Positions 1 through 64,000 of a stretch of DNA of 64,000 nt are shown piece after piece. Each line of letters begins with the position of its first letter. Positions within the stretch are counted from its first letter, which is position 1. Source of the stretch: Pseudomonas rhizosphaerae (GTDB taxonomy: Bacteria; Pseudomonadota; Gammaproteobacteria; Pseudomonadales; Pseudomonadaceae); the NCBI RefSeq assembly GCF_000761155.1, contig NZ_CP009533.1, positions 2,728,001-2,792,000 of the forward strand, written 5' to 3'. A program made the translations under genes and the position numbers. Below the pieces are notes generated by a model. That model did not search any database. It was not told where the DNA came from and saw nothing but the letters and a program-made list of their open reading frames with translations.

Positions 1-541
1 TCACGTCCTGAGGTCGTGACACCGGCGCATGGCTGCGGGCGCTGACCAAGACCATCTCTTCGTCGAACACCACCCGTCCGTCGAGCAATGGATGGCGCAA
101 CGGCCCGTCGACGAAGGCTGCAGCCAGACGCCCGCTGAGCACGCTGTCGAGCATGTCGCCCGACGGCCCGGTGGACAGGTCCAGCTCGACCTTGGGATAG
201 CGATGGTGGTAGGCCGCCAGCAACGGCGGAATGCGCACTGCGGCCGTGCTTTCCAGCGAACCCAGCGCGAACGAACCCTGCGGCTCGGTACCGGACACCG
301 CCTGGCGCGCCTCTTCGACCAGGTCGAGGATGCGCCGGGTGTAATCCAGAAAGCTCCAGCCATTGGGCGATAAGCGCAAACGCAGCTTCTCGCGGATGAA
401 CAGATCCACACCCAACTCGCTTTCCAGTTGCTTGATCCGCGTGGTCAGATTGGACGGCACGCGATGCACCCGTTGCGCCGCAGCGGCGATGCTGCCCTCC
501 TCGGCCACCGCACGAAACAGCTCGAGCTGGGTAAGATCCAT
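1..541 (-). CDS. LysR-family regulator, PtrR-like, truncated by window edge
   Basis: Reading left from an ATG at 541 gives 180 open codons with no stop before the edge, so the C-terminus is missing. The product opens [19 protein letters not shown], a standard LysR winged helix (about residues 1-60), followed by the start of the effector domain with an SxLSGRL-type segment near residue 145. It is divergent from a Sad-like dehydrogenase with 99 bp between the starts. E. coli has the same pairing (ptrR/yneJ beside sad/yneI), so local control of sad by this protein is the inference. The assignment as LysR is firm; the PtrR equivalence rests on context. Confidence 0.85.
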
Positions 542-575
542 ACATTCTCCTGGCGAGATGGTTTCGCTTATTATT

Positions 576-592
576 ATTCACTTTTAATGAAT
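576..592. promoter_or_regulatory. Candidate LysR operator between ptrR-like gene and sad
   Basis: ATTCA-N7-TGAAT is a perfect interrupted palindrome with an AT-rich centre in the 99 bp gap between divergent starts. This matches the T-N11-A geometry of LysR boxes. Function is inferred. Confidence 0.4.
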
Positions 593-640
593 TAACCATC
601 CCCGTACCGTGGCTGCATATTCCTTCGACAGGTGAACGCC

Positions 641-2014
641 ATGACTCACGCCATCTCCATGAACCCCGCCACCGGCGCCGAGCTGCAGCGCTATCCCTTC
701 GACAACGAAGCCCAGCTCGAGCACACCCTGGCTGGCAGTTTTGCGGCTTTCGAGCAATGGCGCTACGTTGCGCTCGATGAACGTGCCGCCGTCATCGAAC
801 GCATGGGCGACGTCCTGCGCCAGATGAGCGAACCCCTTGCACAGATGATCACCCAGGAAATGGGCAAGCCCATCACCCAGGCCCGTGCCGAGGTCGAGAA
901 ATGCGCCGGCCTGTGCCATTGGTACGCCGAACACGGCCCGGCGATGCTGACGGCCGAAGCCACACAAGTGCCTGGGCAGAAGGCACGCATCGAATACCGT
1001 CCGCTGGGGCCGGTGCTGGCGGTGATGCCGTGGAATTTCCCCCTCTGGCAAGTCCTGCGCGGCGCCATTCCCGTACTGTTGGCGGGCAATGGCTATCTGC
1101 TCAAGCACGCGCCGAACGTCATGGGCAGCGCCACCCTGCTGCGTGAGGCGTTCGACCAGGCAGGGCTGCCCCAGGGCCTGTTCGGTGTACTCAACGTCGA
1201 GCCAGCCGGCGTATCCCGGGCCATCGCCGATCCGCGTGTGGCAGCCGTCACCGTAACCGGCAGTGTCGGCGCAGGCTCGGCCATCGCCGCTCAAGCGGGC
1301 GCTGCGTTGAAGAAATGCGTACTGGAGCTGGGCGGTTGCGATCCGTTCATCGTGCTGGCCGATGCCGATCTGGACGAAGCCGTCAATGCAGCCCTGCTCG
1401 GTCGTTTCCAGAACACTGGCCAGGTCTGCGCTGCGGCCAAGCGGTTGATCGTGGAGTCCAGCATTCTGCCGGCGTTTACCGAACGCTTCCTGGCTGCCAC
1501 CCGTGCGCTGAAGGTCGGCGATCCGCAGCTCGACGACACCTACATCGGCCCCATGGCGCGTTACGACCTGCGCGACGAGCTCGATGGCCAGGTCCAGGCC
1601 TCCCTCGAGCAAGGTGCCGAACTGCTGCTGGGCGGGCACAAGCTGGAGGGCGATGGCAATTTCTACGCACCGACGGTGCTTGGCAACGTGCAGCCCGGCA
1701 TGACCGCCTTCGATCAGGAACTGTTCGGTCCCGTGGCGTCCATCATCGAGGCGCGCGACGCGCAGCACGCGCTGGCACTGGCCAACGACAGTGAGTTCGG
1801 GCTGTCGGCAACGGTGTGGACGGCCGATACGGCAATGATCGAATACTTCACGCAACGTCTGGAAACCGGTGCCATCTTCATCAACGGCTACGGTGCGTCG
1901 GATGCCCGTGTGGGCTTCGGTGGCATCAAGAAGAGCGGCTTCGGACGCGAGCTTTCACACTTCGGTGTGCGCGAGTTCTGCAACGCCCAGACGGTCTGGC
2001 TCGATCGCCGCTGA
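641..2014 (+). CDS. sad: NAD(P)-dependent succinate-semialdehyde dehydrogenase, Sad/YneI type
   Basis: The 457-residue aldehyde dehydrogenase would oxidise succinate semialdehyde to succinate, feeding GABA or putrescine carbon into the TCA cycle in the cytoplasm. The start MTHAISMNPATG, the PWNFPLWQV segment and GNGYLLKHAPNVMG closely follow E. coli Sad as I recall it. The catalytic residues are visible: Glu in ELGGCDPF and Cys in NTGQVCAA. ATG 641 is chosen over GTG 632 because AGGTGA lies about 6 bases before it. It is divergent from the LysR gene, which may regulate it. Substrate could be a related semialdehyde. Confidence 0.88.
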   Translation: MTHAISMNPATGAELQRYPFDNEAQLEHTLAGSFAAFEQWRYVALDERAAVIERMGDVLRQMSEPLAQMITQEMGKPITQARAEVEKCAGLCHWYAEHGPAMLTAEATQVPGQKARIEYRPLGPVLAVMPWNFPLWQVLRGAIPVLLAGNGYLLKHAPNVMGSATLLREAFDQAGLPQGLFGVLNVEPAGVSRAIADPRVAAVTVTGSVGAGSAIAAQAGAALKKCVLELGGCDPFIVLADADLDEAVNAALLGRFQNTGQVCAAAKRLIVESSILPAFTERFLAATRALKVGDPQLDDTYIGPMARYDLRDELDGQVQASLEQGAELLLGGHKLEGDGNFYAPTVLGNVQPGMTAFDQELFGPVASIIEARDAQHALALANDSEFGLSATVWTADTAMIEYFTQRLETGAIFINGYGASDARVGFGGIKKSGFGRELSHFGVREFCNAQTVWLDRR

Positions 2015-2082
2015 GCTGTTCAGGCAGCGGGGTTGTGCGGCATAGTCATGCACTGCATCGTCTATCCACGCGCCGAGGCCCC

Positions 2083-2949
2083 ATGACCCGCACCGTCCTC
2101 AAGCAGTTTCCCGCGCAGCGCGACGACATCGGTGACCTGATCACTCGTCGCCCGCTGCCGGGCCCTGGGATCGAGCAACTCGATCCCTTCCTGTTTCTCA
2201 ATCATCACGGCCCGCAGACCTATCCGCGCAACAATCAAGGGCTGCCATTCGGCCCCCATCCCCATCGCGGCTTCGAAACCGTCACGTTTATCCTGCAAGG
2301 CGAGCTGTCGCATCTGGACAGTGGCGGCCACGAGAGCATCATCGGTGCCGGTGGCGTGCAATGGATGACTGCAGGTTCCGGCCTGGTCCATGCCGAGCTT
2401 TCGCCGCAGTCGTTCAAGCGAGAGGGCGGCCCGCTGGAGATCCTTCAGTTGTGGGTCAACCTGCCTGCACGCCTGAAGATGACTAAACCGGCCTATGTCG
2501 GCCTGCAAGGCGCGGACATCCCCACGATCACCGAACCGCTGGCCGAAGTCCGCCTGATTTCCGGTGACTATGTTTCCAGTGCACAGCGTTCTGAGCGCGG
2601 GCCGATCGACTCGTTGACGGGTTTGTGTTTGATGACCGTGCACCTGCAACCTGGCGCCCGGCTCTCGCTGCCAGCGCCGGTGGGCCATAACGTCTTTCTG
2701 TATGTGGTTGACGGCCAAGCCAGCATCGCGGGTAACGCGCTGCGGTGCCATCACTTGGTCAAACTCAGCGACACGCACGACAGCGTAACCGTCAAGGCCA
2801 CTGGCTCCGCCACACTGCTCTACGGCCACGGCGCACCGCTGGGCGAGCCAGTGGCCAGTTACGGACCCTTCGTGATGAACACCCGCGAAGAGATCCAGCA
2901 GGCGTTCGCCGATTATCAGGCCGGCAAGTTCGGTCACATTCAGGGCTGA
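2083..2949 (+). CDS. Pirin family protein
   Basis: The 288-residue protein is a bicupin of the pirin family. The N-terminal cupin carries the metal-binding pattern FGPHPHRGFETVT near residue 60 and a further His in GSGLVHAELSP, followed by the Glu of the metal site. Bacterial pirins include quercetinases and redox-linked regulators, so the exact role here is not known from sequence. It lies 68 bp after sad on the same strand and might be cotranscribed, although spacing does not prove it. The start follows a weak GAGG. Confidence 0.88.
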   Translation: MTRTVLKQFPAQRDDIGDLITRRPLPGPGIEQLDPFLFLNHHGPQTYPRNNQGLPFGPHPHRGFETVTFILQGELSHLDSGGHESIIGAGGVQWMTAGSGLVHAELSPQSFKREGGPLEILQLWVNLPARLKMTKPAYVGLQGADIPTITEPLAEVRLISGDYVSSAQRSERGPIDSLTGLCLMTVHLQPGARLSLPAPVGHNVFLYVVDGQASIAGNALRCHHLVKLSDTHDSVTVKATGSATLLYGHGAPLGEPVASYGPFVMNTREEIQQAFADYQAGKFGHIQG

Positions 2950-3038
2950 GTTCATAGCAGTTGACTGGAGCAAAACCTCAGGAACACGCCATACTCTGCA
3001 TGAAGTCGACCCGATAACCATAAAAAACGGACTCATTC

Positions 3039-3506
3039 ATGCAGAACAGCCTCAGCCCGATCGATCGGCGCATCCTGCGCCTGCTCCAGCACGACGCCGA
3101 CCTCTCGGCGGCCCAGGTCGCCGAACGCGTGGAGTTGTCCCAATCGCCGTGCTGGCGGCGCATCCACCGCATGCAGGAAGAAGGACTGATCGAACGCAAG
3201 GTCGCCCTGCTCAACCCGAAAAAGCTCGGCCTGAGCATGACCATCTTCGTCAGCATCAAGCTCTCGGGACACGGCAGGCGGCACTTGACCGAATTCGAGG
3301 AAGCCATCATTGGCTACCCACAAGTGCTGGAGTGCTACACGATGGCGGGCGGCATGGACTTCATGCTCAAGGTCGTAGCCAAGGACATCGCCAGCTACGA
3401 GCGGTTTCTACGCGATCACTTGTTGCAGAAGCCTCATGTACAGGAAGCCTATTCGAACATCGCCATGAGCGAAGTCAAGCGCACGACCGAGCTGCCACTG
3501 GAGTGA
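3039..3506 (+). CDS. Lrp/AsnC family transcriptional regulator
   Basis: The 155-residue protein has an N-terminal helix-turn-helix (about residues 5-50, LSPIDRRILRLLQHDADLS... then LSQSPCWRRIHRMQEEGLI) and a C-terminal RAM ligand-binding domain containing GGMDFMLKV. Proteins of this family form octamers or dimers and sense amino acids. It has its own 89 bp upstream gap and no obvious target operon beside it. The family is certain. The effector cannot be read from the sequence. Confidence 0.92.
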   Translation: MQNSLSPIDRRILRLLQHDADLSAAQVAERVELSQSPCWRRIHRMQEEGLIERKVALLNPKKLGLSMTIFVSIKLSGHGRRHLTEFEEAIIGYPQVLECYTMAGGMDFMLKVVAKDIASYERFLRDHLLQKPHVQEAYSNIAMSEVKRTTELPLE

Positions 3507-3544
3507 GGGCTGGAGAGAGAAAGAAGAAAACGCAGACAAATCAT

Positions 3545-3572
3545 TTGACATGCAAATGATAACGATTATTAT
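3545..3572 (+). promoter_or_regulatory. PrrF promoter with Fur box
   Basis: TTGACA (3545-3550) and TATTAT (3567-3572) are spaced 16 bp. The stretch from 3555 to 3572, AATGATAACGATTATTAT, resembles the Fur consensus GATAATGATAATCATTATC and overlaps the -10, so iron-loaded Fur would block transcription. Confidence 0.8.
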
Positions 3573-3579
3573 TGAGCTC

Positions 3580-3694
3580 AACCGGTCGAGAGATCGGTTG
3601 GATAATCCGAAGGGCCTTAGGTCGGACCTTCAGATTATCTCCTCATCAGGCTAATCACGGTTTTTGACCCGGCTTTTTGCCGGGTCTTTTTTTT
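3580..3694 (+). ncRNA. prrF: PrrF iron-responsive small RNA
   Basis: The RNA starts with a stem-loop (AACCGGTC/GATCGGTT), has a second stem closing with GATAATC/GATTATC, then the single-stranded core TCTCCTCATCAGGCTAATC that is the signature of Pseudomonas PrrF RNAs. It ends with the terminator GACCCGGC-TTTTT-GCCGGGTC plus eight T at 3666-3694. PrrF is known to repress iron-using genes such as sodB when iron is low, by base pairing. Only one copy lies here, unlike the P. aeruginosa tandem. Ends are estimated from the promoter and terminator. Confidence 0.9.
3666..3694 (+). terminator. Rho-independent terminator of PrrF
   Basis: Perfect 8 bp stem GACCCGGC/GCCGGGTC, five-T loop and an eight-T tail. 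Confidence 0.92.
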
Positions 3695-3866
3695 GGCTCT
3701 TCAGGCTAATGAAGAGTGTTGCACGCCGTCGGTTTTGAACATCGCCGACTTGAAGGCGCCACTGCAAAGATGGCGCGCATGATATCAAAAGAACATCGGA
3801 AAACGGAAGTCCGAACTCGCCCGCTCTCTACAGATGACCAGGATTCGCGCAAAAGGAGGTGTCGCC

Positions 3867-4385
3867 ATGACCCCACTGCTCACACCCTCTCATGATCTGT
3901 TGGACCTCATTCACGGTCAGCCCCACTGCCAGCGTCTGTATCGACGGTTGCGCGGCCTGCCGCGCCGTACGCAGCAAGTGCTGCTCTACAGCCGGCTCGA
4001 CGAACTTTCCTACCCGGCCATCGCTCAGCGGCTGCACATGACCGTGGGCGATGTCGAGCACCGGATGCAGGGCGCGATGCGCGCCTGCTGCAAGCCGCTA
4101 CGGCCAGGCCAGAGCCTGGCCATCCACTGGTACGTCAAACTACAAAACCCCGCCACTACGGCCAGCGAGCGCATCGACTTTCGCCGTTGGCTCGACAGCG
4201 ACAGCGCGCACCTGGCCGCCTTTCATGCCACCGAGTTGCAATGGCGCCAATTGCTCGCCCCAGCCACGCTGTTGGGTCACGACCGCTGGCATCACAAGGG
4301 CCGGCAAGGGTTGGGTCTGCGCGGCTGGATCACGGCGGGCCTGGCCATAGGGCTGGCCCTGGAGCTGATCAGTCAGAGCTTGTGA
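3867..4385 (+). CDS. Small sigma region 4 / FecR N-terminal (DUF4880) hybrid protein
   Basis: The 172-residue protein joins two pieces of the FecI/FecR system. Residues about 25-80 (LRGLPRRTQQVLLYSRLDELSYPAIAQRL broken here into its parts: helix, turn, helix) resemble sigma-70 region 4. Residues about 90-135 (ATTASERIDFRRWLDSDSAH) match the FecR N-terminal module. A hydrophobic segment (WITAGLAIGLALELI) closes the protein. Sigma region 2 and the FecR periplasmic part are absent. ATG 3867 is chosen over ATG 3834 because AAGGAGGT sits 6 bases before it. Its place directly after PrrF suggests an iron link, but function is unknown. Confidence 0.75.
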   Translation: MTPLLTPSHDLLDLIHGQPHCQRLYRRLRGLPRRTQQVLLYSRLDELSYPAIAQRLHMTVGDVEHRMQGAMRACCKPLRPGQSLAIHWYVKLQNPATTASERIDFRRWLDSDSAHLAAFHATELQWRQLLAPATLLGHDRWHHKGRQGLGLRGWITAGLAIGLALELISQSL

Positions 4386-4387
4386 CC

Positions 4388-6754
4388 CTACTGGAACAAA
4401 CCAAGCTGGCCGCCGATCAGCGTGTTGAAATCATCGTTGACGAACGGCAGGATCGCATCGGCGATGGGCTGCAGCTGCCGAGTCAGGTAATGGTCATAGT
4501 CGATGGGTGAATGGCGCGCTTCCAAAGGCTCAGGCCCTGCCACCGTCATCACGTAGCTGATCCAGCCACCGCGTTGATACTGCAACGGCCGCCCGGTCGA
4601 GCGGTTGTGTTCATCGGCAATGCGCGCCGCTCGGACGTGAGGAGGAACGTTGCGCTCATAGTCGTGCAAGGGCCGACGCAGTCGCTTGCGGTAGACCAGC
4701 AGCCTGTCCAACTCGCCCGCCAGGGTTCGCTCGACGTAGTCACGCACATACGCCTGATAGCCCTGATGCCGGAAAATTTTCGAGTACAGCGCCTGCTGGA
4801 ACTCGCGCGCCAGCGGCGACCAGTCGGTACGCACGCTCTCCAGACCCTTGTAGATCATCTCGTCCTGGCCATCGGCACGCCTGACCAAACCGGCGTAGCG
4901 CTTCTTGCTGCCCTCTTCCGCGCCGCGAATGGTCGGCATCAGGAAGCGCCGGAAGTGGCTCTCGAACTGCAGTTCCAGGGCGCTGCTCAATCCATATTCC
5001 TCTTGCAGATGCCGACGCCACCACAGATTGACCTCGGCGACCAGGTCCTGGCCGATACGCGTCGCTTCGCCCTCGTCGTGCGCGCCGCCCAGCCAGACGA
5101 ACGTGGAATCGGTGTCGCCGTAGATCACCTGATAGCCACGCGCCTCGATCAACTCGCGGGTACGGCCCATGATCTCGTGGCCGCGCAGGGTGATCGACGA
5201 AGCCAGTCGCGTGTCGAAAAAGCGGCAACCGCTGGAACCCAGCACGCCGTAGAACGCATTCATGATGATCTTCAACGCCTGCGACAACGGCGCGTTGCCC
5301 TGCGCCTTGGCCGCTTCGCGCCCTTCCCAGACACTGGAGACGATCGCCGGCAGGCAATGTTTGCCGCGTGAAAAGCGCCCGCCGCGAAAGCCTGGCACCG
5401 AGTGCTCATCGTCGGGGTTGGCCAAGCCTTCGGCCAGACCTACCGGGTCAATCAGGAAAGTGCGGATGATCGACGGATACAGGCTCTTGTAATCCAGCAC
5501 CAGCACCGACTCGTACAGCCCCGGTCGCGACTCCATGACGAAGCCGCCCGGGCTGGCCTCTGGCGGACGTCGACCAACGTTGGGCGCAACGAACCCCTGG
5601 CGGTGCATTGCCGGCAGATACAGGTGGGTAAAAGCCGCGATCGAGCCGCCGCTGCGGTCGGCCGGCAAACCGGTGACGCTGGCGCGCTCCAGCAGAAAAG
5701 CGAGTAACTGCGTTTTGGCGAAGATCCGCGTAACCAGTACGCAATCCTTGATGTTGTAGCGCGCCAGTGCCGGCTTGTCCTCGGCGAACATGCGGTTGAT
5801 CTCGTCCATGCGCTGGTACGGGGTGGAAATGTCCTTGCCCTCGCCCAGCAATGTCTGGGAGACGTTCTCGAGGCTGAACGAAGGAAAATTCCAGGTTGCG
5901 GACCGTAATGCCTCGACGCCGTCGATGATCAATCGACCGGGCGCGCCGGCAAAATAGTGGTCGCTGCCGCTGCCGTGCTCGCGCCAGGTCATCTCGGCAC
6001 CGCCACGGCCCAGCAGCAAGGGTACGTTCAGGCGCCTGGCGTGTTCGTGCAGGACACGCAAGTCGAACTGCACGACATTCCAGCCAATGATCACGTCCGG
6101 GTCGTATTCGGCGAACCAGGTATTCAAGCTTTGCAGCAGCTCTACCCGGCTTTGGCGGTAATGCAGGGCAAAGTCCATTTCGCGAGTATCGCCATTGGGC
6201 GGGCCCAGCATGAACACGTCGCGCTGTCCGCAGCCCTCGATGCCGATGCAGTACAGCTCGCCCTGGGCGGTGGTTTCGATATCCAGCGATGCCAGCCGCA
6301 ACTGTGGACGGTAGCCCGGCGTCGGTTTGAGCTTGACCTCATGGTATTGGCCATCGGCCTGCAACTGGCCGTCGAAGGCTACGCCGGCGGTGATGAAGCG
6401 TTCCATCAGGTAGCGTTCATGGGGACGAATGTCGGCCTCGAACACTTCTATCCCAGCCTGCCTGAGCACCGTTTCGATACGCTGTAACTGGCCGTACTGC
6501 CGACAGTACAGGCCGGACACCGGACGCTGGTCGAAATCGCGCAGGGCCAACGGCTTGAGCTCCACGCCTGCCTCGCCTTCAAGGAGGCGTTGCGCCTGCT
6601 CGTGGTGCTGCGTGGGCAGGAACGCGACCGAGGTCTGCAGGGGAAGACGCACATGGCGCGGCCCGGCATCGGTTGCCAGCCACAGCTCGACCTGGGTGCC
6701 TTCGGCGGTATCGCGCCAATGTCGCGTCAGGATGAAGCCCTGTTGTTGGGTCAC
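4388..6754 (-). CDS. polB: DNA polymerase II (family B)
   Basis: This 788-residue B-family polymerase does SOS-linked translesion and restart synthesis. The 3'-5' exonuclease motif LDIET is at about 157-161. Polymerase motif [10 protein letters not shown] is at 421-429, motif [10 protein letters not shown] at 495-503, and motif C YGDTDS at 545-550. Length equals that of E. coli Pol II (783). The start codon is GTG at 6754. The gene is divergent from topB, and a LexA-like palindrome sits 74-89 bp upstream of the start. It ends 2 bp from the stop of the convergent sigma4/FecR gene. Confidence 0.96.
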
Positions 6755-6827
6755 GGCGGCAGGCCTTTGGCGGAGGAAGGTAGCCGCAGCAACAGCCCGC
6801 GCGGCTCATATGAGGCAACATCATAAA

Positions 6828-6843
6828 CTGTACATCCATACAC
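6828..6843. promoter_or_regulatory. LexA-like box between polB and topB
   Basis: CTG-TACATCCATA-CAC matches the CTG-N10-CAG SOS pattern except for the last base. It lies in the 156 bp divergent gap. polB is an SOS gene in other bacteria. Confidence 0.45.
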
Positions 6844-6910
6844 ATAAAGCTTGCCTGTGTCGGTACGTCTGGCATGCTACGGCTCTGCACCGCTTTCCCG
6901 TCAGGTACTT

Positions 6911-8812
6911 ATGCAGCTGTTTCTCTGTGAAAAACCCTCCCAGGCAAAAGACATCGCCAAGGTCCTGGGGGCCACGCGCCGTGGCGATGGCTGCTGGATC
7001 GGCAACGCCGTGACGGTTACCTGGTGCATCGGCCATCTGCTCGAAACCGCACCGCCCGACGCCTACGACGCACGCTACAAGCGCTGGGTGCTCACAGACC
7101 TGCCGATCATCCCGCAGCAATGGAAGATGCAGGTCAAGCGCAAGACGGCCAGCCAGTTCAAGGCGGTCAAGCGCTTGCTGGGTGAAGCTCGCGAGCTGGT
7201 CATCGCGACGGACGCGGACCGCGAAGGCGAAATGATCGCCCGCGAGCTCGTCGATCACTGTCGCTACCGTGGCCCGGTGCAGCGCCTGTGGCTCTCGGCC
7301 CTGGACGACGCGTCGATCCGCAAGGCGCTGGGCGCGCTCAAGCCGGGGGCCGAGACATCCTCTCTTTATCACAGCGCACTGGGCCGCTCGCGGGCCGACT
7401 GGCTGATCGGCATGAACATGAGCCGGCTGTTCACCCTGCTCGGGCGCCAGGCTGGCTACCAGGGCGTGCTGCCTGTGGGGCGAGTGCAGACCCCGACCCT
7501 GCGCCTGGTGGTGGACCGCGATCGCAGCATCGCCGACTTCGTCCCCGCTGCCTATTGGGCCATCGACGTGCAACTGCTCGGCGACCACACCGAATTCACG
7601 GCGCAATGGCTACCGCCAGCGGACAGCTGCGACGACCAGGGGCGCTGCCTGAACCAGGCTCTGGCGCAACAGGCCGCTGCAGCGATGAAGCAGGCAAACC
7701 AGGCGACGCTGACCAAGCTGCGCACCGAACGCATGAAAGAGGCCGCTCCCCTGCCCTTCGATCTGGGTACGTTGCAGGAGGTCTGCTCGAAGAAGCTCGG
7801 GCTCGGCGCCCAGGAAACCCTGGACGTGGCCCAGGCGCTGTACGAAACCCACAAGGTCATCACCTACCCTCGTAGTGACTGCGGCTATCTGCCGCTCAGC
7901 CAGCACGGTGATGCCAAGGCCATCATCGCCGCCTTGGGCCGCGCCGATGCCGGACTCGCGCCTTTGCTTCCTCACCTGGACGCGCAGCGCCGCTCGCGCG
8001 CCTGGAACGACGCCAAGGTCGGGGCCCACCACGGCATCATCCCGACCGCTGTCGCCGCGACCCCCGACAAACTGCAAGGCAAGTACCGTGCGGTCTACAG
8101 CCTGATTCGTGCCCGCTACCTGGCGCAGTTCCTGCCCAATCACGAATACGACCGCACCCAGGCCGACTTCGACTGCGCTGGCCACGCATTGCGTGCGGTG
8201 GGCAAACAAGTGGTCGAGCCCGGCTGGAAACGCGCCATCCCGCAGGCGCTCGGTACAACCAAAGGTCGCGAAGCGCCCGCCCCGCAGCCGTTGCCGCAGC
8301 TCATCCAGGGCCAGACCTGCGCAGTGCGCGACGTAAAACTCAAGGACCTGTGGTCCCAGCCGCCCAAACCCTTCACCGAAGGCGACCTGATCAAGGCAAT
8401 GAAAAACGTCGCCAAGCTGGTCGAAGATCCGCGCCTGAAGCAGAAACTCAAGGACACCACCGGAATCGGCACCGAGGCCACCCGTGCCGGAATCATTCAG
8501 GGCCTTCTGGACCGCGGCTACCTGACCAAACAGGGCAAGGCTCTGGCCGCCGCACCGGCTGCCTTCAGCCTGATCGACGCGGTACCTCGGGCCATTGCCG
8601 ACCCAGGCACCACCGCCATCTGGGAGCAGGCGCTGGACATGGTGCAGAGCGGTGAGATGTCGCTGGAGACTTTCGTCGCCAAGCAATCGGCGTGGATGAG
8701 CAAGCTGGTGGAGCGCTGCGCTGGCTTGCGCATGGTCATCAGCGGCCCGGCGCCCAAAGGCTCCACACCATGGAAAAACAAGCGCAAACGCAAATCGTCC
8801 AAGGCGGCCTGA
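6911..8812 (+). CDS. topB: DNA topoisomerase III
   Basis: The 633-residue type IA topoisomerase decatenates DNA and resolves recombination intermediates. It starts MQLFLCEKPSQAKDIAKVLG, carries the Toprim acidic motif DADREGE at 101-107, and has the active-site tyrosine Tyr319 in VITYPRSD. E. coli TopB is 653 residues with Tyr328. The C-terminus ends in a basic Lys/Arg-rich tail. ATG 6911 is chosen because it begins the conserved N-terminus; an in-frame upstream extension to about 6854 has no family match. It is divergent from polB. Confidence 0.95.
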   Translation: MQLFLCEKPSQAKDIAKVLGATRRGDGCWIGNAVTVTWCIGHLLETAPPDAYDARYKRWVLTDLPIIPQQWKMQVKRKTASQFKAVKRLLGEARELVIATDADREGEMIARELVDHCRYRGPVQRLWLSALDDASIRKALGALKPGAETSSLYHSALGRSRADWLIGMNMSRLFTLLGRQAGYQGVLPVGRVQTPTLRLVVDRDRSIADFVPAAYWAIDVQLLGDHTEFTAQWLPPADSCDDQGRCLNQALAQQAAAAMKQANQATLTKLRTERMKEAAPLPFDLGTLQEVCSKKLGLGAQETLDVAQALYETHKVITYPRSDCGYLPLSQHGDAKAIIAALGRADAGLAPLLPHLDAQRRSRAWNDAKVGAHHGIIPTAVAATPDKLQGKYRAVYSLIRARYLAQFLPNHEYDRTQADFDCAGHALRAVGKQVVEPGWKRAIPQALGTTKGREAPAPQPLPQLIQGQTCAVRDVKLKDLWSQPPKPFTEGDLIKAMKNVAKLVEDPRLKQKLKDTTGIGTEATRAGIIQGLLDRGYLTKQGKALAAAPAAFSLIDAVPRAIADPGTTAIWEQALDMVQSGEMSLETFVAKQSAWMSKLVERCAGLRMVISGPAPKGSTPWKNKRKRKSSKAA

Positions 8813-8907
8813 CCTGCAACCCGTCGCCTAACATCACTCTGTGCACAGCTTGTTTTGTGAAATAACCCAACTACCGGTACGCTGCCCCGATCATTTTCTG
8901 CCAGGCA

Positions 8908-9213
8908 TTGCCCTTGATCGTGCTGCATGACATCGCTGTATCCAGCGACTTCGACCCCACCATCAGCTGTGACCGCTGCGCCGCCAAATGCTGCCGGCTG
9001 GAAGTCATGCTGATCACCGACACAGGTGTGCCGGAGCGTTTCATCGAAGTGGATGAGTGGGGTTCGGAAACCATGTCGCGCCTCGATGACGGCTGGTGCG
9101 CAGCACTGGACCGACGCTCCATGAGTTGCAGCATCTACCTGAACCGACCGTTGATCTGCCGTGAGTTCGACATGGGCGGCCCGGACTGCCAGGAAGAACG
9201 ACTGCGCCCTTGA
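8908..9213 (+). CDS. YkgJ-type Cys-rich (zinc/iron-chelating) protein
   Basis: The protein of about 100 residues has eight cysteines, including the clustered CDRCAAKCC typical of the YkgJ/CxxCxxxCC family, then a Cys-x-Ile segment (CSIYLNRPLICREF) that completes the site. Members bind Zn or Fe-S; a general function is not established. The start is uncertain: TTG 8908 or GTG 8920, neither with a strong ribosome-binding site. It sits alone between topB and the convergent anti-sigma gene. Confidence 0.75.
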   Translation: MPLIVLHDIAVSSDFDPTISCDRCAAKCCRLEVMLITDTGVPERFIEVDEWGSETMSRLDDGWCAALDRRSMSCSIYLNRPLICREFDMGGPDCQEERLRP

Positions 9214-9229
9214 TAGGCCGGTTTACGCC

Positions 9230-9937
9230 TCAGATCACCTTGACCGCACGACCGATGAACTGAATGGGCCCCGTCGGCCTGCCTGTCGTCGACCCTGACT
9301 TGGGCTCGAGCGTCAGCTCGAACAGCTGGTTGTTTTCCAGCGGTGGCAGCTTGTCCAGGGGCACATGCACGCTCTGCCCCGGCTCCACCAGTCCCAGCGA
9401 GACGGGTCCCTGCCAGCTGTCGGCCTTGGTCCAGAACTGCAGGGCCCTGTCTGCCGGCACCGTGGCATCGTTCAGAGGAATGAGCTGCACTTCCTTCGAG
9501 TCGCTGGCTTGCACGACCCAACCCGGTGCCTTGTCTTGCGGCGCGATGAGCACCACCACATAGGCCGGTCCCGGCACCGGCGCGCGGACATTGAACAGCA
9601 ACCCGCCGAGCACCAGGCTTGCCGCGAGTCCGGCGCCTGCCAGGCCACGCCAGACACCCAGACGATTCCACCAGATCGGTGTCGGCTGCGCCCCTGCGCT
9701 GTCCAGGCTGCGCTGAATGCGAGGCCACAACGTCGCAGGCGTCGGCACTGGCGTGATGCGTTCAGCCAACGGCAGCAGGCGCGCTTCCCAGGCATCGACG
9801 GCCGTGCGCAACTCCAGGTCCACAGGCAAGCGTCGCTCGACCTCTGCCCGTCGTTCTGCATCAAGGGTGCCCAGCACGTACTCGCTGGCCAGTTCTTCAG
9901 TATTCATGGGCTCTACCTGCTCACTTCGTTCGCTCAT
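9230..9937 (-). CDS. Membrane anti-sigma factor (RskA-like)
   Basis: The 235-residue protein has a cytosolic zinc-less anti-sigma domain at the start (ELASEYVLGTLDAERRAEVERR, shown in part), one transmembrane helix near residues 95-115 (GLAGAGLAASLVLGGLLF), and an outer domain of the RskA type with a FELTLEP segment. It would hold the partner ECF sigma at the membrane until a signal releases it. ATG 9937 overlaps the sigma stop by four bases, so translation is coupled. A start at 9907 is also possible. Confidence 0.85.
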   Translation of the reverse strand: MSERSEQVEPMNTEELASEYVLGTLDAERRAEVERRLPVDLELRTAVDAWEARLLPLAERITPVPTPATLWPRIQRSLDSAGAQPTPIWWNRLGVWRGLAGAGLAASLVLGGLLFNVRAPVPGPAYVVVLIAPQDKAPGWVVQASDSKEVQLIPLNDATVPADRALQFWTKADSWQGPVSLGLVEPGQSVHVPLDKLPPLENNQLFELTLEPKSGSTTGRPTGPIQFIGRAVKVI

Positions 9938-10488
9938 CCCATGCACTCGCGCAGCGCAGCCAGGCTGCGCTTGATCCAGGCCTTCACCGTGCCGAGCGGG
10001 GTCTGCAGGCGCTGGGCAATTTCAGCATGTGAATAGCCGTCCAGATAGGCGTGGTACAGGCACTGCCTTCGCTGCGGATCGAGCTGTTCCAGGCATCCGT
10101 CGATCCGCGCGCCGCCCAACGCAACCTCCGAGGGCTCGTCGGTCGTCAAAGACGCCAGATCTTCATCGCTCAAGGCTCGCAAGCGGGTGTGGCTGCGAAT
10201 ATGGTCAAGGGCAAGGTGCCGGGTGATGGTGAACATCCACCCACGCGCCGAACCGCGCCTGGCGTCGAAACTGGCAGCTTGAGTCCAGATCCGCACGAAT
10301 GCGTCGTGGACGATGTCCTCCGCCAGCGCCCGGTCGCCGACAATGCGCAGGGCCACGCCCAACAGACGCCCGCCTTCACGCTCATACAAGCCATGCAGTG
10401 CCCGCCGATCGCCAGCGGCGCAGCCGTGCAAGGCCACTTCATAATCGAATGGATTTTCCGGCAAGGACAAGAAAGACCGCCATGGCAA
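9934..10488 (-). CDS. ECF RNA polymerase sigma factor (SigK-like)
   Basis: The protein of about 184 residues carries sigma region 2 (LYEREGGRLLGVALRIVGD, then AEDIVHDAFVRIWTQA) and region 4 (YLDGYSHAEIAQRLQTPLG, then VKAWIKRSLAALRECMG). It is the first gene of a two-gene unit with the RskA-like anti-sigma. The 5' end is uncertain: the open frame begins with TTG at 10488 without a clear ribosome-binding site. The linked DUF3455 gene lies upstream on the same strand and is a probable target or cargo of this regulon, by context only. Confidence 0.88.
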   Translation of the reverse strand: MPWRSFLSLPENPFDYEVALHGCAAGDRRALHGLYEREGGRLLGVALRIVGDRALAEDIVHDAFVRIWTQAASFDARRGSARGWMFTITRHLALDHIRSHTRLRALSDEDLASLTTDEPSEVALGGARIDGCLEQLDPQRRQCLYHAYLDGYSHAEIAQRLQTPLGTVKAWIKRSLAALRECMG

Positions 10489-10583
10489 GTGGAAGAATAA
10501 AGCTCGCTGGGAGTGTAGACCAGACGCGCGGACTTGCCGTTCCGCGCGCCAGCGCTACGCAACTTTCACGTGGCGAAGCAACG

Positions 10584-11120
10584 TTACTTGGCAGACCAGA
10601 AAATGTAGTCGGCCTGGTATTTGACCGTTTCTTTCTGGCCCTTCTGCGCGGTGGTGCAGGCGCTGGTAGGGGCAACGCCACCCTTGAGCGCGGTGCGCTG
10701 GATGTACGTCACACCCTGCATGGCGCCCTTGCCTTCGGCAGGGTTGGCCTTGACCAATTGGTACGGCAGATTGCCGTCGCCTGCAGGTGCAACGGCGACC
10801 TGGGTGCCAGTCACCTTGGAACCGTCTGCCGCCTGCCACGTGGCGGGCGGGCCGAAATAAGTCCCTACCTGCTTGCCGGAGCGATCGTTCAGAACGGCTT
10901 TGGGCCCCACGAATGCCCACTCGGTCTGACCTGCGGCATTGGCCTTGTCGCGGCATTCGTAGGTGATGTCGCCCATGCCGACGGTTTCCATTGCGACCTT
11001 GTTGCCTGCCGGCACCTGAACCGGTGCAGGCAGATCCATTTGCGCGTGGGCAGTGGTCGCCAGGGCGAAAGTGGCGGCAAAAACAACGTTGGCCAAGCAG
11101 AAACGGTGTGTGCTGTTCAT
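10584..11120 (-). CDS. Exported DUF3455 domain protein
   Basis: The 178-residue protein begins with a signal peptide (hydrophobic stretch, cleavage after ATTAHA near residue 26). The mature part includes ITYECRDKANAAGQTEWAFVG in fragments and a PTSACTT segment near the end, features of DUF3455 proteins. Two cysteines in the mature part could form a disulfide. ATG 11120 is preceded by GGAG; a longer in-frame extension to 11243 would destroy the signal peptide and is rejected. Function is unknown. It lies 95 bp upstream of the ECF sigma gene on the same strand. Confidence 0.8.
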   Translation of the reverse strand: MNSTHRFCLANVVFAATFALATTAHAQMDLPAPVQVPAGNKVAMETVGMGDITYECRDKANAAGQTEWAFVGPKAVLNDRSGKQVGTYFGPPATWQAADGSKVTGTQVAVAPAGDGNLPYQLVKANPAEGKGAMQGVTYIQRTALKGGVAPTSACTTAQKGQKETVKYQADYIFWSAK

Positions 11121-11310
11121 CTCGTAAGCTCCATAAGAGTGATCGAACCGGCAGCGCCTTGTGTAGCTGCTGTAGGTACTACGCATCTGCCGGGCATTTG
11201 GATGCACTGCAAAAAAAAGAATTTTCCTATGGCGTCCATTCACATGGAGCGCAACCCCTGCGGCTTATTTGGGTCCATGCTTAAGCCTGCCGCAATTTCC
11301 CGAGAGCCCT

Positions 11311-12228
11311 ATGCCTTCCAACACCGCCGCCAGCGACAGCTGGCCACAGCGTTTTCGCGACAAACCCTGGTTATGGACCCTGACCGGCGTGCTTCTGGCC
11401 GTCAGTGCCGTGGTGATGGTGTGGAGCATCGTCAACGCCCTGATGCATGCCGACCGGCAACACGCCTGGTACGCCCTGCTCGGCGGTACCGGCGGCTTCG
11501 CGGCAACGGCATTGGGTGCGTTGATTGCCTTGGCGCTGCGGGAAATATCCTCGAAGGTGCAGGACGTCATGCTTGGCTTCGCCGGTGGCATGATGCTGGC
11601 GGCCAGTACGTTCTCCCTGTTGCTGCCGGGCCTGGCCGCCGCCAATACCCACACCGACAGCCCTGCGGTAGCGGCACTGGTGGTGATCCTGGGCCTGGGG
11701 CTTGGCGTCGGTCTGATGCTGGCGCTGGACAAGGTGATTCCCCACGAACATGAGAACGCCGGCAGACACGGCCCGAACGCAGAGCGGATTCACCGGGTAT
11801 GGCTCTTCGTGTTGGCCATCACGTTGCACAACCTGCCCGAGGGCATGGCCATTGGCGTCAGCCTGTCCGATGGCAACCTGGCCGTCGGTATCCCGCTGAC
11901 CAGCGCGATCCTGCTGCAGGATATTCCCGAAGGCCTGGCGGTGGCCATGTCGCTGCGCGCAACCGGGCTGAGCGCCGGCAAGGCAGCGTTGGTGGCAATG
12001 GGTTCCGGACTGATGGAGCCATTGGGGGCAATGGTCGGCCTGGGGCTGTCCAGCGGCTTCGCACTCTCCTATCCGATCAGCATGGGCCTGGCTGCAGGCG
12101 CCATGATCTTCGTGGTGTCCCACGAGGTGATTCCGGAAACCCACCGCAACGGGCACCAAACCCCGGCCACGCTGGGCCTGATGCTGGGCTTTGCGGTGAT
12201 GATGTTCATGGACACTGCACTAGGTTGA
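11311..12228 (+). CDS. ZIP family metal transporter
   Basis: The 305-residue inner-membrane protein has about eight hydrophobic segments. The metal-binding helices are visible: HNLPEGMAIGVS and QDIPEGLAVAMS, with a third conserved region SHEVIPETHRNG. It should import zinc or other divalent metals (ZupT/GufA group). A His-rich loop (PHEHENAGRHG) separates the third and fourth helices. Its end overlaps the stop of the convergent sirtuin gene by 9 bp. Metal preference cannot be read. Confidence 0.9.
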   Translation: MPSNTAASDSWPQRFRDKPWLWTLTGVLLAVSAVVMVWSIVNALMHADRQHAWYALLGGTGGFAATALGALIALALREISSKVQDVMLGFAGGMMLAASTFSLLLPGLAAANTHTDSPAVAALVVILGLGLGVGLMLALDKVIPHEHENAGRHGPNAERIHRVWLFVLAITLHNLPEGMAIGVSLSDGNLAVGIPLTSAILLQDIPEGLAVAMSLRATGLSAGKAALVAMGSGLMEPLGAMVGLGLSSGFALSYPISMGLAAGAMIFVVSHEVIPETHRNGHQTPATLGLMLGFAVMMFMDTALG

Positions 12229-13062
12229 TGGCCGACTGCCCTGGATCAGCCGTTGCGCTATCTGGGGCATGACCTGTTCGCAGGGCTGCATGACTTTGAT
12301 GCTCAGCAATCCATCCGCACGGGTACGGCCAAGGTTGACGGCCAACAGGCGTTTGCCTTGGCGTGACATCTCTTGGCACAGGCGAAAGCTCGAGTAGGCC
12401 ATCAGCGAGGAGCCGATGATCAGCATGCCCGGCGCTGCTTCCACGGCTTTCCAGGCCGCTGCGGCGTGCGCCGGCTCGACGCCACCGCCGAAAAACACCA
12501 CGTCGGGCTTGAGCATATCGCTGCCACAGCATGGGCAATGGGGCGTGCGGAAGGCTTCCAGAAAACGCGCCGCCAGTTGCGCATCGCCGTCAGGCGCGAG
12601 CACGGCATGGACATCCTGCAGATAGGGATTCTGCTCTTCCAGCAGCGACTGCACGTCATCGCGCTGCAAACGCATGCCACAGTCCAGACAGACCACGCGA
12701 TGCAGGTTCCCGTGCAGTTCGACGACGTTGCGGCTGCCCGCGGCGTCGTGCAATCCGTCGACGTTTTGGGTGATCACGCCACTGATCAGCCCTTGGCTCT
12801 GCAACGCCGCCAACGCCTGATGAGCCGCGTTCGGCGACGCTTGATGGACACCACGCCAGCCCACCATGGCACGGGCCCAATAGCGTTTGCGAGTGGCAGC
12901 GCTTGCGATGAAATCCTGGTGCATGATGGGCGCATTGCCACGCCGGACGCCCTCGGTGTCGCGGTAGTCGGGAATACCGGACGCCGTACTGATGCCCGCC
13001 CCGGTCAATACCAGAAAAGGCGCCTGCGCCATGTGCTGGTACAAGGTATCGAGTTCGACCAT
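12220..13062 (-). CDS. NAD-dependent protein deacylase (sirtuin, Sir2 family)
   Basis: The 280-residue sirtuin has the NAD-binding motifs GAGIS and TQNVDGLH (catalytic His) and a four-cysteine zinc module, VCLDC and CPCC. The spacing and ELHGN segment suit a SIRT4-like class II deacylase. It would remove acyl groups from lysines using NAD. ATG 13062 is chosen, with AGAGG about 11 bases before it; GTG 13074 is an alternative. It is convergent with the ZIP transporter. Confidence 0.92.
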   Translation of the reverse strand: MVELDTLYQHMAQAPFLVLTGAGISTASGIPDYRDTEGVRRGNAPIMHQDFIASAATRKRYWARAMVGWRGVHQASPNAAHQALAALQSQGLISGVITQNVDGLHDAAGSRNVVELHGNLHRVVCLDCGMRLQRDDVQSLLEEQNPYLQDVHAVLAPDGDAQLAARFLEAFRTPHCPCCGSDMLKPDVVFFGGGVEPAHAAAAWKAVEAAPGMLIIGSSLMAYSSFRLCQEMSRQGKRLLAVNLGRTRADGLLSIKVMQPCEQVMPQIAQRLIQGSRPST

Positions 13063-13128
13063 GGCTACATGCACCTCTGGTTAGGATTCGTCACGCCCCC
13101 TGCCGTTCGCGTTCAGGCAGGCAAGGAT

Positions 13129-13362
13129 TCAGGCTTGCACGGGCGCGACCTGGCCCAGCAGCTCATCCACCGCTTTAGCGCACTGGACGCGATAGTCCGC
13201 GTGCAACAGGCATAGCTCCGGGCTGCCTAGCAGCCGCAGCTTGGCAGCCTCCGCCACGGCCTGCAGGTCGACACCGCGCAATGCGAACTCTTCGAGCAAG
13301 GCCTGCATTGCATGCTGCCGCTGATCTGGACTGGATGTTGAAATAGACACGGTTTTTTCCAT
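13129..13362 (-). CDS. Small hypothetical protein
   Basis: A 77-residue reading frame from ATG 13362 gives a helical, Leu/Ala-rich protein (EEFALRGVDLQAVAEAAKLR) with two cysteines. No family is recognised. It lies 66 bp upstream of the sirtuin start on the same strand. The ribosome-binding site is poor and upstream in-frame starts exist, so the start is uncertain. Confidence 0.5.
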   Translation of the reverse strand: MEKTVSISTSSPDQRQHAMQALLEEFALRGVDLQAVAEAAKLRLLGSPELCLLHADYRVQCAKAVDELLGQVAPVQA

Positions 13363-13592
13363 AAAGAAGTGCCCCGATGAAATGACCCTTCGCGATTCGA
13401 GCCTTGCGACAAGAACGCCCCGGTCGGTTTGAGAGGTTCCCATGACAATGACTGTCCGCTTTCGCCAAATGCTTCGCCATGGCGATGGACGGTTGCCTGA
13501 CGGACGCCGGCCAGGCTTTCGCAATCGCACGCATGGCCTTGTAATCGCTTAGAATAGCCGACCCGCCCTACCCGCCGATTTCGGAGCTCTAC

Positions 13593-14453
13593 ATGATCGC
13601 AGACCCCACGAACACGCTTTGCATCTACCACGGAAACTGCGCCGATGGCTTTGGCGCAGCCTGGGTAGTGCGCAAGGCACTCGGGCCTGAAGTGGAGTTT
13701 CACGCAGCCGGCCATGGCCAGCCGGCGCCCGATGTCACCGGCCGGCGCGTATTGATCGTGGATTTTGCATACGACTACGAAACGCTCATGGCCATGGCGG
13801 CGCAGGCCTTGTCGATCCTGGTGCTCGATCACCACAAGACCGCCCAGGCCGATCTGCTCCGGGTGCCAACGGCCGGCGCCCTGGGTGAACCGGTCGAAGG
13901 CGGCAACGTGCATGCCCTGTTCGACATGGGCCGCTCGGGTGCGGGCCTGGCCTGGGATTACTTCTTCGCCGGCCAACCGCGCCCTGCCCTGATCGACCAT
14001 ATCGAAGACCGTGACCTGTGGCGGTTCAACCTGCCGGGTACGCGCGAGGTCCTGTCCAACCTGTTCAGCTACCCGCAGGACTTTGCCGTGTGGGATGAGC
14101 TGCTGGCAGCGCCCGTAGAAGCGCTGCTGGCCGATGGCATAGCGATCGAACGGCAGCGACAGAAAACCGTGGCCGATCTGTTGCGCTCCACCGCGCGCCG
14201 GATGACCATCGGTGGCCATGATGTGCCCGTAGCCAACATCCCCTCGCTGTTCGCCAGCGATGCCGGCAACATCATGACCCAGGGCGAGTTGTTTGCCGCC
14301 TGTTACTCCGATGGCCCCAAGGGCCGCTCCTTTTCGCTGCGCAGCACGGACGAAGGCATGGACGTGTCCGAAGTCGCCAAGCAATTCGGCGGCGGCGGCC
14401 ATCGCAATGCGTCGGGCTTCCGCGTACCGTATGGCCACGAATTGACGCGTTGA
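13593..14453 (+). CDS. DHH-family phosphoesterase
   Basis: The 286-residue protein carries the DHH metal motifs: HGNCADGF near residue 14, VDFAYD, LDHHKT, and DHIEDRD, followed by a C-terminal DHHA1-like domain with GGGGHRNASGF. This is the layout of oligoribonuclease/pAp phosphatase-type or cyclic-dinucleotide phosphodiesterases; the substrate is open. GGAG is 6 bases before the ATG. The 80-residue gene that follows at 52 bp may be cotranscribed. Confidence 0.88.
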   Translation: MIADPTNTLCIYHGNCADGFGAAWVVRKALGPEVEFHAAGHGQPAPDVTGRRVLIVDFAYDYETLMAMAAQALSILVLDHHKTAQADLLRVPTAGALGEPVEGGNVHALFDMGRSGAGLAWDYFFAGQPRPALIDHIEDRDLWRFNLPGTREVLSNLFSYPQDFAVWDELLAAPVEALLADGIAIERQRQKTVADLLRSTARRMTIGGHDVPVANIPSLFASDAGNIMTQGELFAACYSDGPKGRSFSLRSTDEGMDVSEVAKQFGGGGHRNASGFRVPYGHELTR

Positions 14454-14505
14454 GGCGCAGGTGGAATGACCACCGCCCCCCCTTTGTTTTGCTGGAGAGC
14501 GTCAC

Positions 14506-14748
14506 ATGCCGCAGGAACGACTGGATCTACTGAAACTGCCCAAGGACGTGCGAAACTCGGTCAATGGCCTGGTCCGCGCTCTGAACGCTGCGAGCACCAA
14601 AGCAGATGTAGAGCGCGAAGGCGCGCTCGAAATCGCGCTGATTCTTGGGCTCGAACAATCGCGCAAGCTCAAGCCTGCCGACATCGAAGCCCTGTACATG
14701 ATTTTCGATGACGCCAAGGAAGCAAGGCTGCAAGCTCTGCAAAGCTAA
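14506..14748 (+). CDS. Small conserved-looking hypothetical protein
   Basis: The 80-residue protein is predicted largely helical and acidic (LKLPKDVRNSVNGLVRALN, then ADIEALYMIFDDAKEARLQAL). GGAG stands 9 bases before ATG. I do not recognise a family. It follows the DHH gene by 52 bp on the same strand and converges on the GGDEF gene. Confidence 0.65.
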   Translation: MPQERLDLLKLPKDVRNSVNGLVRALNAASTKADVEREGALEIALILGLEQSRKLKPADIEALYMIFDDAKEARLQALQS

Positions 14749-14764
14749 CTCTCAAAGCCGGACT

Positions 14765-15985
14765 TCACGCAGCCGCGCTGCCCTCGAAGGGCGCTTGACG
14801 CAGGCAATTGCGCCCGGCGTTCTTGGCGGCATACAGGGCCTGGTCGGCGGCCCCGATCAAGGTGTGCGCCGAAACGTAAGGCGCGATCCCCATTGCGATG
14901 CCCACGCTGATGGTCACGTGTGCGCCCTGCCCCAGCGCTGGGTGCTCGAGGCGCAGGTCCGACACCGCCGTGCACAGGTCCTGCCCCAACTGCCTGGCCT
15001 GCTGGCCGTCGGCGCCCGTCAGCAACACCAGCATTTCCTCGCCCCCGAAACGGAACGACATGGCGTTGGCTTGCGCGGACAAGCGCTTGATGGTTGCACT
15101 GATCTGCTTGAGGCAGCTGTCGCCCTGAAGGTGCCCATAGCTGTCGTTGTAAAGCTTGAAATGATCGATATCGATGAGGATCGCGGTGACACAGGTCGGC
15201 TCGGCACTCGCCGCTTGCCACACCTGGGCCATCACCTCGCCCTGATGCCGACGGTTGAACAACTGGGTCAGCGGGTCGGTGCGGGCCATCTCGGTCAATT
15301 GCACCTCGAGCAAGCGCCCGCGCAAGGCATACAGATAGCTCAAGCGGCTGCCGCGCTCCAGGAAATAGGACGCCATGAGCAGCAGCACCACCGTGGAGCC
15401 ATACAGGAAAGCATTGGCGCGCCAGGTCACCGGGTCCATGAATCCGGCGATGTGGGTGGTCACCAACTGGATAACCAGCATGCAGGCCATGGCAGCCGCG
15501 GCAAAGCGCAGGGGCAGCTGCTGGATCATCGTGCAGTAGACCATCAGCAGCAGCATGCCCAGCTGATAGTGCAGGCGATAGGGACTGTCGCTGTAGATCA
15601 TCACCACCAGCGGCATCAGCGAAGACAGTACCGTAGCCGTTGCAGAGACAGTCTCCAGCGCCCGGCGTGAAGTCAGGCGCTTCGCCAGCAGCAGGATAAC
15701 CACGATCATCGGCGTGATCAGCAGCAGGCGCCCCATGGCTACATAGGCGAACACGTCCTTCAGGGCAAGCCAGTCGCTGATCAGAAACAGGTTGTAGATG
15801 ATCGCGCCGCATATGCCTGTGGACGTCAGAAACTGCAGCCGTTGACGCTGGGTGTCGGTCTCGTAGCGCCGCTCAAGTTCACGGTCGAACGCCAGGCCAC
15901 CCACGCCGCTGGCAATCGCCTGCTCGACCAGTGCCATGGTGTGCGGCTCGGGAGAATGGGCCGGTTGAGCTTGAACGGCTTGCAT
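14765..15985 (-). CDS. Membrane diguanylate cyclase (GGDEF domain)
   Basis: The 406-residue protein has about six transmembrane segments between residues 54 and 210, then a GGDEF domain (about 232-395). The active-site loop is RFGGEEM at 312-318, a GGEEF-like variant with Met last. IDIDHFK (271-277) supplies the metal Asp. The product-inhibition site RxxD is absent: the equivalent positions read Gln and Ala. It should make cyclic di-GMP from GTP at the inner membrane. ATG 15985 was taken as the first start; 15937 is another in-frame ATG. Confidence 0.88.
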   Translation of the reverse strand: MQAVQAQPAHSPEPHTMALVEQAIASGVGGLAFDRELERRYETDTQRQRLQFLTSTGICGAIIYNLFLISDWLALKDVFAYVAMGRLLLITPMIVVILLLAKRLTSRRALETVSATATVLSSLMPLVVMIYSDSPYRLHYQLGMLLLMVYCTMIQQLPLRFAAAAMACMLVIQLVTTHIAGFMDPVTWRANAFLYGSTVVLLLMASYFLERGSRLSYLYALRGRLLEVQLTEMARTDPLTQLFNRRHQGEVMAQVWQAASAEPTCVTAILIDIDHFKLYNDSYGHLQGDSCLKQISATIKRLSAQANAMSFRFGGEEMLVLLTGADGQQARQLGQDLCTAVSDLRLEHPALGQGAHVTISVGIAMGIAPYVSAHTLIGAADQALYAAKNAGRNCLRQAPFEGSAAA

Positions 15986-16125
15986 GGGACACCGGGATAA
16001 AGGGTTCAGAATTCTACTAGACTGCGTAATGATATCTTAGTGCCATTACTCAATGGCCCTAGTTTGGCGTTAATGGAATGAACGGTAGTAGCAGCGTATG
16101 AACGGTAGCGAATGCACGATGGAGC

Positions 16126-17286
16126 TTACTGCGCGGCGCCCTGAAGGTTAGGGCCAGGCGTTGAGCCTTTGCGGCGAGTCAGTCGCTTGCCCAATTGCAC
16201 GCCCGGCATCTCGACGTACTTGTAGGTCAATGTCGAGACCAGCAGTACTGCCGCCAACTGCAAGACGACGATGCCGTTGTCGAGCCAGACGCTGTGGGTC
16301 GAAATGTACTTGACCATGTTGGGCATGTCATGGCCTTGCAAGGTCTCCGTCAGGTCTGTGTGCAGCACTTTCGACAGGACGATGACGGCGCTCTTGAACA
16401 CAAACAGAATGGCCGCGTGGGTCAGGTAGATGGAGAACGACAAGGCCCCCAGCCAGACGAAGAAGCGGTGATGCAGCAGCCGCGAAACCACGCCGCGTTC
16501 GAGCGAAAATACCAGGATCAGGACACAGAACAGTAGGCTGGCATAAACGCCCTTGTGATCGATGTCCGATACCAGGAGGCGATAGCTGCCCAGGACCAAG
16601 GCGATCTCCAGCAGGTTGAAGTCCACGGCGTCCAGGTCCAGGTCCTTGATGCGATCGTAGAGCACGTATAGGCAGGCACCGGCGAAGAAGCACGAAACAC
16701 CGCGGAAGATTTCCAGCTTCAGCCAGGATTCACCGTTCCACAGGGTGATGAATGCCGCCAGGGAAACCATTGCGAAGACCTTGACCTTGCTGGTGCGCGC
16801 CAGCACTGCCATGACGCCGAATATCAAGTACAGGTAGTACTCGATGCTGATGCTCCAGGCAGGGTAATTGAACGAGCCGGTCATGGCGCTGTTCAGCCAG
16901 GATTGCAGCAGAAGCAGATTGGGCAGGAATTCGTGCATCGAAGTGGCGCCACTGAATGCCGGCTCGTTGAAACTGAACCCTTTCTTCTCAGCCAACGAGC
17001 GCCCCAGTTCCAGTGCCAGGTAAACGCCCAACATGGTCAGGTGCAGGGGATAAAGGCGAGCCGTGCGACTGATGAAGAAATCTTTATAATCCGTCGCGTT
17101 GTTCAAACGCTGGCCGTAGGTGTGAAACAACACGAAACCACTGAGAATAAAAAAGAACTCCACGAACAAAAAGGCGTTCTTGAAAAACTCGAGCTCGGCG
17201 ATGCTTTGAACCACGTACGTGTGGAACAGCACGACGGCCACAGCACAGAGGCCGCGGAAACTATCGAGCACGACGAATCTTTTCAT
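16126..17286 (-). CDS. Acyltransferase 3 family membrane protein (OafA/YrhL-like)
   Basis: The 386-residue protein has about ten transmembrane helices and the family signature: DSFRGLCAVAVVLFH near residue 8 (catalytic His) and FFFILSGFVLFH near residue 48, then ISRTARLYPLHL. Such proteins O-acylate surface sugars such as O-antigen or exopolysaccharide. Base composition looks less GC-rich than its neighbours. It lies alone beyond the tRNA genes, which fits an inserted accessory gene. The substrate is unknown. Confidence 0.88.
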   Translation of the reverse strand: MKRFVVLDSFRGLCAVAVVLFHTYVVQSIAELEFFKNAFLFVEFFFILSGFVLFHTYGQRLNNATDYKDFFISRTARLYPLHLTMLGVYLALELGRSLAEKKGFSFNEPAFSGATSMHEFLPNLLLLQSWLNSAMTGSFNYPAWSISIEYYLYLIFGVMAVLARTSKVKVFAMVSLAAFITLWNGESWLKLEIFRGVSCFFAGACLYVLYDRIKDLDLDAVDFNLLEIALVLGSYRLLVSDIDHKGVYASLLFCVLILVFSLERGVVSRLLHHRFFVWLGALSFSIYLTHAAILFVFKSAVIVLSKVLHTDLTETLQGHDMPNMVKYISTHSVWLDNGIVVLQLAAVLLVSTLTYKYVEMPGVQLGKRLTRRKGSTPGPNLQGAAQ

Positions 17287-17594
17287 GGTTAATCCCAGGC
17301 TGTTTTAATTGTTGCCACCCCGTGCCATACCGAAGAGGCATGGCCCGTTGCCATTACGCGTGGCAAGCTAAAGCAATTTTTCGGTAGGCACAAGCGCGAT
17401 TGGTCGCCTGGTACTCGCAGCGAGGCTGGCTTGGTCACGGAAAACCGCGGGAGTAAGCCATTCCAGACAAACGACCACCAAGAAGGTTTACGGCTGTGAT
17501 CGCGCTGCGTTGGAGGTGAGGAGTTCTGGACACGTGCCTTTTCTGCCGCCCAAAGAAAAACCCCGCAGACTTTAATCTGCGGGGTTCTCAATGA
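17287..17594. other. Gap between acyltransferase and tRNA-Cys
   Basis: I see no gene in this 308 bp gap. It holds the promoter side of the acyltransferase gene and the tRNA terminator at 17561-17584. Confidence 0.5.
17561..17584 (-). terminator. Rho-independent terminator of the tRNA operon
   Basis: CCCCGCAGA and TCTGCGGGG form a 9 bp stem with a six-base loop. On the minus strand it is followed by TTTTTC, 11 bp after tRNA-Cys. Confidence 0.88.
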
Positions 17595-17668
17595 TGGAGG
17601 CCGAGGTCGGAATCGAACCGGCGTAGGCGGATTTGCAATCCGCAGCATAACCACTTTGCTACTCGGCC
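17595..17668 (-). tRNA. tRNA-Cys (GCA)
   Basis: The minus strand reads GGCCGAGT at the 5' end, the anticodon loop ATTGCAAA with GCA, a T-loop GGTTCGATTCC and an encoded CCA at the 3' end. The 74-nt length and paired acceptor stem fit tRNA-Cys. Confidence 0.97.
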
Positions 17669-17707
17669 CCAAAACGTGAAGCAAGAAACTGCTGCACGCA
17701 AACAAAC

Positions 17708-17783
<76 letters not shown>

Positions 17784-17850
17784 GTCGTGTTGACGGGCGC
17801 CATTCTATCTAATCGGCGACACCCGTCAAGCCTTTGATTCAAAAATAGTT

Positions 17851-18411
17851 TTATTTTTTCTCAGCGGTCGTGCGCAGGTGCGGCCAGGCCGCGCGCAGGT
17901 ATTGCAGCATTGACCACAAGGTCAACGCGGCGGCGACGATCAAAAGCGCGTAGCCAACAATGACCCAGAAGGTCGCAGCCTTGGGGTTGGCCAACAGAAT
18001 GACCAACGCCACCATTTGCGCGGCCGTCTTCCATTTGCCCATGTTGGACACCGCCACCTGGGCCCGCGCGCCGATCTCGGCCATCCACTCGCGCAGCGCC
18101 GAGACGACGATTTCGCGGCCGATGATGATCGCTGCAGGCAGGGTCAGCCAGAAGTTGGCGTGTTCCTGTACCAACAGCACCAAAGCCACCGCCACCATGA
18201 GCTTGTCGGCCACCGGGTCGAGGAACGCGCCGAACGGCGTGCTTTGCTCCCAGCGGCGGGCCAGATAGCCATCCAGCCAGTCGGTTGCCGCCGCTATTGC
18301 GAATACGGTGCTCGCTGCCATGTAGCTCCAATGGTAGGGCAGGTAGAACAGCAATATGAAGAACGGGATCAGCAGGACGCGCAGTACGGTAAGCAGGTTA
18401 GGGATATTCAT
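17851..18411 (-). CDS. pgsA: CDP-diacylglycerol--glycerol-3-phosphate 3-phosphatidyltransferase
   Basis: The 186-residue inner-membrane enzyme makes phosphatidylglycerophosphate, the first committed step to phosphatidylglycerol and cardiolipin. The CDP-alcohol phosphatidyltransferase signature is complete: [11 protein letters not shown], then [10 protein letters not shown]. The N-terminus [12 protein letters not shown] is canonical, which selects ATG 18411 over 18429. The gene is 33 bp after uvrC and is followed by tRNA-Gly and tRNA-Cys, so gacA-uvrC-pgsA-tRNA is probably one transcription unit. Confidence 0.96.
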
Positions 18412-18443
18412 CGGCACAACTGGCTGCAAGGTGAGATGGCATT

Positions 18444-20267
18444 CTACTCGCTGTGCAGGTTCGCATAAATCGACTCTGCCAGCTTTTTACTGATTCCCGG
18501 CGCCTTGGCGATTTCCTCGACGCTGGCTCGGGCGATTTCCTGCAGGCCACCGAAATGCTTGAGCAGTTCACGGCGGCGCTTGGGGCCTACGCCCGCTACG
18601 CCTTCAAGGGTCGAGGTGCGTCGCGTCTTGCCACGCCGTGCACGGTGCCCGGTGATTGCAAAACGGTGGGCTTCGTCGCGGATCTGCTGGATCAGGTGCA
18701 AGGCCGGCGAATCGCCCTTGAGCGTGAACTCGTGGGCCACGTCGTTGAGGTAGAGCGTTTCGAAGCCGGCCTTGCGAGTGGTGCCCTTGGCCACGCCGAG
18801 CAGGATCAGGTCGGGAATGGCCAGTTCGTTCAACACTTCACGGGCCATGTTCAACTGACCCTTGCCGCCGTCCACCAGCAGTACGTCCGGCAGCTTGCCC
18901 TCGCCTGCCTTGATCTTGCTGAAGCGGCGCATCAACGCCTGATGCATGGCTGCGTAGTCGTCGCCAGCCGTGACACCTTCGATGTTGTAGCGGCGGTAAT
19001 CCGACTTGATCGGGCCTTCCGGACCGAACACCACGCAGGACGCCACGGTGGCTTCGCCGCTGGAATGGCTGATGTCGTAGCACTCGAGCCGCTGCGGCGG
19101 CTCGTCCAGGTTCAGTACTTCGGCCAGCGCATCGAAACGCGCAGCCACGTGCTGGCGATTGGCGAGGCGTGCGCCCAGCGCCTGCTCGGCGTTGGTCACG
19201 GCCAGTTGCTGCCAGCGAGCACGGGTGCCACGTACCCGATGGCTCAGGCTCAGCTCACGCCCGCGCAAGGTATCGAGTGCGTCGAGCAACGCCTCGTGGT
19301 CTTCGGGGATGACGTTGACGATCAGCTCGCTGGGCAGGTCGCGCTCGGAACTGCCCAGGTAGTATTGCGAGAGGAACGCCGACATGACCTCGGCGACCTC
19401 CTCTTCGATACCCACCTGGGGAAAGAAATTCTTGCTGCCCAGGACCCTGCCACTGCGCACGGTGATGAGGTGCACGCAGGCGCCGCCCGGGTTGACGAAA
19501 GCTGCAATGACATCGACGTCGCCGCTGCCGCCCTCCATGCTCTGCTGGTCCTGCACGCGACGCAGCAGGCCGATCTGGTCGCGCAGCTGCGCGGCTTCCT
19601 CGAACTGCAGGTCCATTGCCGCCTTCTCCATGCTTGTGGAGAGCTCATTGGTCAGCTGGTTGCTGCGCCCTTCCAGGAACATTACCGAATGACGCACATC
19701 CTCGGCGTATTCGGGAACTTCCACCAGGCGCACGCATGGGGCCTTGCAGCGTTTGATCTGGTGCTGCAGGCAAGGCCGCGTACGATTCTTGAAGTAGCTG
19801 TCCTCGCACTGGCGCACGAAGAAGGTTTTCTGCAGCAAGCTCAGGCTTTCGCGGATCGCCCCGGCGCTCGGATACGGCCCGAAATACCGACCCTTGGCTT
19901 TCTTGGCGCCGCGATGAATGCTCAGCCGTGGAAACTCACCGTCGGACAGAAACACGTACGGGTAGGACTTATCGTCACGCAGCAGAATGTTGTAGGGCGG
20001 CCGCCATTCCTTGATCAGGGTCTGCTCGAGCAGCAGTGCCTCGGTCTCGTTGGCAGTGATGGTGGTTTCGATCTGCTGGATCTTGCCCACCAGGGCGGCG
20101 GTCTTGGGCGCCTGGCCAGTCTTGCGAAAATAACTGGCCAGGCGCTTCTTGAGGTTCTTGGCCTTGCCCACATACAGCAGGCGCATGGCGTCGTCGAACA
20201 TCCGGTACACGCCCGGACGTCCGCTGCAGGTGGCAAGAAAGGCACTGGGGTCGAATGGAGCGGTCAT
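18444..20267 (-). CDS. uvrC: Excinuclease ABC subunit C
   Basis: The 607-residue nuclease makes both incisions of nucleotide excision repair after UvrAB loading. Domains in order: GIY-YIG nuclease (about 15-95, [10 protein letters not shown] and [10 protein letters not shown]), a Cys-rich patch ([20 protein letters not shown] shown at most in part), UVR motif ([14 protein letters not shown]), the RNase H-like nuclease with DISHSSGE and [11 protein letters not shown], and a C-terminal helix-hairpin-helix pair. ATG 20267 follows the gacA stop by 2 bp, so the two are translated from one transcript. Confidence 0.97.
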
Positions 20268-20269
20268 GG

Positions 20270-20914
20270 TCAAAGGTTGGTGTCTACCATGCCATGCCGG
20301 ACCGCCAGCAAGGTCAACTCCACGTCGCTGGTCACCGAGAGCTTCTCGAAGATCCGGTAGCGGTAGGTGTTGACCGTTTTGGGCGACAGGCACAGCTTAT
20401 CGGAGATGATCTGGACTTTCTGGCAGCCGACGATCATCAAGGCAATCTGGATTTCCCGCTCGGACAATAAGTCGAACGGCGAATGGCTGGTCTGTGGCTG
20501 AAATGACTTCAGCGCCAGCTGTTGGGCAATCTGAGGGCTGATGTAGCGCTGACCGGCAAACACCAGGCGAATCGCCTGGACCATTTCCGCCAGCCCTGCG
20601 CCCTTGGTCAGGTACCCCGCCGCGCCGGCTTGCAGCAGGCGCGTGGGGAATGGATCTTCCTCGCAGACGGTCACGGCTACCACCTTGATGTCCGGGTGGC
20701 TGCGCAACAGTTTGCGCGTGGCTTCCAGACCACCGATGCCGGGCATCTTGACGTCCATCAGGACCACGTCAGGCTTGAGATCGCGGGCATACTGCAGCGC
20801 CCCTTCGCCCGACTCCGCCTGGCCCACGACCTGCAAGTCGTCGATATCGGCGAGCATGCGGGTGATACCGGTACGGACAAGGTCGTGATCGTCGACTACC
20901 AGAACCCGAATCAA
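20270..20914 (-). CDS. gacA: GacA response regulator (UvrY/SirA family)
   Basis: The 214-residue protein is the response regulator of the GacS/GacA system that switches on rsm small RNAs, secondary metabolism and biofilm traits. The receiver has the phosphorylation site Asp54 in LMDVKMPG; the LuxR-type helix-turn-helix lies near 150-200 ([28 protein letters not shown]). The start is TTG at 20914, preceded by GAGGTGT; this rare start is also reported for gacA of other pseudomonads. A longer in-frame ATG start at 20962 lacks family support. Confidence 0.96.
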
Positions 20915-21033
20915 ACGGACACCTCGTAATAGTGGTCTCGGGGAATGCCACCACATTAGCAAACAATGCCGCCTTGGACCTAGCTCAAAGCGTCATGAAT
21001 ATGGCGTTGTACGTCGGCGCAAACGATTCGACT

Positions 21034-21411
21034 CTAGTTCTTGCCTGCTAGCGGCTTTCGCTGGACTCGGGGTCGAGTGGAATAGTTTGCGGCCATCTCG
21101 GCCATGCTGTTGGCCAGATTGCTCAATGCGGCCTGACCAGATGTAGGAAGTATCCGATATGTCTCTAGGACTTTTTCCTCCCCGCCGCTCAGGGCCTGTT
21201 CCGCAAGCGGAGTACGGCGGCCGAGTACCACATAGAGAACGTCGACGCCTATCGTCGAAACGGCCGCCAAGTAGTCAGCCCTGGGGGATCTTTCGCCATT
21301 TTCGTACTTGCCTTGAGCGTTGGGTTCGACGCCGCCTACTTGGCCAAACTCTCGTTGCGTGAGCTCCAGACGCTCGCGCTCTTCCCTTAGCCGGGGACCG
21401 ATTCCAGTCAT
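21034..21411 (-). CDS. XRE-family helix-turn-helix regulator, phage-repressor-like
   Basis: The 125-residue protein has an N-terminal XRE helix-turn-helix (about 5-60: LREERERLELTQREFGQVGG, then NAQGKYENGERSPRADYL). The remainder is helical and could be a dimer domain. ATG 21411 is chosen; AAAGGA lies about 12 bases before it and the sequence before it is not conserved-looking. It is divergent from a small BcepMu gp16-like gene, with three CGAAAC repeats between them. Together they look like a phage lysogeny switch left beside gacA. Confidence 0.78.
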   Translation of the reverse strand: MTGIGPRLREERERLELTQREFGQVGGVEPNAQGKYENGERSPRADYLAAVSTIGVDVLYVVLGRRTPLAEQALSGGEEKVLETYRILPTSGQAALSNLANSMAEMAANYSTRPRVQRKPLAGKN

Positions 21412-21418
21412 TTGAATG

Positions 21419-21456
21419 TATAATCCTTTATCGAAACACCCGAAACGGTGCGAAAC
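21419..21456. promoter_or_regulatory. TATAAT and three phased CGAAAC repeats in the divergent switch region
   Basis: TATAAT is at 21419-21424. CGAAAC occurs at 21432, 21441 and 21451, about one helical turn apart. This suits binding sites of one of the two flanking regulators; no proof. Confidence 0.45.
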
Positions 21457-21492
21457 AAAACTACTTTGAATCATCTAAAACGGACTTGAACT

Positions 21493-21714
21493 ATGCATGG
21501 TATACGGACTGCCGCACAAGCCAGGGCCTGGCTCGATCAGCAAGGGAAATCGGTACAAGAGTTTGCGCGTGAGCATGGCGTGGACGCCGCCACCACCTAT
21601 CAGGTGCTGGCGGGACGCAAGAAAGGACGGCGCGGCGAGGCGCACAAGGTTGCCGTGCTGCTGGGCATGAAACAGGGCACCATCACCGCGCCCCCGGAGC
21701 ACGGCCAGCGCTGA
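21493..21714 (+). CDS. Phage-type DNA-binding protein (BcepMu gp16-like)
   Basis: The 73-residue protein (AQARAWLDQQGKSVQEFARE, then VDAATTYQVLAGRKKGRRGE, then AHKVAVLLGMKQG) follows the pattern of small phage regulators of the BcepMu gp16 type: a helix-turn-helix with the GRKKGRRGEAHKVA segment. It is divergent from the XRE gene with an 81 bp gap. The likely role is Cro-like. No other phage genes are visible on either side. Confidence 0.7.
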   Translation: MHGIRTAAQARAWLDQQGKSVQEFAREHGVDAATTYQVLAGRKKGRRGEAHKVAVLLGMKQGTITAPPEHGQR

Positions 21715-21738
21715 GCGAAGCCTGCGGCTGTAATACCG

Positions 21739-22182
21739 TCAACGGCCGAGAGCGGACAGGACATGCTCCATGCGCAGGAAGCTGTCCTGCTCGCCCACCA
21801 CTTCGAAACCATGGCGGCTGTAGAGGCGCTGCGCGGGATTGTCCTTGAACACCATCAGCCGTATTCGCGGCAAGCGCTCGCTACGTGCTTGCAGCGCCAC
21901 TTGCTCGAGCACCCACTGCCCCACGCCTTGGCCGCGATGCGCTGGCAGCAGATGCAACTCGCGGATGAACAAGGCATGGGCATCCCTGGAGAGGCTGATA
22001 TAGCCCAGCGGCAGCGTATCACGGCAGATCATTCGGTTGTCGCGCCAGTGCCAGGCCTGGTCGAAACCGGCGTCCAGCCACAGCAGGTCGTGCCGGGCGT
22101 AGTAAGGCAACATTGCCTGCCGAGTGAGGTCCCGGGCAAAGCGCAGATCCAGGTCGGCTGCCGGCCGCAGGTGCAATGTCAT
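21739..22182 (-). CDS. GNAT family N-acetyltransferase
   Basis: The 147-residue protein has the GNAT acetyl-CoA motif LHLLPAHRGQGVGQWVLEQV (LLPAHRGQGVG is the core) and the terminal fold element FKDNPAQRLYSRHGFEVVG. It acts on an unknown amine. The start MTLHLRPAADLDLRF at 22182 is the family-like choice; an extension to 22278 would overlap the aromatic leader ORF on the other strand. Confidence 0.85.
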   Translation of the reverse strand: MTLHLRPAADLDLRFARDLTRQAMLPYYARHDLLWLDAGFDQAWHWRDNRMICRDTLPLGYISLSRDAHALFIRELHLLPAHRGQGVGQWVLEQVALQARSERLPRIRLMVFKDNPAQRLYSRHGFEVVGEQDSFLRMEHVLSALGR

Positions 22183-22277
22183 AAGATCGTGGTCATCGAA
22201 TCGTCTCCACCTCAACAATGGGCTTGAATCCTTCACCACGGCTGAAGTAAGCTCCAGCCATCTATCGGAGACGCTCA

Positions 22278-22394
22278 ATGTCGCACAACACTTTCAGCCC
22301 TGCATCCTTGCCTGCGACCTGCGCAGCAATGACGGCTGTGTGTGCACCGGTAAACTTCTATTTTGGGTATTGGTTTAGCCACTGGCGCGCCTGA
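22278..22394 (+). CDS. Aromatic leader peptide 1 of the aroF attenuator
   Basis: An ATG at 22278 with GGAG 8 bases before it opens a 38-codon ORF. Residues 27-36 read FYFGYWFSHW, so seven of ten are Phe, Tyr or Trp. This matches leader peptides whose translation senses charged aromatic tRNAs. TGGGTAT within these codons (22364-22370) pairs with ATACCCA (22394-22400), and an intrinsic terminator follows 52 bases after the stop. The downstream gene makes the first enzyme of aromatic synthesis. I infer transcription attenuation. Confidence 0.72.
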   Translation: MSHNTFSPASLPATCAAMTAVCAPVNFYFGYWFSHWRA

Positions 22395-22404
22395 TACCCA
22401 TCTC

Positions 22405-22449
22405 GGCGCCCATTTCGTAGGGGTCGCCTGACAGAGAATTCTCAACCCC
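22405..22449 (+). promoter_or_regulatory. Candidate alternative stems of the aroF attenuator
   Basis: GGGGT (22420-22424) can pair with ACCCC (22445-22449), with GAGAATTCTC folded between. This would use the 5' arm of the terminator and prevent it forming. GGCG (22405-22408) and CGCC (22425-22428) offer a competing stem. Pairing is by eye only. Confidence 0.5.
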
Positions 22450-22482
22450 CGGTCGGCTCCCCGACCGGGGGTTTTTGCTTTT
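22446..22482 (+). terminator. Intrinsic terminator in the aroF leader
   Basis: CCCCCGGTCGG and CCGACCGGGGG form a perfect 11 bp stem with loop CTCC, followed by TTTTTGCTTTT. No other gene ends just upstream on this strand, so it most likely serves the leader ORF. Confidence 0.9.
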
Positions 22483-22550
22483 CAGGGTTTCACGCTTTAC
22501 CGCACATGATTTTTTTACCGGCACTTTCGCCACGAATCGAGGAACGCTTC

Positions 22551-22703
22551 ATGAACAGCTTCACTTATTACCGTTTCGACACTTGCGACTTCTGGCGATT
22601 TAGCAACCTCCGCTCGGGCCAGCCTGCCGCCTCCGACCGGTCGTTCATGGGTGGCATGACCCTCAATCCAGATTCCCCGACGCCTTGTCGAACACCTCGA
22701 TAG
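22551..22703 (+). CDS. Aromatic leader peptide 2 upstream of aroF
   Basis: A second short ORF of 50 codons has a strong site GAGGA 7 bases before ATG 22551. Its start, MNSFTYYRFDTCDFWRF, has four Phe, two Tyr and one Trp in 17 residues. It lies after the terminator and stops at the first base of a perfect hairpin (22703-22739) that reaches the aroF ribosome-binding site. It probably couples aromatic tRNA charging to aroF expression, possibly at translation. It could also be a small protein with its own role. Confidence 0.65.
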   Translation: MNSFTYYRFDTCDFWRFSNLRSGQPAASDRSFMGGMTLNPDSPTPCRTPR

Positions 22704-22739
22704 GACAGCGCAAGCGGGCAACCACCCCCGCCGCTGTCC
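22703..22739 (+). promoter_or_regulatory. Hairpin before the aroF ribosome-binding site
   Basis: GGACAGCG (22703-22710) and CGCTGTCC (22732-22739) are perfectly complementary; GCGGG and CCCGC can extend the stem inside. The base after it begins AGGA, the likely aroF ribosome-binding site, 9 bases before ATG. The leader 2 stop codon overlaps its first base. Confidence 0.6.
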
Positions 22740-22751
22740 AGGACCTTGATC

Positions 22752-23849
22752 ATGAACAACAGCCTGACCGCTCTGCACCGCACCACCCTCGTCCAGCCTC
22801 GCGCAGTGAAGGACGCCGCCAACACATCGGCAAGCCACCGCCTGCCCAGCCATTTCGCTCTCAAGCAGCAACTGCCCGTACCCGACCATTTGGCCGCACA
22901 GGTACACAGCCATCGCCAGGCCATCCGCGCGATCCTCGAAGGACGCGATCCACGCTTGTTGGTCGTGGTCGGCCCCTGCTCCCTGCACGACCCCAAATCC
23001 GCGCTCGAATACGCACGCAACCTGAGCCAGTTGGCGCAAGAGCTTGAGGGCGAGATGCTGCTGGTGATGCGCGCCTACGTGGAAAAACCACGTACCACCG
23101 TGGGTTGGAAAGGCCTGGCGTATGACCCGTACCTGGACGGCACCGATGACATGGCAGGTGGCCTGACGCTGTGCCGCGACCTGATGCGCGAAATGCTGAG
23201 CCTGGGCCTGCCGCTGGCCAGCGAAGTGCTGCAACCCATGGCCTCGGGCTATTTCGACGATCTGTTGAGCTGGGTGGCCATTGGTGCACGGACGACCGAA
23301 TCGCAGATCCATCGCGAACTGGCCAGCGGGCTCGGCATACCGGTCGGCTTCAAGAACGGTACCGACGGCGGCGTCGGCGTGGCCTGCGATGCCATGCGCA
23401 GCGCGGCCCACGCTCATCGCCATTTCGGTGTCGATCCGCAGGGGCATCCGGCGATGATCGACACGACCGGCAACCCAGACACTCACCTGGTGTTGCGTGG
23501 CGGGCACCGGGGCCCCAACTACGACCGGCAGAGCGTTGCCCAGGTGCACCACGACCTGGCCAAGGCAGGCGTCAAGGCGCGGATCATGGTCGACTGCAGC
23601 CATGCCAACAGCGGCAAGGACCCTTTGCGTCAGCCGGCAGTGTTCGACGACGTGCTGCAACAGCGCCTGGACGGTGATCGTTCGCTGGTGGCAGTCATGT
23701 TGGAAAGCCACTTGCAGGAAGGCAGCCAGCCGATCAGCGGGCACATGCGCTATGGCGTATCGGTCACCGATGGCTGCCTGGGCTGGGCGGCAACCGAGCA
23801 GTTGCTGCGCCAGGGCGCCGGACGCCTGCGCGGCGCTGCCGAAGTTTGA
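22752..23849 (+). CDS. aroF: 3-deoxy-7-phosphoheptulonate synthase (DAHP synthase, class I)
   Basis: The 365-residue enzyme condenses phosphoenolpyruvate and erythrose 4-phosphate, the entry step to chorismate, Phe, Tyr and Trp. Class I-alpha motifs are present: VVGPCSLHDP, RAYVEKPRTTVGWKG, GFKNGTDGGVGV and VDCSHANSGKD. E. coli AroF/G/H are about 350 residues. Two aromatic leader ORFs and a terminator precede it, pointing to end-product control of expression. Which amino acid inhibits the enzyme cannot be read. Confidence 0.95.
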   Translation: MNNSLTALHRTTLVQPRAVKDAANTSASHRLPSHFALKQQLPVPDHLAAQVHSHRQAIRAILEGRDPRLLVVVGPCSLHDPKSALEYARNLSQLAQELEGEMLLVMRAYVEKPRTTVGWKGLAYDPYLDGTDDMAGGLTLCRDLMREMLSLGLPLASEVLQPMASGYFDDLLSWVAIGARTTESQIHRELASGLGIPVGFKNGTDGGVGVACDAMRSAAHAHRHFGVDPQGHPAMIDTTGNPDTHLVLRGGHRGPNYDRQSVAQVHHDLAKAGVKARIMVDCSHANSGKDPLRQPAVFDDVLQQRLDGDRSLVAVMLESHLQEGSQPISGHMRYGVSVTDGCLGWAATEQLLRQGAGRLRGAAEV

Positions 23850-23989
23850 CGCGCCACCGCCTGCGTCCGAGTGCGCCGACCTGAACCCAGATCGGCGCGC
23901 GAACGGCCCGCCAAGGCAACCAAACGGATACGGTCGAGTCCAACCTGCACGCTTCGAACCTCTGCCCGCCTCGAATATTGGAGAACACC

Positions 23990-24142
23990 ATGAAACTCGT
24001 CCCCTACGCTGGCCTTGTGCTGTGCCTGGCGCTGCTGCAAGGCTGCTTCGACAGCGCCGACAAGAGCACCACCAAAGGCAACAACGACGGCACACCGTCC
24101 TCGGTACAGATGCAGAAGCCGGATCAATCCAAGGATAAATAA
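23990..24142 (+). CDS. Small lipoprotein
   Basis: The 50-residue ORF has GGAG before ATG 23990, a Lys start, a hydrophobic stretch and the lipobox LLQGC with Cys19. The mature part is polar and rich in Ser, Asp and Lys. It resembles the tiny envelope lipoproteins common in Pseudomonas; function unknown. It lies 140 bp after aroF. Confidence 0.7.
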   Translation: MKLVPYAGLVLCLALLQGCFDSADKSTTKGNNDGTPSSVQMQKPDQSKDK

Positions 24143-24229
24143 GCGCCAGCGCCTGCCCTGCGCAGTGCTTTCGTGAAATGATGGGGGCTTTCCCGTTCGT
24201 GCTTCCCGCGCACAAGGACTGGCGCCCTC

Positions 24230-25765
24230 ATGCCATTGCAACTCGCTGCTTCCAAACGAAGATTTTCGCGTCGACTGCTGCCCTGGCTGGCCGCTGCGGT
24301 TCCGCTCGTCTGCGGCGTGCTGATCCTGGGCTGGGAGGCCGATCGCTCGCTGAACCTGGCGGCCAAGCGCACCAGTCAATTGGCGATGGAACAGTTCGAG
24401 CTCATCCTCGATAACGTGGCGGCGGCTGCCGATACAGTGCTGCCATTGGCCGGACAACCTTGTACCCAAGTGCAACCGGCGCTGTTGGATCAGGTGACCC
24501 GCCGGCCCTTCGTGCGTTCGGTGAACCTGATCCAGGCAGATACCCTGTATTGCAGTTCACTTTCGGGTGAGGTGAGCGAGGTGGTCGACCCGCGCGATTA
24601 CGTCGATGGCCAACTGTGGCTGCTGGCCGGCAACCCGGTGACGCCAGACCGGGGCCTATTGATCTATCGCAAGGTCCGTGACCAAGGCAGCGTGCTGAGC
24701 ACGGTCGACGGCTATCACCTCTCCAATGCCTTGCGGATGATGGGCTCGGCCCAGGCGATCACGCTGCAGGTGGGTCCGAACTGGATCGAGGCCAATGGCA
24801 AGGTCCACCCAGGCGCCCCACCGGCTGCTGCCGTGGCCTACACGCAACTGAAGTCCGCGCGCTACCCGTTCAGTGTCGCCAGTGGGTTTGCAGCCGGAGC
24901 GCGCTGGAGCCTGATGGCTGAGCAATACACCGGGATGTTCGGCTTGTTGCTGCTGATATCGGCGGTTGCGGGTGGGCTCTGCCATTGGGCGATGGGCCGT
25001 TCCGGGTCACGCTATCAGGAACTGCAGCGCGCTCTGGATGCGGAAGAGTTCGTGCCCTTCTATCAGCCCGTGGTACTCAGCCAGGGCGGCGGCTGGGCCG
25101 GCGTCGAGGTGCTGATGCGCTGGCAGCATCCGCGCGAGGGCCTGGTGCGTCCGGACCTGTTCATTCCCTACGCCGAGGACTGCGGGCTGATCGTGCCCAT
25201 GACCCGGCTGTTGATGAAGCGCACCGCACAGCAACTGGGCGCATGCCTGGATCGGCTGCCGAACGGCTTCCACGTCGGCGTCAACATCACCGCGCGACAT
25301 TGCCAGGACCCTGCCCTGTTCGATGACTGCAAGGCGTTCCTCGACGCATTCCCGCCAGGCCGGATCGCCTTGACCCTGGAGTTGACCGAGCGCGAGCTGA
25401 TCCAGCCGTGCGCCGAAATCCACGGGCTGTTCGACCGTCTGCGCGGGCTTGGCGTGAGCATCGCCATCGACGATTTCGGGACCGGGCAGTCGAGCCTGAG
25501 CTACTTGCAGCAATTCAAGGTCGATTTCCTCAAGATCGATCAGAGCTTCGTCGCCATGATCGGCGTCAATACGCTTTCGCGGCATGTGCTGGACAGCATC
25601 ATCGAGCTGTCGGCCAAGCTGGAACTGCAAGTGGTGGCCGAAGGCGTGGAAACCGAGGAGCAACGTGCCTACCTCGCCGCGCGCAACGTGAAGTACCTGC
25701 AGGGTTATCTGTTCGCCAGGCCCATGCCGGCGGTGGATTTCGAGCAGGCACTGTTGCGGCTCTGA
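24230..25765 (+). CDS. EAL-domain cyclic-di-GMP phosphodiesterase with CSS-motif sensor
   Basis: The 511-residue protein has a transmembrane helix near 17-35, a periplasmic CSS-motif domain (YCSSLSG near residue 108), a second helix near 225-245, then an EAL domain (about 260-505). The EAL signature is EVLMRW in place of EALVRW. Catalytic residues are retained: NITARH, ELTERELI, and IDDFGTGQSSLSYL with KIDQSFV. It should degrade c-di-GMP in response to a periplasmic redox or disulfide signal, as for E. coli Pde enzymes with the same domain. Confidence 0.9.
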   Translation: MPLQLAASKRRFSRRLLPWLAAAVPLVCGVLILGWEADRSLNLAAKRTSQLAMEQFELILDNVAAAADTVLPLAGQPCTQVQPALLDQVTRRPFVRSVNLIQADTLYCSSLSGEVSEVVDPRDYVDGQLWLLAGNPVTPDRGLLIYRKVRDQGSVLSTVDGYHLSNALRMMGSAQAITLQVGPNWIEANGKVHPGAPPAAAVAYTQLKSARYPFSVASGFAAGARWSLMAEQYTGMFGLLLLISAVAGGLCHWAMGRSGSRYQELQRALDAEEFVPFYQPVVLSQGGGWAGVEVLMRWQHPREGLVRPDLFIPYAEDCGLIVPMTRLLMKRTAQQLGACLDRLPNGFHVGVNITARHCQDPALFDDCKAFLDAFPPGRIALTLELTERELIQPCAEIHGLFDRLRGLGVSIAIDDFGTGQSSLSYLQQFKVDFLKIDQSFVAMIGVNTLSRHVLDSIIELSAKLELQVVAEGVETEEQRAYLAARNVKYLQGYLFARPMPAVDFEQALLRL

Positions 25766-25855
25766 GAGCACCGGTTCCAAACGCCAGTTGTACCCTGCCC
25801 GCCTGCCTGAGATCATTGTCGGCTCAGTCAGGTTTTTCTGCGTTTCGAGGCTCCC

Positions 25856-26740
25856 TTGTCCAAAGGCATCATCACATCCGTCACGGCGTCCACCCTGTTC
25901 GCCGTGATGTATTTCTATACCTCGCTGTTGGCGCCCTTGAGCGGCGAAGAGATGTTCGGCTGGCGCATGCTGCTGACCTTGCCCTGCGTGACCCTGTTCA
26001 TGTGGCTCAGCCGCGATCTGCATCTGGTTGGCAGGGTCTGGCGCGCCATCGCCCAGCGCCCGGCGCTGCTGCTCGGCTCGATCGGTACCTCGGCACTGAT
26101 GGGCGTGCAGCTGTGGCTGTTCCTCTGGGCACCGCTGCACGGGCGCAGCCTGGAAGTGTCGTTGGGGTATTTCCTGCTGCCGCTGACCATGGTGCTGACC
26201 GGTCGGCTGGTGTATGGCGAACAGCTTTCGCATCTGCAGAAGCTGGCGGTGTTCTGCGCCGCGTGTGGTGTAGGCCACGAGCTGTTTCAGCATGGCCGCT
26301 TTGCCTGGGAAACATTGCTGGTGGCGGCCGGCTACCCGGTGTATTTCGTGCTGCGCCGCGCCTGCCGCAACGATCACCTGGGCGGGCTGTGGACGGACAT
26401 GTGCCTGATGCTGCCTGCTGCGCTGCTGTTCATCGTCCAAGGGCAACTGTCGTCGGCCGACATGGACGCGCGACCGCTGCTGTACGTGTTGATCCCGGTG
26501 CTGGGGGTGATCAGCGCCTCGGCATTAATCTGCTACGTGATGGCCAGCCGCTTGCTGCCGTTCAGCCTGTTCGGGCTGCTCAGCTACGTGGAGCCGGTGT
26601 TGTTGGTGGGTGTGGCATTGTTGCTGGGCGAGAGCATCGCGCCAGACCAGTGGCTGACCTACTTGCCGATCTGGCTGGCGGTGCTGGTGTTGATGTTCGA
26701 GGGGGCCAAGCATCTGGCCCGCTCGCGTCGCGCGGTGTGA
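25856..26740 (+). CDS. rarD: EamA family transporter RarD
   Basis: The 294-residue inner-membrane protein has ten predicted helices and the RarD-type start MSKGIITSV. Landmarks are GYFLLPLTMVL and SYVEPVLLVGVALLLGE. RarD proteins are permeases of unknown substrate in the drug/metabolite superfamily. The start codon is TTG with GAGG 5 bases before it. Confidence 0.85.
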   Translation: MSKGIITSVTASTLFAVMYFYTSLLAPLSGEEMFGWRMLLTLPCVTLFMWLSRDLHLVGRVWRAIAQRPALLLGSIGTSALMGVQLWLFLWAPLHGRSLEVSLGYFLLPLTMVLTGRLVYGEQLSHLQKLAVFCAACGVGHELFQHGRFAWETLLVAAGYPVYFVLRRACRNDHLGGLWTDMCLMLPAALLFIVQGQLSSADMDARPLLYVLIPVLGVISASALICYVMASRLLPFSLFGLLSYVEPVLLVGVALLLGESIAPDQWLTYLPIWLAVLVLMFEGAKHLARSRRAV

Positions 26741-26747
26741 TACCGGG

Positions 26748-28304
26748 CTAGACGTCTACCGACTGCTTGCGCAGGAGCACCTGCTTGACCCGACGTTCCT
26801 CGACGGCGAGCACGGTCAGGCTCCAGTGCTCCCATTGCAACGTGTCGCCTTGCTTGGGCAGGCGGTCGAGCAGGCTCATGACCATGCCTGCCAGGGTCTG
26901 GTAGTCGTTGGTCGGCGGCGCATCGAAACCGATACGCGTCTGGATCTGCCTGAGGTCCAGCGCTGCGCTGACGCGGTAGCCATCTTCCTGCTCGACGATG
27001 TCCGGCGCCTGCACTTCACTGGCATCGGGCAATTCACCGGCAATCGATTCGAGAATGTCGGTCATCGTCAGGATGCCGATGAATCCGCCGAACTCGTTGA
27101 CCACGAACGCGATGTGCGTGGACTGCGCGCGCATCTGTTCCAGGGCGTTGAGAATGCTGAAGCTCTCGAGCAGGTTGATGGGCTGCCGAGCCAGGCTGGC
27201 CAGGTCCGGTGTTTCACCGGCCAGCAGTTGCTTGAGCAGCTCTTTCTTGTGGACGAAACCCAGCGGCTCGTCGACTTGACCCTGCGCGATCAATGGCAGG
27301 CGCGAGTAGGACGACTGCATCAGCACCTGCTCGGTGATGTCCCGCGACGCGTCGAGGTCCAGGCAGTCGACCTGGGCACGCACGGTCATGATGCTGCGGA
27401 TCGGCTTTTCGGCCAGGTTCAGTACCCCGCTGATCATCACCCGCTCGCGTCGGTCGAACAGCGCTTCGCTCGGTTCCTCCCCTACCAGGTCTTCGATTTC
27501 CTCGTCCATGGCTTCGCTGGGCTGACGGCGGCCGCCGAGCAGGCGCAACACGGCGTGGGCGGTGCGCTCGCGCATTGGTCGGTCTTGATGCTTGTGCTTG
27601 CGGCGGGCCCGCGCGATCTGGTTGAACACCTCGATCAGGATCGAGAAGCCGATGGCGGCGTACAGGTAGCCCTTGGGGATGTGGAAGCCCAGACCTTCGG
27701 CGGTCAGCGCGAAGCCGATCATCATCAGGAAGCCCAGACACAGCATGATCACGGTCGGGTGGCTGTTGACGAAGCGCGTCAGCGGCTTGCTGGCGACGAT
27801 CATCAGGCCGATGGAGAAGATCACCGCGATCATCATGATCGACAGCTCGTCGACCATGCCCACGGCAGTGATCACCGCATCCAGCGAGAACACCGCGTCG
27901 AGCACGACGATCTGCGCGACGATCGGCCAGAACAGCGCGTAGGTCTTCACGCCGGTGTGCTGCGCGACATGCCCTTCGAGCCGTTCGTGCAATTCCATGG
28001 TGGCCTTGAACAGCAGGAAGACACCGCCGAACAGCATGATCAGGTCGCGCCCGGAGAAGGTCTTGCCGAACACTTCGAACAGCGGCTCGGTCAGGGTCAC
28101 CATCCAGGAAATGCTGGCCAGCAGGCCCAAGCGCATGATCAGCGCCAGGGACAGGCCGATCACCCGCGCGCGGTCGCGCTGATGGGGCGGCAGCTTGTCG
28201 GCGAGAATCGCGATGAACACCAGGTTGTCGATGCCCAGAACCAGCTCCAGGACGATCAGGGTCGCCAGGCCGAGCCAGGCCGTGGGGTCGGCTAGCCATT
28301 CCAT
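26748..28304 (-). CDS. TerC family membrane protein with CBS pair and CorC/HlyC domain
   Basis: The 518-residue protein has a TerC-type membrane part (about 1-230, with [15 protein letters not shown] and [14 protein letters not shown], acidic metal-binding helices), a CBS pair (about 300-420, including [17 protein letters not shown]) and a C-terminal transporter-associated domain to 518. This is the E. coli YegH/YoaE layout. TerC proteins are linked to Mn or other metal export. It is convergent with rarD, 7 bp apart. Confidence 0.88.
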
Positions 28305-28680
28305 GGAAGGTTACTCGTCAGGCAGGGGAAGGATGTTGCGTGGAGCGCGGGACTGTAAGGTTCCGGTAGGGGGGGCAGGTTCATGGAGGTCTTGAGTAGT
28401 TTCGGAATCTGATCCTACCGTTGCTAGAACAAATTCCTACAGCGGGAAAGTATTTCAAAGATTGTATAAACGTGCCGTCCTCGACCTAGTCGCCGTCGTG
28501 CCTGTATCGACAAGATCGATAGCAAGCTTAGTAACTTCCTGAAAATCAAGCACTTCGAGCGCTGTTCATCATTCACACTGATAGTTACCTTCGAACCATT
28601 CGATTCGTCGATTGTCGCGCCCGCGCCGCATCATCCGCCCCATCGTTAATGCTCCCTTAACTCACTTGGCGGATCTGCAC
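28305..28680. other. Divergent promoter region of terC-like gene and mexE
   Basis: This 376 bp gap holds no ORF with a credible start. The part near mexE is less GC-rich and carries a MexT-like site at 28506-28529. Confidence 0.5.
28506..28529 (+). promoter_or_regulatory. MexT-like (nod box) site upstream of mexE
   Basis: ATCG-ACAAG-ATCGAT-AGCA-AGCTT compares with the MexT consensus ATCA-N5-GTCGAT-N4-ACYAT: 3 of 4, 5 of 6 and 3 of 5 fixed bases match at exact spacing. Confidence 0.4.
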
Positions 28681-29910
28681 ATGCACCAGTCACTCACTCC
28701 GTTGCGTTTTCCGTTGGCGGCCCTCGCGCTGATGGTGATCAGCGCCTGCGGCAAAACGCCAGACGTTGCCCAGGCGCCGCCCGCTCCAAAAGTTACCGTG
28801 GCGCAGGTGCTGGAACAGCCGGTCAATGAATGGGATGAGTTCACCGGACGGCTGGAAGCACCGGAAACCGTGGAGATTCGCCCACGCGTGTCGGGCCAGA
28901 TTGACCAGGTAGCCTTCACCGAGGGCGCCCTGGTGAACAAGGGCGACCTGCTGTTCCAGATCGATCCGCGGCCGTTCCAGGCCGAAGTACGGCGCCTGGA
29001 AGCGCAGCTGCAACAGGCCCGCGCCAATTCCGTGCGCAGCGATAACGAGGCGCAGCGTGGCCAGCGCCTGCAGGCGAGCAACGCTATCTCCGCCGAGCTG
29101 GCCGAGACCCGCAGCAGCGCCGCCCAGGAATCGCGCGCCGCGCTGGCTGGTATCCAGGCGCAACTGGACCTGGCCCGGCTGAACCTGAGTTTCACCCGCG
29201 TGACGGCGCCGATCGCCGGCCGCGTCAGCCGCGCCGAGATCACCGCAGGCAATATCGTCACCGCCGACGTGACGCCGCTCACCAGCGTGGTCTCCACCGA
29301 CAAGGTGTACGCCTACTTCGATGCCGACGAGCGGGTGTACCTCAAGTACACCCAACTGGCCCGGCAAGGCCAGCGTGGCCAGACCACCCCGGTCTACCTG
29401 GGCCTCTCCAACGAGCCTGGCAACCCGCACCTGGGGCACATGAACTTCGTCGACAACCAGGTCAACCCCAAGACCGGCACCATCCGAGGTCGCGCGGTGT
29501 TCGACAATAAAGACGGCAGTTTCACCCCTGGTCTTTACGCTCGCCTGAAGCTGGTGGGCAGCGCCACCTACTCGGCCGTGCTGATCAAGGACGAAGCGGT
29601 CGGCACCGACCTGGGCAAGAAATTCGTGCTGGTGATGGACCCGGACAACAAGGCCGCCTACCGCAGCATCGAGCTGGGGCCCAAATTGGAAGGCCTGCGC
29701 ATCGTGCGCAGCGGCCTGAACAAGGGTGACCGCATCGTCATCAATGGCCTGCAGCGCGTCCGGCCCGGTGCCCAGGTCGATCCCGAGGTTGCCCAGATGG
29801 CCAGCCCCGCGACCCTCGCCGCCCTGGCCGAACAGCGCCAGGCCCTGGAAGCCAGCAACACGCCCGCAACGCCGGTCAAGGTTGCCAGCGTTTCGACTCC
29901 ACGCGGTTAA
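28681..29910 (+). CDS. mexE: RND efflux membrane fusion protein MexE
   Basis: The 409-residue periplasmic adaptor has a lipoprotein signal with Cys23 in VISACGK, then the biotinyl-lipoyl half motifs (RPRVSGQIDQVAF and LSFTRVTAPIAGRVSR) around a coiled coil at about 105-165. Segments such as NEWDEFTGRLEAPE and STDKVYAYFDADERV agree with P. aeruginosa MexE. It links MexF to OprN. ATG 28681 is preferred; ATG 28612 would put a long non-signal extension in front. Confidence 0.92.
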   Translation: MHQSLTPLRFPLAALALMVISACGKTPDVAQAPPAPKVTVAQVLEQPVNEWDEFTGRLEAPETVEIRPRVSGQIDQVAFTEGALVNKGDLLFQIDPRPFQAEVRRLEAQLQQARANSVRSDNEAQRGQRLQASNAISAELAETRSSAAQESRAALAGIQAQLDLARLNLSFTRVTAPIAGRVSRAEITAGNIVTADVTPLTSVVSTDKVYAYFDADERVYLKYTQLARQGQRGQTTPVYLGLSNEPGNPHLGHMNFVDNQVNPKTGTIRGRAVFDNKDGSFTPGLYARLKLVGSATYSAVLIKDEAVGTDLGKKFVLVMDPDNKAAYRSIELGPKLEGLRIVRSGLNKGDRIVINGLQRVRPGAQVDPEVAQMASPATLAALAEQRQALEASNTPATPVKVASVSTPRG

Positions 29911-29922
29911 GAGATCACTGCG

Positions 29923-32900
29923 ATGAACTTCTCTCAATTCTTCATCAAGCGGCCGATCTTCGCCGCCGTGCTGTCGCTGATCATTCTGATTGCCGGCGCC
30001 ATCTCGCTGTTCCAGCTGCCAATCAGCGAGTACCCCGAAGTGGTGCCGCCGACCGTGGTGGTGCGTGCCAGCTTCCCCGGTGCCAACCCCAAGGTCATCG
30101 GTGAAACGGTGGCTGCGCCTCTGGAGCAGGCCATCACCGGTGTGGAGAACATGCTGTACATGTCTTCGCAGTCCACCGCCGACGGCAAGCTGACCCTGAC
30201 CCTGACCTTCGCCCTGGGCACCGACCTGGACAACGCCCAGGTCCAGGTGCAGAACCGTGTGACGCGGACCCAGCCCAAGTTGCCTGAAGAGGTGACCCGG
30301 ATCGGCATCACCGTGGACAAGGCCTCGCCGGACCTGACCATGGTGGTCCACCTGACCTCTCCCGACCAGCGTTACGACATGCTCTACCTGTCCAACTACG
30401 CCACCTTGAACATCAAGGACGAACTGGCCAGGCTCAACGGCATCGGCGACGTGCAGTTGTTCGGCATGGGCGACTATTCGCTGCGGGTCTGGCTGGACCC
30501 GAACAAGACCGCTTCGCGCAACCTGACGGCCACCGACGTGGTCACTGCCATTCGCGAACAGAACCGCCAGGTCGCTGCCGGCCAGCTGGGCGCGCCACCT
30601 GCGCCCAATGCCAGCAGTTTCCAGCTGTCAGTCAACACCCAGGGCCGCCTGGTCACCGAGGAAGAATTCGAGAACATCGTGGTGCGCGCCGCCGACGACG
30701 GCGAGATCACTCGCCTCAAGGACATCGCCCGGGTGGAGCTGGGCTCCAGCCAATACGCCCTGCGTTCGCTGTTGAACAACCAGCCGGCGGTGGCCCTGCC
30801 AATCTTCCAGCGGCCGGGTTCCAACGCCATCGACGTGTCCAATCAGGTTCGGGCCAAGATGGCCGAACTGAAACAGTCGTTCCCCGAAGGGATGGACTAC
30901 AGCATCGTCTACGACCCGACCATTTTCGTGCGCGGTTCGATCGAAGCGGTGGTGCATACTCTGTTCGAAGCGCTGATCCTGGTCGTGCTGGTGGTGATCC
31001 TGTTCCTGCAGACCTGGCGGGCGTCGATCATTCCGTTGGTGGCGGTGCCGGTGTCGCTGATCGGCACCTTCGCGGTGATGCACATGTTCGGCTTCTCGCT
31101 CAACGCGTTGTCGCTGTTCGGCCTGGTGCTGGCCATCGGTATCGTGGTGGACGACGCCATCGTGGTGGTGGAGAACGTCGAGCGTAACATCGAGCTGGGG
31201 CTGGAGCCGGTCGCTGCGACCGAGCGGGCCATGCGTGAAGTGACCGGACCGATCATCGCTACCGCCCTGGTGCTGTGCGCGGTGTTCGTGCCGGCCGCAT
31301 TCATCTCCGGTCTTACCGGGCAGTTCTACAAGCAGTTCGCCCTGACCATCGCCATTTCCACAGTGATCTCGGCGTTCAACTCGCTGACCTTGTCGCCGGC
31401 ACTGGCGGCGGTGCTGCTCAAGGGGCACGACGCGCCCAAGGACCGCTTCTCCCGGTTCCTCGACAAACTGCTGGGTGGCTGGCTGTTCCGACCCTTCAAC
31501 CGCTTCTTCGAAAAAGCCAGCCATGGCTATGTCGGCACCGTCGCACGGGTCATCCGCAGCAGCGGTATCGCCATGCTGCTGTACGCAGGCTTCATGGTGC
31601 TGACCTGGGTCGGTTTCGCCAACACCCCGACCGGCTTCGTGCCCTCGCAGGACAAACAGTACCTGGTCGCCTTCGCCCAGTTGCCGGACGCCGCTAGCCT
31701 GGACCGCACCGAAGACGTGATCAAGCGCATGTCGGACATCGCGTTGAAGCAGCCCGGTGTGGAGAACGCCATCGCCTTCCCGGGGCTGTCGATCAACGGC
31801 TTCACCAACAGCCCTAACAACGGCATCGTCTTCGTCGCGCTCAAGGACTTCGATCAGCGCAAGGACGCCAGCCTGTCGGCCAATGCCATTGCTGCCGAGC
31901 TCAACGGCAAGTTTGCCGGTATCCAGGACGCCTACATGGCGATCTTTCCACCGCCTCCGGTGATGGGCCTGGGCACCATCGGCGGCTTCCGCCTGCAGAT
32001 CGAAGACCGCGGCAACCTGGGTTATGACGAGTTGTACAAGCAGACCCAGAACATCATCGCCAAGAGCCGCAGCGTGCCGGAGCTGGCCGGGCTGTTCACC
32101 AGCTACACGGTGAACGTGCCCCAGGTAGATGCAGCGATCGATCGGGAAAAGGCCAAGACCCACGGCGTGGCCATCAGCGATATCTTCGACACCTTGCAGG
32201 TGTACCTGGGCTCGCTGTATGCCAACGACTTCAACCGCTTCGGGCGCACCTATCAGGTCAACGTCCAGGCCGAGCAGCAGTTCCGCCTGGAAGCCGAGCA
32301 GATCGGCCAGCTCAAGGTGCGCAACGATCGGGGCGAGATGATCCCGCTGGCGACCTTCATCAAGGTCAGCGACACCGCCGGCCCGGACCGGGTGATGCAC
32401 TACAATGGTTTCGTCACGGCCGAGATCAATGGTGCCGCGGCGCCGGGCTACAGCTCGGGCCAGGCCCAGGCGGCGGTGGAGAAGCTGCTCAAGGAAGAGT
32501 TGCCCAACGGCATGGCCTATGAATGGACCGAGCTGACCTACCAGCAGATTCTGGCGGGCAACACTGCGCTGTTCGTGTTCCCGCTGTGCGTGCTGCTGGC
32601 CTTCCTGGTGCTGGCCGCGCAGTACGAAAGCTGGAGCCTGCCGCTGGCGGTGATCCTGATCGTGCCCATGACCCTGCTCTCGGCCATTGCCGGGGTGATG
32701 ATCGCGGGCAGCGACAACAACATCTTCACCCAGATCGGCTTGATCGTGCTGGTCGGGCTGGCCTGCAAGAACGCCATCCTGATCGTCGAGTTCGCCAAGG
32801 ACAAGCAGGAGGAAGGCCTGGATCCGCTGGCTGCGGTGCTGGAGGCGTGCCGCTTGCGGCTGCGGCCGATCCTGATGACTTCGTTCGCCTTCATCATGGG

Positions 32901-33102
32901 CGTGGTGCCCCTGGTGCTGTCGTCCGGCGCCGGCGCCGAAATGCGTCATGCCATGGGCGTGGCGGTGTTCTCCGGCATGTTGGGGGTGACCTTCTTCGGC
33001 TTGCTGCTGACGCCGGTGTTCTTCGTGCTGATTCGTCGCCATGTCGAGCGTCGCCAGGCCCGCAAGGCGGACCGCGCGCTCACGCTTGAGGTACAACCAT
33101 GA
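29923..33102 (+). CDS. mexF: RND efflux transporter MexF
   Basis: The 1059-residue inner-membrane proton/drug antiporter has 12 helices and two large periplasmic loops. The proton relay Asp pair is visible in GIVVDDAIVVVEN; the first helix is followed by QLPISEYPEVVPPTVVV. MexF exports chloramphenicol, quinolones and trimethoprim in P. aeruginosa. It starts 12 bp after mexE and its end overlaps oprN by four bases. Confidence 0.95.
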   Translation: MNFSQFFIKRPIFAAVLSLIILIAGAISLFQLPISEYPEVVPPTVVVRASFPGANPKVIGETVAAPLEQAITGVENMLYMSSQSTADGKLTLTLTFALGTDLDNAQVQVQNRVTRTQPKLPEEVTRIGITVDKASPDLTMVVHLTSPDQRYDMLYLSNYATLNIKDELARLNGIGDVQLFGMGDYSLRVWLDPNKTASRNLTATDVVTAIREQNRQVAAGQLGAPPAPNASSFQLSVNTQGRLVTEEEFENIVVRAADDGEITRLKDIARVELGSSQYALRSLLNNQPAVALPIFQRPGSNAIDVSNQVRAKMAELKQSFPEGMDYSIVYDPTIFVRGSIEAVVHTLFEALILVVLVVILFLQTWRASIIPLVAVPVSLIGTFAVMHMFGFSLNALSLFGLVLAIGIVVDDAIVVVENVERNIELGLEPVAATERAMREVTGPIIATALVLCAVFVPAAFISGLTGQFYKQFALTIAISTVISAFNSLTLSPALAAVLLKGHDAPKDRFSRFLDKLLGGWLFRPFNRFFEKASHGYVGTVARVIRSSGIAMLLYAGFMVLTWVGFANTPTGFVPSQDKQYLVAFAQLPDAASLDRTEDVIKRMSDIALKQPGVENAIAFPGLSINGFTNSPNNGIVFVALKDFDQRKDASLSANAIAAELNGKFAGIQDAYMAIFPPPPVMGLGTIGGFRLQIEDRGNLGYDELYKQTQNIIAKSRSVPELAGLFTSYTVNVPQVDAAIDREKAKTHGVAISDIFDTLQVYLGSLYANDFNRFGRTYQVNVQAEQQFRLEAEQIGQLKVRNDRGEMIPLATFIKVSDTAGPDRVMHYNGFVTAEINGAAAPGYSSGQAQAAVEKLLKEELPNGMAYEWTELTYQQILAGNTALFVFPLCVLLAFLVLAAQYESWSLPLAVILIVPMTLLSAIAGVMIAGSDNNIFTQIGLIVLVGLACKNAILIVEFAKDKQEEGLDPLAAVLEACRLRLRPILMTSFAFIMGVVPLVLSSGAGAEMRHAMGVAVFSGMLGVTFFGLLLTPVFFVLIRRHVERRQARKADRALTLEVQP

Positions 33103-34511
33103 GTCATTTGAAACCCCTTCTGCCCAGCTTGCTGGTACTGGCCCTGGCCGCGTGCGCGGTGGGTCCGGACTATCGCGCCCCGCAGGATCTGCAGGCGAGC
33201 GTGGCGGCGGCCCAGGACACTCGCTACTACCGCGCCGAGGCGTTCGATGCGGTGTGGTGGCAGCAGTTCGACGACCCGACGCTTAACCGCCTGGTCAACG
33301 AGTCGCTGCAGGGCAACCGTGAGCTGCGAGTGGCCTTCGCCCGCCTCAAGGCAGCCCGGGCCATCCGCGACGACGTGGCCAATGACCGCTTTCCGGTGGT
33401 GACCAGCCGCGCCAGCAGCGAGATCGGCAAGAGCCAGATTCCCGGCCAGACCAGTGACCGGGTCAATACCGAACGCTACGATTTGGGCCTGGACATGGCT
33501 TGGGAAATCGACCTGTTCGGGCGCATCCAGCGTCAGTTGGAGGTTAGTGACGCGCAGCAAGGCGAAGCCGCAGCCGACCTGCAGCAGTTGCAGGTCACTT
33601 TGATCGCCGACCTGGTGGATGCCTACGGGCAACTGCGCGGCGCTCAATTGCGCGAGAAGATCGCCCTGGCCAATCTCAAGAACCAGCAGGATTCGCGGGG
33701 CATCACCCGTAGCCTGCAGGAAGCCGGTGTGGGCAATCAGCTGGACGTGGTGCGTGCCGACGCGCGGCTCGCGGCGGTCGAGGCGACCGTGCCGCAGTTG
33801 CAGGCCGAACAGGTGCGTGCGCGCAACCGTATCGCCACCCTGCTCGGCCAGCGGCCGGACCAATTGAGTGTGGACCTGAGCCCGGCGCAGTTGCCGGCCA
33901 TTGCCAAGGCGTTGCCAATCGGTGATCCAACGCAGTTGCTGCGGCGCCGGCCGGACATCCGCAGTGCCGAACGCCGGTTGGCGGCCTCCACCGCGCAGAT
34001 TGGCGTGGCCACGGCCGATCTGTTTCCACGGGTCAGCCTCAGCGGCTTCCTGGGCTTCACGGCGGCCCGCGGTTCGCAGATCGGCTCATCCGCCGCCAAT
34101 GCCTGGGGACTGGGGCCAAGCATCACTTGGGCCGCGTTCGACCTGGGCAGCGTGCGGGCGCAGATCCGCGCAGCCAACGCCGATGCCGAAGGCGCGCTGG
34201 CCAGCTATGAACAGGATGTGTTGCTGGCACTGGAAGAATCGGAAAACGCCTTCAGTGACTACGGCAAACGCCAGCAGCGCGTGCAGGCCTTGATGCGCCA
34301 GAGCGATTCGAGTCGCGCGGCAGCAGCGCTGGCCTCGATCCAGTACCGCGAGGGCACGGCGGATTACCTGGTGCTGCTCGACGCCGAGCGTGAACGCTTG
34401 AGCGCCGAAGACGCCCAGGCCCAGGGCGAGACCGAGTTGTATCGCGGCATCGTGGCGATCTACAAGGCCCTGGGCGGCGGCTGGCAGCCCGACACGCTGG
34501 CACAGCGGTAA
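33099..34511 (+). CDS. oprN: Outer-membrane efflux channel OprN
   Basis: The 470-residue TolC-like factor has a lipobox with Cys19 (LAACAVG), the mature start VGPDYRAP, and two outer-membrane efflux repeats (about 60-260 and 270-465; LLRRRPDIRSAERRL is the usual start of the second). It forms the exit duct of MexEF. Translation is coupled to mexF by ATGA. Confidence 0.93.
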   Translation: MSHLKPLLPSLLVLALAACAVGPDYRAPQDLQASVAAAQDTRYYRAEAFDAVWWQQFDDPTLNRLVNESLQGNRELRVAFARLKAARAIRDDVANDRFPVVTSRASSEIGKSQIPGQTSDRVNTERYDLGLDMAWEIDLFGRIQRQLEVSDAQQGEAAADLQQLQVTLIADLVDAYGQLRGAQLREKIALANLKNQQDSRGITRSLQEAGVGNQLDVVRADARLAAVEATVPQLQAEQVRARNRIATLLGQRPDQLSVDLSPAQLPAIAKALPIGDPTQLLRRRPDIRSAERRLAASTAQIGVATADLFPRVSLSGFLGFTAARGSQIGSSAANAWGLGPSITWAAFDLGSVRAQIRAANADAEGALASYEQDVLLALEESENAFSDYGKRQQRVQALMRQSDSSRAAAALASIQYREGTADYLVLLDAERERLSAEDAQAQGETELYRGIVAIYKALGGGWQPDTLAQR

Positions 34512-34657
34512 CCACGGGCAGCACGCCTGCGCCGCAGGAAAAACCCTCGCGCCGGATGATAGGATAGGCGCCGTCCCGGTCTCACGGGGCGGTTGCCTGG
34601 CCTGTGTGCAGAGCGAACGCCTTCGGCAGGCCGATCCTGATCCGCAGCGAGCGCCCC

Positions 34658-35227
34658 ATGATCACCATTCGCCCCATGACCCCCTCCGATTTCGACCGTT
34701 TCTGGCCCACCTTCAACGCGGTGGTCCAGGGCCAGCAGACCTACGCCTACGATCCGGCCATGGGCCGCGAAGCCGCTGAACACACTTGGCTGCAGCTACC
34801 CTTGCACACTTTGGTTGCCGAAGACGAACAGGGCCAGCTGTTGGGTAGCTACTACCTGAAGGCCAATGCCGCAGGCCCTGGCAACCATGTGTGCAACTGC
34901 GGCTACATGGTGACCGAGGCGGCACGCGGTCGCGGCGTGGCGCGACTGATGTGCGAGCACTCGCAGCAATTGGCGCGCGACAGCGGTTTTCTGGCCATGC
35001 AGTTCAATTCGGTGGTGGCCAGCAACGAAGTGGCGGTGGCCCTGTGGCACAAGTTGGGGTTCGAGACCGTGGGGCGTCTGCCGCGTGCCTATCGGCATGC
35101 GCAACTGGGGCTGGTCGATTGCCTGGTGATGTACAAGTGGCTGGCCGAAGAGCCCGCAGCGCCGACTCAGTTGATCGGGCGCAAGAACATCGAGTCGGTG
35201 GTGTCCCGTCCGCGGCGCAAGGGCTGA
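34658..35227 (+). CDS. GNAT family N-acetyltransferase
   Basis: The 189-residue protein begins MITIRPMTPSDFDRFWP and holds a GNAT core: GYMVTEAARGRGVARLMCEH (acetyl-CoA loop GRGVA) and VASNEVAVALWHKLGFETVG. It belongs to the type seen for phosphinothricin or ribosomal-amine acetyltransferases; substrate unknown. ATG 34658 is chosen because the fold begins there; an upstream ATG at 34604 adds a non-conserved stretch. Confidence 0.85.
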   Translation: MITIRPMTPSDFDRFWPTFNAVVQGQQTYAYDPAMGREAAEHTWLQLPLHTLVAEDEQGQLLGSYYLKANAAGPGNHVCNCGYMVTEAARGRGVARLMCEHSQQLARDSGFLAMQFNSVVASNEVAVALWHKLGFETVGRLPRAYRHAQLGLVDCLVMYKWLAEEPAAPTQLIGRKNIESVVSRPRRKG

Positions 35228-35339
35228 ATCGTTAGTTGCATCACGGAAGTCGATGATGGTTATCGAAAAACGGAATTTTTCCTGAGCGGGCGGGATCAGC
35301 ACTATAGGTCCCATTATTACCCCCCAGGATTTCGCACCG

Positions 35340-35408
35340 ATGAATATCAACCTTACCCTGTGCTGCATGATCGTCGTTTCGTTCGGTATTGCTTTGAGCC
35401 ACGTCTGA
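35340..35408 (+). CDS. Possible 22-residue membrane peptide
   Basis: ATG 35340 has AGGA about 10 bases before it and encodes a hydrophobic 22-residue peptide (LTLCCMIVVSFGIALSHV). It would span the membrane once. It lies in the 200 bp between a GNAT and a LysR gene. The evidence is only the start site and hydrophobicity. Confidence 0.35.
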   Translation: MNINLTLCCMIVVSFGIALSHV

Positions 35409-35427
35409 TTATTGGTGACGCACTGAT

Positions 35428-36312
35428 TTAAAGGTTGCCCAGGTGCTCGCGCAGAAAATCGATCAACACCTGCACCGGTCGTGATGTCTGCCGATGCTGT
35501 GGGTACACCGCCGACAGTGCCAGCGGCTCGGTGATGAAGTCGTCCAGCACGGTCTGCAACTGTCCCGACGCCAGCGCCTGCTGCACGATAAAGCGCGGCA
35601 AGTAGGCGATGCCCATGCCGGCCACCGCCGCTTCGCACAGGAGCTCCCCGTTGTTGGCGCGCATGCGCCCGCTTACACCGATCACCAGCGGTTTGCCGTC
35701 TACCTGGAAGCGCCACTGCACTTGGCGCGCGTGGCCATAGGGCAAGCAGTCGTGGGCAGCCAGCTCTTGCGGTGCCGCCGGAGTGCCGCGCGCGGCGAGG
35801 TAGCTCGGGCTGGCGCAATAAACTCGGGCGATCGAAGCAATGCGACGGGCGATCAGCGACGAGTCTTCCAGCACGCCGATCCGCAGGACCAGATCGTAGC
35901 CTTCGCCCAGCAGGTCGACCGGTCGGTCGCTGAGGTCGATTTCGACTTGGACCTGGGGGTAGCGCTGGAGAAAGCGCGGCATGAGCGCACTCAGTTGCGC
36001 CATGGCGAACGAGAGCGGTGCGCTCACGCGCAAAGTGCCGCGAGGTTCGGCGGCCTGACCGGCGATGCCCTGCTCGACCTGTTCCACTTCGGCTAGCAAC
36101 CGCACCGCCGAGTCGTAATAGCTCTGGCCCAGGGCCGTGACGTCCAGGCGCCGCGTTGAGCGATTGAGCAGGCGTGCACCCAAGCGGTTTTCCAGCTGCA
36201 TCAGGCGGCGGCTGATGTATTGCTTGGAAATTCCCAGTTGTTCGGCAGCAGCCGTGAAGCTGCGGGAATCCAACACCTGAACGAAAAGCCGCATGTCTTC
36301 GAAAGCGTTCAT
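35428..36312 (-). CDS. LysR-family regulator, CrgA-type
   Basis: The 294-residue protein has a LysR winged helix (MRLFVQVLDSRSFTAAAEQL, SKQYISRRLMQLENRLG) and a PBP2 effector domain of the CrgA group (GTLRVSAPLSFA, SDRPVDLLGEGYDLVLRIG). AAGGAG precedes ATG 36312. It is not MexT despite lying near mexEF-oprN: the DNA-binding part belongs to another LysR subgroup. The target may be the divergent GNAT or another unlinked gene. Confidence 0.9.
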   Translation of the reverse strand: MNAFEDMRLFVQVLDSRSFTAAAEQLGISKQYISRRLMQLENRLGARLLNRSTRRLDVTALGQSYYDSAVRLLAEVEQVEQGIAGQAAEPRGTLRVSAPLSFAMAQLSALMPRFLQRYPQVQVEIDLSDRPVDLLGEGYDLVLRIGVLEDSSLIARRIASIARVYCASPSYLAARGTPAAPQELAAHDCLPYGHARQVQWRFQVDGKPLVIGVSGRMRANNGELLCEAAVAGMGIAYLPRFIVQQALASGQLQTVLDDFITEPLALSAVYPQHRQTSRPVQVLIDFLREHLGNL

Positions 36313-36369
36313 CGTCACTCCTTGGTTGACAATGCATTGTGGGTCAGCCGTAGCGCTCCTACAACCGCA

Positions 36370-36386
36370 GCGCCGCTGCTACAGGG
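36370..36386 (+). repeat. REP-like inverted repeat, left end
   Basis: GCGCCGCTGCTACAGGG is the exact reverse complement of 36635-36651. The sequence resembles Pseudomonas REP palindromes. Confidence 0.75.
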
Positions 36387-36425
36387 ACCGCATTGCGCCT
36401 TTAGGAACATCGCAGTGGCACAGTG

Positions 36426-36616
36426 GCAATCCGCATCCAAGCACACCCCATTGGCACCACCGCAGTCCGCGTTTGGGCACACCGCATTGGCACCACCGCA
36501 ATCCGCGTCCGGGCACACCGCATTGGCACCATGGCAATCCGCGTCCGGGCACACCCATTGGCACCACCGCAATCCGCATCCGGGCACACCCATTGGCACC
36601 ACTGCAATCCGCGTCC
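36426..36616 (+). repeat. Tandem repeat array, about 5.4 units of 35-36 bp
   Basis: Units start at 36426, 36462, 36498, 36534 and 36569, with a partial unit at 36604. Each begins GCAATCCGC and contains a GGGCACACC and CATTGGCACCA block. The first three are 36 bp, the next two 35 bp. There are no spacers. Confidence 0.92.
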
Positions 36617-36634
36617 CCGGAACACTGCAAGAAA

Positions 36635-36651
36635 CCCTGTAGCAGCGGCGC
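36635..36651 (-). repeat. REP-like inverted repeat, right end
   Basis: CCCTGTAGCAGCGGCGC, the mirror of 36370-36386; continues into CGAGCCGCG as common REP elements do. Confidence 0.75.
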
Positions 36652-36885
36652 GAGCCGCGTCGGCGGGCACCGCGGTGGGCCTGGAAAAACGAGCCAGACA
36701 AAGGGTGACACGGTGCATCAGGCGCAAGGATTTCGATCAGCGGGCGAACCTGCTCGGGGTTGCACAGTCACACCCTTTAGTCCGGCGCTGAAGCTCACCG
36801 TCGGTCGTGCGGTAAGCGATAGAAAAGCGCTTCTGCCCCCGTTTCCCATCGTCGCCCTCGCCGAAGCCGTCGGAGCAGCCTCTTG

Positions 36886-39033
36886 ATGAACAGTCTTTCC
36901 CAGCAGGCCGTGCCTGTTACCCCTACGCACGACCTGCTGCAGCGCTTCCAAGCAGTGCGCCGCCATAGCGAGCATCTGGCCAGCCCGCTCAGTGCCGAAG
37001 ACATGGGTGCGCAGTCGATGCCCGACGCGAGCCCGGCCAAGTGGCACCTGGCTCACACCAGCTGGTTTTTCGAGACCTTCCTGCTGGCTGAGCAACTGCC
37101 GCACTACACGCCGTTCGACCCGGACTTCTGCTACCTCTTCAACTCCTATTACGAAGCAGTCGGCCCACGCCAGCCGCGTCCTCAGCGCGGTTTGATGACG
37201 CGTCCAGGACTGGACCGCGTGCTAGCCTATCGCGCCCATGTCGACCAGCACATGCAAGCGCTGCTGGCGGGCGACCTGGACACTGAAGCCCAATCGCTTA
37301 TCGAATTGGGTCTGTCCCACGAGCAACAGCATCAGGAGCTGTTGCTGATGGACATCCTGCACCTGTTCAGCGTGTCGGCGCTCAAGCCGGCGTACGACCC
37401 GGCATGGCCAGCCGACACGGCTGGTCGCCGCGGCCGTTTCATTGGTCAGGCCGGCGGTCTGGTTGAGATCGGCCATGACGGCCAAGGCTTCGCCTTCGAC
37501 AACGAAGGCCCGCGACACAAAGTATTCGCGCAAGCATTCGAAATCGCCGATCGTCTGGTCACCAATGGTGAGTGGCTGGAATTCATCGAAGCAGGCGGTT
37601 ACACCCAGGCCGGCCTGTGGCTGGCCGACGGCTGGGCCACAGTGCAGGCCGAAAGCTGGTATGCCCCGTTCTACTGGCAGCAGGACCGCGCTGGTAATTG
37701 GCACGAGATGAGCCTGCGCGGGCTGCAACCGCTGCAACTCGACGCGCCCGTGGTGCACATCAGTTACTACGAAGCAGCTGCCTTCGCTCAATGGGCGGGT
37801 GCCCGCCTGCCCACCGAGGCGGAATGGGAAATCGCCGCCGGCAGCGGGCAACTGCAACAACTCGACGATGTGGCCTGGCAATGGACGCAAAGCGCCTACA
37901 GCGCCTACCCCGGTTTTCAGCCGGCGGTCAGTGCGGTGGGTGAATACAACGGCAAGTTCATGATCAACCAGATGGTCCTGCGCGGCGGCGCCAGTGTCAC
38001 TCCGGTCGGACACTCGCGCCCCACTTACCGCAATTTCTTCGGCCCTGGTTGCCGCTGGATGTTTTCCGGTGTGCGCCTGGCCCGCGACGTGACGCCCTAC
38101 AGCGCCCGCAATGACGGCAGCGATGAGTTCGCGCGCGATGTGGTCACTGGGCTTTCGGCAGTGCAGAAATCCATCTCGCCGAAGTACTTCTACGATGCCG
38201 AGGGCTCGCAACTGTTCGAAGCCATCTGCACGCTTCTCGAGTACTACCCAACCCGTGCCGAAACGGCGCTGCTGACCGAAATCGCGCCGCAGTTGGCCGA
38301 GCTGATCGCCACCGATGCGGCGCTGGTCGAGTTCGGCGCTGGAGCCTGCGACAAGGTGCGTCTGTTGCTGGATGCCGTGCCGCAGATTGCGCTGTACGTG
38401 CCCATCGATATCTGCAGCAACGCACTGGAAAGCGCCGGCGCACGGCTGCGCGAGCGCTACCCTGCCCTGCGCATCGCGCCGCTGGTGGATGATTTTACCC
38501 GGGCCCTGCACCTGCCCGATGAGACCCAGGGCCATCCGCGCGTCGGCTTCTTTCCGGGCTCGACTTTGGGCAACTTCACCCGACCCCAGGCCGTGCGCTT
38601 TTTGCGCTCGGCCCGTGGTCTGCTGGGGCCCGATGCGCGCTTCATCATCGGCGTGGACATGGTCAAGGATGTGGCGACCCTGGAAGCTGCCTATGACGAC
38701 GCTGCCGGGGTCACCGCACGCTTCAACAAGAACCTGCTGACGCGCATGAACCGCGACCTCGACGGCGACTTCGACGAGGCAGCCTTCGACCATTTGGCGC
38801 TGTGGAACCCCGAGTACGAGCGAATCGAGATGCACCTCGTCAGCCAAAAGGCCCAACAGGTGCGCGTGGCCGGCCGCACTTTCGCGTTCAAACCCGGGGA
38901 GCGGCTGCACACCGAGAACTCGCACAAGTTCACCGTGCAGTCCTTCACCGAACTGGCGGCTGCTGCCGGCTGGGACGTCAGCCACCAGTGGATAGGCGAA
39001 GCCCCGCAGGTGGCGCTGTTCTGCCTGAGCTGA
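36886..39033 (+). CDS. egtBD: Fused EgtB-EgtD ergothioneine biosynthesis protein
   Basis: One 715-residue frame joins two enzymes. Residues 1-405 are EgtB, the iron sulfoxide synthase: a DinB-like part with the iron ligands in WHLAHTSWFFE (about 53) and HEQQHQE (about 145), then the FGE-sulfatase domain (RLPTEAEWEIAAG, GGASVTPVGHSRPTYRNFF). Residues from about 412 are EgtD, histidine N-alpha-trimethyltransferase, with SPKYFYDAEGSQLFE and the SAM motif VEFGAGACDK. Normally these are separate proteins. GGAG precedes ATG 36886. Together they could methylate histidine and add sulfur. Confidence 0.88.
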   Translation: MNSLSQQAVPVTPTHDLLQRFQAVRRHSEHLASPLSAEDMGAQSMPDASPAKWHLAHTSWFFETFLLAEQLPHYTPFDPDFCYLFNSYYEAVGPRQPRPQRGLMTRPGLDRVLAYRAHVDQHMQALLAGDLDTEAQSLIELGLSHEQQHQELLLMDILHLFSVSALKPAYDPAWPADTAGRRGRFIGQAGGLVEIGHDGQGFAFDNEGPRHKVFAQAFEIADRLVTNGEWLEFIEAGGYTQAGLWLADGWATVQAESWYAPFYWQQDRAGNWHEMSLRGLQPLQLDAPVVHISYYEAAAFAQWAGARLPTEAEWEIAAGSGQLQQLDDVAWQWTQSAYSAYPGFQPAVSAVGEYNGKFMINQMVLRGGASVTPVGHSRPTYRNFFGPGCRWMFSGVRLARDVTPYSARNDGSDEFARDVVTGLSAVQKSISPKYFYDAEGSQLFEAICTLLEYYPTRAETALLTEIAPQLAELIATDAALVEFGAGACDKVRLLLDAVPQIALYVPIDICSNALESAGARLRERYPALRIAPLVDDFTRALHLPDETQGHPRVGFFPGSTLGNFTRPQAVRFLRSARGLLGPDARFIIGVDMVKDVATLEAAYDDAAGVTARFNKNLLTRMNRDLDGDFDEAAFDHLALWNPEYERIEMHLVSQKAQQVRVAGRTFAFKPGERLHTENSHKFTVQSFTELAAAAGWDVSHQWIGEAPQVALFCLS

Positions 39034-39066
39034 CCCATCGGCAGCGCATCATGAGTGAGGAACACC

Positions 39067-41655
39067 ATGACCAAGGCTCTGGAGGAATACAACCGCAAGC
39101 GTGACTTCGACGCCACCTCGGAGCCTTCTGGCACCGCACGCGTCGGCAAGCGCGGCAAGGCCACGAAGGCCCTACAGTTTTGCATTCAGAAGCATGATGC
39201 CAGCCACCTGCACTATGATTTCCGCCTGGAACTCGACGGCACCCTCAAGAGCTGGGCGGTGCCGAAGGGTCCCTCGCTCGACCCCCAGGCTCGGCGGCTG
39301 GCCGTGCATGTCGAGGACCATCCGCTGGACTATGCGAGCTTCGAGGGCAACATTCCCGACGGGCACTACGGCGCCGGTGACGTCATTGTCTGGGATCGTG
39401 GTATCTGGATTCCCGAAGGCGATCCTCGCCAGGCCTATGAAAAAGGCAAGCTCAAGTTCGTCCTGCAGGGCGAGAAGCTGAGCGGCACCTGGAACCTGGT
39501 CAAGACTCACATGCCCGGCAAGCGTGAGCAGTGGTTTCTGATCAAATCCAAGGACGATGCCGCACGCCCGTTGGCCGAGTACGACGTGCTCGTCGCCGAA
39601 CCCGACAGCGTCATCAGCGAACGCACCCTGGTGCCGCGCAAGCGCGCCACGAAAGCCGCCGCGAAACCGGTGAACAAACCTGCAGCCAAGCCCACGCCCA
39701 AGCGCGCAAAAGGCAAAGGCATCCAACTGGAAGGCGCCAAGGCGGCTGACTTGCCTGCCACTTTGAAACCCGAACTGGCAACCTTGGTGGACAGCGCGCC
39801 CGAAGGCGACTGGTGCTACGAGATCAAGTTCGACGGCTACCGCATCGTCGCTCGCATCGACGGCGATCAGGTCAGCCTGTTCACCCGCAACGGCCACGAC
39901 TGGACCGCGAAGATGCCGCGCCAGGCCAAAGCACTGGCTGACCTGGGTTTGCAGTCGGCATGGCTGGACGGCGAAGTGGTAGTGGCCAACGAAGAGGGCG
40001 TACCGGATTTCCAGGCCTTGCAGAATGCGTTCGAAGACGAGCGCAGTGACAAGATCGTGTTCTACCTGTTCGATCTGCCCTACCTCAACGGCATGGACCT
40101 GCGCGCCGTGCCTTTGGAGCAACGTCGCGGTGCCTTGGCCAAGGTGTTGGAAACCAACACGGAGGACGCGCTGAAGTTCTCCGACGACCTCGCAGGTTCG
40201 GCTGAATCGCTGCTCGACAGCGCTTGCCAGATGAACATGGAAGGCCTGATCGGCAAGCGTGTCGGCAGCCCTTATGTCTCGCGGCGCAGCAGCGACTGGA
40301 TCAAGCTCAAGTGCAAACGCCGGCAGGAGTTCGTCATCGCAGGCTACACCGAGCCCAAGGGCAGCCGCAGTGGCTTCGGCGCCCTGTTGCTGGGCTTGCA
40401 TGATGCCGACAGTGGCGAGTTGCGCTTCGCCGGCAAGGTCGGTACCGGCTTCAGCGAATCCACCTTGCGCACCCTGCTCGCCCAGCTGCAGGCACTGGAA
40501 ACCGACCGCCCGGCGCTCGCCAATCCGCCCAAGGGCGCCCAGGCCCGTGGCGTGCATTGGCTCAAGCCCACGCTGTTGGCGGAAGTGGCCTATGCCGAAA
40601 TGACCCGCGACGGCGCTGTCCGCCACGCGGTTTTCCACGGCTTGCGCACCGACAAGCTCGCCAAGGAGATCACGTCCGAAATGCCAGCGGCCAAATCCAG
40701 CACGTCCGCCAAACCGGCAGGCAAGCCAGCAAAGAAGCCGCGCAAGGCAGCCACCAAGGCCGACGACGCCGACCTGGTCGGGCAGGTGCGCATTACCCAT
40801 CCGGAGCGGGTGATCAATGCCTCCAGCGGTACCACCAAGATGCAGCTGGCCGAATACTACGGACGCATTTCACCCTGGTTGCTACCGCATCTGAAACAGC
40901 GTCCCGTGGCGCTGGTACGGGCGCCCGACGGGGTGGGCGGCGAGCTGTTTTTCCAGAAGCACGCCGGCCACCTGGCGATCCCGCACATCCTTACTTTCGA
41001 CAAGGAACAGGCAGGCCAGGCCGCCATGGTCATCAACGATGGTCAGGCACTGCTGGGCGCGGTGCAAATGGGCACCGTGGAACTGCACACCTGGAACGCA
41101 ACCACCAAGGATTTTCAGCACCCCGACCGGTTCGTGCTCGACCTCGACCCGGATCCAGCCCTGCCCTGGAAAAGCATGGTCGAAGCCACCCAACTGACGC
41201 AGACCCTGCTCGACGAACTGGGCCTTGCATCGTTTCTCAAAACCAGCGGCGGCAAGGGTATGCACGTGGTGGTGCCGATTACCCGCAAGCTAGGCTGGGA
41301 CGAGGTCAAAGCGTTCAGCCGCGCCGTGGTCGAACACATGGCCAAGCTGATGCCGGAGCGCTTCACGGCTGTCTCCGGCCCGAAAAACCGGGTCGGCCGG
41401 ATCTTCATCGACTACCTGCGCAACGGTCTGGGCGCGACCACCGCCTGCGCCTATGCGGCGCGGGCTCGGGATGGCTTGCCGGTGTCGGTGCCGGTTACCC
41501 GGGAGGAAGTGGCCCAGATCAAGGGTGGTGATCAGTGGGACATCGACAGCGTGCTCGAACGCCTCGCCGAGCTGGAAGAAGATCCCTGGGCAGATTTCTT
41601 CAGCACTCGCCAGAGCATCACCGTCGCCATGCGCAAGAAGCTCGGGCTCAAATGA
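39067..41655 (+). CDS. ligD: Multifunctional ATP-dependent DNA ligase LigD
   Basis: The 862-residue protein repairs double-strand breaks by non-homologous end joining with Ku. Domain order: 3'-phosphoesterase (about 25-165, with HYDFRLEL and the metal His), ligase (about 230-540, nucleotidyl Lys254 in YEIKFDGYR, and WIKLKCKRRQEF), then primase-polymerase (about 575-862, catalytic DLDPDP near 697). The linkers are Lys/Ala/Pro-rich (about 195-220 and 545-570). No ku gene is in this window. GAGGAA precedes ATG 39067. Confidence 0.95.
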   Translation: MTKALEEYNRKRDFDATSEPSGTARVGKRGKATKALQFCIQKHDASHLHYDFRLELDGTLKSWAVPKGPSLDPQARRLAVHVEDHPLDYASFEGNIPDGHYGAGDVIVWDRGIWIPEGDPRQAYEKGKLKFVLQGEKLSGTWNLVKTHMPGKREQWFLIKSKDDAARPLAEYDVLVAEPDSVISERTLVPRKRATKAAAKPVNKPAAKPTPKRAKGKGIQLEGAKAADLPATLKPELATLVDSAPEGDWCYEIKFDGYRIVARIDGDQVSLFTRNGHDWTAKMPRQAKALADLGLQSAWLDGEVVVANEEGVPDFQALQNAFEDERSDKIVFYLFDLPYLNGMDLRAVPLEQRRGALAKVLETNTEDALKFSDDLAGSAESLLDSACQMNMEGLIGKRVGSPYVSRRSSDWIKLKCKRRQEFVIAGYTEPKGSRSGFGALLLGLHDADSGELRFAGKVGTGFSESTLRTLLAQLQALETDRPALANPPKGAQARGVHWLKPTLLAEVAYAEMTRDGAVRHAVFHGLRTDKLAKEITSEMPAAKSSTSAKPAGKPAKKPRKAATKADDADLVGQVRITHPERVINASSGTTKMQLAEYYGRISPWLLPHLKQRPVALVRAPDGVGGELFFQKHAGHLAIPHILTFDKEQAGQAAMVINDGQALLGAVQMGTVELHTWNATTKDFQHPDRFVLDLDPDPALPWKSMVEATQLTQTLLDELGLASFLKTSGGKGMHVVVPITRKLGWDEVKAFSRAVVEHMAKLMPERFTAVSGPKNRVGRIFIDYLRNGLGATTACAYAARARDGLPVSVPVTREEVAQIKGGDQWDIDSVLERLAELEEDPWADFFSTRQSITVAMRKKLGLK

Positions 41656-41660
41656 ACCGG

Positions 41661-42014
41661 TCAACTGCCGCGGTAGGTGGAGTAGCTGTACGGTGAAAGC
41701 AACAGGGGCACGTGGTAGTGCTCCTGGGCCGCGTCAATACCAAAGCGCAACACGATCTCGTCCAGAAACGCCGGAGTGGTCATGGGCGTGCCGCGTGCAC
41801 GGTAGTAGTCGCCCCCGGCGAAATGCAGCTGATACACCCCGGACCGATAGTGCTCACCTTCGAGCAAGGGCACATCGCAGCGTCCGTCAGAATTGGTCAC
41901 GGCTGTCACCAACAATTCCAGCTGTTCGCCATCAACCTGGTACAGACGCACTCGAATGCCGTTACCGGGACACCCATGTGCGGCGTCCAATACGTGTGTG
42001 GTCAAGCGTCCCAT
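41661..42014 (-). CDS. hiuH: 5-hydroxyisourate hydrolase (transthyretin-like)
   Basis: The 117-residue enzyme hydrolyses 5-hydroxyisourate to OHCU, the step after urate oxidation. The signatures are complete: LTTHVLDAAHGCPG at the start (catalytic His), an Arg in IRVRLY, and the C-terminal YHVPLLLSPYSYSTYRGS. It is transcribed divergently from puuE-uraD-alc-allA. AGGT lies 12 bases before ATG 42014. Confidence 0.95.
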   Translation of the reverse strand: MGRLTTHVLDAAHGCPGNGIRVRLYQVDGEQLELLVTAVTNSDGRCDVPLLEGEHYRSGVYQLHFAGGDYYRARGTPMTTPAFLDEIVLRFGIDAAQEHYHVPLLLSPYSYSTYRGS

Positions 42015-42341
42015 GGTCGATTTTACCTGTTCAAGGGGTGCGCCATCGGCGCACCGTGGTGGAGCGCAAGCGTGCGGTACGCGCCGCATTGGGGCATGGC
42101 ACCTGGCACGTTGCAAAAGCGAAAGCCGCAAAACACGCGTCGATGCAGATTGCTGACCGATTGGGCAGGTTCTTTGCAAGCGTCTGCATCATAGCGTGTG
42201 CAAGGATGCGGCCATCCGACGGCTCAAAACTTGAGCTTACAAATTGTCCACGCCGTTGTATACAATCGATTCAAGCCCGAAACTGCCCTCCCACTGGCAC
42301 CTTTTCGAGCGCGTACTGCCACGTATAAAAGGAAATCTTCG
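42015..42341. promoter_or_regulatory. Divergent hiuH/puuE control region with GntR-type palindrome
   Basis: The 327 bp gap holds no gene. TTGTATACAA at 42256-42265 is a perfect palindrome of the form bound by FadR-type GntR regulators, 77 bp before the puuE start. GGTGCGCC-ATC-GGCGCACC at 42037-42055 forms a hairpin in the hiuH leader. Confidence 0.5.
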
Positions 42342-43265
42342 GTGAGTCTCGACTACCCCCGCGACCTGATCGGCTACGGTGACCAACCGCCCCATCCGCA
42401 CTGGCCGGGCAATGCCCGTATCGCCCTGTCGTTCGTGCTGAACTATGAAGAAGGCGGCGAGCGCAACGTGCTGCACGGCGACAGCGAGTCCGAGGCGTTC
42501 CTATCGGAGATGGTGGCGGCGCAGCCGTTGCAGGGCCAGCGCAACATGAGCATGGAATCGCTGTACGAATACGGCAGCCGGGCCGGTGTGTGGCGCATTC
42601 TGAAGTTGTTTCGCCAAGCCGGTATTCCCTTGACGGTCTTCGCAGTGGCCATGGCTGCGCAGCGACACCCCGAGGCGATCCGGGCCATGGTCGCCGACGG
42701 CCATGAAATCTGCAGCCATGGCTACCGCTGGATCGACTATCAGAACGTCGATGAAGCGGTGGAGCGCGAGCACCTGCTCGATGCTATTCGCATCCTCACC
42801 GACATCACCGGCCAGCGGCCATTTGGCTGGTACACCGGGCGCACCGGGCCCAACACCCGACGCCTGGTGATGGAGGAAGGCGGCTTTCTTTACGACAGCG
42901 ACGCCTACGATGACGACCTGCCCTACTGGCAACCTGGCGCGGATCGCCCCCACCTGGTGATCCCCTACACGCTGGACACCAACGACATGCGTTTCACCCA
43001 GGTGCAGGGCTTTAACAAAGGTGACGATTTCTTCGACTACCTCAAGGACGCTTTCGACGTGTTGTATGCCGAAGGCGCGGAGGCACCGAAGATGCTTTCC
43101 ATTGGCCTGCATTGCCGACTCATCGGCCGGCCCGGACGCCTGGCGTCGCTAAAGCGCTTCATCGAGTATGTACAGGGCCACGAGCAGGTGTGGTTCGCGC
43201 GCCGAGTCGATATCGCCAGGCATTGGCAGCAGGTTCATCCTTTCCCAGGTAGCGCGCGCCCATGA
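42342..43265 (+). CDS. puuE: Cofactor-independent allantoinase PuuE (polysaccharide deacetylase fold)
   Basis: The 307-residue enzyme opens allantoin to allantoate. The sequence fits PuuE: DYPRDLIGYGDQPPHPHWPG at the start, SFVLNYEEGGERNVLHGD, a deacetylase core with HEICSHGYRWIDYQN and GWYTGRTGPNTRRL. The start is GTG 42342, with AGGA about 11 bases before; an upstream in-frame stretch lacks conservation. The gene overlaps uraD by four bases. A GntR-like palindrome precedes it. Confidence 0.92.
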   Translation: MSLDYPRDLIGYGDQPPHPHWPGNARIALSFVLNYEEGGERNVLHGDSESEAFLSEMVAAQPLQGQRNMSMESLYEYGSRAGVWRILKLFRQAGIPLTVFAVAMAAQRHPEAIRAMVADGHEICSHGYRWIDYQNVDEAVEREHLLDAIRILTDITGQRPFGWYTGRTGPNTRRLVMEEGGFLYDSDAYDDDLPYWQPGADRPHLVIPYTLDTNDMRFTQVQGFNKGDDFFDYLKDAFDVLYAEGAEAPKMLSIGLHCRLIGRPGRLASLKRFIEYVQGHEQVWFARRVDIARHWQQVHPFPGSARP

Positions 43266-43777
43266 GCCACTTTCATACCCGGCAGCCTTCGCAGCTCAAT
43301 CGCGCCGAGTTCGTCGCAGTGTTGGGTGATATCTACGAGCATTCGCCGTGGGTGGCCGAACAGGCATTCGAGCGGCTGGCGCCGGATCAGCGCGACGACA
43401 TCGAGGCAGTGCATGCCTGCATGAGCCGAGTGGTCGCCGACGCCGACCGCACTACCCTGTTGGCATTGATCAATGCCCACCCCGACCTGGCCGGCAAAGC
43501 TGCGGTGCGCGGCGAGCTCACCGCCGCGAGCACCCAGGAACAGGCCGGCGCCGGCATCAGCCAGTGCACGCCCGAGGAGTTCCAGCGCTTCACCCAGCTC
43601 AATGATGCGTACCGAGCCCGCTTTGGCTTTCCCTTCATCATGGCGGTCAAGGGCAGCGACCGAGGGCAGATCCTGGCGGCGTTCGAGACGCGCATCGGCC
43701 ATTCGCCCGAGGACGAATTCGCCTGCGCGCTGCGCGAGATCGACAAGATCGCCCTGTTTCGCCTGCAAGCGCTCTAG
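43262..43777 (+). CDS. uraD: OHCU decarboxylase
   Basis: The 171-residue enzyme converts OHCU to S-allantoin, following HiuH. Conserved features: INAHPDLAGKAAVRGELTAA (catalytic His in HPDLA), S-x-x-EQAGAG, and FRFQTLNDAYRARFGFPFI-type helix FIMAVKG. ATGA couples it to puuE. The order in the cluster mirrors the pathway only in part. Confidence 0.94.
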   Translation: MSHFHTRQPSQLNRAEFVAVLGDIYEHSPWVAEQAFERLAPDQRDDIEAVHACMSRVVADADRTTLLALINAHPDLAGKAAVRGELTAASTQEQAGAGISQCTPEEFQRFTQLNDAYRARFGFPFIMAVKGSDRGQILAAFETRIGHSPEDEFACALREIDKIALFRLQAL

Positions 43778-43787
43778 AGTTCTATCC

Positions 43788-43811
43788 CCGTAGCCGCGTT
43801 ACCGGCTACGG
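43788..43811 (+). terminator. Hairpin between uraD and alc
   Basis: CCGTAGCCG and CGGCTACGG make a 9 bp stem with a short loop. There is no T-tract, so it may be an RNA-stability or attenuating stem and not a true terminator. Confidence 0.4.
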
Positions 43812-43853
43812 ATCGACCTTTCATTCACCACCGTTCAAGGCAGACCCGCATTC

Positions 43854-44849
43854 ATGAAAGCCTACGCCGCACCGTTCCAGAAGTACGTCAACCTGGCGGA
43901 TGCCCGCCTCGGTACCCGGGCCATTTCGGTGACCGACGATTGGTTCGCCGACGTCAACCGGCTGTTCCAGCCCACTCCGGCGGTGTGGAAGGAAGGCGTC
44001 TTCGACGACAACGGCAAGTGGATGGACGGTTGGGAGTCGCGGCGCAAGCGCTTCGAAGGCTATGACACGGCGGTGATCTGCCTCGGCGCACCGGGCTCGA
44101 TCAAGGGCGTGGACATCGATACCTCGTTCTTCACCGGCAACTTCCCGCCTTCGGCGTCGCTGGAGGCGTGTTTCCTCAGCGAAGGCGAACCCGACGAGCA
44201 GACCCAGTGGGTCGAGATCCTCGGTGCGGTGGAGCTGCAGGGCAACAGCCACCACTACCACGCCATCGACAACGACAGCGCGTTCAGCCACCTGCGCTTC
44301 AACATCTACCCCGACGGCGGCGTAGCGCGTCTGCGCGTGTATGGCGTGCCGTTCCGCAGCTGGTCGAGCGTCAGCGACGAAGAACCGCTCGACCTGGCCA
44401 GCGCGCTCAACGGTGGGCGGGCACTGGCTTGCTCGGACGAGCACTACGGCAGCATGAGCAACCTGCTCAATCCGGGCCGCGGGGTCAACATGGGCGATGG
44501 CTGGGAAACTGCACGGCGCCGCACGCCGGGCAACGACTGGGTCATCGTCGCGTTGGGTCATGCCGGTGTGGTGCGGCAGGTGATCGTCGATACACTCCAC
44601 TTCAAAGGCAACTACCCGGACAGTTGCTCGATCCAGGGCGCGTTCGTCAAAGGCGGGACAGACGGCCAGATCGAAACCCAAAGCCTGTTCTGGCGAGAAC
44701 TGCTGCCCAGCCAAAAGCTGCAGATGCACCAGGAGCACAGCTTCGCCGAGCAGATCAAGGCGCTGGGGCCGATCACCCATATTCGACTCAATGTGTTTCC
44801 CGACGGTGGCGTGAGTCGTCTGCGGGTGCTGGGCACGCTGGCTCGATAG
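43854..44849 (+). CDS. alc: Allantoicase
   Basis: The 331-residue enzyme splits allantoate into ureidoglycolate and urea. It shows the two-repeat allantoicase structure: each repeat has a MGDGWE or MDGWESRR segment, followed by [14 protein letters not shown] or [14 protein letters not shown], and ends with [16 protein letters not shown] or [16 protein letters not shown]. It lies 76 bp after uraD across a hairpin and ahead of allA. Confidence 0.95.
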
Positions 44850-44912
44850 TCGCCTGCCTTCTGCCCGGTGCATTCTCCCACTCGATAGCGTCCATCCCAG
44901 ACAAGGCCCAGC

Positions 44913-45419
44913 ATGCGAACATTGACGATCGAACCCTTGACCAAGGCCGCGTTTGCCCCTTTTGGCGACGTGATCGAAACTCAAGGGAGCGCGCATTTCC
45001 TGATCAACAACGGCTCCACCCAGCGCTTCGATCGGCTGGCGGACGTGCAGTTGGCAACCGCGCAGGATCAAGCGGTCATCAGTATATTCCGTGCGCAGGC
45101 GTTACCCATGCCGTTGACCGTGCGCATGCTGGAGCGTCATCCGCTGGGCAGCCAGGCGTTCATCCCGCTGCTGGGCAAGGCGTTCCTGATCGTGGTCGCC
45201 CCGGCCGGCGACGTCCCAGGCAGTGGCGAGGTTCGCGCGTTTCTCAGTGATGGGCAGCAAGGCATCAATTACCATCGGGGCGTCTGGCATCATCCGATAT
45301 TGGCCCTGCATGATGACGATGGCTTTCTGGTGGTGGACCGCAAGGGGCCAGGCAACAATTGCGACGAGTTCTTTTTCGAAGAGCACGACCTTTTGTTGCT
45401 TGCACCGCGGCCTTGCTGA
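44913..45419 (+). CDS. allA: Ureidoglycolate lyase AllA
   Basis: The 168-residue cupin-like enzyme releases urea and glyoxylate from ureidoglycolate, finishing the allantoin route. Features: IEPLTKAAFAPFGDVIE, INNGSTQRFDRL, and HRGVWHHPILAL with the metal His pair. It is last in the unit and converges on the aminotransferase. Urease and glyoxylate genes are not in the window. Confidence 0.94.
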   Translation: MRTLTIEPLTKAAFAPFGDVIETQGSAHFLINNGSTQRFDRLADVQLATAQDQAVISIFRAQALPMPLTVRMLERHPLGSQAFIPLLGKAFLIVVAPAGDVPGSGEVRAFLSDGQQGINYHRGVWHHPILALHDDDGFLVVDRKGPGNNCDEFFFEEHDLLLLAPRPC

Positions 45420-45450
45420 TGCACGGTGGCGAAGGGGCGCGGCGCCAGCC

Positions 45451-46650
45451 TTATTGCTCGAACGCTCGACGCAATCGCTGCAGACCTTCGTCGATGTCGG
45501 CAAGGCCCGGTGCGGCGAACGACAGGCGAATGCTGCTCGGGTCTGGGTGCTGCCCATAGAACGCGCTGCCGGGCACGAACAGCACCTTCTGCTCGATCGC
45601 CCGCGGCAGCAATGCCTTGGCGTCGAGCCCACGAAGGCAACGACCCCAGACGAACATGCCGCCTGCCGGCGCGCTGACCTCAAGATGCTCGGCCAATGGC
45701 TGCAACCCCGCCAGCATGCGCTCGCACTTCTCCCGATAGCTCTTCGCCAGACCCGGCAGCGCCCGCTCCAACGCCCCCGCCGCAAGATAATTAGCCGCAA
45801 TGCGCTGCGCCCAGGGCGAAGTGCACAGGTCCACGGTCTGCTTGGCCACCAGGCAGCGTTGACGAATGGCTGCCGGCGCTACCATCCAGCCCACGCGCAA
45901 CCCTGGCGCCAGAACCTTGGACAAGCTGGACAAATGCACCACCCGCCCCTCTGCGCCGTGGACCTGCCGACTCAACGCCAGCAGCGACGGCACTTCCTCG
46001 CCAGCGAAGCGCAACGCACCGTACGGATCGTCTTCGACCACCAGGAAATCATGCTCGACCGCCAGTTTCAACAGCGCCACACGCCGCGCCAACGGCAGAC
46101 AGGCCCCGGTAGGGTTGGCGAAAGTCGGCACGCAATAGAGCATCGCTACATCGCCGCGAACACGCCCTGCCAGTTGTTGCGCCAAGGCATCGGTGTCCAG
46201 GCCGTCGGCATCGGTCGCCGCGCTGAGCACCTGCGCCCCGGCCAGGCGCAGCGCCTGCAGCGCCGCTGGATAGGTCGGGCATTCCACCAGCACCGTGGAA
46301 CCAGGCGCCAGCAACACCTTGAGTAGCAGGTCGAAACCTTGCTGCGAGCCGGTCGTCACCACCATGTCATCGGCCTGGACTTCAACGCCGCGACGCGCCA
46401 TCAGGCCTGCCAGTTGTTCGAGCAAAGCTGGCAACCCTTCAGTGGCGGCGTACTGCAAACAGTCCAGCGGCGTCTCGCGCATCGCTTGCTCGGCCGCGTC
46501 CCGCAAGCCCGCCTGGTCGAAGAACGCCGACGCCGGGTAGCCACCGGCGAAGGAAATCATCCCCGGCACCGACAGGTACTTGAACAGCTCGCGTATGGCC
46601 GAGCCGGTGGGGTTTTCGAAGGCAGGCGTGAATCGATAGTCCAGGGCCAT
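45451..46650 (-). CDS. PLP-dependent class I/II aminotransferase
   Basis: The 399-residue fold-type I aminotransferase begins MALDYRFTPAFENPTGSAIRE and carries ISFAGGYPA, the PLP contact in YPAALQALRL with CVPTFANPTG, and the Schiff-base Lys in SSLSKVLAPGLRVGWM. This subgroup contains 2-aminoadipate and aromatic/branched-chain aminotransferases; substrate unknown. No GntR domain is present, so it is not a MocR regulator. ATG 46650 is favoured over 46731. It is convergent with allA. Confidence 0.88.
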   Translation of the reverse strand: MALDYRFTPAFENPTGSAIRELFKYLSVPGMISFAGGYPASAFFDQAGLRDAAEQAMRETPLDCLQYAATEGLPALLEQLAGLMARRGVEVQADDMVVTTGSQQGFDLLLKVLLAPGSTVLVECPTYPAALQALRLAGAQVLSAATDADGLDTDALAQQLAGRVRGDVAMLYCVPTFANPTGACLPLARRVALLKLAVEHDFLVVEDDPYGALRFAGEEVPSLLALSRQVHGAEGRVVHLSSLSKVLAPGLRVGWMVAPAAIRQRCLVAKQTVDLCTSPWAQRIAANYLAAGALERALPGLAKSYREKCERMLAGLQPLAEHLEVSAPAGGMFVWGRCLRGLDAKALLPRAIEQKVLFVPGSAFYGQHPDPSSIRLSFAAPGLADIDEGLQRLRRAFEQ

Positions 46651-46914
46651 GACAGTGCTCGACGGCGAATGTGCCGAAAGTATCGAGGCTGGCGAATGCC
46701 CCTCACAAGCGAAGATATTTCCAGATGTCATGCCATTGGGTGCTGACCGGGTCTACGTCCAAAAACCACAGGCCGCGGAGGGTCTGGCTTTCACAGCTAT
46801 CGCCAGACGGAACGCACACCACTATCATGACTCAGATACTCATGGCACCGCGCCACTGGACTAGACAGGTCGTGTCGAATCTGGAGAAATGCGCAGCCCT
46901 GACCACAGGCCTTT

Positions 46915-47544
46915 ATGCATGCCCATCGCCGAATGAACACCTCTTCCCGCTCAATCATCTGTGAACACTGCGATTCGCTGTTCGAATCGGTGCCGCTGGC
47001 CCACAGCCAGAAGGCCGAATGCACGCGCTGTGGCGCGGTGCTCGAACGTGGCCAGCGCTTGAGCATACAGGCCCTGTTCGCCCTCGCCTTGACCGCTGCC
47101 ATGCTGTTCATGCTGGCCAACGCCTTTCCGGTGATCAGCATCAGCATGGAAGGGCTGAGCAACCAGGCCACCCTGCTCGCCTCGGTCGAGGCCCTGGCGC
47201 AAGGTCGCATCACGCCCATGGCCGCAGTCACCGGGCTGACCATCATTCTCGCGCCGCTGTTGCAGATCTGCCTGCTGTGCTGGCTGCTCGGCTTCGCCAC
47301 CGCCGGTCGCGCGGCACCGGGCTTTCGCACCTGCATGCGCGCGCTGGAACACTTGCGCCCCTGGAGCATGCTCGAAGTCTGCCTGCTGGGCATTCTGGTC
47401 GCGATCGTCAAACTGGCTGGCATGCTCGATGTGCACCCCGGCATCGGTCTATGGGCACTGGGCATGGTCACGGTGCTGTTGATCCTGATCTCGGGCAAAG
47501 GTATCCGCCGGCTCTGGGACGACCTGGAAGGACAGCTGCAATGA
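46915..47544 (+). CDS. pqiA: PqiA-like membrane protein, first half
   Basis: The 209-residue protein starts with a zinc-ribbon-like CEHCDSLFESVP and CTRCGAVLERG, then four transmembrane helices (about 50-200). It corresponds to one of the two repeats of E. coli PqiA. It works with the MCE protein PqiB in envelope lipid handling. Starts at 46915 and 46933 are both possible. Operon order is pqiA1-pqiA2-pqiB-pqiC, all overlapping. Confidence 0.88.
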   Translation: MHAHRRMNTSSRSIICEHCDSLFESVPLAHSQKAECTRCGAVLERGQRLSIQALFALALTAAMLFMLANAFPVISISMEGLSNQATLLASVEALAQGRITPMAAVTGLTIILAPLLQICLLCWLLGFATAGRAAPGFRTCMRALEHLRPWSMLEVCLLGILVAIVKLAGMLDVHPGIGLWALGMVTVLLILISGKGIRRLWDDLEGQLQ

Positions 47545-48155
47545 CCGAGCCCGTCTACGCGCGGCAACGGGGCCTGGTGCTTTGCCATACCTGCGGCCAT
47601 GTCTGCCAGGCCGGCGAGCATCATTGCCCGCGGTGTCACTCCACCGTTCATGCGCGCAAGCCCAACAGCATCGCCCGTACCTGGGCGCTGCTCATCGCCG
47701 CGCTGATCCTGTACATCCCGGCCAACGTGCTGCCGGTGATGCGCACCAACATGTTCGGCAATGCCAGCGAAAACACCATCATGAGCGGCGTTGTCGAGTT
47801 CTGGCATGGCGGCTCCTGGGACATCGCCATGCTGATCTTCATCGCCAGTGTGGTCGTGCCCTGCATGAAGTTCCTGATCCTGGGCACGCTGCTGGTAACC
47901 TGTCAGCGCAAGAGCCACTGGGCCATGCGCGAGCGAGCCCGTCTGTATCGTTTCATCGAGTTGATCGGCTATTGGTCGATGCTCGACGTGCTGGTGGTGG
48001 CGCTGGTGGCCGCGCTGGTGCAGTTCCGTTCGCTGAGTTCCATCGACCCGTTGCTGGGTATCGTGTTTTTCGGTCTGGTGGTGGTACTCACCATGCTGGC
48101 CGCCATGAGTTTCGATCCCCGGCTCATCTGGGATGTAGAGGTTGAAGATGTCTGA
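47541..48155 (+). CDS. PqiA-like membrane protein, second half
   Basis: The 204-residue protein begins with a zinc ribbon (CHTCGHVCQ and CPRCHSTVH), followed by four helices, and includes YIPANVLPVMRT and GYWSMLDVLVVALVAALVQF. It matches the second PqiA repeat. It overlaps the first half by ATGA and overlaps pqiB by 8 bp. E. coli has both repeats in one chain of about 417 residues; here they are separate genes. Confidence 0.9.
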   Translation: MTEPVYARQRGLVLCHTCGHVCQAGEHHCPRCHSTVHARKPNSIARTWALLIAALILYIPANVLPVMRTNMFGNASENTIMSGVVEFWHGGSWDIAMLIFIASVVVPCMKFLILGTLLVTCQRKSHWAMRERARLYRFIELIGYWSMLDVLVVALVAALVQFRSLSSIDPLLGIVFFGLVVVLTMLAAMSFDPRLIWDVEVEDV

Positions 48156-49830
48156 TCGTCCAGGTTCCACTCCCGCGTCACCTGCCGCCACGCCTGCGGT
48201 CAAGACGCGTCGTTTCAACGTCTCGCTGGTGTGGATCGTGCCGATCATCGCCGCGCTGGTGGGGGCCTCGATGCTGATCAGCAACGGCCTCAATGCCGGG
48301 CCGCAGATCGAGATCAGCTTCGAGACCGCCATGGGCCTGGAAGCCAACAAGACCCAAGTCAAATACAAGAATGTGGTGATCGGACAGGTGACCGCCATCG
48401 CGCTCAGCGACGACCGCAGCCACGTGGTCGCCACCGTCGACCTGAACAAGTCCGCCGAAGGCTTCACCGCGGAGGATTCGGTATTCTGGGTGGTGCGGCC
48501 ACGCATCGGCGCCAACGGCATCTCCGGCGTGGATACTCTGCTCTCCGGTGCGTTCATCGGCGCCGACGCCGGCAGTTCCGAAGAGCGCAAGAAGGAATTC
48601 GTCGGCAAGGAGACACCGCCGGCAATCACCTACGGCGAGCAAGGCAAGCGCTTCACCCTGCACACCGAGGATCTGGGTTCGCTGGACATCGGCTCGCCGG
48701 TCTACTATCGGCGCATCGAAGTGGGCCAGGTGGTGTCCTACCAACTGGCCGAGGATGGCAAGGGCGTCGACGTGGAAATCTTCGTCCATGCCCCCAACGA
48801 CAAGTACGTGACCACCGACACGCGTTTCTGGAATGCCAGCGGCATCGACCTGACCGTGGGCGCCAGCGGCCTGAAGGTCAACACCGAATCGCTGTCGACC
48901 ATTCTGGCCGGCGGCGTGGCTTTCGTCGAACCCAAGTACAGCCCCAACGCAACCCCGGCCACCGAGCGCTCGCGCTTCGACCTGTTCGCCGACCAGGAAA
49001 CCGCGCTGGCGCCGCCCGACGGCGAACCGCGCTATATCAGCATGAGCTTCAACCAGTCGCTGCGCGGCCTGGCAGTCAATGCACCGGTGGAATTTCTGGG
49101 CGTGAACATCGGCCGCGTGGTTTCGGTCAACCTAGACTACGACGCCAAGACCAAGAACTTCCCCAGCGTCGTCGGCGCGGTGATCTATCCGGACCGTTTG
49201 GGCAAGGCCCATGAAAAACTGCTCAAGGAAATGGGCACCGAGGACGATGAGCGTTCGGCGAAGCTGATGTCGGCATTCGTCAAACAAGGCCTGCGAGCCC
49301 AGGCTCGCAGTGCCAACCTGATCACCGGACAGTTGTACATTTCCCTGAGCTTCCTGCCCAATGCCGCACCGGTGGCCTTCGATGTAGCCGCCCGCCCGCT
49401 GCGCATCCCCACCGTGCCCGGCAGCCTGGACAAGGTGCAGGAGCAGCTGCAGGGCGTGGTCGACAAGATCAGCAAGTTGCCGCTGGACGAAATTGCCAAC
49501 AACCTCAACGGCAGTCTCAGCGAGATGCAGAAGACCTTGCGCCAGGTCAACGCCGAGGTCCTGCCGCAGATGCGCGGCACCTTGCAGCAGACCCAGAAGA
49601 CACTGGCTGCGGCCAATTCCACCTTCGCCGAGGACTCCCCCGAGCGTCAGCAGTTGAGCCAGGCCATGGACGAAGTCCAGCGCACTGCCCGTTCGGTCCG
49701 GGTGCTGACCGACTTCCTCAGCCGCAACCCCGAAGCGCTGATCCGTGGCCGCACCAAACAGGGTGAACCGGATGCTTTCCGTAGCCCGGGCAATACTTCT
49801 CGTGAAATTCAATCGGACGCCCAACCATGA
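48148..49830 (+). CDS. pqiB: PqiB MCE-domain lipid-transport protein
   Basis: The 560-residue protein has one N-terminal transmembrane helix (about 27-45) and three MCE repeats (about 50-145, 165-270 and 290-405), recognised by GLEANKTQVKYKNVVIGQV, DLGSLDIGSPVYYRRIEVGQ and QSLRGLAVNAPVEFLGVNIG. A coiled coil follows (about 435-530). E. coli PqiB is 546 residues and forms a periplasmic syringe-like channel for lipids. ATG 48148 follows GAAG. Confidence 0.93.
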   Translation: MSDRPGSTPASPAATPAVKTRRFNVSLVWIVPIIAALVGASMLISNGLNAGPQIEISFETAMGLEANKTQVKYKNVVIGQVTAIALSDDRSHVVATVDLNKSAEGFTAEDSVFWVVRPRIGANGISGVDTLLSGAFIGADAGSSEERKKEFVGKETPPAITYGEQGKRFTLHTEDLGSLDIGSPVYYRRIEVGQVVSYQLAEDGKGVDVEIFVHAPNDKYVTTDTRFWNASGIDLTVGASGLKVNTESLSTILAGGVAFVEPKYSPNATPATERSRFDLFADQETALAPPDGEPRYISMSFNQSLRGLAVNAPVEFLGVNIGRVVSVNLDYDAKTKNFPSVVGAVIYPDRLGKAHEKLLKEMGTEDDERSAKLMSAFVKQGLRAQARSANLITGQLYISLSFLPNAAPVAFDVAARPLRIPTVPGSLDKVQEQLQGVVDKISKLPLDEIANNLNGSLSEMQKTLRQVNAEVLPQMRGTLQQTQKTLAAANSTFAEDSPERQQLSQAMDEVQRTARSVRVLTDFLSRNPEALIRGRTKQGEPDAFRSPGNTSREIQSDAQP

Positions 49831-50429
49831 TCAAACGCAGCCTGATACTAGCCGCCGGCCTGGGCCTGAGCGCCTGCAGCTCGCCGGTCACCCACTACTA
49901 CACACTGCAGGACACCGCGCCAAGCGCGCCGACGCGCTTGGCCGCACCGTCGTTTCAGTTCGAAATGCTGAGCGTGCGCATGCCGGTGCAGGTCGACCAG
50001 CCGCAACTGGTGGTGCGTCAGGACCGAGGCAATCTGGCGATTCTGGAAAACGATCGCTGGAGCGCACCACTGGCCGATGAGTTTCACGACGCGCTGACGG
50101 ATCGCCTCGAGCGTCAGTTGGGTACGCGTGATCTGGCTGGATTGCCCAAGGATTCGCAACGACCGGTGCTGTCGTTGCAGACCGACGTGCGTCGCTTCGA
50201 CTCGCTACCGGGGCAGTACGCGTTGGTCGACGTGGTGTGGAGCCTGGGTATGCGCGGTGGGGCGCAGCCGCGCCGTACATTGACCTGTGCTAGCCAAATT
50301 CGTGAAACGGCGGGAGTAGAACTGAGCAGCCTGGTGGTGGCACATCAGCGGGTGATCGATCAATTGGCGAAGCAGATCGCAACGACCGCTCGCCAATGGG
50401 CGCAGGGCAGCGGCGCCTGTCCTAGCTGA
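49827..50429 (+). CDS. pqiC: PqiC outer-membrane lipoprotein
   Basis: The 200-residue protein has a lipobox with Cys17 (LGLSACSSP) and the family start THYYTLQDTAPS. It is the outer-membrane partner of PqiB. It overlaps pqiB by ATGA and its stop overlaps the convergent response-regulator gene by 8 bp. Confidence 0.92.
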   Translation: MIKRSLILAAGLGLSACSSPVTHYYTLQDTAPSAPTRLAAPSFQFEMLSVRMPVQVDQPQLVVRQDRGNLAILENDRWSAPLADEFHDALTDRLERQLGTRDLAGLPKDSQRPVLSLQTDVRRFDSLPGQYALVDVVWSLGMRGGAQPRRTLTCASQIRETAGVELSSLVVAHQRVIDQLAKQIATTARQWAQGSGACPS

Positions 50430-50841
50430 TAGCGCGCGGCACGGTGGCCAGAGCTTTTTCGACACCGTCGAGCAACTGGCCTAGCGTCCACGGCTTGCGC
50501 ACGAAACTGACGGGGATAGTCACGCCGGAGCTTTCTGGCGTTTCGTGCCCCGACATGATCATGATCGGGATCTCCGGCCAGGTCTGTGCCGTGTAATTGG
50601 CCAAGCCTGCGCCGTTCATGCTGCCGGGCATGAGGATATCCGTCAGCAACAAATTAACTTTGTTGGAATTCTGGTTTAAGTACTCAAGGGCTTGATCCGC
50701 AGATTCGACACCCGCGGTCTTCCAACCCTCCTCGCCCAGCAGTTCGCAGACGAACTCGCGAATCAGCGCTTCGTCTTCCACCACCAGAACCAGGTTCGCT
50801 TCTTTGTTGGAAGCACCGTCGATGCGCGGCGAATCAGTCAT
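50422..50841 (-). CDS. Single-domain response regulator
   Basis: The 139-residue protein is a receiver only. It has the acidic pair VVEDEALIRE, phospho-acceptor Asp68 in LLLTDILMPG, and the conserved Lys in SFVRKPW. No output domain follows. It may act by protein contact or as a phosphate sink for a hybrid kinase. AAGGA stands 8 bases before ATG 50841. No kinase is beside it. Confidence 0.88.
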   Translation of the reverse strand: MTDSPRIDGASNKEANLVLVVEDEALIREFVCELLGEEGWKTAGVESADQALEYLNQNSNKVNLLLTDILMPGSMNGAGLANYTAQTWPEIPIMIMSGHETPESSGVTIPVSFVRKPWTLGQLLDGVEKALATVPRAIS

Positions 50842-51004
50842 TGCCAAATCCTTCTGTGTACTTGAATTAATTGAGGAAAGTTACCGCCGCGATGGCGACT
50901 TCCACACTCAGGTTAGGAGAGCGGAAAAGCTTACGAATTCCATTTGTCGAGGTTGCGCCGACGAACGGTAAAGGGTCTACCTGTGCCGGATGGGTGAGCG
51001 GAGT

Positions 51005-52798
51005 TCAATCCACTCCACTGAGCAGGATTCCGCTCTCGTCTTCGGCCAGTACAACGGCCCGTTCCAGGTCTTCGGCGCTTGTGCCATGGATGTGGTAAAG
51101 CACGTCGCCCTGCACCACCTTCGTCCCCCTGCCGACCCAGAGGTCAATGCCTGCACCCTTGTCCCGGGGCGCTCCGGCGCGGCGGGCGATTTCTGCCAGT
51201 CGCCAGCCGTCGAGCTGCGCGACTCGGCCGTCGCAAGGTGCGCGTACGGCCCAGGTCAGCGGGCTGGGCAGGACGGGCGCCTTGCGGCCCTGGGCATCGA
51301 TGATGCGCTCGAACGCGACCAGGGCATGGCCTTCGTCCAGCAGGTGCTCGGCGCGTTGCCGGCCTGCCTCGACACTGCCGACCCGCGGATCCCAGGCGAG
51401 AATGCGCGCGGCGAACAGCAGGGCTTTTTCGCGCAGGTCGGCAGGGGCCTCGACGGCTCCCTCGAGTACCCGACGGACATCGCGCACTTCCAGCGCTGGT
51501 CCGATGCCCCGCCCGACCGGCTGCGAGCCATCAGTGACAATCGCTTCGACGGTCAGCCCTAGCAAAGCGCCGACCTGCTCGAACAGCTCGCCGAGAACCT
51601 GCGCCTGCTCGCGGGTCGCCAGCTTGGTGCGAGGACCGAACGGCAGATCGACGATGACGTGGGTCGAGCCAGCGGTGAGTTTCTTGGACAGAATAGAAGC
51701 GACTGCCCACCGCGTGGAATCGATGTTCAGCGGTCGCGTGATGGCGTTCATCACTTCGTCCAGATGTGAATGGTTGAGACGGCCGTTCCAGGCGATGCAA
51801 GCGCCCGTCACAGCAACACAGTGGCGCACCTGCTCCGGACTCAGTTCCACTTCGGCCAGGACCTCCATGGCGTCGGCCGTGCCAGCCGCCGAGGTGATCG
51901 CCCGCGAGGAGGTCTTGGGCATGAGCAAGCCCTGCGCCGCGATGATCGGCACCACGATCAAGGTGATTCGGCTACCGGGGACGCCGCCCATCGAGTGCTT
52001 GTCGACCACGATGGGGCGATCCCAGCGCAGGGTCGGCGAAAACCGCGTACGCACCCTGGCCAACGCTACCACTTCGGCATCCGACAGGTGCTGGCTGGCA
52101 CTCACCAGAAACGCGCTGATCTGGTGGTCGCGATAGCCCCCGGCGATGATGTCGCGCAGCACCTGCTCGTACTGCGCTTCGTCCAGCTCGTGCCCCTCGA
52201 GCTTGCGCTGCAGCAGCGGATGACTGGCCGGCATAGGGGCATGGCGCTGGGTGACGGTCTCGACGGCTTCGATGAAACGTGCAATGCCCTCGGCCAGGGT
52301 GCCGTCGTTATCGACTTGCAGGGTTTCGATGTCCGCAGGCAGCGGGTCAACCTGACGCAAGACCCGGGCACTGGCCTGCTCGGCGCTCTCTCGACCGCGT
52401 CCCAGGATGCGTGCAGCAAGCACGTGCGGCGAGGCGCTGACCTCGACCACCAGCAGATGCGGGACCAGGGTCGCAACTTCGCGAATCATCCTGCGCGAGC
52501 CGTTGGCGATCACGTGACGGCCGGCCTCCAGCGCGTGCAGTAGATCGACGGACAACCCGTAACTCAGACCGTGAGCATGCCAGCTGAGCAGGAACTCGCC
52601 GGCCGCCAGGCTGGCCTGGAACTGCTCGGGGCTCACGCCGGTGTGATCTTCACCCGGCGCTCCACTGGGGCGAGTGATGGTGCGACGGGCGAACAGGTAC
52701 TGGCCGCCGTTGCCCAGGCGGGCACGGGCGCCTTCGATGAGCGAGTCCTTGCCCGCCCCGCTCGGCCCCACCACAAAGAAGAAAATGCCCTGCACCAT
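51005..52798 (-). CDS. PhnN-like ribose-1,5-bisphosphokinase fused to AMP/thymidine phosphorylase-like domain
   Basis: The 597-residue protein joins two enzymes. Residues 1-185 are guanylate-kinase-like PhnN, with P-loop GPSGAGKDS at 11-19 and FARRTITRP near 37. Residues about 200-597 match the type-2 phosphorylases: [13 protein letters not shown] (266-278), [20 protein letters not shown] (294-313), [13 protein letters not shown] (425-437) and a PYNP C-terminal domain (515-597). The archaeal relatives phosphorolyse AMP to ribose-1,5-bisphosphate, the substrate of PhnN, which makes PRPP. The fusion may recycle nucleotides to PRPP. GGAG precedes ATG 52798. Confidence 0.85.
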
Positions 52799-52946
52799 GA
52801 ATATGCTCCGCCTGCCCGTCGACGCCGGCAGTCTACGCCATTATTTGCACCCCAGGCTGGCACCCATGCTGCAAGCATGGAGCACAGCGATTATCATCCC
52901 CCGCGAACGGGACGCTGTGGTGTGTCAGATCAACCGCGGTGCAGCT

Positions 52947-52970
52947 TTCGCGGCCACGGACCGCTCCCAC
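52947..52970. repeat. REP-like element
   Basis: TTCGCGGCCACGGACCGCTC (first bases) matches the Pseudomonas REP pattern, a GC-rich imperfect palindrome ending in CCCAC. It lies between divergent genes. Confidence 0.55.
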
Positions 52971-53022
52971 GGGGCTCGTGGTGGGCCATCAACCTATTTA
53001 TCACTGTTGCAGGAGTGCTTGC

Positions 53023-54318
53023 ATGTCCCCCACCTCCGGCCTGCCCGAGCAGGCAAGCGCCGACACGTACCGCAAGATCGTCTGGCGGTTGATCCCGTTC
53101 CTGTGCTTCTGCTACCTCGCCTCGTACCTGGACCGTATCAATGTCGGCTTTGCCAAACTGCAGATGCTCGACACGCTGCACATGAGCGAAACCGCCTACG
53201 GGCTGGGCGCCGGTCTGTTCTTCGCCGGCTACATCCTGTTCGAGGTGCCCAGCAACCTGGTGCTGCAAAAAGTCGGCGCACGGCTGTGGATCGCCCGCAT
53301 CATGATCAGCTGGGGCGTGCTCTCCGGGTTGACCATGTTCGTCACCACCGAGTGGCACTTCTACGTGCTGCGCTTTTTGCTCGGCGCCGCCGAGGCCGGG
53401 TTTCTGCCGGGGGTGCTGTTCTACCTCAGCCAATGGTTTCCCTCGTACCGACGCAGTCGCATCATCGCCCTGTTCATGATTGGCCTGCCCTTGTCGAGCC
53501 TGCTCGGCGGGCCGTTGTCGGGCTGGATCATGGGCAATTTCGACGGCGTCAGCGGCCTGCACAACTGGCAATGGTTGTTTCTCCTCGAAGCCATACCGAC
53601 AGTGGTGCTGGGGGTGCTGTGCCTGGCCATTCTGCCCAACGGCATTGCCGATGCGGCCTGGCTGAGCGAGCGTGAGAAAATACAACTGCAGGCCGTGCTG
53701 GCCAAGGACGACAGCGAGCACCAGGGTGGCCAGTCATTTCGCGCAGGCTTTTTCGACATCAAGGTGTGGATGCTCGGCGGCATCGACTTCTCGATTCTGC
53801 TGAGCGCCTATGCCATGGGCTTCTGGCTGCCCACTTTCATCCGCAACGCCGGGGTCGCCAATGTCAGCGACATCGGCCTGCTGGTGGCCATTCCCAGCCT
53901 GGCCGGGCTGATCGGCATGTTGGCCATCGGCGCCAGTTCGGACCGGCACCGCGAGCGGCGCTGGCACATCATCGTGCCGTTCATCGTCGGCGCAGCCGCC
54001 ATGTTCCTCAGCACCTTCTTCACCCAGAACGTGGCGATCACCGTGTTGCTGTTCTCGGTGGCCTCACTGGCCATCATCGGGGCGGTGCCGGTGTTCTTCA
54101 GCCTGCCGGCCACCTTCCTCAAGGGTACTGCGGCGGCTACCGGTTTTGCCCTGGCCTGCTCGCTGGCCAACATTGCCGGCCTGGTCAGCAACTCGCTGAT
54201 GGGCGTGGTGATGGACCGTTTCCACAGCCCGCAGATTGCCCTGTGGATTTTCGCCGCCTGCTTGCTGCTCAGTTGTCTGCTGGTGCTGGCGCTGCCGGCC
54301 AAAACCGTCAATCGTTGA
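53023..54318 (+). CDS. MFS transporter, anion:cation symporter type
   Basis: The 431-residue protein has 12 helices. RIVWRLIPFLCFCYLASYLDRINVGFAKL is the standard ACS-family start, shown by its parts FLCFCYLASYLDRINVGFA; also present are GAGLFFAGYILFEVPSN and RFLLGAAEAGFLPG. Such carriers import organic anions (tartrate, phthalate, hydroxyphenylacetate). The substrate cannot be read. AGGAG lies 7 bases before ATG 53023. Confidence 0.9.
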   Translation: MSPTSGLPEQASADTYRKIVWRLIPFLCFCYLASYLDRINVGFAKLQMLDTLHMSETAYGLGAGLFFAGYILFEVPSNLVLQKVGARLWIARIMISWGVLSGLTMFVTTEWHFYVLRFLLGAAEAGFLPGVLFYLSQWFPSYRRSRIIALFMIGLPLSSLLGGPLSGWIMGNFDGVSGLHNWQWLFLLEAIPTVVLGVLCLAILPNGIADAAWLSEREKIQLQAVLAKDDSEHQGGQSFRAGFFDIKVWMLGGIDFSILLSAYAMGFWLPTFIRNAGVANVSDIGLLVAIPSLAGLIGMLAIGASSDRHRERRWHIIVPFIVGAAAMFLSTFFTQNVAITVLLFSVASLAIIGAVPVFFSLPATFLKGTAAATGFALACSLANIAGLVSNSLMGVVMDRFHSPQIALWIFAACLLLSCLLVLALPAKTVNR

Positions 54319-54450
54319 AACGCCCAGTGCAGGCACCCATGGGCCATGTCTAAGCTAAGATCCAAAAGGTATTTATAGTTAGTTTTTTAGATCATTTAGG
54401 ATTGGGATCCGGCGTGCCAGCCGGTTCTCCCTTGCCGAGGAATGATCTTC

Positions 54451-55428
54451 ATGACCCTGTTTTCCCGCCTGTCCAAACCGTTGCTGGCCGCCACCGTGCT
54501 GCTGGCCAGCTTTGCCAGCGTCGCCCAGGCAGCAAGCCCTGCCGAGGTTCGCCTGGACTATGCCTACTACTCGCCCACCAGCCTGGTCCTGCGCCATTTC
54601 GGCTGGCTGGAAAAAGCCCTGCCCGGCACCAAGGTCGACTGGGTGCTCAGCCAGGGCAGCAACCGCTCGCTGGAATACCTGAATGGCGGCAGCATCGACT
54701 TCGCCTCAACGGCGGGCCTTGCGGCGGTACTGAGCCGCGCCAACGGCAGCCCGATCAAGACCGTGTACGTCGCCAGCCGGCCGGAATGGACGGCCTTGGC
54801 AGTGCGCAAGGATTCGCCGATCAAGACCGTGGCCGACCTCAAGGGCAAGAAGATTGCAGCCACCAAAGGCACTGACCCCTTCCTGTTCACCCTGCGCAGC
54901 CTGCAACAAGCCGGGTTGAGCAAGGACGACGTGGAGCTGGTTCACCTGCAGCATGCCGACGGCCGCACGGCGCTGGAGCGCGGCGATGTCGATGCATGGG
55001 CCGGGCTTGATCCGCTGCTGGCAGCCAGCCAGTTGCAGGCTGGCTCGCAGTTGCTGTACCGCAACATCGAGTTCAACAGTTATGGGGTGATCAGCGTCAC
55101 GGAAAAATTCGCCGCCGAACACGCCGACACCGTCGTTCAGGTCATCCAGGCCTACGAGCAGGCCCGAAGCTGGGCGCGGGAACACCCGGACGATCTGGCC
55201 GCCCTGTTGGCCAAGGAATCGGGGCTACCGTTGGACGTGGCCAAGCTGCAACTCTCGCGTACCGATTTCAGCGACTCGCAGCCGGGCCCCAAGCAGATTC
55301 AAGCCCTCAAGGCCGCCGCGCCGATCCTGACCGCCGAAGGCCTGGTGCGCAAAGGCGTGGACGTCAACGAGGTCGTCGACCGCCTGATCGAACCACGCTT
55401 CGGCGCCCAAGTCATCGGGAAACAGTGA
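54451..55428 (+). CDS. Sulfonate-type ABC transporter substrate-binding protein
   Basis: The 325-residue periplasmic protein has a signal peptide (cleavage after SVAQA near residue 26) and a SsuA/NMT1-like fold (LDYAYYSPTSLVLRHFGWLE, DFASTAGLAAVLSRANG). Related proteins bind aliphatic sulfonates, taurine or nitrate. ATG 54451 is chosen because CGAGG is 10 bases before; ATG 54442 is too close to it. It is first of three genes, with the permease and ATPase next. Confidence 0.88.
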   Translation: MTLFSRLSKPLLAATVLLASFASVAQAASPAEVRLDYAYYSPTSLVLRHFGWLEKALPGTKVDWVLSQGSNRSLEYLNGGSIDFASTAGLAAVLSRANGSPIKTVYVASRPEWTALAVRKDSPIKTVADLKGKKIAATKGTDPFLFTLRSLQQAGLSKDDVELVHLQHADGRTALERGDVDAWAGLDPLLAASQLQAGSQLLYRNIEFNSYGVISVTEKFAAEHADTVVQVIQAYEQARSWAREHPDDLAALLAKESGLPLDVAKLQLSRTDFSDSQPGPKQIQALKAAAPILTAEGLVRKGVDVNEVVDRLIEPRFGAQVIGKQ

Positions 55429-55432
55429 CGCC

Positions 55433-56269
55433 ATGAGCGCCTCGGAAAACACCCTGCCCAAGGCAGCACCGGCCGCGCGACCTGTTTCACCGGCCTGGCG
55501 TCGCGCGGCCAAGGGCTGGCTGCTGCCGTGCCTGATCGTTGCGGTGCTGGAAGTCGTGGTCAGGGCTGGCTGGATCCCGGCCTACCAGATGCCGGCGCCC
55601 AGCGATGTCGCAGTGACACTGGTCGAGCTGGCGCAAGGTGCGCTCGGCAAGCATGTGCTTGCCAGCGTCGGCCGCGTGCTCGCCGGTTTCGTCATCGGTG
55701 CGTCCCTGGCCTTGGTGTTCGCCGCATGGGTGGGCTTGAGCCGGGAAGCCGAAGCTTATCTTGAGCCGACCTTCGCCGGTCTGCGGGCGATACCGAGTTT
55801 GGCCTGGGTGCCATTGCTGCTGTTGTGGCTGGGCATCGACGAGACGTCCAAGGTCGTGCTGATCGCCATCGGCGCGTTCTTTCCGGTGTACGTCAACGGC
55901 GTGGCCGCCATACGCAACATCGACCGCAAGCTGGTCGAGGTCGGTCAGATGTATGGCTTCAATGCACGCCGGCTGACGCTGCGCATTCTGCTCCCGGCAG
56001 CCATGCCAGGGCTGTTCACGGGGCTGCGCAGCGGGCTGAGCATGGCCTGGATGTTTCTAGTGGCTGCCGAATTGATCGCCGCCACCAAAGGCCTGGGTTA
56101 CCTGCTCAGCGATGGCCGCGAAACCTCGCGACCCGATATCGTGCTGGCGGCCATCCTGGCCTTGGCGGTATTGGGCAAGCTCAGCGACGGCGTGCTCGCA
56201 GCCGTCGAAAGACGTTGCGTCAGCTGGCGCGACACCTTCACCGGCGAAGCCATGGGGAACCGATCATGA
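55433..56269 (+). CDS. ABC transporter permease, SsuC-like
   Basis: The 278-residue inner-membrane protein has about six helices and the coupling-loop motif (GQMYGFNARRLTLRILLPAAM in part). RAIPSLAWVPLLLLWLGI is typical of SsuC/TauC. It starts 4 bp after the binding protein and overlaps the ATPase by ATGA. Confidence 0.92.
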   Translation: MSASENTLPKAAPAARPVSPAWRRAAKGWLLPCLIVAVLEVVVRAGWIPAYQMPAPSDVAVTLVELAQGALGKHVLASVGRVLAGFVIGASLALVFAAWVGLSREAEAYLEPTFAGLRAIPSLAWVPLLLLWLGIDETSKVVLIAIGAFFPVYVNGVAAIRNIDRKLVEVGQMYGFNARRLTLRILLPAAMPGLFTGLRSGLSMAWMFLVAAELIAATKGLGYLLSDGRETSRPDIVLAAILALAVLGKLSDGVLAAVERRCVSWRDTFTGEAMGNRS

Positions 56270-56979
56270 GCGATGCCTTGCTGAGCATTCACGTGCGGCG
56301 CAAGACGTTCGGCGAGACCCTGGTGCTCAAGGACGTGGAGTTGCAGTTGCAACCCGGCGAGGTCGTCAGCCTGCTGGGTCCCAGCGGTTGCGGCAAAAGC
56401 ACCCTGCTGCGCATCGCTGCGGGCCTGGATCGGGACTACAGCGGCGAGCTGAGCAGTGCAGGCGAGTCGGTGGCATTCGTTTTTCAGGAGCCGCGGCTGA
56501 TGCCTTGGTTGAGCGTGGCGCGCAACATCGGCTTTCACGATGATGGGCACTATGACCAGGCCTGGGTACGGCAGCTGATCGAGGAAGTGGGCCTGAGCGG
56601 ATTTGCCGAGGCGCTGCCCAAGGCATTGTCAGGCGGCATGGCACAGCGGGTGGCGATTGCGCGGGGCCTTTATTCCAGGCCAAAGGTGCTGCTGCTGGAC
56701 GAGCCGTTCAGTGCAGTGGATGCATTTACCCGGATGAAGCTGCAGGATTTGTTGCTGGATTTAGCACGGCGGCATGACATTGCGCTGCTGTTGGTCACCC
56801 ATGATGTGGACGAGGCGCTGTACCTGAGTGACCGGGTGTTGGTGATGGGACATCGGGCCAGTGGGATAGGCGGTGGGATCGATGTGGATCTGGCGCAGCC
56901 GAGGGACCGGCGGAATCCGGTGTTGGCTGAGCTGAGAACACAGACCCTGACTCAGCTGAAGTCAGCGCATGTGGTTTGA
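56266..56979 (+). CDS. ABC transporter ATPase, SsuB-like
   Basis: The 237-residue ATPase has Walker A GPSGCGKST near residue 41, Q-loop FQEPRLMPW, signature LSGGMAQR, Walker B LLLDEPFSAVD and the switch His in LLVTHDVDEA. It drives the SsuC-like permease. No desulfonating monooxygenase is adjacent, so sulfonate use is inferred from family only. Confidence 0.93.
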   Translation: MSDALLSIHVRRKTFGETLVLKDVELQLQPGEVVSLLGPSGCGKSTLLRIAAGLDRDYSGELSSAGESVAFVFQEPRLMPWLSVARNIGFHDDGHYDQAWVRQLIEEVGLSGFAEALPKALSGGMAQRVAIARGLYSRPKVLLLDEPFSAVDAFTRMKLQDLLLDLARRHDIALLLVTHDVDEALYLSDRVLVMGHRASGIGGGIDVDLAQPRDRRNPVLAELRTQTLTQLKSAHVV

Positions 56980-57000
56980 TCTTTGTGCATGGCTTGAGTG

Positions 57001-57029
57001 CCTCTTCGCGGGCAGAGCCCGCTCCCACA
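57001..57029 (+). repeat. REP element, copy 1 of an inverted pair
   Basis: The 29-nt element starting CCTCTTCGCGGGCAGAGCCC is the exact mirror of 57057-57085. It is a Pseudomonas putida-style REP. Confidence 0.92.
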
Positions 57030-57056
57030 GGGTATCCCAACACACACTGGATCTTT

Positions 57057-57085
57057 TGTGGGAGCGGGCTCTGCCCGCGAAGAGG
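57057..57085 (-). repeat. REP element, copy 2 of an inverted pair
   Basis: The 29-nt element ends GCCCGCGAAGAGG. With copy 1 it forms a BIME-like pair with a 27 bp spacer, between convergent genes, where it can also end transcription. Confidence 0.92.
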
Positions 57086-57096
57086 CCGCCACTGCC

Positions 57097-57954
57097 TTAC
57101 AGAATAGGCTTGCCCCCAGTCACCGCATAGCGTGAACCCGAGATATAGCTGCTCTCATCCGACCCCAGCAGCACATAGATCGGCGACACCTCGACCGGCT
57201 GGCCTGGACGGCCCAGCGGTGTCTCCTCGCCAAACGTTTTCACCGCTTCGGGCGGCATGGTTGCGGGAATCAGCGGCGTCCAGATCGGACCCGGTGCCAC
57301 GCTGTTCACCCGAATGTTCTTCTTGCCCAGCAACTGCGCCAGGCCAGCGGTGAAGTTGGCAATCGCGCCCTTGGTGGTCGCATACGGCAGCAAGGTCGGC
57401 TTGGGCATGTCCGAGTTGACCGAACTGGTGTTGATGATCGAGCCACCCGATGGCATGTGCGGCACCGCAGCCTTGCAGATACGAAACATCGCGGTGATGT
57501 TGATATCGAAGGTGCGCACCCATTCCTCGTCCGGAATTTCGTCCAGAGTCTCGTGGCTCATCTGGAACGCGGCGTTGTTGACCAGTACATCGATGCGACC
57601 AAAACGCTCGACCGTCTTCTCGACGATGGCCAGGCACTGTTCACGCTCAGCCAGGTCGCCCGGCAGCAGCAGGCACTGTCGCCCTGCTTCCTCGACATAA
57701 CGCGCCGTGTCCTTGGCATCCTCATGTTCGTCCAGGTAGGAAATCACCACGTCCGCACCTTCGCGAGCGTAGGCAATTGCCACGGCGCGACCGATGCCGC
57801 TGTCACCCCCGGTAATCAGGGCGACCTTGTTGGCCATCCGGCCCGAACCCTTGTAGCTGGTTTCGCCACAATCGGGCACTGGATTCATCTTCGACTGCGT
57901 GCCAGGCACCGACTGTTGCTGCGGCTCGAACGGCGGAGTTGGATAGTTGGCCAT
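57097..57954 (-). CDS. SDR family oxidoreductase, YghA-like
   Basis: The 285-residue protein has the N-terminal extension of the YghA/general-stress SDR group (TPPFEPQQQSVPGTQSKMNP), the NAD(P) loop TGGDSGIGRAVA, the NNAA motif, Ser in NTSSVNSDM and catalytic Tyr-Lys in YATTKGA. It reduces or oxidises an unknown alcohol or carbonyl. GAGGT precedes ATG 57954. Confidence 0.92.
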   Translation of the reverse strand: MANYPTPPFEPQQQSVPGTQSKMNPVPDCGETSYKGSGRMANKVALITGGDSGIGRAVAIAYAREGADVVISYLDEHEDAKDTARYVEEAGRQCLLLPGDLAEREQCLAIVEKTVERFGRIDVLVNNAAFQMSHETLDEIPDEEWVRTFDINITAMFRICKAAVPHMPSGGSIINTSSVNSDMPKPTLLPYATTKGAIANFTAGLAQLLGKKNIRVNSVAPGPIWTPLIPATMPPEAVKTFGEETPLGRPGQPVEVSPIYVLLGSDESSYISGSRYAVTGGKPIL

Positions 57955-58208
57955 GTGTACCTCAAAGGTTGACGAAAGAAGACTGGCTTGATCGGTGAGC
58001 GCAAAACGCCTGCACCGAAAAAGATTCACTGTGCAAAGTCGACTTCCCTGCCGGCGCAAAAGTTTGAATTTTCTGCCCAGCCGATTCGTTGGCGTCCATG
58101 TCGCCATCCCTGTCACCGGCAATGAAGACGCAAGGAATCTCTCGCGTCACGCCGAGTCACAACCCTGTAACCGATGCATTTTTCCATCAAGCAGCCAGAG
58201 AGGCATTC

Positions 58209-58487
58209 ATGAGCAACGTCGAACTTGAGCACGAAGTACTCACCCGTTTGCTGCACGCCCATCCCCATGGCCTGGGCAAGGAAATCCTCGACAACTATCG
58301 GGGTGAAAAGGCTGTCGCCGGCATGATCAAGACTCTCCAGGAACGAGGGCTGATACAAGGCAAGCCAGTCACGGTCGAAGACCATGAGCCTGCACTCGAA
58401 TACCCGATCAAGCTGAGCAGCTCCGGGGTCGAAGCCGCGAAGAAACACGACGCCGAAAAAGGCGCCAACCCGCACGCCGCCTCGTAG
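58209..58487 (+). CDS. Small hypothetical protein
   Basis: The 92-residue protein (HEVLTRLLHAHPHGLGKEIL, then GMIKTLQERGLIQGKP) looks like a small winged-helix-type fold with a polar tail; no family recognised. AGAGAGG is 6 bases before ATG. It is divergent from the SDR gene and ends with an intrinsic terminator. Confidence 0.75.
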   Translation: MSNVELEHEVLTRLLHAHPHGLGKEILDNYRGEKAVAGMIKTLQERGLIQGKPVTVEDHEPALEYPIKLSSSGVEAAKKHDAEKGANPHAAS

Positions 58488-58505
58488 GGCCGTGCAGGTG
58501 CATAG

Positions 58506-58536
58506 GGGCATCAAGTCAGCTTGATGCCCTTTTTTT
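58506..58536 (+). terminator. Rho-independent terminator after the 92-residue gene
   Basis: GGGCATCAAG and CTTGATGCCC form a 10 bp stem with loop TCAG and a T tract. Confidence 0.92.
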
Positions 58537-58586
58537 GTCGGAAAACGAATGCCTTGAAACAGCGGGTCAACTGAGAAAAACAAGAC

Positions 58587-59492
58587 TCAGGCGCAGGTGA
58601 CGGCCTTGACGAATATCAGTTGCAGAAAGCGGCTGATGTAATCGTCCTGCGCATAGGCATCGGCCAGACAAGCGCGCGCCTTGTCCAGGTGCTCCTGCAA
58701 GCGCCGCTTCACTTCATCTTCACCACACAACGCCATGAAGGTCGACTTGCCATCGTCCTTGCCTTGATCCTTGGCCGTGCCTGGGCTGTGGTCGTGAAGA
58801 TCGTCGTACAGCTGGAAAGCCTGCCCCAGCTCCAGGGCGAAGCATTGCAGCACAGCGCGCGTAGGGGGCGGTGCATCGCTGATCAGATAGGCCATGTCCA
58901 TGATCGCGCTGAACAACACCCCGGTCTTGAGGTTGTTGGTGGCGGCGATTTCTTCGGCGGTGCGTGGATGCAGGCCGTCGCGCAGGTCCTGCAACTGACC
59001 ACGGGCCAGGCCATGAGCGCCGATGGCATTCGCCATGATTTCGACCAGTTGGGTACGGATCGAGGGCTTGAGCCCCTCGATACCCGCCACCACCGCAAAC
59101 GCTCGGGACAACAGCGCCACCGCCGCCAGAATGGCAACGTCCTCGCCATAGGCCAGGTGCGTGGTGACACGACCGCGACGCAGCTTGGCGTTGTCCATGC
59201 ACGGCATGTCGTCGAGCACCAGGGAGGCGGCGTGCACCATTTCCACCGCACAGCCCAGGTCCAGCGCAGCCTGATCACTGGCGCCCAGGCCGTTCGAGGC
59301 CAGGATCAACAGGATCGGACGCATCCGCTTGCCCGGTGCCAGGGCACCGTCGCGCATCGCCGTGGCCACCAGGTCGCGCTCGTTGCTCGCTACCGGCAGC
59401 AAGGCGTCCAGACGCGACTCGATGGTGTGCCGCAGCAAAGCCATGTGCTCGGTGAAACCGGTATCGCTGGTCGCGGGCGTATCAGCTGTCAT
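58587..59492 (-). CDS. crtE: Geranylgeranyl diphosphate synthase CrtE
   Basis: The 301-residue polyprenyl synthase extends farnesyl or smaller diphosphates to the C20 precursor of phytoene. First Asp-rich motif LDDMPCMDNA and second DDLHDH are visible, with GKRMRPIL and FQLYDDLHD. GAGGGAA lies 5 bases before ATG 59492; an in-frame start at 59576 lacks a site. Unlike Pantoea clusters, it is divergent from the rest. Confidence 0.93.
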   Translation of the reverse strand: MTADTPATSDTGFTEHMALLRHTIESRLDALLPVASNERDLVATAMRDGALAPGKRMRPILLILASNGLGASDQAALDLGCAVEMVHAASLVLDDMPCMDNAKLRRGRVTTHLAYGEDVAILAAVALLSRAFAVVAGIEGLKPSIRTQLVEIMANAIGAHGLARGQLQDLRDGLHPRTAEEIAATNNLKTGVLFSAIMDMAYLISDAPPPTRAVLQCFALELGQAFQLYDDLHDHSPGTAKDQGKDDGKSTFMALCGEDEVKRRLQEHLDKARACLADAYAQDDYISRFLQLIFVKAVTCA

Positions 59493-59714
59493 CGTTCCCT
59501 CTGTTCTTGTTTCGAGTCCTGCGGCGGCCGGAGACGAGGTTTCGGCAGGATCGGGCACGGGTGCAGACATTCGCAAACAAGGAACGACTGCGCACCGCCG
59601 GTGCCTGAGCCTGTGAAGATGGACATACGTTATGCGAATATGAACGCGCCGTACAACTCTCTACCATGGACAGACCGCAGGCGGCCGTAAATGATCCTGA
59701 GCAATGGAGCTGAC
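59493..59714. promoter_or_regulatory. Divergent crtE/idi control region
   Basis: A 222 bp gap with no gene. It must hold the promoters of both carotenoid transcripts. CATA-CGT-TATG at 59626-59636 is a short palindrome in the idi-proximal half; otherwise nothing distinctive. Confidence 0.45.
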
Positions 59715-60761
59715 ATGAAGCACGACGAGTTGAGTCGACGCAAGGATGACCATTTGGACATCGTTCTGGACCCACTCAGAGCCGGTACGCGAGCAAGCGC
59801 CGGCTGGGACGCCGTGCAGTTCGAACACTGTGCCTTGCCTGAACTCGACCTGGCCGACATCGACTTGCGCAGCTCGTTGCTCGGCATCGCCTTGCAGGCC
59901 CCGCTGCTGATCAGCTCCATGACCGGCGGTGCAGCGCGCGCCGTGGCGATCAATCACCACTTGGCCGAAGCGGCGCAGGCCCTGGGCATCGCCATGGGCG
60001 TAGGTTCGCAGCGTGTAAGTCTGCAAACCGGCAACGACCAGGGGCTCACCCGTGAGCTGCGGCGCATCGCCCCGGACATCCCCCTGCTGGCCAACATCGG
60101 CGCGGCGCAGTTGCTTGAAAAAGACGGCATGGACCTGGCCCACCGCGCGGTCGACACCCTGGAAGCCAACGGCTTGATCATTCATCTCAACCCGCTGCAG
60201 GAAGCGGTGCAGCCCGAAGGCGACCGACACTGGCGAGGCGTGCTGGCGCAGATTGCCCGTGCGGTGACCGTGCTCAAGGTGCCGGTGGTGATCAAGGAAG
60301 TCGGCGCGGGGCTTTCGGCCAGCGTGGCGCAGACTTTGGTCGAAGCCGGTGTGCAGGTCATCGATGTGGCGGGCGCAGGCGGGACCAGTTGGGCCGCGGT
60401 GGAAGGCGAACGCGCCACCCGGGCGGCCGACCGCGCGGTGGCCATGGCCTTCGCCGGCTGGGGCATTCCTACCGCCACCTGCGTGCAGACGGTCCGTCAG
60501 GCGCTGCCCGATGTACGCTTGATCGCTTCGGGCGGCGTGCGCGATGGCGTCGATGCGGCCAAGGCCATCCGCCTGGGCGCCGACCTCGTCGGTCAGGCCG
60601 CCAGTGTGTTGCCGGGCGCTACGCTGTCCACGGAAGCGGTGATCGAACACTTCGAAGTGGTCATCCGCCAGCTTCGCGTAGCCTGTTTCTGCACCGGTTC
60701 GGCCAATCTGGCAGGGCTGCGTCATGCCCGTCTGCTCGATTCGCGGGCCTTGCCTCGATGA
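59715..60761 (+). CDS. idi: Type 2 isopentenyl-diphosphate delta-isomerase
   Basis: The 348-residue FMN-dependent enzyme interconverts IPP and DMAPP, supplying CrtE. Features: [11 protein letters not shown] at the start, [20 protein letters not shown], and [15 protein letters not shown] with FMN contacts [13 protein letters not shown] precedes ATG 59715. It overlaps crtX by ATGA. Type 2 isomerases are found in Pantoea-like crt clusters as here. Confidence 0.94.
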
Positions 60762-62032
60762 GTCATTTCGGCGTCGTCGCGCCCGCCTATTACAGTCATT
60801 TCCACGCGTTGCAGGCGCTGGCCCAGGAGCTCATGCAGCGCGGTCATCGAGTCACCTTTTTTCACCAGGCCGACGCGGCGCGTTGGGTCACGGCCCCGGG
60901 CATCGGCTATTGCGTGCTGGGCGCCGCCAGCCACCCGCCCGGCAGCCTGCAACGCAGTCTGCGCCTGGCGGCCAGCCCCGGCACACCCTGGGGTCTGCGG
61001 CAGATCATCGAGCAGTTGGCCGCCACCACCCGCATGTTCTGCAACGAGCTACCGGCTGCCCTGGAGCAGCACGGTGTCGACGCGCTGCTGTGCGATCAAA
61101 TGGAAGCGGGCGGTGGCCTGGTCGCGGAAAGCCTGGGGCTGCCCTTCGTCTCGATCGCCTGCGCCCTGCCGGTCAACCGCGAGCCGGGCCTGCCGCTGCC
61201 AGTGATGCCGTTCGCCTACGGCACCGACGAGCGCAGCCTGCACATGTACCGCGGCAGTACGCAGGTCTACGACTGGCTGATGAAGCCCCATGCACGCGCC
61301 ATCCAGGACGCCGCGAAAGCCCTCGGACTAGCGCCGCGCAGTGCCCTGCACGAGTGCCTTTCGCCGTTGGCGCAAATCAGCCAGACCCTGGCGGGCTTCG
61401 ACTTCCCGCGCCAGGCCGCCCCAGCGCATCTGCACGCGGTCGGTCCGCTGCGCAACGCTTCCACAACCGCTCAAGGCAGTTGGCCGATCGACCCGCACCG
61501 CCCGTTCATCTTCGCCAGCCTGGGCACCTTGCAGGGCCAGCGCCTGGGCATGTTCGAGCAGATCGCCAAGGCCTGTCGGCAACTGGATGCGCAACTGCTG
61601 ATCGCCCACTGCGGGCTGCTCGATGCAGCGGCCGAAAAACGCTTGTGCGCGCTTGGCGCCACTTGGGTCACAGACTTTGCTCCCCAGCAATGGGCACTCG
61701 AACACGCCGACGCAGTGGTCACCCACGGCGGCCTGAACACCGTGATGGACGCCATCGCCAGCGCCACTCCGATGCTGGTGATGCCGATTGCCTTCGACCA
61801 GCCCGGCGTAGCCGCGCGGGTCCGCCATCATGGCCTGGGCCTGCAATTGCATCGCCGCGCCCGCTCGCCGCGCATCGCCCAGACGCTGCGTGAGGTCCTG
61901 GACCTGTCGACCCAGCCCTTTGCCCGCTTGAGCGGGGAACTGTCCAGCGCAGGTGGCACGCTGAAGGCAGCCGACATCGTCGAAACCGCAATAAACACAC
62001 GACAGCCCGTATTGGCCGGAGCCTTGGCATGA
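60758..62032 (+). CDS. crtX: Zeaxanthin glucosyltransferase CrtX
   Basis: The 424-residue GT1 enzyme glucosylates the hydroxyls of zeaxanthin. N-terminus [20 protein letters not shown] and the UDP-sugar motif [26 protein letters not shown] fit CrtX. It overlaps both idi and crtY by four bases. Its presence predicts glycosylated zeaxanthin, provided crtZ and crtB lie beyond the right edge. Confidence 0.92.
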
Positions 62033-63204
62033 CGTACGACCTGATACTGGCCGGCGCCGGCCTGGCCAATGGCCTGATCGCCTGGCGCTTGCACCAGGCG
62101 CGTCCGGAGCTGAACATCCTGTGCATCGATGCGCAGCAGAGTCTGGGGGGCAACCATACCTGGTCCTTTCACGACGGCGACCTGACCGCCGAACAGCATC
62201 ACTGGATCGAGCCGCTGGTGGTCAAGCGCTGGCCCAGTTACCAGGTGCATTTCCCCCAGGTCTCTCGGGTGCTCGACAGTGGCTACGCCAGCATCACCAG
62301 CGAGCGCTTCGCCGAGGTCGTTACCCAGGCGTTGGGCGACCGACTGCGCCTGGGTGAAACCATCACCGAACTGGGCCCGCGTCACGTACGCCTGGCCAGC
62401 GGCGAAACGTTGCAGGCCCGCGCGGTCATCGACGGGCGCGGGGTGCGGCCCAGCCCACACCTCGTGCTCGGCCAGCAGGCGTTCGTCGGTCAATTGCTGC
62501 GCCTGGAGCAGCCGCACGGGTTGCTCGGTCCGATCATCATGGATGCCCGGGTGGATCAGGGTGATGGCTACCGTTTCGTCTATGTGCTGCCCTTTTCGGC
62601 CGATACCGTGCTGGTGGAAGACACTCACTATGTGGATCGCCATACCCTGAGCACCGAGCAGTTGCGCGAGCACATCGCCGAGTACGTGCGTTGGCAAGGC
62701 TGGACAGTCGCCCAGTGCCTGCGCGAAGAACAAGGCGTGCTGCCGATCACCCTGGCCGGCGACTTCCAGGCCTTCTGGCAGGAAGCCGCCGGCCAACCGC
62801 TCAGCGGCCTGCGCGCGGGCCTGTTTCACTGCACCACCGGTTATTCGCTACCCCATGCCGTACGCCTGGCCCACTGGCTGGCACAACAGCCGGTCATGGA
62901 CGCCGATAGCCTGTTCACAGGCATCCGCGACCACGCCCGCCAGCAGTGGAACGACCAAGGTTTTTACCGTCTGCTCAACCGCATGCTGTTCCTGGCCGGC
63001 AAGCCCGAGAACCGCTGGCGGGTGATGCAGCGCTTCTACCGTTTGTCGCCCGCATTGATCAGCCGTTTCTACGCAGGCCAAAACCACTGGCGTGACCGCG
63101 CCCGCATTCTCGTCGGCAAGCCGCCCGTGCCCGTCGACGAGGCCGTGCGCGCCGCCCTCAGATTTTCTCCCCGGCAGTTCGAGAACCCACATGAATCCAG
63201 CTAA
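62029..63204 (+). CDS. crtY: Lycopene beta-cyclase CrtY
   Basis: The 391-residue enzyme cyclises lycopene to beta-carotene. It begins with a Rossmann fold (LILAGAGLANGLIAWRL) and has GGNHTWSFHDGDL, typical of bacterial CrtY, and AVIDGRGV. It overlaps crtX by ATGA and crtI by 14 bp. Confidence 0.94.
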   Translation: MTYDLILAGAGLANGLIAWRLHQARPELNILCIDAQQSLGGNHTWSFHDGDLTAEQHHWIEPLVVKRWPSYQVHFPQVSRVLDSGYASITSERFAEVVTQALGDRLRLGETITELGPRHVRLASGETLQARAVIDGRGVRPSPHLVLGQQAFVGQLLRLEQPHGLLGPIIMDARVDQGDGYRFVYVLPFSADTVLVEDTHYVDRHTLSTEQLREHIAEYVRWQGWTVAQCLREEQGVLPITLAGDFQAFWQEAAGQPLSGLRAGLFHCTTGYSLPHAVRLAHWLAQQPVMDADSLFTGIRDHARQQWNDQGFYRLLNRMLFLAGKPENRWRVMQRFYRLSPALISRFYAGQNHWRDRARILVGKPPVPVDEAVRAALRFSPRQFENPHESS

Positions 63205-64000
63205 AACCGCCATCGTCATCGGCGCAGGCTTCGGCGGCCTGGCCCTGGCGATCCGTCTGCAAGCCGCGGGCATCCACACCACCTTGCTGGAGAAACGCGA
63301 CCAGCCCGGGGGCCGAGCCTATGTCTATCGCGACCAGGGCTTCACCTTCGATGCCGGCCCGACCGTGATTACCGATCCCACGGCCATCGAAGAGCTGTTC
63401 ACCCTCAGCGGCAAGCGCATGGCCGACTACGTCGATCTGCTGCCGGTCAAGCCCTTCTACCGCCTCTGCTGGGAAGACGGCACGAAGTTCGACTATGCCA
63501 ACGACCAGGCCGAACTGGACCGCCAGATCCATGCCCTGAACCCACCGGACGTGGCCGGCTACCAGCGCTTCCTGGCCTACTCCCAGGCGGTGTTCAAGGA
63601 AGGCTACCTCAAGCTGGGCGCGGTACCGTTCCTGTCGTTCCGCGACATGCTCCAGGCCGGCCCGCAGTTGGCGCGTCTGCAGGCCTGGCGCAGCGTCTAT
63701 TCGATGGTGTCCAGCTTCATCGAGCACGACCAACTGCGCCAGGCGTTCTCGTTCCACTCGCTGCTGGTGGGTGGCAACCCGTTCGCCACCTCGTCGATCT
63801 ATACCCTGATCCATGCCCTGGAGCGCGAATGGGGCGTGTGGTTTCCCAAAGGCGGTACCGGGGCACTGGTGCAAGGCATGGTCAAGTTGTTCCAGGACCT
63901 GGGCGGGACGCTGGAGTTGAACGCGGAAGTAGCCGGCATCGATGTCGAGAACGATCGCGCCACGGCGGTGCATGCCCGCGACGGTCGAAGCTGGCGCGCC
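63191..64000 (+). CDS. crtI: Phytoene desaturase CrtI, truncated by window edge
   Basis: The 270 visible codons encode the FAD-dependent desaturase that turns phytoene into lycopene. The FAD motif VIGAGFGGLALAIRLQAAG with LEKRDQPGGRAYVY and TFDAGPTVITDP is complete. The full enzyme has about 490 residues; the rest is past position 64000. It begins inside the 3' end of crtY. Confidence 0.95.
   Translation, partial: MNPAKTAIVIGAGFGGLALAIRLQAAGIHTTLLEKRDQPGGRAYVYRDQGFTFDAGPTVITDPTAIEELFTLSGKRMADYVDLLPVKPFYRLCWEDGTKFDYANDQAELDRQIHALNPPDVAGYQRFLAYSQAVFKEGYLKLGAVPFLSFRDMLQAGPQLARLQAWRSVYSMVSSFIEHDQLRQAFSFHSLLVGGNPFATSSIYTLIHALEREWGVWFPKGGTGALVQGMVKLFQDLGGTLELNAEVAGIDVENDRATAVHARDGRSWRA

Follow-up and report, generated by a model that had tools for sequence, protein, structure and literature searches.

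The aroF gene of Pseudomonas rhizosphaerae is preceded by two consecutive short open reading frames, leader 1 and leader 2, which are separated by an intrinsic terminator (Table 1). The 64-kb stretch of DNA analysed here, which will be referred to as the window, had been the subject of a preliminary description, and the translations as well as the sequence agreed with the places given there for leader 1, terminator, leader 2 and aroF. Likewise, the perfect 11 bp terminator reported at 22446-22471 was found in the sequence and by the terminator scan, and the identification of aroF as a DAHP synthase gene was borne out by profile matches above the cut-offs (TIGR00034, 431 bits, cut-off 173; NF009395, 510 bits, cut-off 343). 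For either leader peptide, a search of the Pfam and NCBIfam profiles yielded no family at E ≤ 1. A sigma-70 scan found no promoter; the candidate pair in Table 1 was derived from column conservation, its columns being conserved in most of the 121 aligned loci and weaker in L124, L126 and L133. The stretch 22475-22540 is poorly conserved. The frame of leader 2 is already open from an ATG at 22506, and the start at 22551 is the one that has GAGGAA before it and is conserved in relatives.

Table 1. Features of the aroF leader region, in positions of the window (SD, Shine-Dalgarno sequence).
Feature	Position	Strand	Basis
Promoter-like pair, TTGAAT (22224-22229) and TAAGCT (22248-22253), 18-nt spacing	22224-22253	+	conserved columns
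Leader 1 SD, GGAGA	22267-22271	+	sequence; GGAG conserved across aligned loci
Leader 1 ORF, 38 aa, ending VNFYFGYWFSHWRA	22278-22394	+	sequence translation
Match to Rfam RF00627 (P15), 120 bits, E 4.7e-24, gathering score 70	22352-22471	+	covariance model, whole model matched
Leader 1 aromatic codons	within 22356-22385	+	sequence
Leader hairpin 1:2, TGGGTAT (22364-22370) / ATACCCA (22394-22400)	22364-22400	+	predicted fold; conserved columns
Predicted hairpin GGCGCCC / GGG.CGCC	22405-22428	+	predicted fold; conserved
Intrinsic terminator, 11 bp stem (22446-22471), 4-nt loop, then TTTTT	22446-22476	+	sequence; terminator scan
Leader 2 SD, GAGGAA	22539-22544	+	sequence; kept in relatives
Leader 2 ORF, 50 aa, MNSFTYYRFDTCDFWRF...	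22551-22703	+	translation; covariance model R1
Leader 2 TGG CGA TTT	22593-22601	+	sequence
Possible hairpin GCCGCC / GGTGGC in leader 2, long form only	22626-22655	+	fold of 114 rows
Leader 2 stop, TAG	22701-22703	+	sequence
GC hairpin, last base of leader 2 stop codon to aroF SD, -24 kcal/mol, z -5.94	22703-22739	+	fold
aroF SD, AGGA	22740-22743	+	sequence
aroF, class I DAHP synthase	22752-23849	+	profile matches

Among the SD-preceded short frames of the window, leaders 1 and 2 are the only ones of 271 with at least five F/Y/W in any 10 residues, the 271 comprising 127 plus 144 stop-ended frames with an SD-preceded start in the last 60 codons. Total aromatic content alone is only mildly unusual (binomial P of 0.007 and 0.034 for leaders 1 and 2, respectively), and it is the clustering and the conservation, not the total content, that carry the argument. 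For comparison, 121 loci of the genus were used, namely the P. rhizosphaerae locus and 120 more, taken from 120 of the 181 further genus genomes with AroF; 100 of these were hand-picked among the AroF matches listed and 20 were taken from P15 matches, leader 2 not having been inspected before picking. Conservation across Pseudomonas, on which the preliminary description had let its proposal depend, was found, both ORFs and the terminator stem being kept. In a set of 81 loci (80 named among the at least 119 stretches listed, together with L181), the terminator was present in 80, a leader 2 with TGGCGATTT in 77 and aroF in 76. No terminator was found in L225, where, as in L188, L212, L239 and L242, the available stretch ends within 380 nt of the core; L220 and L181 have aroF without a TGGCGATTT leader 2.

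The FYFGYWFSH codons of leader 1 are kept across the loci with exchanges between Phe and Tyr. Within the 118 loci carrying the exact anchor GGGTATTGG, codon -2 is Tyr or Phe in every case (106 Y, 12 F) and so is codon -1 (102 F, 16 Y); GGG TAT TGG is invariant in these 118 of the 121 loci, GGGTATTGG being the anchor itself. The other three (L019, L056, L069), whose peptides read FYFGYWF, were left out of this codon table. Leader 1 is 37-48 aa long in 120 loci and, by the start rule applied, 147 aa long in one. The columns of the terminator stem are near invariant (107 distinct rows of the alignment). The TGGGTAT:ATACCCA pairing noted in the preliminary description is part of the predicted fold, and GGGGT, named there as a partner of the terminator 5′ arm, is located at 22420-22424.

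Ribosome stalling was modelled in 119 of the 121 loci by equilibrium folding of RNA from set starts relative to the Gly codon of leader 1. The terminator arm paired with RNA upstream of it at 0.19-0.22 when the RNA started at -12 to 0, and at 0.51-0.57 when it started at +6 to +12. This shift was positive in 39 of 40 loci with a mean of 0.35, compared with -0.03 (sd 0.16) for 200 shuffles, 1% of which reached 0.35. Partial pairing of the arm (0.40-0.50) was likewise obtained when the RNA began further upstream, at -60 to -24. In the folding model, mutually exclusive structures depend on the position of the ribosome at leader 1, the outcome being ambiguous at the stop codon (0.17 at +36, 0.44 at +42). 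The region also provides an SD-led short ORF with clustered end-product codons and an intrinsic terminator before a biosynthetic gene. Leader 1 and the terminator very probably represent a ribosome-mediated attenuator sensing the charging of Phe, Tyr and Trp tRNAs, as judged from sequence comparison and modelling; codons for all three amino acids occur in both leaders, and the response would be to all three. A ribosome completing leader 1 would allow TGGGTAT:ATACCCA to fold and the terminator to form, releasing the RNA called P15. A ribosome stalled on the aromatic codons would prevent the 1:2 hairpin, the 5′ arm of the terminator would pair upstream and the polymerase would read through.

P15 was reportedly named in a paper of Livny et al. 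from 2006. Its Rfam family RF00627 has a single match in the P. rhizosphaerae genome. Of 199 genus genomes, 182 were found to contain it, and AroF (E ≤ 1e-130) was detected in precisely these 182, with neither found in the other 17. In the family it was found in 87 of 119 genomes and 14 of 19 genera; in the class, five of 229 genomes matched at E ≤ 0.01, which were P. rhizosphaerae itself, a second member of its family and three more. One of these three, G479, has leader 1, terminator and aroF all in place; the two remaining matches outside the family are weak, and no convincing aroF match was found in their 3.1-kb loci. Rfam files RF00627 as a gene (sRNA), and the match starts within the leader ORF, with the beginning of leader 1 and the whole of leader 2 lying outside it. 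The first part of the system is not wholly new, since P15 is already catalogued as a Pseudomonas sRNA. P15 looks like the terminated leader of the aroF attenuator.

Covariance model R1 scored leader 2 at 127 bits, the next best match in the same genome reaching 20 bits. An ATG with an SD-like match together with TGG CGA TTT was present in 121 of 121 genus loci, the ATG having been chosen by the SD-like match rule and the loci anchored on TGGCGATTT after extraction, which none failed. The distance from ATG to TGG is a multiple of three in all 121 loci (five lengths) and that from TGG to CGAAC in 120 (11 lengths, 10 in frame); the gaps flanking leader 2 are spread over the three possible frames (50/35/36 and 40/35/46 of the 121 loci). 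L017, whose leader 2 is frame-shifted in its 3′ part, was excluded from the SD-accessibility and stop-to-SD hairpin folding (120 loci). At alignment column 13, 118 of the 121 loci encode Tyr, 107 of them by TAT and 11 by the synonymous TAC. Beyond the genus, 20 loci from 13 other genera were compared. In all 20, the first SD-led ORF past the terminator was aromatic-rich, its first 20 residues including 4-7 F/Y/W, and this also held for those of diverged sequence; these loci were picked from P15 matches, so that genomes without P15 are not represented. Both arms of the possible hairpin within leader 2 are near invariant and its covariation cannot be judged (114 rows, seven short-form loci left out). 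Taken together, the sequence comparison argues that leader 2 is very probably a translated sensor ORF, and it provides a second ORF with codons for the sensed amino acids in the same leader, as in the mgtCBR type. In TnaC-type arrest peptides, the spacing from the sensing Trp to the arrest site at the stop codon is fixed. A TnaC-like arrest at the leader 2 stop was rejected, as the spacing is not fixed and TGG to CGAAC runs from 33 to 99 nt.

The gap between the leader 2 stop and the aroF SD is usually filled by the GC hairpin. The first pair of the fold involves the third stop-codon base in 111 of 120 loci, no unpaired base precedes the SD match in 114 of 120, and the mean z is -3.3. The hairpin is missing in three of the 20 loci from other genera, where AGGA follows 3 nt past the stop. 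An alignment of 37 of the 120 hairpins, from which L010, those more than 0.90 alike and L109 with its very short hairpin had been left out, showed pairing of the basal helix in 90.5% of cells and of the inner helix, as aligned, in 56.4%. Covariation in these hairpins is weak, with both sides changed in three cells; its score was reached by one of 500 shuffles, yet was exceeded on sliding the 3′ side by -1 or -3 columns. The four-base basal stem showed no covariation excess (2171 of 5000 shuffles reached the score). Predicted accessibility of the aroF SD was 0.39-0.47 irrespective of which stretch of leader 2 ahead of the hairpin was removed, and dropped slightly, to 0.32-0.35, only upon cutting into the 5′ arm of the hairpin (120 loci). 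A structure-switching translational attenuator hiding the aroF SD was unsupported by this equilibrium folding of 120 loci, and base pairs between the aroF SD and the Trp codon of leader 2, another idea, were seen by eye to be broken in several loci, so that it was dropped. In the P. rhizosphaerae window, leader 2 is in frame with aroF with a stop-free stretch, which had raised the idea of a fusion. Across the 121 loci the two are in frame in 40 and in the other frames in 46 and 35, and a leader 2-AroF fusion by read-through or frameshift was rejected.

Because the terminator at 22446-22471 lies upstream of leader 2, leader 2 cannot act on it. The transcription attenuation with named pairings that had been proposed for the doubled leader finds good support, from comparison and modelling, as far as leader 1 and the terminator are concerned. 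Since a terminator scan of 21900-23000 found no second intrinsic terminator after leader 2 either, it must act on aroF translation or through Rho, and we lean slightly towards translation. The reading we favour, at a probability of roughly 55%, is a two-sensor aroF leader, in which the attenuator at leader 1 is followed by leader 2 coupled to aroF translation. On the read-through RNA, leader 2 would then be translated, and its stop, set against the aroF SD directly or across the GC hairpin, would couple ribosome traffic to aroF initiation. The best geometric fit would be a handover from leader 2 to aroF, by which leader 2 would be a brake under severe starvation with a sign opposite to that of leader 1; once the hairpin is open, about 50 nt separate the leader 2 stop from the aroF AUG, which is long for a handover. 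More tentatively, the same three amino acids may be sensed twice in series family-wide, at transcription termination and then at translation, possibly with opposite sign, such that AroF synthesis would be confined to a band of aromatic limitation, with P15 as the off-product of the first sensor.

It is rather unlikely that leader 2 is a second transcription attenuator via Rho, with stalling at its aromatic codons keeping Rho from stopping the polymerase before aroF as for mgtP. This alternative has the right polarity for a biosynthetic gene and a precedent in the Salmonella mgtCBR leader, which, in the available portion of its description (PMC3641672), has two consecutive short ORFs ahead of one operon (mgtM and mgtP), the second a Pro-codon ORF that senses charged tRNA by its codons, two differing signals (ATP and proline) and stem-loops unlike intrinsic terminators, for which the authors raised Rho as a possibility. 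The aroF leader differs in the intrinsic terminator that goes with its first ORF and in having codons for one and the same set of three amino acids in both ORFs. Leader 2 is C-rich after TGGCGATTT (mean C 0.39, G 0.24 over the loci), but a surplus of C over G is common to much of the leader and the beginning of aroF, so that this stretch is not special. Moreover, equilibrium folding revealed no change of the SD or the hairpin dependent on ribosome position, a stall upstream would expose, and not hide, any rut that leader 2 has in its 3′ half, and the stop-to-SD geometry is left unexplained by Rho.

That geometry, the leader 2 stop juxtaposed with the aroF SD, would also suit an ORF that simply feeds ribosomes to aroF or protects it from polarity, its aromatic codons being incidental. 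According to the available text of Korolev et al. 2016 (PMC4833913), short leader genes in the vicinity of structural genes were proposed to raise translation through reinitiation, and reinitiation is lowered by stalling at regulatory codons; those leader ORFs share with leader 2 a stop adjoining the start region of the structural gene, whereas the aroF leader achieves the short distance mostly via the GC hairpin and has an attenuator upstream. The aromatic content kept in all 20 peptides from other genera and the Tyr of column 13, conserved through synonymous change, make such plain coupling improbable. Far less probable still is a role of P15 as a riboswitch, or as a small RNA acting independently in trans, with the leader peptide as a by-product, for which its Rfam class and name speak, together with its listing among the sRNAs detected by Livny et al. 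(available text of PMC2375449) and a riboswitch suggested from synteny with the TPP riboswitch (available text of PMC2527527). Against this, no riboswitch family, TPP included, reaches the Rfam gathering score in the window, Phe and Tyr are swapped in its aromatic codons, its position before aroF is constant, and it is present and absent together with aroF; a trans role may exist on top of the cis role. That leader 2 is merely an untranslated open frame in a conserved RNA element can practically be dismissed, for although part of the long form is conserved in its nucleotides rather than in its amino acids (TCGGGnCAGCCTGCCGCCTCCGnnCGGTC, where the nn codon reads D/V/E), indels preserve the frame, SD and ATG are conserved, Tyr codons change synonymously, and diverged peptides stay aromatic-rich.

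Ribosome-mediated attenuators of the trp, phe and his type combine a leader ORF rich in end-product codons with alternative hairpins and an intrinsic terminator. The aroF leader resembles them in all of these and in the biosynthetic gene downstream, and differs in that its terminator is followed by a second aromatic-rich leader ORF, whose stop is set against the gene's SD. Attenuation of trp is summarised in PMC3641672 (available portion). No description of attenuation of a Pseudomonas DAHP synthase was found in the titles and abstract openings searched, with most subscription papers and all supplements outside this body of text.

With this analysis P15, listed as a small RNA, gains a testable cis-acting function, and a possible route becomes apparent by which pseudomonads regulate DAHP synthase through translation of its leader. 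Leader 2 is the less usual part and probably constitutes a further checkpoint beside the aroF start site. Should translation be its target, the same amino acid supply would be read twice by a single mRNA, once at each of two levels, and layered feedback could be studied in a clean natural case. For engineering of aromatic production in Pseudomonas, both leaders would need handling.

The preliminary description had proposed two leader ORFs upstream of aroF with a terminator between them, and attenuation by three aromatic amino acids. All elements that it named, leader 1, the terminator, leader 2 and aroF, were found where it had placed them. The promoter-like pair, conserved in most loci, stops 24 nt short of the leader 1 start; a generic promoter scan reported no promoter. 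Divergent from the leader, an acetyltransferase-like ORF (named by eye; 21739-22278, minus strand) was observed, the real start of which is probably further inside, near 22182.

Features of the aroF leader region (coordinates count within the window)
Feature	Position	Strand	Basis
Promoter-like pair	22224-22253	+	conserved columns in most aligned loci
Leader 1 ORF	22278-22394	+	sequence
RF00627 'Pseudomonas sRNA P15'	22352-22471	+	Rfam match, 120 bits
TGG TTT AGC (leader 1)	22371-22379	+	sequence
Intrinsic terminator, 11-bp stem	22446-22471	+	terminator scan
Leader 2 ORF	22551-22703	+	sequence
TGG CGA TTT AGC (leader 2)	22593-22604	+	sequence
GC hairpin	22703-22739	+	predicted fold
aroF Shine-Dalgarno	22740-22743	+	sequence
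aroF, class I DAHP synthase	22752-23849	+	protein family profile matches

Of the window's stop-ended frames, 271 have a Shine-Dalgarno (SD)-preceded start within the last 60 codons; among these, only leader 1 and leader 2 contain at least five aromatic residues in any ten. The catalogued sRNA P15 (RF00627) was reportedly found in P. aeruginosa by Livny et al. using Northern blots. It has a single match in the genome of the window and is present in 182 of the 199 genus genomes (own included), as is AroF at E ≤ 1e-130; the same 17 genomes lack both. Within the family, RF00627 was found at E ≤ 0.001 in 87 of the 119 genomes, which represent 14 of the 19 genera; 84 genomes were over the cut-off. 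Five of 229 class genomes carried it at E ≤ 0.01, among them the genome of the window and another from its family, and none of 14 control genomes did. No riboswitch model matched at gathering score within the window. A PrrF sRNA (RF00444, 163 bits, 3545-3694) and two tRNA genes (RF00005, 17598-17783, minus strand) were also observed there. PMC2375449 counts P15 among the sRNAs that Livny et al. detected. In our reading it is what the aroF attenuator yields on termination, which gives this already catalogued RNA, together with leader 1, a new interpretation.

Across the genus locus set (n = 121, the window plus 120 loci of genus relatives) leader 1 is an ORF ending in a GYW-type aromatic core, most commonly FYFGYWFSH. 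The exact anchor GGGTATTGG is present in 118/121 loci, and in all of these both preceding codons are aromatic: the first is Tyr in 106 and Phe in 12, the second Phe in 102 and Tyr in 16, mostly through TTT to TAT exchange in either direction. Aromatic-for-aromatic swaps only are the pattern that would be expected from selection on charged aromatic tRNAs. The terminator stem columns are near invariant across 107 distinct rows. In an equilibrium model folding the RNA up to the terminator loop only, the terminator 5′ arm paired upstream with a probability of 0.19-0.22 when the RNA began between -12 and 0 relative to the Gly codon, and of 0.51-0.57 when it began between +6 and +12, which mimics ribosome stalling at the aromatic codons (119 loci). 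Over 40 loci the mean of this shift was 0.35, with a positive value in 39, and 1% of 200 shuffled spacers (mean -0.03, sd 0.16) reached 0.35. At the leader 1 stop codon the model was ambiguous (0.17 at +36 versus 0.44 at +42), and with longer upstream RNA the arm was also partly paired (0.40-0.50). Leader 1 and its terminator would, as a first step, run a classic attenuation cycle.

Leader 2 is a gene-like ORF. An in-frame ATG after an SD-like match was found in 121/121 loci under a start rule that favours such an ATG. TGG CGA TTT is likewise present in all 121, and Tyr occupies alignment column 13 in 118 (TAT 107, TAC 11). The distance from ATG to TGG is a multiple of three in 121/121 with five different lengths, and that from TGG to CGAAC in 120/121 (exception L017); the gaps flanking leader 2 spread over all three frames (50/35/36 and 40/35/46). 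In the window's long ORFs CGA is a rare choice for Arg (7%); one CGA directly after the leader 2 Trp codon (22596-22598) is kept in 121/121 and one close to the stop (22689-22691) in 120/121. TTT AGC was noticed behind the Trp codon in both window leaders, directly in leader 1 and after CGA in leader 2. A covariance model found the long form of leader 2 in 177/199 genus genomes; five genomes that it missed (G075, G147, G164, G166 and G177) possess P15 and a shorter leader 2. The TCGGGnCAGCCTGCCGCCTCCGnnCGGTC...GGTGGC stretch of the long form (22614-22655), conserved at the nucleotide level and absent from the shorter form, contains a possible GCCGCC/GGTGGC hairpin and looks like an added RNA element. 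Twenty family loci from 13 other genera, selected for P15 presence, carry a leader 2 ORF of 28-38 aa whose first 20 residues include 4-7 aromatic ones. TGGCG[ACT]TT is in frame in 17 of them, and in L157, L161 and L172 the sequence is altered with aromatic richness kept. Rare AGA codons were seen near the leader 2 stop in some other-genus loci.

No intrinsic terminator was found between leader 2 and aroF in a scan of 21900-23000. The stretch running from the leader 2 stop to the SD is predicted to form a hairpin in the 120 genus loci, averaging -21.6 kcal/mol (-30.3 to -8.1), with z scores against shuffles that average -3.3. Its first pair involves the third base of the leader 2 stop codon in 111/120, and no unpaired base separates it from the SD match in 114/120, both ends being favoured by cutting the segment from the stop to just past the SD. 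The stop is TAG in 119/121 loci, compared with TGA in 16 and TAG in 7 of the 27 long ORFs of the window, maybe because its G pairs in the hairpin. Covariation among 37 aligned hairpins is weak, with three cells changed on both sides; pairing holds in 90.5% of the basal helix cells and, as aligned, in 56.4% of those of the inner helix. The score was reached by 1/500 shuffles, yet exceeded by two slid controls, and the four-base basal stem showed no covariation excess over shuffles. A hairpin was predicted in 17/20 other-genus loci (-8.6 to -24.4 kcal/mol), in L172 with a very different sequence. The three loci with no hairpin, all of one genus, have AGGA 3 nt past the leader 2 stop. What stays constant is that the leader 2 stop codon and the aroF SD are brought together.

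This stop-to-SD geometry would be accounted for by coupling of leader 2 translation to aroF translation, the putative second step. Alternatively, leader 2 might be a second attenuator working through Rho, a dependence suggested as a possibility by the authors of the study on the tandem mgtCBR leader (PMC3641672); its polarity is right, but it lacks structural support here. Alternative structures hiding the aroF SD are unsupported, as predicted accessibility stayed at 0.39-0.47 whichever upstream stretch of leader 2 was deleted from the model. For translational coupling, Korolev et al. propose ribosome handover as a general property of leader genes, one that stalling reduces (PMC4833913). Such handover would make leader 2 a brake working against leader 1 in deep starvation, a sign that we infer.

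The TGGCGATTT form of leader 2 is present in 77/81 loci (80 named loci among the matches listed, plus L181) and is absent from L181, of another family (G479). L220, on an Alcanivorax-labelled metagenome contig, has the exact leader 1 core and the terminator followed directly by aroF, without leader 2; it is either a single-leader form or a misbinned contig. An Anaerolineaceae-labelled MAG contig (L225) was seen to carry an exact match to the leader 1 core, 235 nt away from the contig end, with neither terminator nor aroF found on it, and is perhaps, at a guess, a contaminant. Going by L220 and L181, two loci being few, a single-leader plan exists, and the doubling of the leader may be a feature of one family.
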